From NCBI GenBank assembly GCA_021785115.1, contig JAJYGO010000144.1:1-8595 (forward strand): DNA of 8,595 nt, given 5' to 3'. The DNA is from Chloroflexota bacterium (GTDB lineage Bacteria; Chloroflexota; Limnocylindria; Limnocylindrales; CSP1-4). The notes under the pieces are model-generated. The model did no database searches and had not been told where the DNA came from. It was given only the letters and a program-made list of their open reading frames with translations. The translations under genes were made by a program, and so were the position numbers. Shown piece after piece: positions 1 through 8,595 of the stretch (position 1 is the first letter of the stretch; each line of letters begins with the position of its first letter).

Positions 1-291
1 GCCGCCGACCGCGGGATCCTGATCTGCGGCTCGGGCGTGGGCGCCTCGATCGCGGCCAACAAGATGCGCGGGGTCCGGGCGGGCCTGTGCCACGACACGT
101 ACTCGGCGCACCAGGGCGTGGAGCACGACAACATGAACGTGCTCACGCTGGGCGCCCGCGTGATCGGGATCGAGCCCGCGCTGGAGTGCTCGCTCGCGTT
201 CCTGGGCGCGGTGTTCTCCGGCCAGCCGAGGCACCAGCGGCGCCTCGACAAGGTGCTCGCCATCGAGGCTGCATCGATGGGAGGGCGCTGA
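1..291 (+). CDS. rpiB: Ribose-5-phosphate isomerase B, C-terminal part (5' end outside window)
   Basis: This open frame runs in from the left edge and ends at TGA 289-291, so about 96 C-terminal codons of a family usually near 150 residues are visible. RpiB interconverts ribulose-5-phosphate and ribose-5-phosphate in the cytoplasmic pentose phosphate pathway. The visible segment begins with the family motif [17 protein letters not shown], whose Cys is the catalytic residue of E. coli-type enzymes. It continues with [23 protein letters not shown] (the conserved His region) and near the end RHQRRLDK, matching the Arg pair that binds phosphate. Having the Cys distinguishes it from the mycobacterial type, which lacks it. 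The GTG at 37 lies inside the conserved core and is not the start. Its position before zwf fits a pentose phosphate cluster, although 391 non-coding bases separate the two genes. Confidence 0.95.
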
Positions 292-307
292 AGGTCGCTC
301 AGGGGTG

Positions 308-323
308 GTCGCCGCCCGGCGAC
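308..323 (+). terminator. Hairpin 17 nt after rpiB stop, possible weak terminator
   Basis: GTCGCC (308-313) and GGCGAC (318-323) form a perfect 6-bp GC-rich stem around a GCCC loop, starting 17 bases after the rpiB stop. No T run follows, so intrinsic termination is doubtful. In a genome this GC-rich such a stem can also arise by chance. Confidence 0.3.
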
Positions 324-360
324 GTCGTGATCGGTCGGCGGCACTTCGGCTCGCGCCCGC

Positions 361-513
361 TGGCGCACCCCATGCGCCAAATCTCGCTCGGGGCATTGTC
401 CCATGGGCCTTTCGGCGCACGCCATGCACCATTCGGGGTCAATGGTGCTCGGGGTGCGCCAAGCGGGGCGGATTCGAGCGACCCGAGGCGGAATTGGCGC
501 ATGGGCTGCACCA
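361..513. repeat. 153-base imperfect palindrome made of four 19-base units
   Basis: The stretch is an inverted repeat centred at base 437; paired positions sum to 874. The best-paired blocks are 369-380 with 494-505 (12/12), 387-392 with 482-487 (6/6), 414-420 with 454-460 (7/7) and 426-433 with 441-448 (8/8). The outermost pairs reach 361/513 with scattered mismatches. Each arm contains two copies of a unit close to GGCGCACSCCATGCRCCAW: 362-380 and 414-432 on the plus strand, and 442-460 and 494-512 on the minus strand. The copy pitch is 52 bases in both arms. The outer left unit is itself a small palindrome (TGGCGCA 361-367, TGCGCCA 373-379). No transposase, coding signal or convincing target-site duplication is seen. 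It could be a REP/MITE-like element, a multi-site protein-binding array or a structured RNA leader; the function is unknown. Confidence 0.8.
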
Positions 514-543
514 CTCGCCCGGTGGAGGGCCCGGTGGCCAGAC

Positions 544-563
544 GCCCCGATCCCGCTCGGGGC
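544..563 (+). terminator. Perfect 7-bp stem hairpin, possible terminator or leader structure
   Basis: GCCCCGA (544-550) pairs perfectly with TCGGGGC (557-563) around a 6-base loop. It lies between the large palindrome and the candidate zwf -10 box. The bases after it (TGCCGTG and on) are not T-rich, so an intrinsic terminator ending rpiB read-through is possible but unproven. Confidence 0.3.
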
Positions 564-593
564 TGCCGTGCGTCGCTGTTCAGCGAGCGGGCC

Positions 594-599
594 TATCCT
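594..599 (+). promoter_or_regulatory. Candidate -10 box upstream of zwf
   Basis: TATCCT fits the TANNNT -10 pattern. Transcription from it would start near 606, giving a leader of about 77 bases before the zwf ATG at 683. No good -35 hexamer is visible at 16-18 bases spacing, so this is a weak motif-only call. Confidence 0.3.
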
Positions 600-682
600 C
601 TAGCCGAAACGGCGGCCGACGAGACCGCTGCCGCCGCCCGGAGTGTTCCCATGCCAAGCCGCCACGTCGGGACCGCATAACG

Positions 683-2512
683 ATGGCGCGCACGAAGCCC
701 GATCCGGCCACCACGCCGACGAGTACGGGCCCGGCGAGCGAAGCCTCCGCCATCCCGCTCCACGGCACGGTCGAGACCCCGCCGGCCACCGAGCCCGGTC
801 CTCGCGTCGTCGATCCCAGCGTCCCGGTCGGCGAGCCGCCGGTCGGCCCCACGGAGCCGCTGGTGCCCGCCAGCGAGCCGCTGACCCCTGCGTCCGCGCC
901 GTCCCCGCGCAAGGACGCGCCCCGGACGATGCGCGACCTTCGGCTGGCCACCGAGGCCCGGCGCCGCTCGACCACGCCCAGGGCCGCCGACAACCCGCTC
1001 CGCGAGGGCCTGCGCCTCGAGCGCGTGCCGGACCCCCACATCTTCGTGCTGTTCGGCGCCACCGGCGACCTCGCCCACCGCAAGGTGGTCCCTGCGCTCC
1101 ACCAGCTCTGGCGCACCCACCTGCTGCCCCACGAGTTCACGCTGGTCTGCGTCGGGCGGCGCCCGTACACCGACGAGGCCTTCCGCGACGAGCTCAAGGC
1201 CTCGCTGGCCAAGTTCTCGCGCTCGCAGCCCATCGACCGCGAGGCGTGGGACGACATGGCGTCGCGGATCACGTACCACCGCGGCGACTTCAACGACCCC
1301 GCCGCGTACGCCGCGCTCGCGGACCACCTCGACACGATCGACCTCGCTCACGGAACGCGCGGCAATCGGCTGTTCTACCTCGCCACGCAGCCGTCGGCCT
1401 TCCCCGAGATCATCGCCCAGCTCGGCCATGCCGGCCTCGACCACGAGCACCACGACGGAGGCTGGCGGCGCGTGGTCATCGAGAAGCCGTTCGGGCGCGA
1501 CCTCGAGTCGGCGATCCGGCTCAACCGGGAGGTGGGCAAGGTCTTCCGCGAGCGGCAGGTCTACCGCATCGACCACTACCTGGGCAAGGAGACGGTCCGC
1601 AACCTGCTGGTCTTCCGGTTCGCCAACGGCATCTTCGAGCCGATCTGGAACCGCCGCCACATCGACCACGTGCAGATCACCGTGGCCGAGTCGATCGGGA
1701 TCGAGGGCCGCGGCGCCTTCTACGAGGAGACCGGCGCCAGCCGTGACTTCCTGCAGAACCACCTGCTCCAGCTGCTGAGCCTGGTCGCGATGGAGCCGCC
1801 GGCCACGTTCGAGGCGGACGCCCTCCGCGACGAGAAGGTCAAGGTGATCCGGGCCATCGCCGAGATGACGCCGGCGCAGGTCCGCCGCGACGTCGTCCGC
1901 GGGCAGTACGGCCCGGGCTGGGTGTCGGGCAAGCCGGTCGTGGGCTACCGGCAGGAGCCGCACGTCGATCCGGAGTCCGAGACCGAGACCTTCATCGCCG
2001 CCCGCCTGATGATCGACGACTGGCGCTGGTCGGGCATCCCGTTCTACCTGCGGATGGGCAAGCGGCTGCCGAAGCGCGCGACCGAGATCGCGATCCAGTT
2101 CAAGGAGGTCCCGCACCAGCTGTTCCGGGACTCTGCGGCCGACCCGGAGCCCAACCTGCTCGCGATGCGGATCCAGCCCGACGAGGGGATCATGCTGCGC
2201 TTCGGCGCCAAGGTCCCGGGGCTGGGCGTGGACGTCCGGAACGTGACCATGGACTTCACGTACGGCTCCGCGTTCCAGACCGACTCGCCTGACGCCTACG
2301 AGACGCTGATCCTCGACGCCCTGCTCGGCGATGCCTCGCTGTTCACCCGCGCCGACGAGGTCGAGGAAGCCTGGTCGATCGTGGACCCGATCATCGCCGC
2401 CTGGGCCGAGGAGGGGTCGCCTGACTTCCCGAGCTACGAGGCCGGGACCTGGGGGCCGGCGGTCGCGGACGACCTGCTCGCCCGGGAGGGCCGGCGGTGG
2501 CGGAGGATCTGA
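683..2512 (+). CDS. zwf: Glucose-6-phosphate 1-dehydrogenase with long N-terminal extension
   Basis: Oxidises glucose-6-phosphate to 6-phosphogluconolactone with reduction of NADP+ (or NAD+), the entry step of the oxidative pentose phosphate pathway. The product from ATG 683 is 609 residues, against about 490-510 for the family. Residues 1 to about 118 are a Pro/Ala/Thr/Ser-rich, probably disordered extension. The Rossmann fingerprint FVLFGATGDL is at about 121-130. VVIEKPFGRD follows, then the signature RIDHYLGKE at 295-303. QNHLLQ carries the expected catalytic base His360, 62 residues after His298, the same spacing as His178/His240 of the Leuconostoc enzyme. The C-terminal half is complete. 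The start was chosen because codons from 683 have the high GC3 of a coding region while those just upstream do not. No clear SD precedes it. An internal ATG at 929 would give a more typical 527 residues. Only one Cys (156) is present. The stop overlaps opcA. Confidence 0.96.
   Translation: MARTKPDPATTPTSTGPASEASAIPLHGTVETPPATEPGPRVVDPSVPVGEPPVGPTEPLVPASEPLTPASAPSPRKDAPRTMRDLRLATEARRRSTTPRAADNPLREGLRLERVPDPHIFVLFGATGDLAHRKVVPALHQLWRTHLLPHEFTLVCVGRRPYTDEAFRDELKASLAKFSRSQPIDREAWDDMASRITYHRGDFNDPAAYAALADHLDTIDLAHGTRGNRLFYLATQPSAFPEIIAQLGHAGLDHEHHDGGWRRVVIEKPFGRDLESAIRLNREVGKVFRERQVYRIDHYLGKETVRNLLVFRFANGIFEPIWNRRHIDHVQITVAESIGIEGRGAFYEETGASRDFLQNHLLQLLSLVAMEPPATFEADALRDEKVKVIRAIAEMTPAQVRRDVVRGQYGPGWVSGKPVVGYRQEPHVDPESETETFIAARLMIDDWRWSGIPFYLRMGKRLPKRATEIAIQFKEVPHQLFRDSAADPEPNLLAMRIQPDEGIMLRFGAKVPGLGVDVRNVTMDFTYGSAFQTDSPDAYETLILDALLGDASLFTRADEVEEAWSIVDPIIAAWAEEGSPDFPSYEAGTWGPAVADDLLAREGRRWRRI
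2485..2489 (+). promoter_or_regulatory. Shine-Dalgarno for opcA, inside zwf
   Basis: GGAGG within the 3' end of zwf lies 7 bases before the GTG at 2497 and decides that start. The 16-base overlap with zwf implies translational coupling, which would keep the two partner proteins in balance. Confidence 0.75.
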
Positions 2513-3840
2513 ACGGCGCGGGGAGGGCCGTCCCCGGGACCATCCTCGCGGTCGGCACGCGGCCCACCGGCGGACGCGTCGAGCCCGTCGGCCCGGCGCG
2601 TCCTGGCGAGCCGCAGCTCCGCTGGCAATCGCGCGGGACGACGATCGACGAGATCGAGAAGGAGCTGGGCCGGATCTGGGCCCAGCCGCAGATGGTGTTC
2701 GACCGCGGCGGGGAGCGCGCAGGCCGGCAGGCTGCAGCCCGGACCAGCGTGATGAACCTGGTCATCGTGGCGGGCGACAAGGAGACGGGCGAGCGCTCGG
2801 CCGAGACCATCAGCCGCCTCACTGGACGCCACCCCAGCCGCACGCTGATCGTGCTGCTCGCAGACCCCGACGGCCCGCCGTGGCTCGACGGGCGGGTCCA
2901 GGTGCACTGCATGCTGCCGCGCGCCGACGCGCCGGAGTCCTGCACCGAGATGATCTTCCTCACGGCCGGCGGCGAGACCGGGCGGCACCTCGCCGCGCTG
3001 GTGACCCCGCTGCTCGTCCACGACCTGCCGGTCACGACCTGGTGGCCGGGAGAGCCGCCCCTGGCCACGGAGCCCGCGGGCGAACTGCTCGACGCGACCG
3101 ACCGGCTGGTGGTCGACGGCTCGGTGTGGACGTCCGACGGCCTCGGGCGCCTGCGCCAGCTCGCCGAGCTGTACGACCGCTACCCGCGGATCTCCATCCG
3201 CGACTTCGCCCTGGTGCGCCAGTCGCGATGGCGAGAGGCGATAGCGACCCTGTTCGACATGCCCGACTTCCTGCCCCACCTGCCGTTCCTGCGCCGGGTG
3301 TCGGTCGCGTACGGCACCCGCGACGGATCCGGGGCACCGGGCAGCACGAACGTGGTCAAGCCGCTGTACCACGTCGCGTGGCTGGCCTCGCGGCTGGGGA
3401 TGACCGTGGTGTCACCGCTGGCGCCCGTCGCGTCGAAGGCCGGTGCGCCGCGCCCTCGGCCCGGCGAGAAGCCACCGCTCCACCGCGGCCTGGCGGCGAA
3501 GCTGCGCGACCCGCGGTCCAGCGAAGTCGCGGTCGTGATCCGGCCGGTCGCGTCATCGGCGCCGGCCGGCACCACCCTGCGCGTGGAGATCCTGGCCGAG
3601 CGGCGCGGCTCGGAGCTGCGCGCGGACGTCACGGCCGAGGCGGAGAACGTCCACGTCAACGTCTGGCTCGATGGCGTCCAGGCGCTCGACCGCACCTTCA
3701 TGGCGCCCCGCCGCAACGACATCGACCTGCTTGCCGAGGCGCTCGAGGGCGGCGGCCGCGATCCCGTCGGCATGGACACGATCCGCATGGCCGCCCGTCT
3801 CGCTGGCGCCCCGGCAAGCCACGCCGTGCACCCCGGCTGA
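2497..3840 (+). CDS. opcA: Glucose-6-phosphate dehydrogenase assembly protein OpcA
   Basis: OpcA is a non-catalytic partner that promotes assembly or activation of G6PD in cyanobacteria and actinobacteria; here it directly follows zwf and overlaps it by 16 bases. The product is 447 residues from GTG 2497. Family features in order are WQSRGTTIDEIEKELGRIW (about 43-61), RTSVMNLVIV (82-91), HPSRTLIVL (112-120), CTEMIFLTAGGETGRHLAAL (149-168), LLVHDLPVTTWWPGEPP (172-188) and RISIRDFALV (231-240). The C-terminal third contains a Pro/Arg-rich linker (about 310-330) and then a beta-rich domain as in OpcA C-terminal domains. Only two cysteines are present (138 and 149). Redox control of OpcA is known in cyanobacteria, but the sequence here does not show whether these residues take part. 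No signal peptide or membrane segment is seen, so it is cytoplasmic. Confidence 0.93.
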   Translation: MAEDLNGAGRAVPGTILAVGTRPTGGRVEPVGPARPGEPQLRWQSRGTTIDEIEKELGRIWAQPQMVFDRGGERAGRQAAARTSVMNLVIVAGDKETGERSAETISRLTGRHPSRTLIVLLADPDGPPWLDGRVQVHCMLPRADAPESCTEMIFLTAGGETGRHLAALVTPLLVHDLPVTTWWPGEPPLATEPAGELLDATDRLVVDGSVWTSDGLGRLRQLAELYDRYPRISIRDFALVRQSRWREAIATLFDMPDFLPHLPFLRRVSVAYGTRDGSGAPGSTNVVKPLYHVAWLASRLGMTVVSPLAPVASKAGAPRPRPGEKPPLHRGLAAKLRDPRSSEVAVVIRPVASSAPAGTTLRVEILAERRGSELRADVTAEAENVHVNVWLDGVQALDRTFMAPRRNDIDLLAEALEGGGRDPVGMDTIRMAARLAGAPASHAVHPG

Positions 3841-3906
3841 CGGGGATCGTCTCGGGACGGGGCCTGCGGCGGCGGCACGGTCCCGCCACTCAAGCCCTGA
3901 CCGGAA

Positions 3907-3912
3907 TGGAGG
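3907..3912 (+). promoter_or_regulatory. Shine-Dalgarno for pgl
   Basis: TGGAGG lies 7 bases before the ATG at 3920 and fixes the pgl start, although the frame is open well upstream inside opcA. The 79-base opcA-pgl gap has no obvious promoter, so pgl is probably co-transcribed with opcA. Confidence 0.7.
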
Positions 3913-3919
3913 TCGTCCC

Positions 3920-4723
3920 ATGACCCAGCCCACGCTGTCGATCGTCCCCACCGCGGCCGACGTCTCCCCCGCGGGAGCCGAGTTCATCGTGAACACGCTC
4001 GCATCTGCGCTTCGGGAACGAGGCGTGGCGCACTGGTGCACGACGGGCGGGTCGTCGGCGCCCGGGATCTACCGGGCGCTTCGAGCGGCGCCGCTGCGCG
4101 ACGCCCTGGACTGGTCGCGTGTCCACACGTGGTGGGGCGACGACCGGTTCGTGCCCGCGGGCGACCCGCTCTCGAACGTCACGTCGTTCGACGATGTGCT
4201 CCGCGAGCCTGGCGTTGGGCTGTCGATCCCCGACGCGAACGTGCACCGGGTGCCGGTGGCCGAGGCGATGGCCGGGGGCGGCGGGCCCGACGGCGCGGCG
4301 GCCGCGTACGAGGCCGAGCTGCGGGCGGCCGGCCCGGCGGCAGGCCTGCTCCGGCCGGCGGCGCGGCGCGACCACCCCCTGCTCGGGGTGCCCGCGTTCG
4401 ATCTCGTCATCCTCGGCGTGGGCCCGGACGGCCACATCCTCTCGGTGTTCCCGGGGTCCTTCGTGTTCGACGTGCCGGGCTGGGTGGCCTCCGTGCCCGC
4501 GCCCACCCACGTCGAGCCGCACGTGGCGCGGGTGACGATGCACCCGAAGCTGGTGCAGGCCGCGCGCTCGGTGCTGGTGGTGACGGCGGGGGCGTCCAAG
4601 GCGGACGTGCTGGCGGCGGCCTGGGCCGGCGGCGACCCGCGCAACCTGCCGCTGCGGACGACGCTGGCGGCGAACGCCACATGGCTGCTGGACGAGGCGG
4701 CGGCGGCACGGCTCCCGGGCTGA
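3920..4723 (+). CDS. pgl: 6-phosphogluconolactonase (Pgl/NagB-like fold)
   Basis: Hydrolyses 6-phosphogluconolactone to 6-phosphogluconate, the step after Zwf. The product is 267 residues, a normal family length. Motifs in order are TTGGSSAPGIYRAL (41-54, the phosphate-binding loop, canonically SGGSTP), WWGDDRFVPAGDPLSN (71-86, canonically DER.VP....SN), GVGPDGHILSVFPGS (166-180, with the presumed catalytic His172), the HVARVTMHPKL segment (201-211) and a C-terminal NLPLRTTL...WLLDEAAAARL. A Gly/Ala-rich insert at about 117-150 separates the second and third motifs. It is the third gene of the zwf-opcA-pgl set, 79 bases after opcA and with its own strong SD. The stop TGA (4721-4723) lies inside the first copy of a 15-base tandem repeat. 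Confidence 0.95.
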   Translation: MTQPTLSIVPTAADVSPAGAEFIVNTLASALRERGVAHWCTTGGSSAPGIYRALRAAPLRDALDWSRVHTWWGDDRFVPAGDPLSNVTSFDDVLREPGVGLSIPDANVHRVPVAEAMAGGGGPDGAAAAYEAELRAAGPAAGLLRPAARRDHPLLGVPAFDLVILGVGPDGHILSVFPGSFVFDVPGWVASVPAPTHVEPHVARVTMHPKLVQAARSVLVVTAGASKADVLAAAWAGGDPRNLPLRTTLAANATWLLDEAAAARLPG

Positions 4724-4769
4724 CGGCTCCCGGGCTGACGGCTCCCGGGCTGACGGCTCCCGGGCTGAC
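4710..4769 (+). repeat. Four perfect tandem copies of a 15-base repeat over the pgl stop
   Basis: The unit GGCTCCCGGGCTGAC occurs at 4710-4724, 4725-4739, 4740-4754 and 4755-4769 without mismatch. Because 15 is a multiple of three, the TGA of pgl is repeated in frame at 4721, 4736, 4751 and 4766. Each unit carries the self-complementary CCCGGG, so neighbouring copies can pair as 6-bp stems in RNA. The array may have grown by slippage and could slow or end transcription, but no T run follows. Confidence 0.95.
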
Positions 4770-4807
4770 GCGCGGGCCGGGAGGCCGCTGCCGGAGGCCC
4801 GACCCGC

Positions 4808-4813
4808 TAGGCT
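4808..4813 (+). promoter_or_regulatory. Candidate -10 box giving a near-leaderless transcript for the hydrolase
   Basis: TAGGCT fits TANNNT and ends 10 bases before the ATG at 4824, which has no SD. Transcription would begin just before or at the start codon. No convincing -35 is visible. Confidence 0.45.
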
Positions 4814-4823
4814 CACGGTCACC

Positions 4824-5654
4824 ATGACGTCATCGGTCCCCGACCCCCCGTCGCTGTTCGTCGCGTCGGGTGACGGGACGCTGATCGCGCTGTTCATGTC
4901 GGGCAAGGCGTCGACGGGGACGCGACCGCTGCTGCTGGTCCACGGCACGTCGGGCGACCACCAGACCTGGCGCGTGGTCGGGCCGATGCTGGGTCGGCGG
5001 CGACAGGTGTGGAGTCTCGACCGGCGCGGGCGCGGTGCCTCGGGTGACGCCCCCGAGTGGTCCATCGACCGCGAGGTCGAGGATGTGGCGGCAGCAGCGG
5101 AGGCGCTCGCGGCGAGCGCGGGCGGCCCGGTCGACATCGTCGGCCACTCGCTGGGCGGTCGGCTGGCGCTGGCGGCGGCGCGTGCCACGCCAGCGATCGG
5201 GCGCGTGGTCGCGTACGAGAGCGCTCCAGGGCGGGCCGAGGTGGACCCGGGGCTGGTGGCGCGGCTCCGTTCCCTGCTCGACGAGGGCGATCTCGATGCG
5301 CTGCTCGCCGCCTTCATGATCGAGGCGGTCGGGATGCCGCCGACCGAGCTCGCCGCGTTCCGCGCGAACCCCGTCTGGCCGCTCCGCGCCGCTGCCGGCC
5401 CGACGATCGTCCGGGAGCTCGAGGCCGCGCTGGCGGCACCCGCGATCGGGCCCGGGGTGCTGGCCGGCGTCACCCAGCCAGTGCTGCAGCTGGTGGGCTC
5501 GGCGTCGCCGGCATGGTTCCTCGAGGGCGCCCAGGCGCTCCACGCGCGGCTGCCCGACGGCCGCCTGGAGATCATCGAGGGCGCGCGCCACGCCGCCCAC
5601 CACAGCCACCCGGTCGAGTTCACGTCCCGGGTGGAAGCGTTCCTCGACACCTGA
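4824..5654 (+). CDS. Alpha/beta-fold hydrolase
   Basis: This 276-residue cytoplasmic alpha/beta hydrolase has no signal peptide and an unknown substrate. The oxyanion-hole motif is LLLVHGTSGDHQTW (about 36-49, His40-Gly41). DRRGRGASGD follows at about 66-75. The nucleophile elbow is GHSLGG at 107-112 with Ser109. The C-terminal GARHAAHHSHP supplies the His, most likely His256. The usual acid after strand 7 (G-x-x-D) is missing: the segment reads LVGSASPAW. Glu132 in VVAYESAP, after the predicted strand 6, is a possible replacement because some hydrolases place the acid there. The gene follows the 15-base repeat array, has no SD and appears to have its own -10 box, so it is probably not part of the pgl transcript. 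An esterase, lactonase or haloperoxidase-like role cannot be told apart from sequence. Confidence 0.88.
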   Translation: MTSSVPDPPSLFVASGDGTLIALFMSGKASTGTRPLLLVHGTSGDHQTWRVVGPMLGRRRQVWSLDRRGRGASGDAPEWSIDREVEDVAAAAEALAASAGGPVDIVGHSLGGRLALAAARATPAIGRVVAYESAPGRAEVDPGLVARLRSLLDEGDLDALLAAFMIEAVGMPPTELAAFRANPVWPLRAAAGPTIVRELEAALAAPAIGPGVLAGVTQPVLQLVGSASPAWFLEGAQALHARLPDGRLEIIEGARHAAHHSHPVEFTSRVEAFLDT

Positions 5655-5689
5655 CCGTCGCACGCGACCCGCGGTCTTGACCTCCGAGC

Positions 5690-5703
5690 GCGCGGCGCCG
5701 CGC
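5690..5703 (+). terminator. GC-only perfect palindrome after the hydrolase gene
   Basis: GCGCGGCGCCGCGC is a 14-base perfect palindrome 36 bases after the hydrolase stop. As RNA it gives a 5-bp stem with a 4-base loop, followed by CCTGTCT. This is weak evidence for a terminator; it may be a product of base composition. Confidence 0.25.
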
Positions 5704-5725
5704 CCTGTCTGCCACGACGCTGTGC

Positions 5726-5731
5726 CAGACT
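5726..5731 (+). promoter_or_regulatory. Possible -10 box just upstream of the small membrane protein
   Basis: CAGACT, preceded by TGTG (5721-5724), sits 6 bases before the ATG at 5738, where no clear SD exists. A leaderless or near-leaderless transcript is possible. The first base departs from the TANNNT consensus and no -35 is placed correctly; the TTGACC at 5677-5682 is too far away. Confidence 0.3.
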
Positions 5732-5737
5732 TGGGGC

Positions 5738-5989
5738 ATGTCGAGCATCATCGGCTGGCTGATCATCGGGCTCGTCGCAGGCGGGCTCTCGGGACTCGTC
5801 GTCGGCGTGCGCAGTGTGCAGGGGTGCCTGCCCACCATCGTGGTCGGAATCGTGGGCGCGATCGTCGGCGGCTGGCTCGTCGAGCAGATGGGCCTCGGGC
5901 AGGCGGAGGGCTTCGTCGGCGCCATCGTCGTGGCGACGCTCGGCGGCATCGTCGTGCGGGTGGTGCTCAAGACGCTCGCGCGGGACTGA
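5738..5989 (+). CDS. GlsB/YeaQ/YmgE family small membrane protein
   Basis: An 83-residue, very hydrophobic protein of the transglycosylase-associated/YeaQ-YmgE-GlsB family, whose members are small inner-membrane proteins often linked to envelope stress. The sequence shows three predicted membrane segments: about residues 3-23 (IIGWLIIGLVAGGLSGLVVG), 32-49 (LPTIVVGIVGAIVGGWLV) and 58-78 (GFVGAIVVATLGGIVVRVVL), with glycine-rich helices typical of the family. The pattern GC.PTI.VGIVGA.VGGWL is the recognisable family core. The C-terminus is short and basic (KTLARD). It lies 83 bases after the hydrolase and 112 bases before citrate synthase and seems to be a separate unit. The precise function is unknown; the family call is firm. 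Confidence 0.88.
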   Translation: MSSIIGWLIIGLVAGGLSGLVVGVRSVQGCLPTIVVGIVGAIVGGWLVEQMGLGQAEGFVGAIVVATLGGIVVRVVLKTLARD

Positions 5990-5990
5990 G

Positions 5991-6021
5991 CGCCATTCGG
6001 GGTTCGGACGCGGGATTGGCG
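5991..6021 (+). terminator. Hairpin 1 nt after the small membrane protein stop
   Basis: CGCCATT (5991-5997) pairs with ATTGGCG (6015-6021), 6 of 7 pairs, around a 17-base loop. It lies directly after the TGA and could be a transcript-end structure. Bases 5993-6003 (CCATTCGGGGT) repeat the core of the large palindrome at 429-439 exactly. Confidence 0.3.
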
Positions 6022-6071
6022 GCGAGCGCGGCTGACCCGCTGCGCCGACGACCCGCAACCGGCGGTCCGCC

Positions 6072-6077
6072 TACCAT
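6072..6077 (+). promoter_or_regulatory. Candidate -10 box for citrate synthase
   Basis: TACCAT fits TANNNT. It would give a start near 6084 and a leader of about 18 bases that still includes the SD at 6091-6095. No good -35 hexamer is visible. Confidence 0.4.
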
Positions 6078-6090
6078 CCGGGCTTGAGAC

Positions 6091-6095
6091 AGGAG
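6091..6095 (+). promoter_or_regulatory. Shine-Dalgarno for citrate synthase
   Basis: AGGAG lies 6 bases before the ATG at 6102. It decides that start over the in-frame TTG at 6084, which precedes the SD. Confidence 0.75.
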
Positions 6096-6101
6096 CAACC
6101 G

Positions 6102-7220
6102 ATGAGCGATCCCGCGTCGGCCCCGGCCGACACCCGCCCCTACTCCCCGGGCCTCGAGGGCGTCATCGCCGGCGAGACCTCCCTCTCGTTCATCGACGGC
6201 GAGCGCGGTCGGCTGCTGTACCGCGGCTACCCGATCGGCGAACTGGTCAAGAAGGGCTCCTTCGCGGCCGTGGCCGAGCTGCTCTGGACGGGCGAGTGGA
6301 ACCCGGCTGTGACGATGCCCTGCGAGCCGGCGTCGCCGGCGGTGGTCACCGCCCTGCGCGCGCTGCCCAGGACCGCACGACCGATGGACGCCCTGCGGAC
6401 GGCGGTGGCGGTGTGGGGCGCCGAGCACGACCCCGCCTGGCCCGCCACGCCTGAGCAGTCCCGCTCGCTGACGGCCTCGTCGCCCTCCGCGCTGGCCGCA
6501 TTCGCGCGGATCCGCCAGGGGCTCGACCCGGTGGCGCCCGACCCCGACCTCGACCTCGTCCCCGGCTTCCTCTACCAGCTCACCGGGCGGCCGCCTGCCA
6601 GGGAGGCGGCGCGAGCGCTCGACGCGTACTTCGTGGTCGGCGCTGAGCACGGATTCAACGCCTCGACCTTCGTCTGCCGGATCGTCACGTCGACGCGCGC
6701 TGACATCGCGTCGGCCGTGGGCGGGGCGATCGGCGCGCTCAAGGGGCCCCTCCACGGGGGCGCCCCGTCGGAGGTGGTCGAGCAGATCCACGAGGTGGGC
6801 TCGCCGGAGCGCGCCGAGGCATGGGTCCGCGACGCGCTCGACCGGAAGGTCCGGCTGATGGGCTTCGGGCACCGCATCTACCGCTCGTACGACCCCCGGG
6901 CGGCCGCCCTGCGCGAAGTCGCCCAGTCCATGACGCGCCAGCCCGAGTGGCTCGCCCTGGCGATCGCGGTCGAGGACGTGGCCCTGCGGGTGCTGGCGGA
7001 GAAGTACCCGGACCGGCCGCTGATGACCAACGTCGAGTACTACGCGGCGCCGGTGCTGATGGGGGTGGGCCTCACGCCGGACCTGTTCCCGGCGACGTTC
7101 GCCCTGGCGCGCCATGCTGGCTGGACGGCCCACGCGATCGAGCAGGGGGCCGCCAACCGGCTGATCCGGCCCGACGTGCGGTACATCGGGCCGGCCGAGC
7201 GGCACCTGCCGGGGGCGTGA
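6102..7220 (+). CDS. Citrate synthase (type I bacterial/archaeal length), possibly 2-methylcitrate synthase
   Basis: Condenses acetyl-CoA with oxaloacetate to form citrate, the entry to the TCA cycle. The product is 372 residues, as in short dimeric citrate synthases of the CitA/CitZ kind rather than the longer E. coli GltA. The N-terminal GLEGVIAGETSLSFIDG...LLYRGYPIGEL (about 18-50) is characteristic. Active-site elements are AEHGFNAST with His183 (oxaloacetate), GPLHGG with His218, FGHRIYR with His257 and NVEYYAAPVL with Glu312. The spacing 218-257-312 matches the family triad; the 55-residue gap equals that between pig His320 and Asp375. Glu replaces the usual catalytic Asp. GWTAHAIEQ near the C-terminus is conserved. 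The gene has its own candidate promoter and SD. Sequence alone cannot separate citrate from methylcitrate synthase, and no prp genes are nearby. Confidence 0.92.
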   Translation: MSDPASAPADTRPYSPGLEGVIAGETSLSFIDGERGRLLYRGYPIGELVKKGSFAAVAELLWTGEWNPAVTMPCEPASPAVVTALRALPRTARPMDALRTAVAVWGAEHDPAWPATPEQSRSLTASSPSALAAFARIRQGLDPVAPDPDLDLVPGFLYQLTGRPPAREAARALDAYFVVGAEHGFNASTFVCRIVTSTRADIASAVGGAIGALKGPLHGGAPSEVVEQIHEVGSPERAEAWVRDALDRKVRLMGFGHRIYRSYDPRAAALREVAQSMTRQPEWLALAIAVEDVALRVLAEKYPDRPLMTNVEYYAAPVLMGVGLTPDLFPATFALARHAGWTAHAIEQGAANRLIRPDVRYIGPAERHLPGA

Positions 7221-7230
7221 GGAGGCGGCG

Positions 7231-7243
7231 GGCCCCCTGGGCC
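7231..7243 (+). terminator. Short hairpin after citrate synthase
   Basis: GGCCC (7231-7235) pairs with GGGCC (7239-7243) around a 3-base loop, 10 bases after the stop. No T run follows. This is a minor structure that may be chance. Confidence 0.2.
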
Positions 7244-7374
7244 TCGCGAGCCCCGTTGTGGGTGTCCCGCCGGCCCACGTGCACCCGATCCGCTCCTGTC
7301 GCCCGTCAGGCGGCGGTCATCGAACGCGCCTGGCCCGTCTCGTGCTCGCCAGGTGCGGTCGATTCGCTGGTGCC

Positions 7375-7404
7375 GCCGCTGAGCGGTGAAAGGAGCGGCT
7401 TTCT
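7375..7404 (+). terminator. Hairpin with short T-rich tail in the citrate synthase-kinase gap
   Basis: GCCGCT (7375-7380) pairs with AGCGGC (7394-7399) around a 13-base loop and is followed by TTTCT (7400-7404), the only hairpin in the window with a T-rich tail. It lies 154 bases after the citrate synthase stop. The rest of the 254-base gap (7221-7474) shows no convincing gene; the frames open there have no family match I recognise. Confidence 0.3.
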
Positions 7405-7474
7405 GCGCACAGGCGCGGTGGGGCGGTCGGCGATACGAACGGATGCTCACCTTGACGCGCGCGATGATCACCGC

Positions 7475-8014
7475 ATGCCGCCCCCGATCGAGCTCCGCGT
7501 CCCAGACCCGTGCCTGGTGGTGCTGGTCGGTGCCGCGGGCGCCGGCAAGACGACCTTCGCTCGCCGCCACTTCGCGCCTGACGAGGTGCTCTCGTCTGAC
7601 CGATTCCGGGCGCTGATCGCCGGTGACCCGACGGACCAGCGGGCCTCGGCCCCGGCGTTCGCGGCCCTCCACCGGGCCCTTCGGCTGCGGCTCTCCCGCG
7701 GCCTCCTGACCGTTGTCGACGCGACGAGCGTCACGGCTGCTGACCGGCGGTCACTGCTGCGCGCGGCGGCAGAGGCCGGTGTCGAAGCCGTGGCGATCGT
7801 GCTGGACCTGCCGGAGGAGATCGTGCTGGCGCGCAACGGGGCCCGCGGCGGTCTGGCCGTCCCCGAGGAGGCGGTGCGCCGGCACCTGGCCCGTCTCGCG
7901 ATGTCCGGGCGCGGGCCGGGCCTGCGCGCCGAGGGCTTCGCGCGCGTGCTGGTGCTTCGCGAGCCGGCCGACGTCGACGCCGTGCGCGTGGTCCGCGTTG
8001 AGAGGTCCGGGTGA
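7475..8014 (+). CDS. P-loop nucleotide kinase (AAA_33 / polynucleotide-kinase-like)
   Basis: A 179-residue single-domain P-loop protein. The Walker A motif is GAAGAGKTT at 19-27. SDRFR at 41-45 fits the D-x-x-R motif (Asp42, Arg45) that in T4 polynucleotide kinase supplies the general base and substrate-binding Arg (Asp35/Arg38). TVVDATSV at 79-86 is the Walker B-like strand, and ARNGAR (119-124) resembles the Arg-bearing lid. The segment DPTDQRASAPAFAALHRAL is typical of the kinase domain of bacterial Pnkp (polynucleotide kinase-phosphatase), but no phosphatase or ligase domain follows, so it is a stand-alone kinase. The substrate could be a nucleic acid 5' end or a small molecule. The ATG at 7475 places the P-loop near the usual distance from the start; there is no SD. 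The frame is open far upstream only because of base composition. Its end is 20 bases from the convergent transporter. Confidence 0.82.
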   Translation: MPPPIELRVPDPCLVVLVGAAGAGKTTFARRHFAPDEVLSSDRFRALIAGDPTDQRASAPAFAALHRALRLRLSRGLLTVVDATSVTAADRRSLLRAAAEAGVEAVAIVLDLPEEIVLARNGARGGLAVPEEAVRRHLARLAMSGRGPGLRAEGFARVLVLREPADVDAVRVVRVERSG

Positions 8015-8034
8015 CGCCCAAGATGCCCGGGACG

Positions 8035-8595
8035 CTACCCCGTCGTCGTCCCGATCGCGATCAGCACGATCGCCACGACCGTGAGCACGATGCCCGCCAG
8101 GTGGCTTCGCGTCACCCGCTCCCGCAGCAGCGTGAGGGCGAGCAGCACGGTCGTCACCGGATAGAGCGACGAGAGGATCGTCGCGACGGAGAGCGCGCCC
8201 ACCTGGGCCGCGCCGATGAACGCGACGTTGCCCGCCATGTCCAGCACGCCCACCACCGACAGTCGGGCCACGTCGCCGCGCCGCATCCGCCAGGGCTGGC
8301 GCCAGAGGATGATCAGGGACACGAGCGCGACGGCCTGCACGAGCCGAAGGACCACGAGCGGGGCGAACTGGCCGGCATTCGACAGCTGCCCGATGCAGAT
8401 GTTGAACCCGCCGATGGCGACCCCGGCGAGGAGCGCCCACTGGACGCCGGACGGGCGGTCCGTCTGGTGGCCGGGCGCCCGCGTCACCAGCACCACGGCC
8501 AGCAGCGCGATGACGATCCCGATGATGGTCGCGGTGGTGGGCACGCCCTCGGTGACGAACCCGACCACGACCGGCACAACTGCCCCCACGACCCC
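8035..8595 (-). CDS. EamA/DMT family transporter, C-terminal part (5' end outside window)
   Basis: The minus-strand frame ends at the TAG complement of 8035-8037 and stays open to the right edge, so 186 C-terminal codons of a protein usually near 290-300 residues are visible. EamA proteins are inner-membrane drug/metabolite exporters with two five-helix repeats. The visible part begins in the last helices of repeat 1 (FVTEGVPTTATIIGIVIALLAVVLV region), then has a polar linker (TRAPGHQTDRPSG). The five helices of repeat 2 follow: WALLAGVAIGGFNICIGQ, LVVLRLVQAVALVSLIIL, LSVVGVLDMAGNVAFIGAAQ, ATILSSLYPVTTVLLALTLL and LAGIVLTVVAIVLIAIG. LYPVTTVLLALTLLRERVT is the hallmark 'P....l....l.E' segment near the end of EamA repeats. 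The GTG at 8589 is internal, not the start. The substrate cannot be inferred. It converges on the kinase gene with 20 bases between them. Confidence 0.88.
   Translation of the reverse strand, partial: GVVGAVVPVVVGFVTEGVPTTATIIGIVIALLAVVLVTRAPGHQTDRPSGVQWALLAGVAIGGFNICIGQLSNAGQFAPLVVLRLVQAVALVSLIILWRQPWRMRRGDVARLSVVGVLDMAGNVAFIGAAQVGALSVATILSSLYPVTTVLLALTLLRERVTRSHLAGIVLTVVAIVLIAIGTTTG

Follow-up and report, generated by a model that had tools for sequence, protein, structure and literature searches.

The window, i.e. the whole stretch of 8,595 nucleotides of Chloroflexota DNA that was analyzed, carries the 3' end of rpiB followed by zwf, opcA, pgl and other genes. The region between rpiB and zwf contains an array of palindromic units, which begins approximately 70 bases past rpiB and ends 170 bases ahead of the zwf ATG. 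The features are:

1..291, plus strand: 3' end of rpiB (PF02502, 9.5e-32)
361..379, no strand: dyad 1, TGGCGCACCCCATGCGCCA, 0 mismatches to TGGYGCAN5TGCRCCA
380..412, no strand: spacer 1, 33 bases, poorly conserved among arrays
413..431, no strand: dyad 2, CGGCGCACGCCATGCACCA, 1 mismatch, 52 bases from dyad 1
432..442, no strand: central linker, 11 bases, start-to-start step of 30
443..461, no strand: dyad 3, TGGTGCTCGGGGTGCGCCA, 1 mismatch
462..494, no strand: spacer 2, 33 bases, poorly conserved among arrays
495..513, no strand: dyad 4, TGGCGCATGGGCTGCACCA, 0 mismatches
683..2512, plus strand: zwf, glucose-6-phosphate dehydrogenase (PF02781 and PF00479)

Each of the four 19-base units in 361-513, which start at 361, 413, 443 and 495 and follow each other in steps of 52, 30 and 52 bases, is itself a dyad of the type TGGYGCA-N5-TGCRCCA. 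Compared to TGGYGCANNNNNTGCRCCA, the units at 361-379, 413-431, 443-461 and 495-513 carry 0, 1, 1 and 0 mismatches, respectively, and the arms 361-392 and 482-513 of the overall inverted repeat are 81% complementary. The original prediction had described a 153-base palindrome of four units with a 52-base pitch at this intergenic site. The palindrome was borne out with unit ends shifted by one base, and pitch and position agree with the unit starts and the called genes. The number of units was likewise correct. What it overlooked is that each unit is a dyad, so that labels such as forward and reversed mean little for a single unit. Shuffled-sequence statistics, which had been named as a check, favor a genuine array. 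Nine matches to TGGYGCANNNNNTGCRCCA with up to three mismatches were found as compared to 2.27 expected, a number reached in 0 of 200 shuffles. When window positions 1-1500 were scanned blindly for arrays of four symmetrically placed 19-base dyads, with each of the two spacings allowed to vary between 25 and 79, the best-scoring array was the one starting at 361 with steps 52/30/52. It reached 44 of 48, while the best of 20 dinucleotide shuffles of the same region reached 39.

To look for related arrays, 23 genomes were searched with a two-dyad pattern (dyad-33-dyad) alongside a reversed control. This yielded 11 forward matches and no control match in genome G001; further matches occurred in G002 (2; control 1), G006 (2) and G015 (1), and G003 and G005 gave one control match each. 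A looser version of the pattern detected 28 forward matches in G001, 7 in G002 and 2 each in G005 and G009, with no control match in any of these four genomes, as well as one each in G006 and G015, i.e. matches in 6 of 23 genomes; lone or paired control matches appeared in G003, G006, G010, G017, G019 and G023. No separation from the control was obtained in the search for single dyads with up to one mismatch (forward/control: G001 10/25, G002 24/19, G003 5/22, G004 6/16, G005 10/29), and the signal is separable by the two-dyad geometry only. A covariance model built from 11 arrays and run over the 23 genomes, with both strands of an array listed, detected many loci in both G001 and G002; the yield in G003, G004, G005 and G009 was lower. 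At E ≤ 0.1 some match, many of them marginal, was present in 20 of 23 genomes.

Full arrays share the geometry of the window's array. Over 14 tabulated arrays, steps of 52 (25 times), 30 (nine times), 31 (five times), 51 and 53 bases (once each) were counted, and the middle step was 30 in nine arrays and 31 in the other five. One turn of the DNA helix comprises about 10.4 bases. Steps of 30-31, 41-42, 51-53, 62-63 and 72-73 bases hence correspond to approximately 3, 4, 5, 6 and 7 turns. The dyad letters differ by genome: TGGCGC and TGGTGGC in G001, TGGTGAC in G002 and G005, TGATGC in G003 and G004, where locus L229 of G004 carries TGATGC..GCATCA at 52/30/52 as in the window, and TGGGGAC in G009 with steps of 41, 51 and 52. 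Spacers of non-orthologous arrays from two relatives have a mean identity of 0.36 (sd 0.09, maximum 0.58, 304 comparisons). The genome search suggested by the original prediction thus uncovered many dispersed intergenic arrays in relatives, with genome-specific dyad letters. In one locus (L159, 2971-3445) the array has grown to approximately nine dyads, mostly in 52-base steps and with similar spacers, which has the look of tandem amplification. Two contigs of G001 (C33 and C86) terminate within one array (L163 1-199 and L167 1-116). Several arrays lie at contig ends, where assemblies seem to break, and copy numbers may therefore be underestimates.

For analysis of genomic position, 55 array loci were fetched, of which 50 were entered together with the window; dropped were L167, which covers the opposite end of the L163 array, L186 with its single dyad, and L183, L184 and L241, which lack a clear chain. 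Genes were called by a codon-usage caller trained on the window genes, and, with the window set aside, 86% of the sequence surrounding the 50 loci falls within called genes. Nevertheless, 50 of the 51 loci are intergenic, and the exception, L228, is a weak match within a reading frame that was later handled as a false positive. The remaining 49 loci (without the window and L228) lie between tandem (25), convergent (12) or divergent (6) genes or at a contig edge (6), i.e. the arrays have no promoter preference. The 30 adjoining proteins that were scanned are mostly unrelated housekeeping enzymes, including pyrroline-5-carboxylate reductase, prephenate dehydratase, an ilvD-type dehydratase, citrate synthase, PolA, LepA, a SOR/SNZ (pdxS-type) protein, TrpA and a class II tRNA synthetase, among others; Pfam gave no match for a few of the 30.

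A second dispersed family consists of GTCG..CGAC dyads. A three-dyad pattern at 42/63 detected 16 forward matches in G002 and 6 in G001 with no control match. In six other genomes it gave 2 in G005 (control 1), 1 each in G004 and G022, 0 forward and 3 reverse in G010, 0 in G006 (control 1) and 0 in G003. All 20 fetched loci are intergenic. In 19 of them, four dyads follow the 42/63/42 spacing and deviate at 0-4 of 32 positions, while L324 has 7 mismatches. In G002, two arrays of this kind are those upstream of L277 and L278, which are genes of the protein family described below. CGTC is present at the left end of 54 of 72 GTCG-type dyads, at the right end of 48 and at both ends of 33, and CGTC or GACG occurs within approximately 8 bases of 16 of 55 window-type dyads.

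Three pairs of GTCG loci are syntenic between G001 and G002, and the spacers of two syntenic pairs have identities of 0.64, 0.48 and 0.68 and of 0.80, 0.85 and 0.80, as compared to 0.50 (sd 0.10). Nine G002 sites were also sought in four relatives, and five were comparable. The syntenic intergenic regions were too short for an array in several cases: 106 bases in G003 and 142 in G004 versus 430; 137 in both G003 and G004 versus 385; 159 in G005 versus 359; and 92 in G005 versus 228. At the 228-base site, the array scan gave 44 (null 39) for G001 and 45 (null 42) for G003. The edges of array-less regions could not be aligned to the base, and neither a target-site duplication nor a base-exact empty site was found at the compared syntenic sites. 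Around L333, none of the relatives had an intergenic region that scored higher than its null, and at L327 a remnant in G001 is visible by eye (scan 40, null 42-44). At the L329/L362 site there is a hint of a switch from a GTCG array to one of the TGGC type (scan 42, null 41; spacers 0.48, 0.65 and 0.63). Locus L355 (G005 C2), which is syntenic to L322, carries CACAACC..GGTTGTG dyads where G002 has a GTCG array.

Comparison among the fetched loci of the first family revealed 11 groups of syntenic sites bearing an array in at least two genomes: L157-L178, L158-L180, L160-L181, L163/L167-L179, L165-L230, L172-L177, L175-L219, L220-L223, L233-L234, L164-L218-L236-L232 and L159-L217-L185-L224-L231. 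Long spacers compared at three of these sites have identities of 0.58 and 0.58 (L158-L180), 0.64 (L157-L178) and 0.73 (L163-L179), against the mean of 0.36 for non-orthologous arrays. In L158-L180 and L163-L179 the dyads are GGC..GCC in one genome and mostly GAC..GTC in the other. Homologous spacers combined with differing dyads indicate that the dyads changed in place. Owing to length differences of one or two bases, central linkers at orthologous sites have low identities (0.09 and 0.20). L224 and L159, both from G001, are 84% identical copies of one region with TGATGC and TGGTGGC dyads, respectively; judging from these sequences, G001 may be a mixed bin or carry a duplication.

Pairing was enriched when dyads were pooled over genomes, both within units (78.7% versus 70.5%) and between units (76.3% versus 66.9%). 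This enrichment arises because motifs are genome-specific, and pooled counts cannot tell within-unit from between-unit hairpins. Therefore, half-sites were compared within genomes. Among 80 GTCG dyads (60 from G002, 20 from G001; L324 and L341 left out), the arms were complementary at position 5 in 54% as compared to 57% after reshuffling (p 0.81), and in G002 alone in 47% versus 52% (p 0.885). Similar results were obtained for position 6 of TGG dyads in G002 (0.53 versus 0.54, n=19 dyads) and position 3 of TGGTGGC dyads in G001 (0.51 versus 0.53, n=37 dyads). Position 7 of the GTCG dyads had a weak pairing excess (pooled 0.51 versus 0.42, p 0.029; G002 alone p 0.072, G001 alone p 0.234). Complementary changes that keep the stem paired are accordingly present between genomes and absent between units of one genome. 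Strong coupling of the arms would be expected from a cruciform or an RNA stem. The independent variation of the arms within a genome suggests half-sites read by a dimer, and the dyads look like protein-dimer sites rather than hairpins.

A candidate for this dimer is encoded at the syntenic site L164/L218/L236/L232, where the gene adjoining the array codes for an XRE/HTH protein of approximately 249 residues. In the three pairs with L164, the side of the HTH gene is 69-74% identical and the other neighbor 85-90%. The recognition helices and adjacent dyads are DRGTVSRIE with TGGCGC (L164), DHGDLSRIE with TGGTGGC (L222 and L218), DHALLSRIE with TGGTGAC (L236) and DQSVLSQIE with TGATGC (L232). HTH_3/HTH_31 scored above the gathering score in 4/4 family proteins scanned, and the best matches of a fold search were the Cro/C1-type proteins C.AhdI and C.BclI. 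The HTH filled the list of this search, and a homologue lacking it (P0035) was therefore modelled. The model (pLDDT 90.5) predicts an alpha-beta-beta-beta-alpha-beta core resembling PD-(D/E)XK, a fold shared by XisH and NucS/EndoMS. The nuclease-like domain model aligned (VIA-align) to XisH and a repair endonuclease; Foldseek gave no match to this domain at E ≤ 0.001 (best E 0.013). With regard to the acidic active-site motif D...(D/E)xK or a variant of it, residues E113, D125, E140, E149, Q151 and K158, the putative catalytic residues among them, are invariant in 59/59 family proteins, and residue 142 is Q in 31, H in 24, E in 3 and L in 1, never K. The second domain is thus predicted to be PD-(D/E)XK nuclease-like.

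Family matches at E ≤ 1e-5, many to the HTH only, were obtained in 19 of 23 genomes, and 251 of 7997 candidates scored were assigned to the family at E ≤ 1e-10. The family is rich in paralogs, with many per genome and differing arrays. PADLOC and NCBIfam matched mainly the HTH, and no match exceeded an NCBIfam cut-off. For several TGGTGAC arrays of G002 a partner with matching helix is missing; the sole close homologue (80%, next best 47%) has a TGGTGGC-type helix.

Next, the regions upstream of family genes were scanned for arrays (up to 450 bases, four equal dyads, 255 geometries) in 29 of 44 gene loci; outside the scan were L292, L293, L298-L305 and L307-L311 (contig edges or HTH-only matches). 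In 15 of the 29 regions, a four-dyad array scored at least 3 above the best of 20 block shuffles, in each case with its own dyad and with 42/62-63/42, 42/53/42 or 52/30/52 as best geometry. The other 14 did not pass (L275, L276, L280, L282, L285, L286, L287, L290, L291, L294, L295, L296, L236 and L232). In L236 and L232, which belong to the type group of the window, arrays are visible but irregularly spaced. This fixed-geometry scan with shuffles replaced an earlier detector, which had found at least four similar dyads in 7/40 family loci versus 3/72 control loci (N runs left out). At locus L292 (3423-3655), four GGTCCGCC..GGCGGACC-type dyads are spaced at exactly 72/72/72; they lie upstream of another XRE gene, whose match to the family is confined to the HTH.

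For 17 gene/array pairs (the 15 passing ones plus L236 and L232), motif similarity correlated with recognition-helix similarity with a Mantel r of 0.46, a value reached by 0/2000 permutations, and the partial correlation after removal of C-terminal-domain similarity was 0.37 (again 0/2000); some pairs are close paralogs, so that the points are not fully independent. Like helices accompany like dyads also across genomes, as exemplified by VDAAFLGRI, which occurs with CTGGACT in G001 (L272) and with TGGAC in G005 (L283). At the level of sequence, recognition helix and dyad co-vary.

Taken together, the array of the window is probably one copy of a dispersed four-dyad element bound by dimers of a fast-evolving XRE-HTH/PD-(D/E)XK-like protein, for which the candidate is known from relatives. 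Each dyad would most likely be occupied by one dimer, and the four dimers, which would sit on the same side of the helix at distances of approximately 5, 3 and 5 turns, could join into one complex. Arrays ahead of the protein's own gene might serve autoregulation. Copies elsewhere, including that of the window, behave like REP repeats with a dedicated protein, being intergenic and indifferent to function or orientation of the adjoining genes. They are gained and lost between species and yet persist for long at many sites, changing sequence in step with the protein.

The main rival of this REP/RAYT-like reading accepts the same sites and the same protein, but assigns them a role in the service of the host: a nucleoid-organizing or global regulator that bridges or loops DNA, with a merely structural nuclease-like domain. 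The long-lived syntenic sites, at which dyads track the motif of the genome while homologous spacers drift, as well as the helical phase of the dyads and a placement like that of autoregulation would fit such a role. The lack of promoter bias, the unrelated neighbor genes, the invariance of the putative catalytic residues, the many paralogs per genome with differing arrays and the absence of arrays from syntenic sites of relatives speak against it, and we consider it rather unlikely, though a serious contender.

Far less probable is a REPIN or BIME proper, in which a RAYT (HUH/Y1) transposase would work on single-stranded hairpins to move the element. The original prediction had proposed a REPIN/MITE-like repeat, and the dispersed intergenic copies agree with it, as do short plus long spacers and co-evolution with a dedicated neighbor protein, which PMC2817692 describes for RAYTs. 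Its mechanistic part finds no match: the Y1/RAYT transposase domain PF01797 was detected in 0/8 genomes (MAGs, which may be incomplete), while a control search matched in 5/14, and the arms do not covary within a genome. The one-sided GTAG tag is likewise absent, since GTAG/CTAC lies within approximately 8 bases of 2/55 window-type and 0/72 GTCG dyads.

REP/BIME/REPIN elements with their RAYT (TnpA-REP) are, according to PMC2817692 and PMC3116915, dispersed extragenic palindromes of species-specific sequence and maintained palindromy, coupled to a dedicated, fast-evolving and co-evolving protein. The arrays described here differ in their partner, which combines an HTH with a PD-(D/E)XK-like domain, and in their fixed four-dyad geometry of near-whole turns with independent arms. 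GTAG-/CGTC-tagged REPs resemble the GTCG-type dyads, which often have CGTC at an end; in PMC3733652 the tag marks one end and takes no part in pairing, whereas CGTC lies inside the dyad here, and frequently at both ends. T. roseum is a Chloroflexota species. GTAG-23 elements are reported for it in PMC3733652, and tagged REPs therefore exist in the phylum.

XRE autoregulators, such as restriction-modification C proteins, HipB, which has four operators, and SaPI1 Stl, share a Cro/C1-type HTH and several operator dyads ahead of their own gene. For SaPI1 Stl, four operators for two Stl tetramers are described in PMC9638917. The system reported here differs by its nuclease-like second domain, whole-turn four-dyad geometry and genome-dispersed arrays; in the open-access literature, among the matches listed, no XRE regulator with several operators has dispersed arrays or a nuclease-like domain.

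Still less probable is an operator for pentose-phosphate control. Its location before zwf and the dimer-type dyads in whole-turn phase match the multi-dimer operator of the original prediction, but a link to the pentose-phosphate pathway is not supported, as arrays adjoin unrelated genes and, among the zwf relatives L001-L005, a dyad with up to one mismatch precedes zwf in L002 alone. L002 aligns to window positions 1-296 and again from 485 on, with the middle part absent; dyad 4 with its outer flank (5822, TGGCGCATCGGGCGCGCCA) is the sole part of the array that is kept. Close relatives thus differ by gain or loss of the element at the rpiB/zwf site. With window positions 297-640 as query for DNA similarity, five short matches were obtained in 4 of 14 genomes, none of them an array. 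Absence of the unit from relatives, which had been named as an argument against its significance, is found at this site in most near relatives and does not extend to the rest of their genomes.

An equally small chance is left for an RNA element of the zwf leader, either a structured RNA or a terminator. Positions 340-530 fold more stably than shuffled versions (z -2.63; 4/200 equally stable) and pooled pairing is enriched, but any palindrome folds well, and arrays also lie between divergent and convergent genes. A search of 8 sources against Rfam gave nothing at E ≤ 1, the arms do not covary within a genome, and this proposal of the original prediction is disfavored. Chance or an assembly artefact was ruled out for practical purposes: GC-rich palindromes are common in GC-rich DNA such as this window, but shuffles fall short and 52/30/52 recurs in other arrays.

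Since the pairing of four-dyad arrays with XRE-HTH/PD-(D/E)XK-like proteins is explained by none of the families tested, it is filed here as a new kind of couple, REP/RAYT-like in its presumed working and composed of unrelated parts. In the open-access literature, we found no record on palindromic repeats in Limnocylindr- nor on interspersed intergenic palindromes in Chloroflexi, and, among the matches listed, including passages of PMC12306157, no such protein/array couple. A wider proposal, which we put forward tentatively and would not bet on at even terms, holds that several such protein families exist per genome, each with its own population of whole-turn four-dyad arrays, and that the protein might cut or protect its arrays and in this way copy or maintain them, with array and recognition helix evolving in step. 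Such a couple could be selfish or domesticated; it would be analogous to REPIN/RAYT and have arisen independently.

The couple adds a dispersed-repeat system with a likely partner that sequence is enough to identify and that is no Y1 transposase. Moreover, it amounts to a natural experiment on how protein and DNA co-evolve: arrays that are orthologous occupy the same chromosomal sites and have homologous spacers, their dyads switched in concert between close relatives, and the recognition helices of paralogous HTH proteins switched as well. Joint change of a site population and of protein specificity is testable with more than 12 protein/array pairs, and the question why bacteria keep repeat populations becomes directly testable. 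Elsewhere in the window, a perfect 15-base tandem repeat (ACGGCTCCCGGGCTG, four copies) occupies 4708-4767, at the 3' end of pgl and just beyond.
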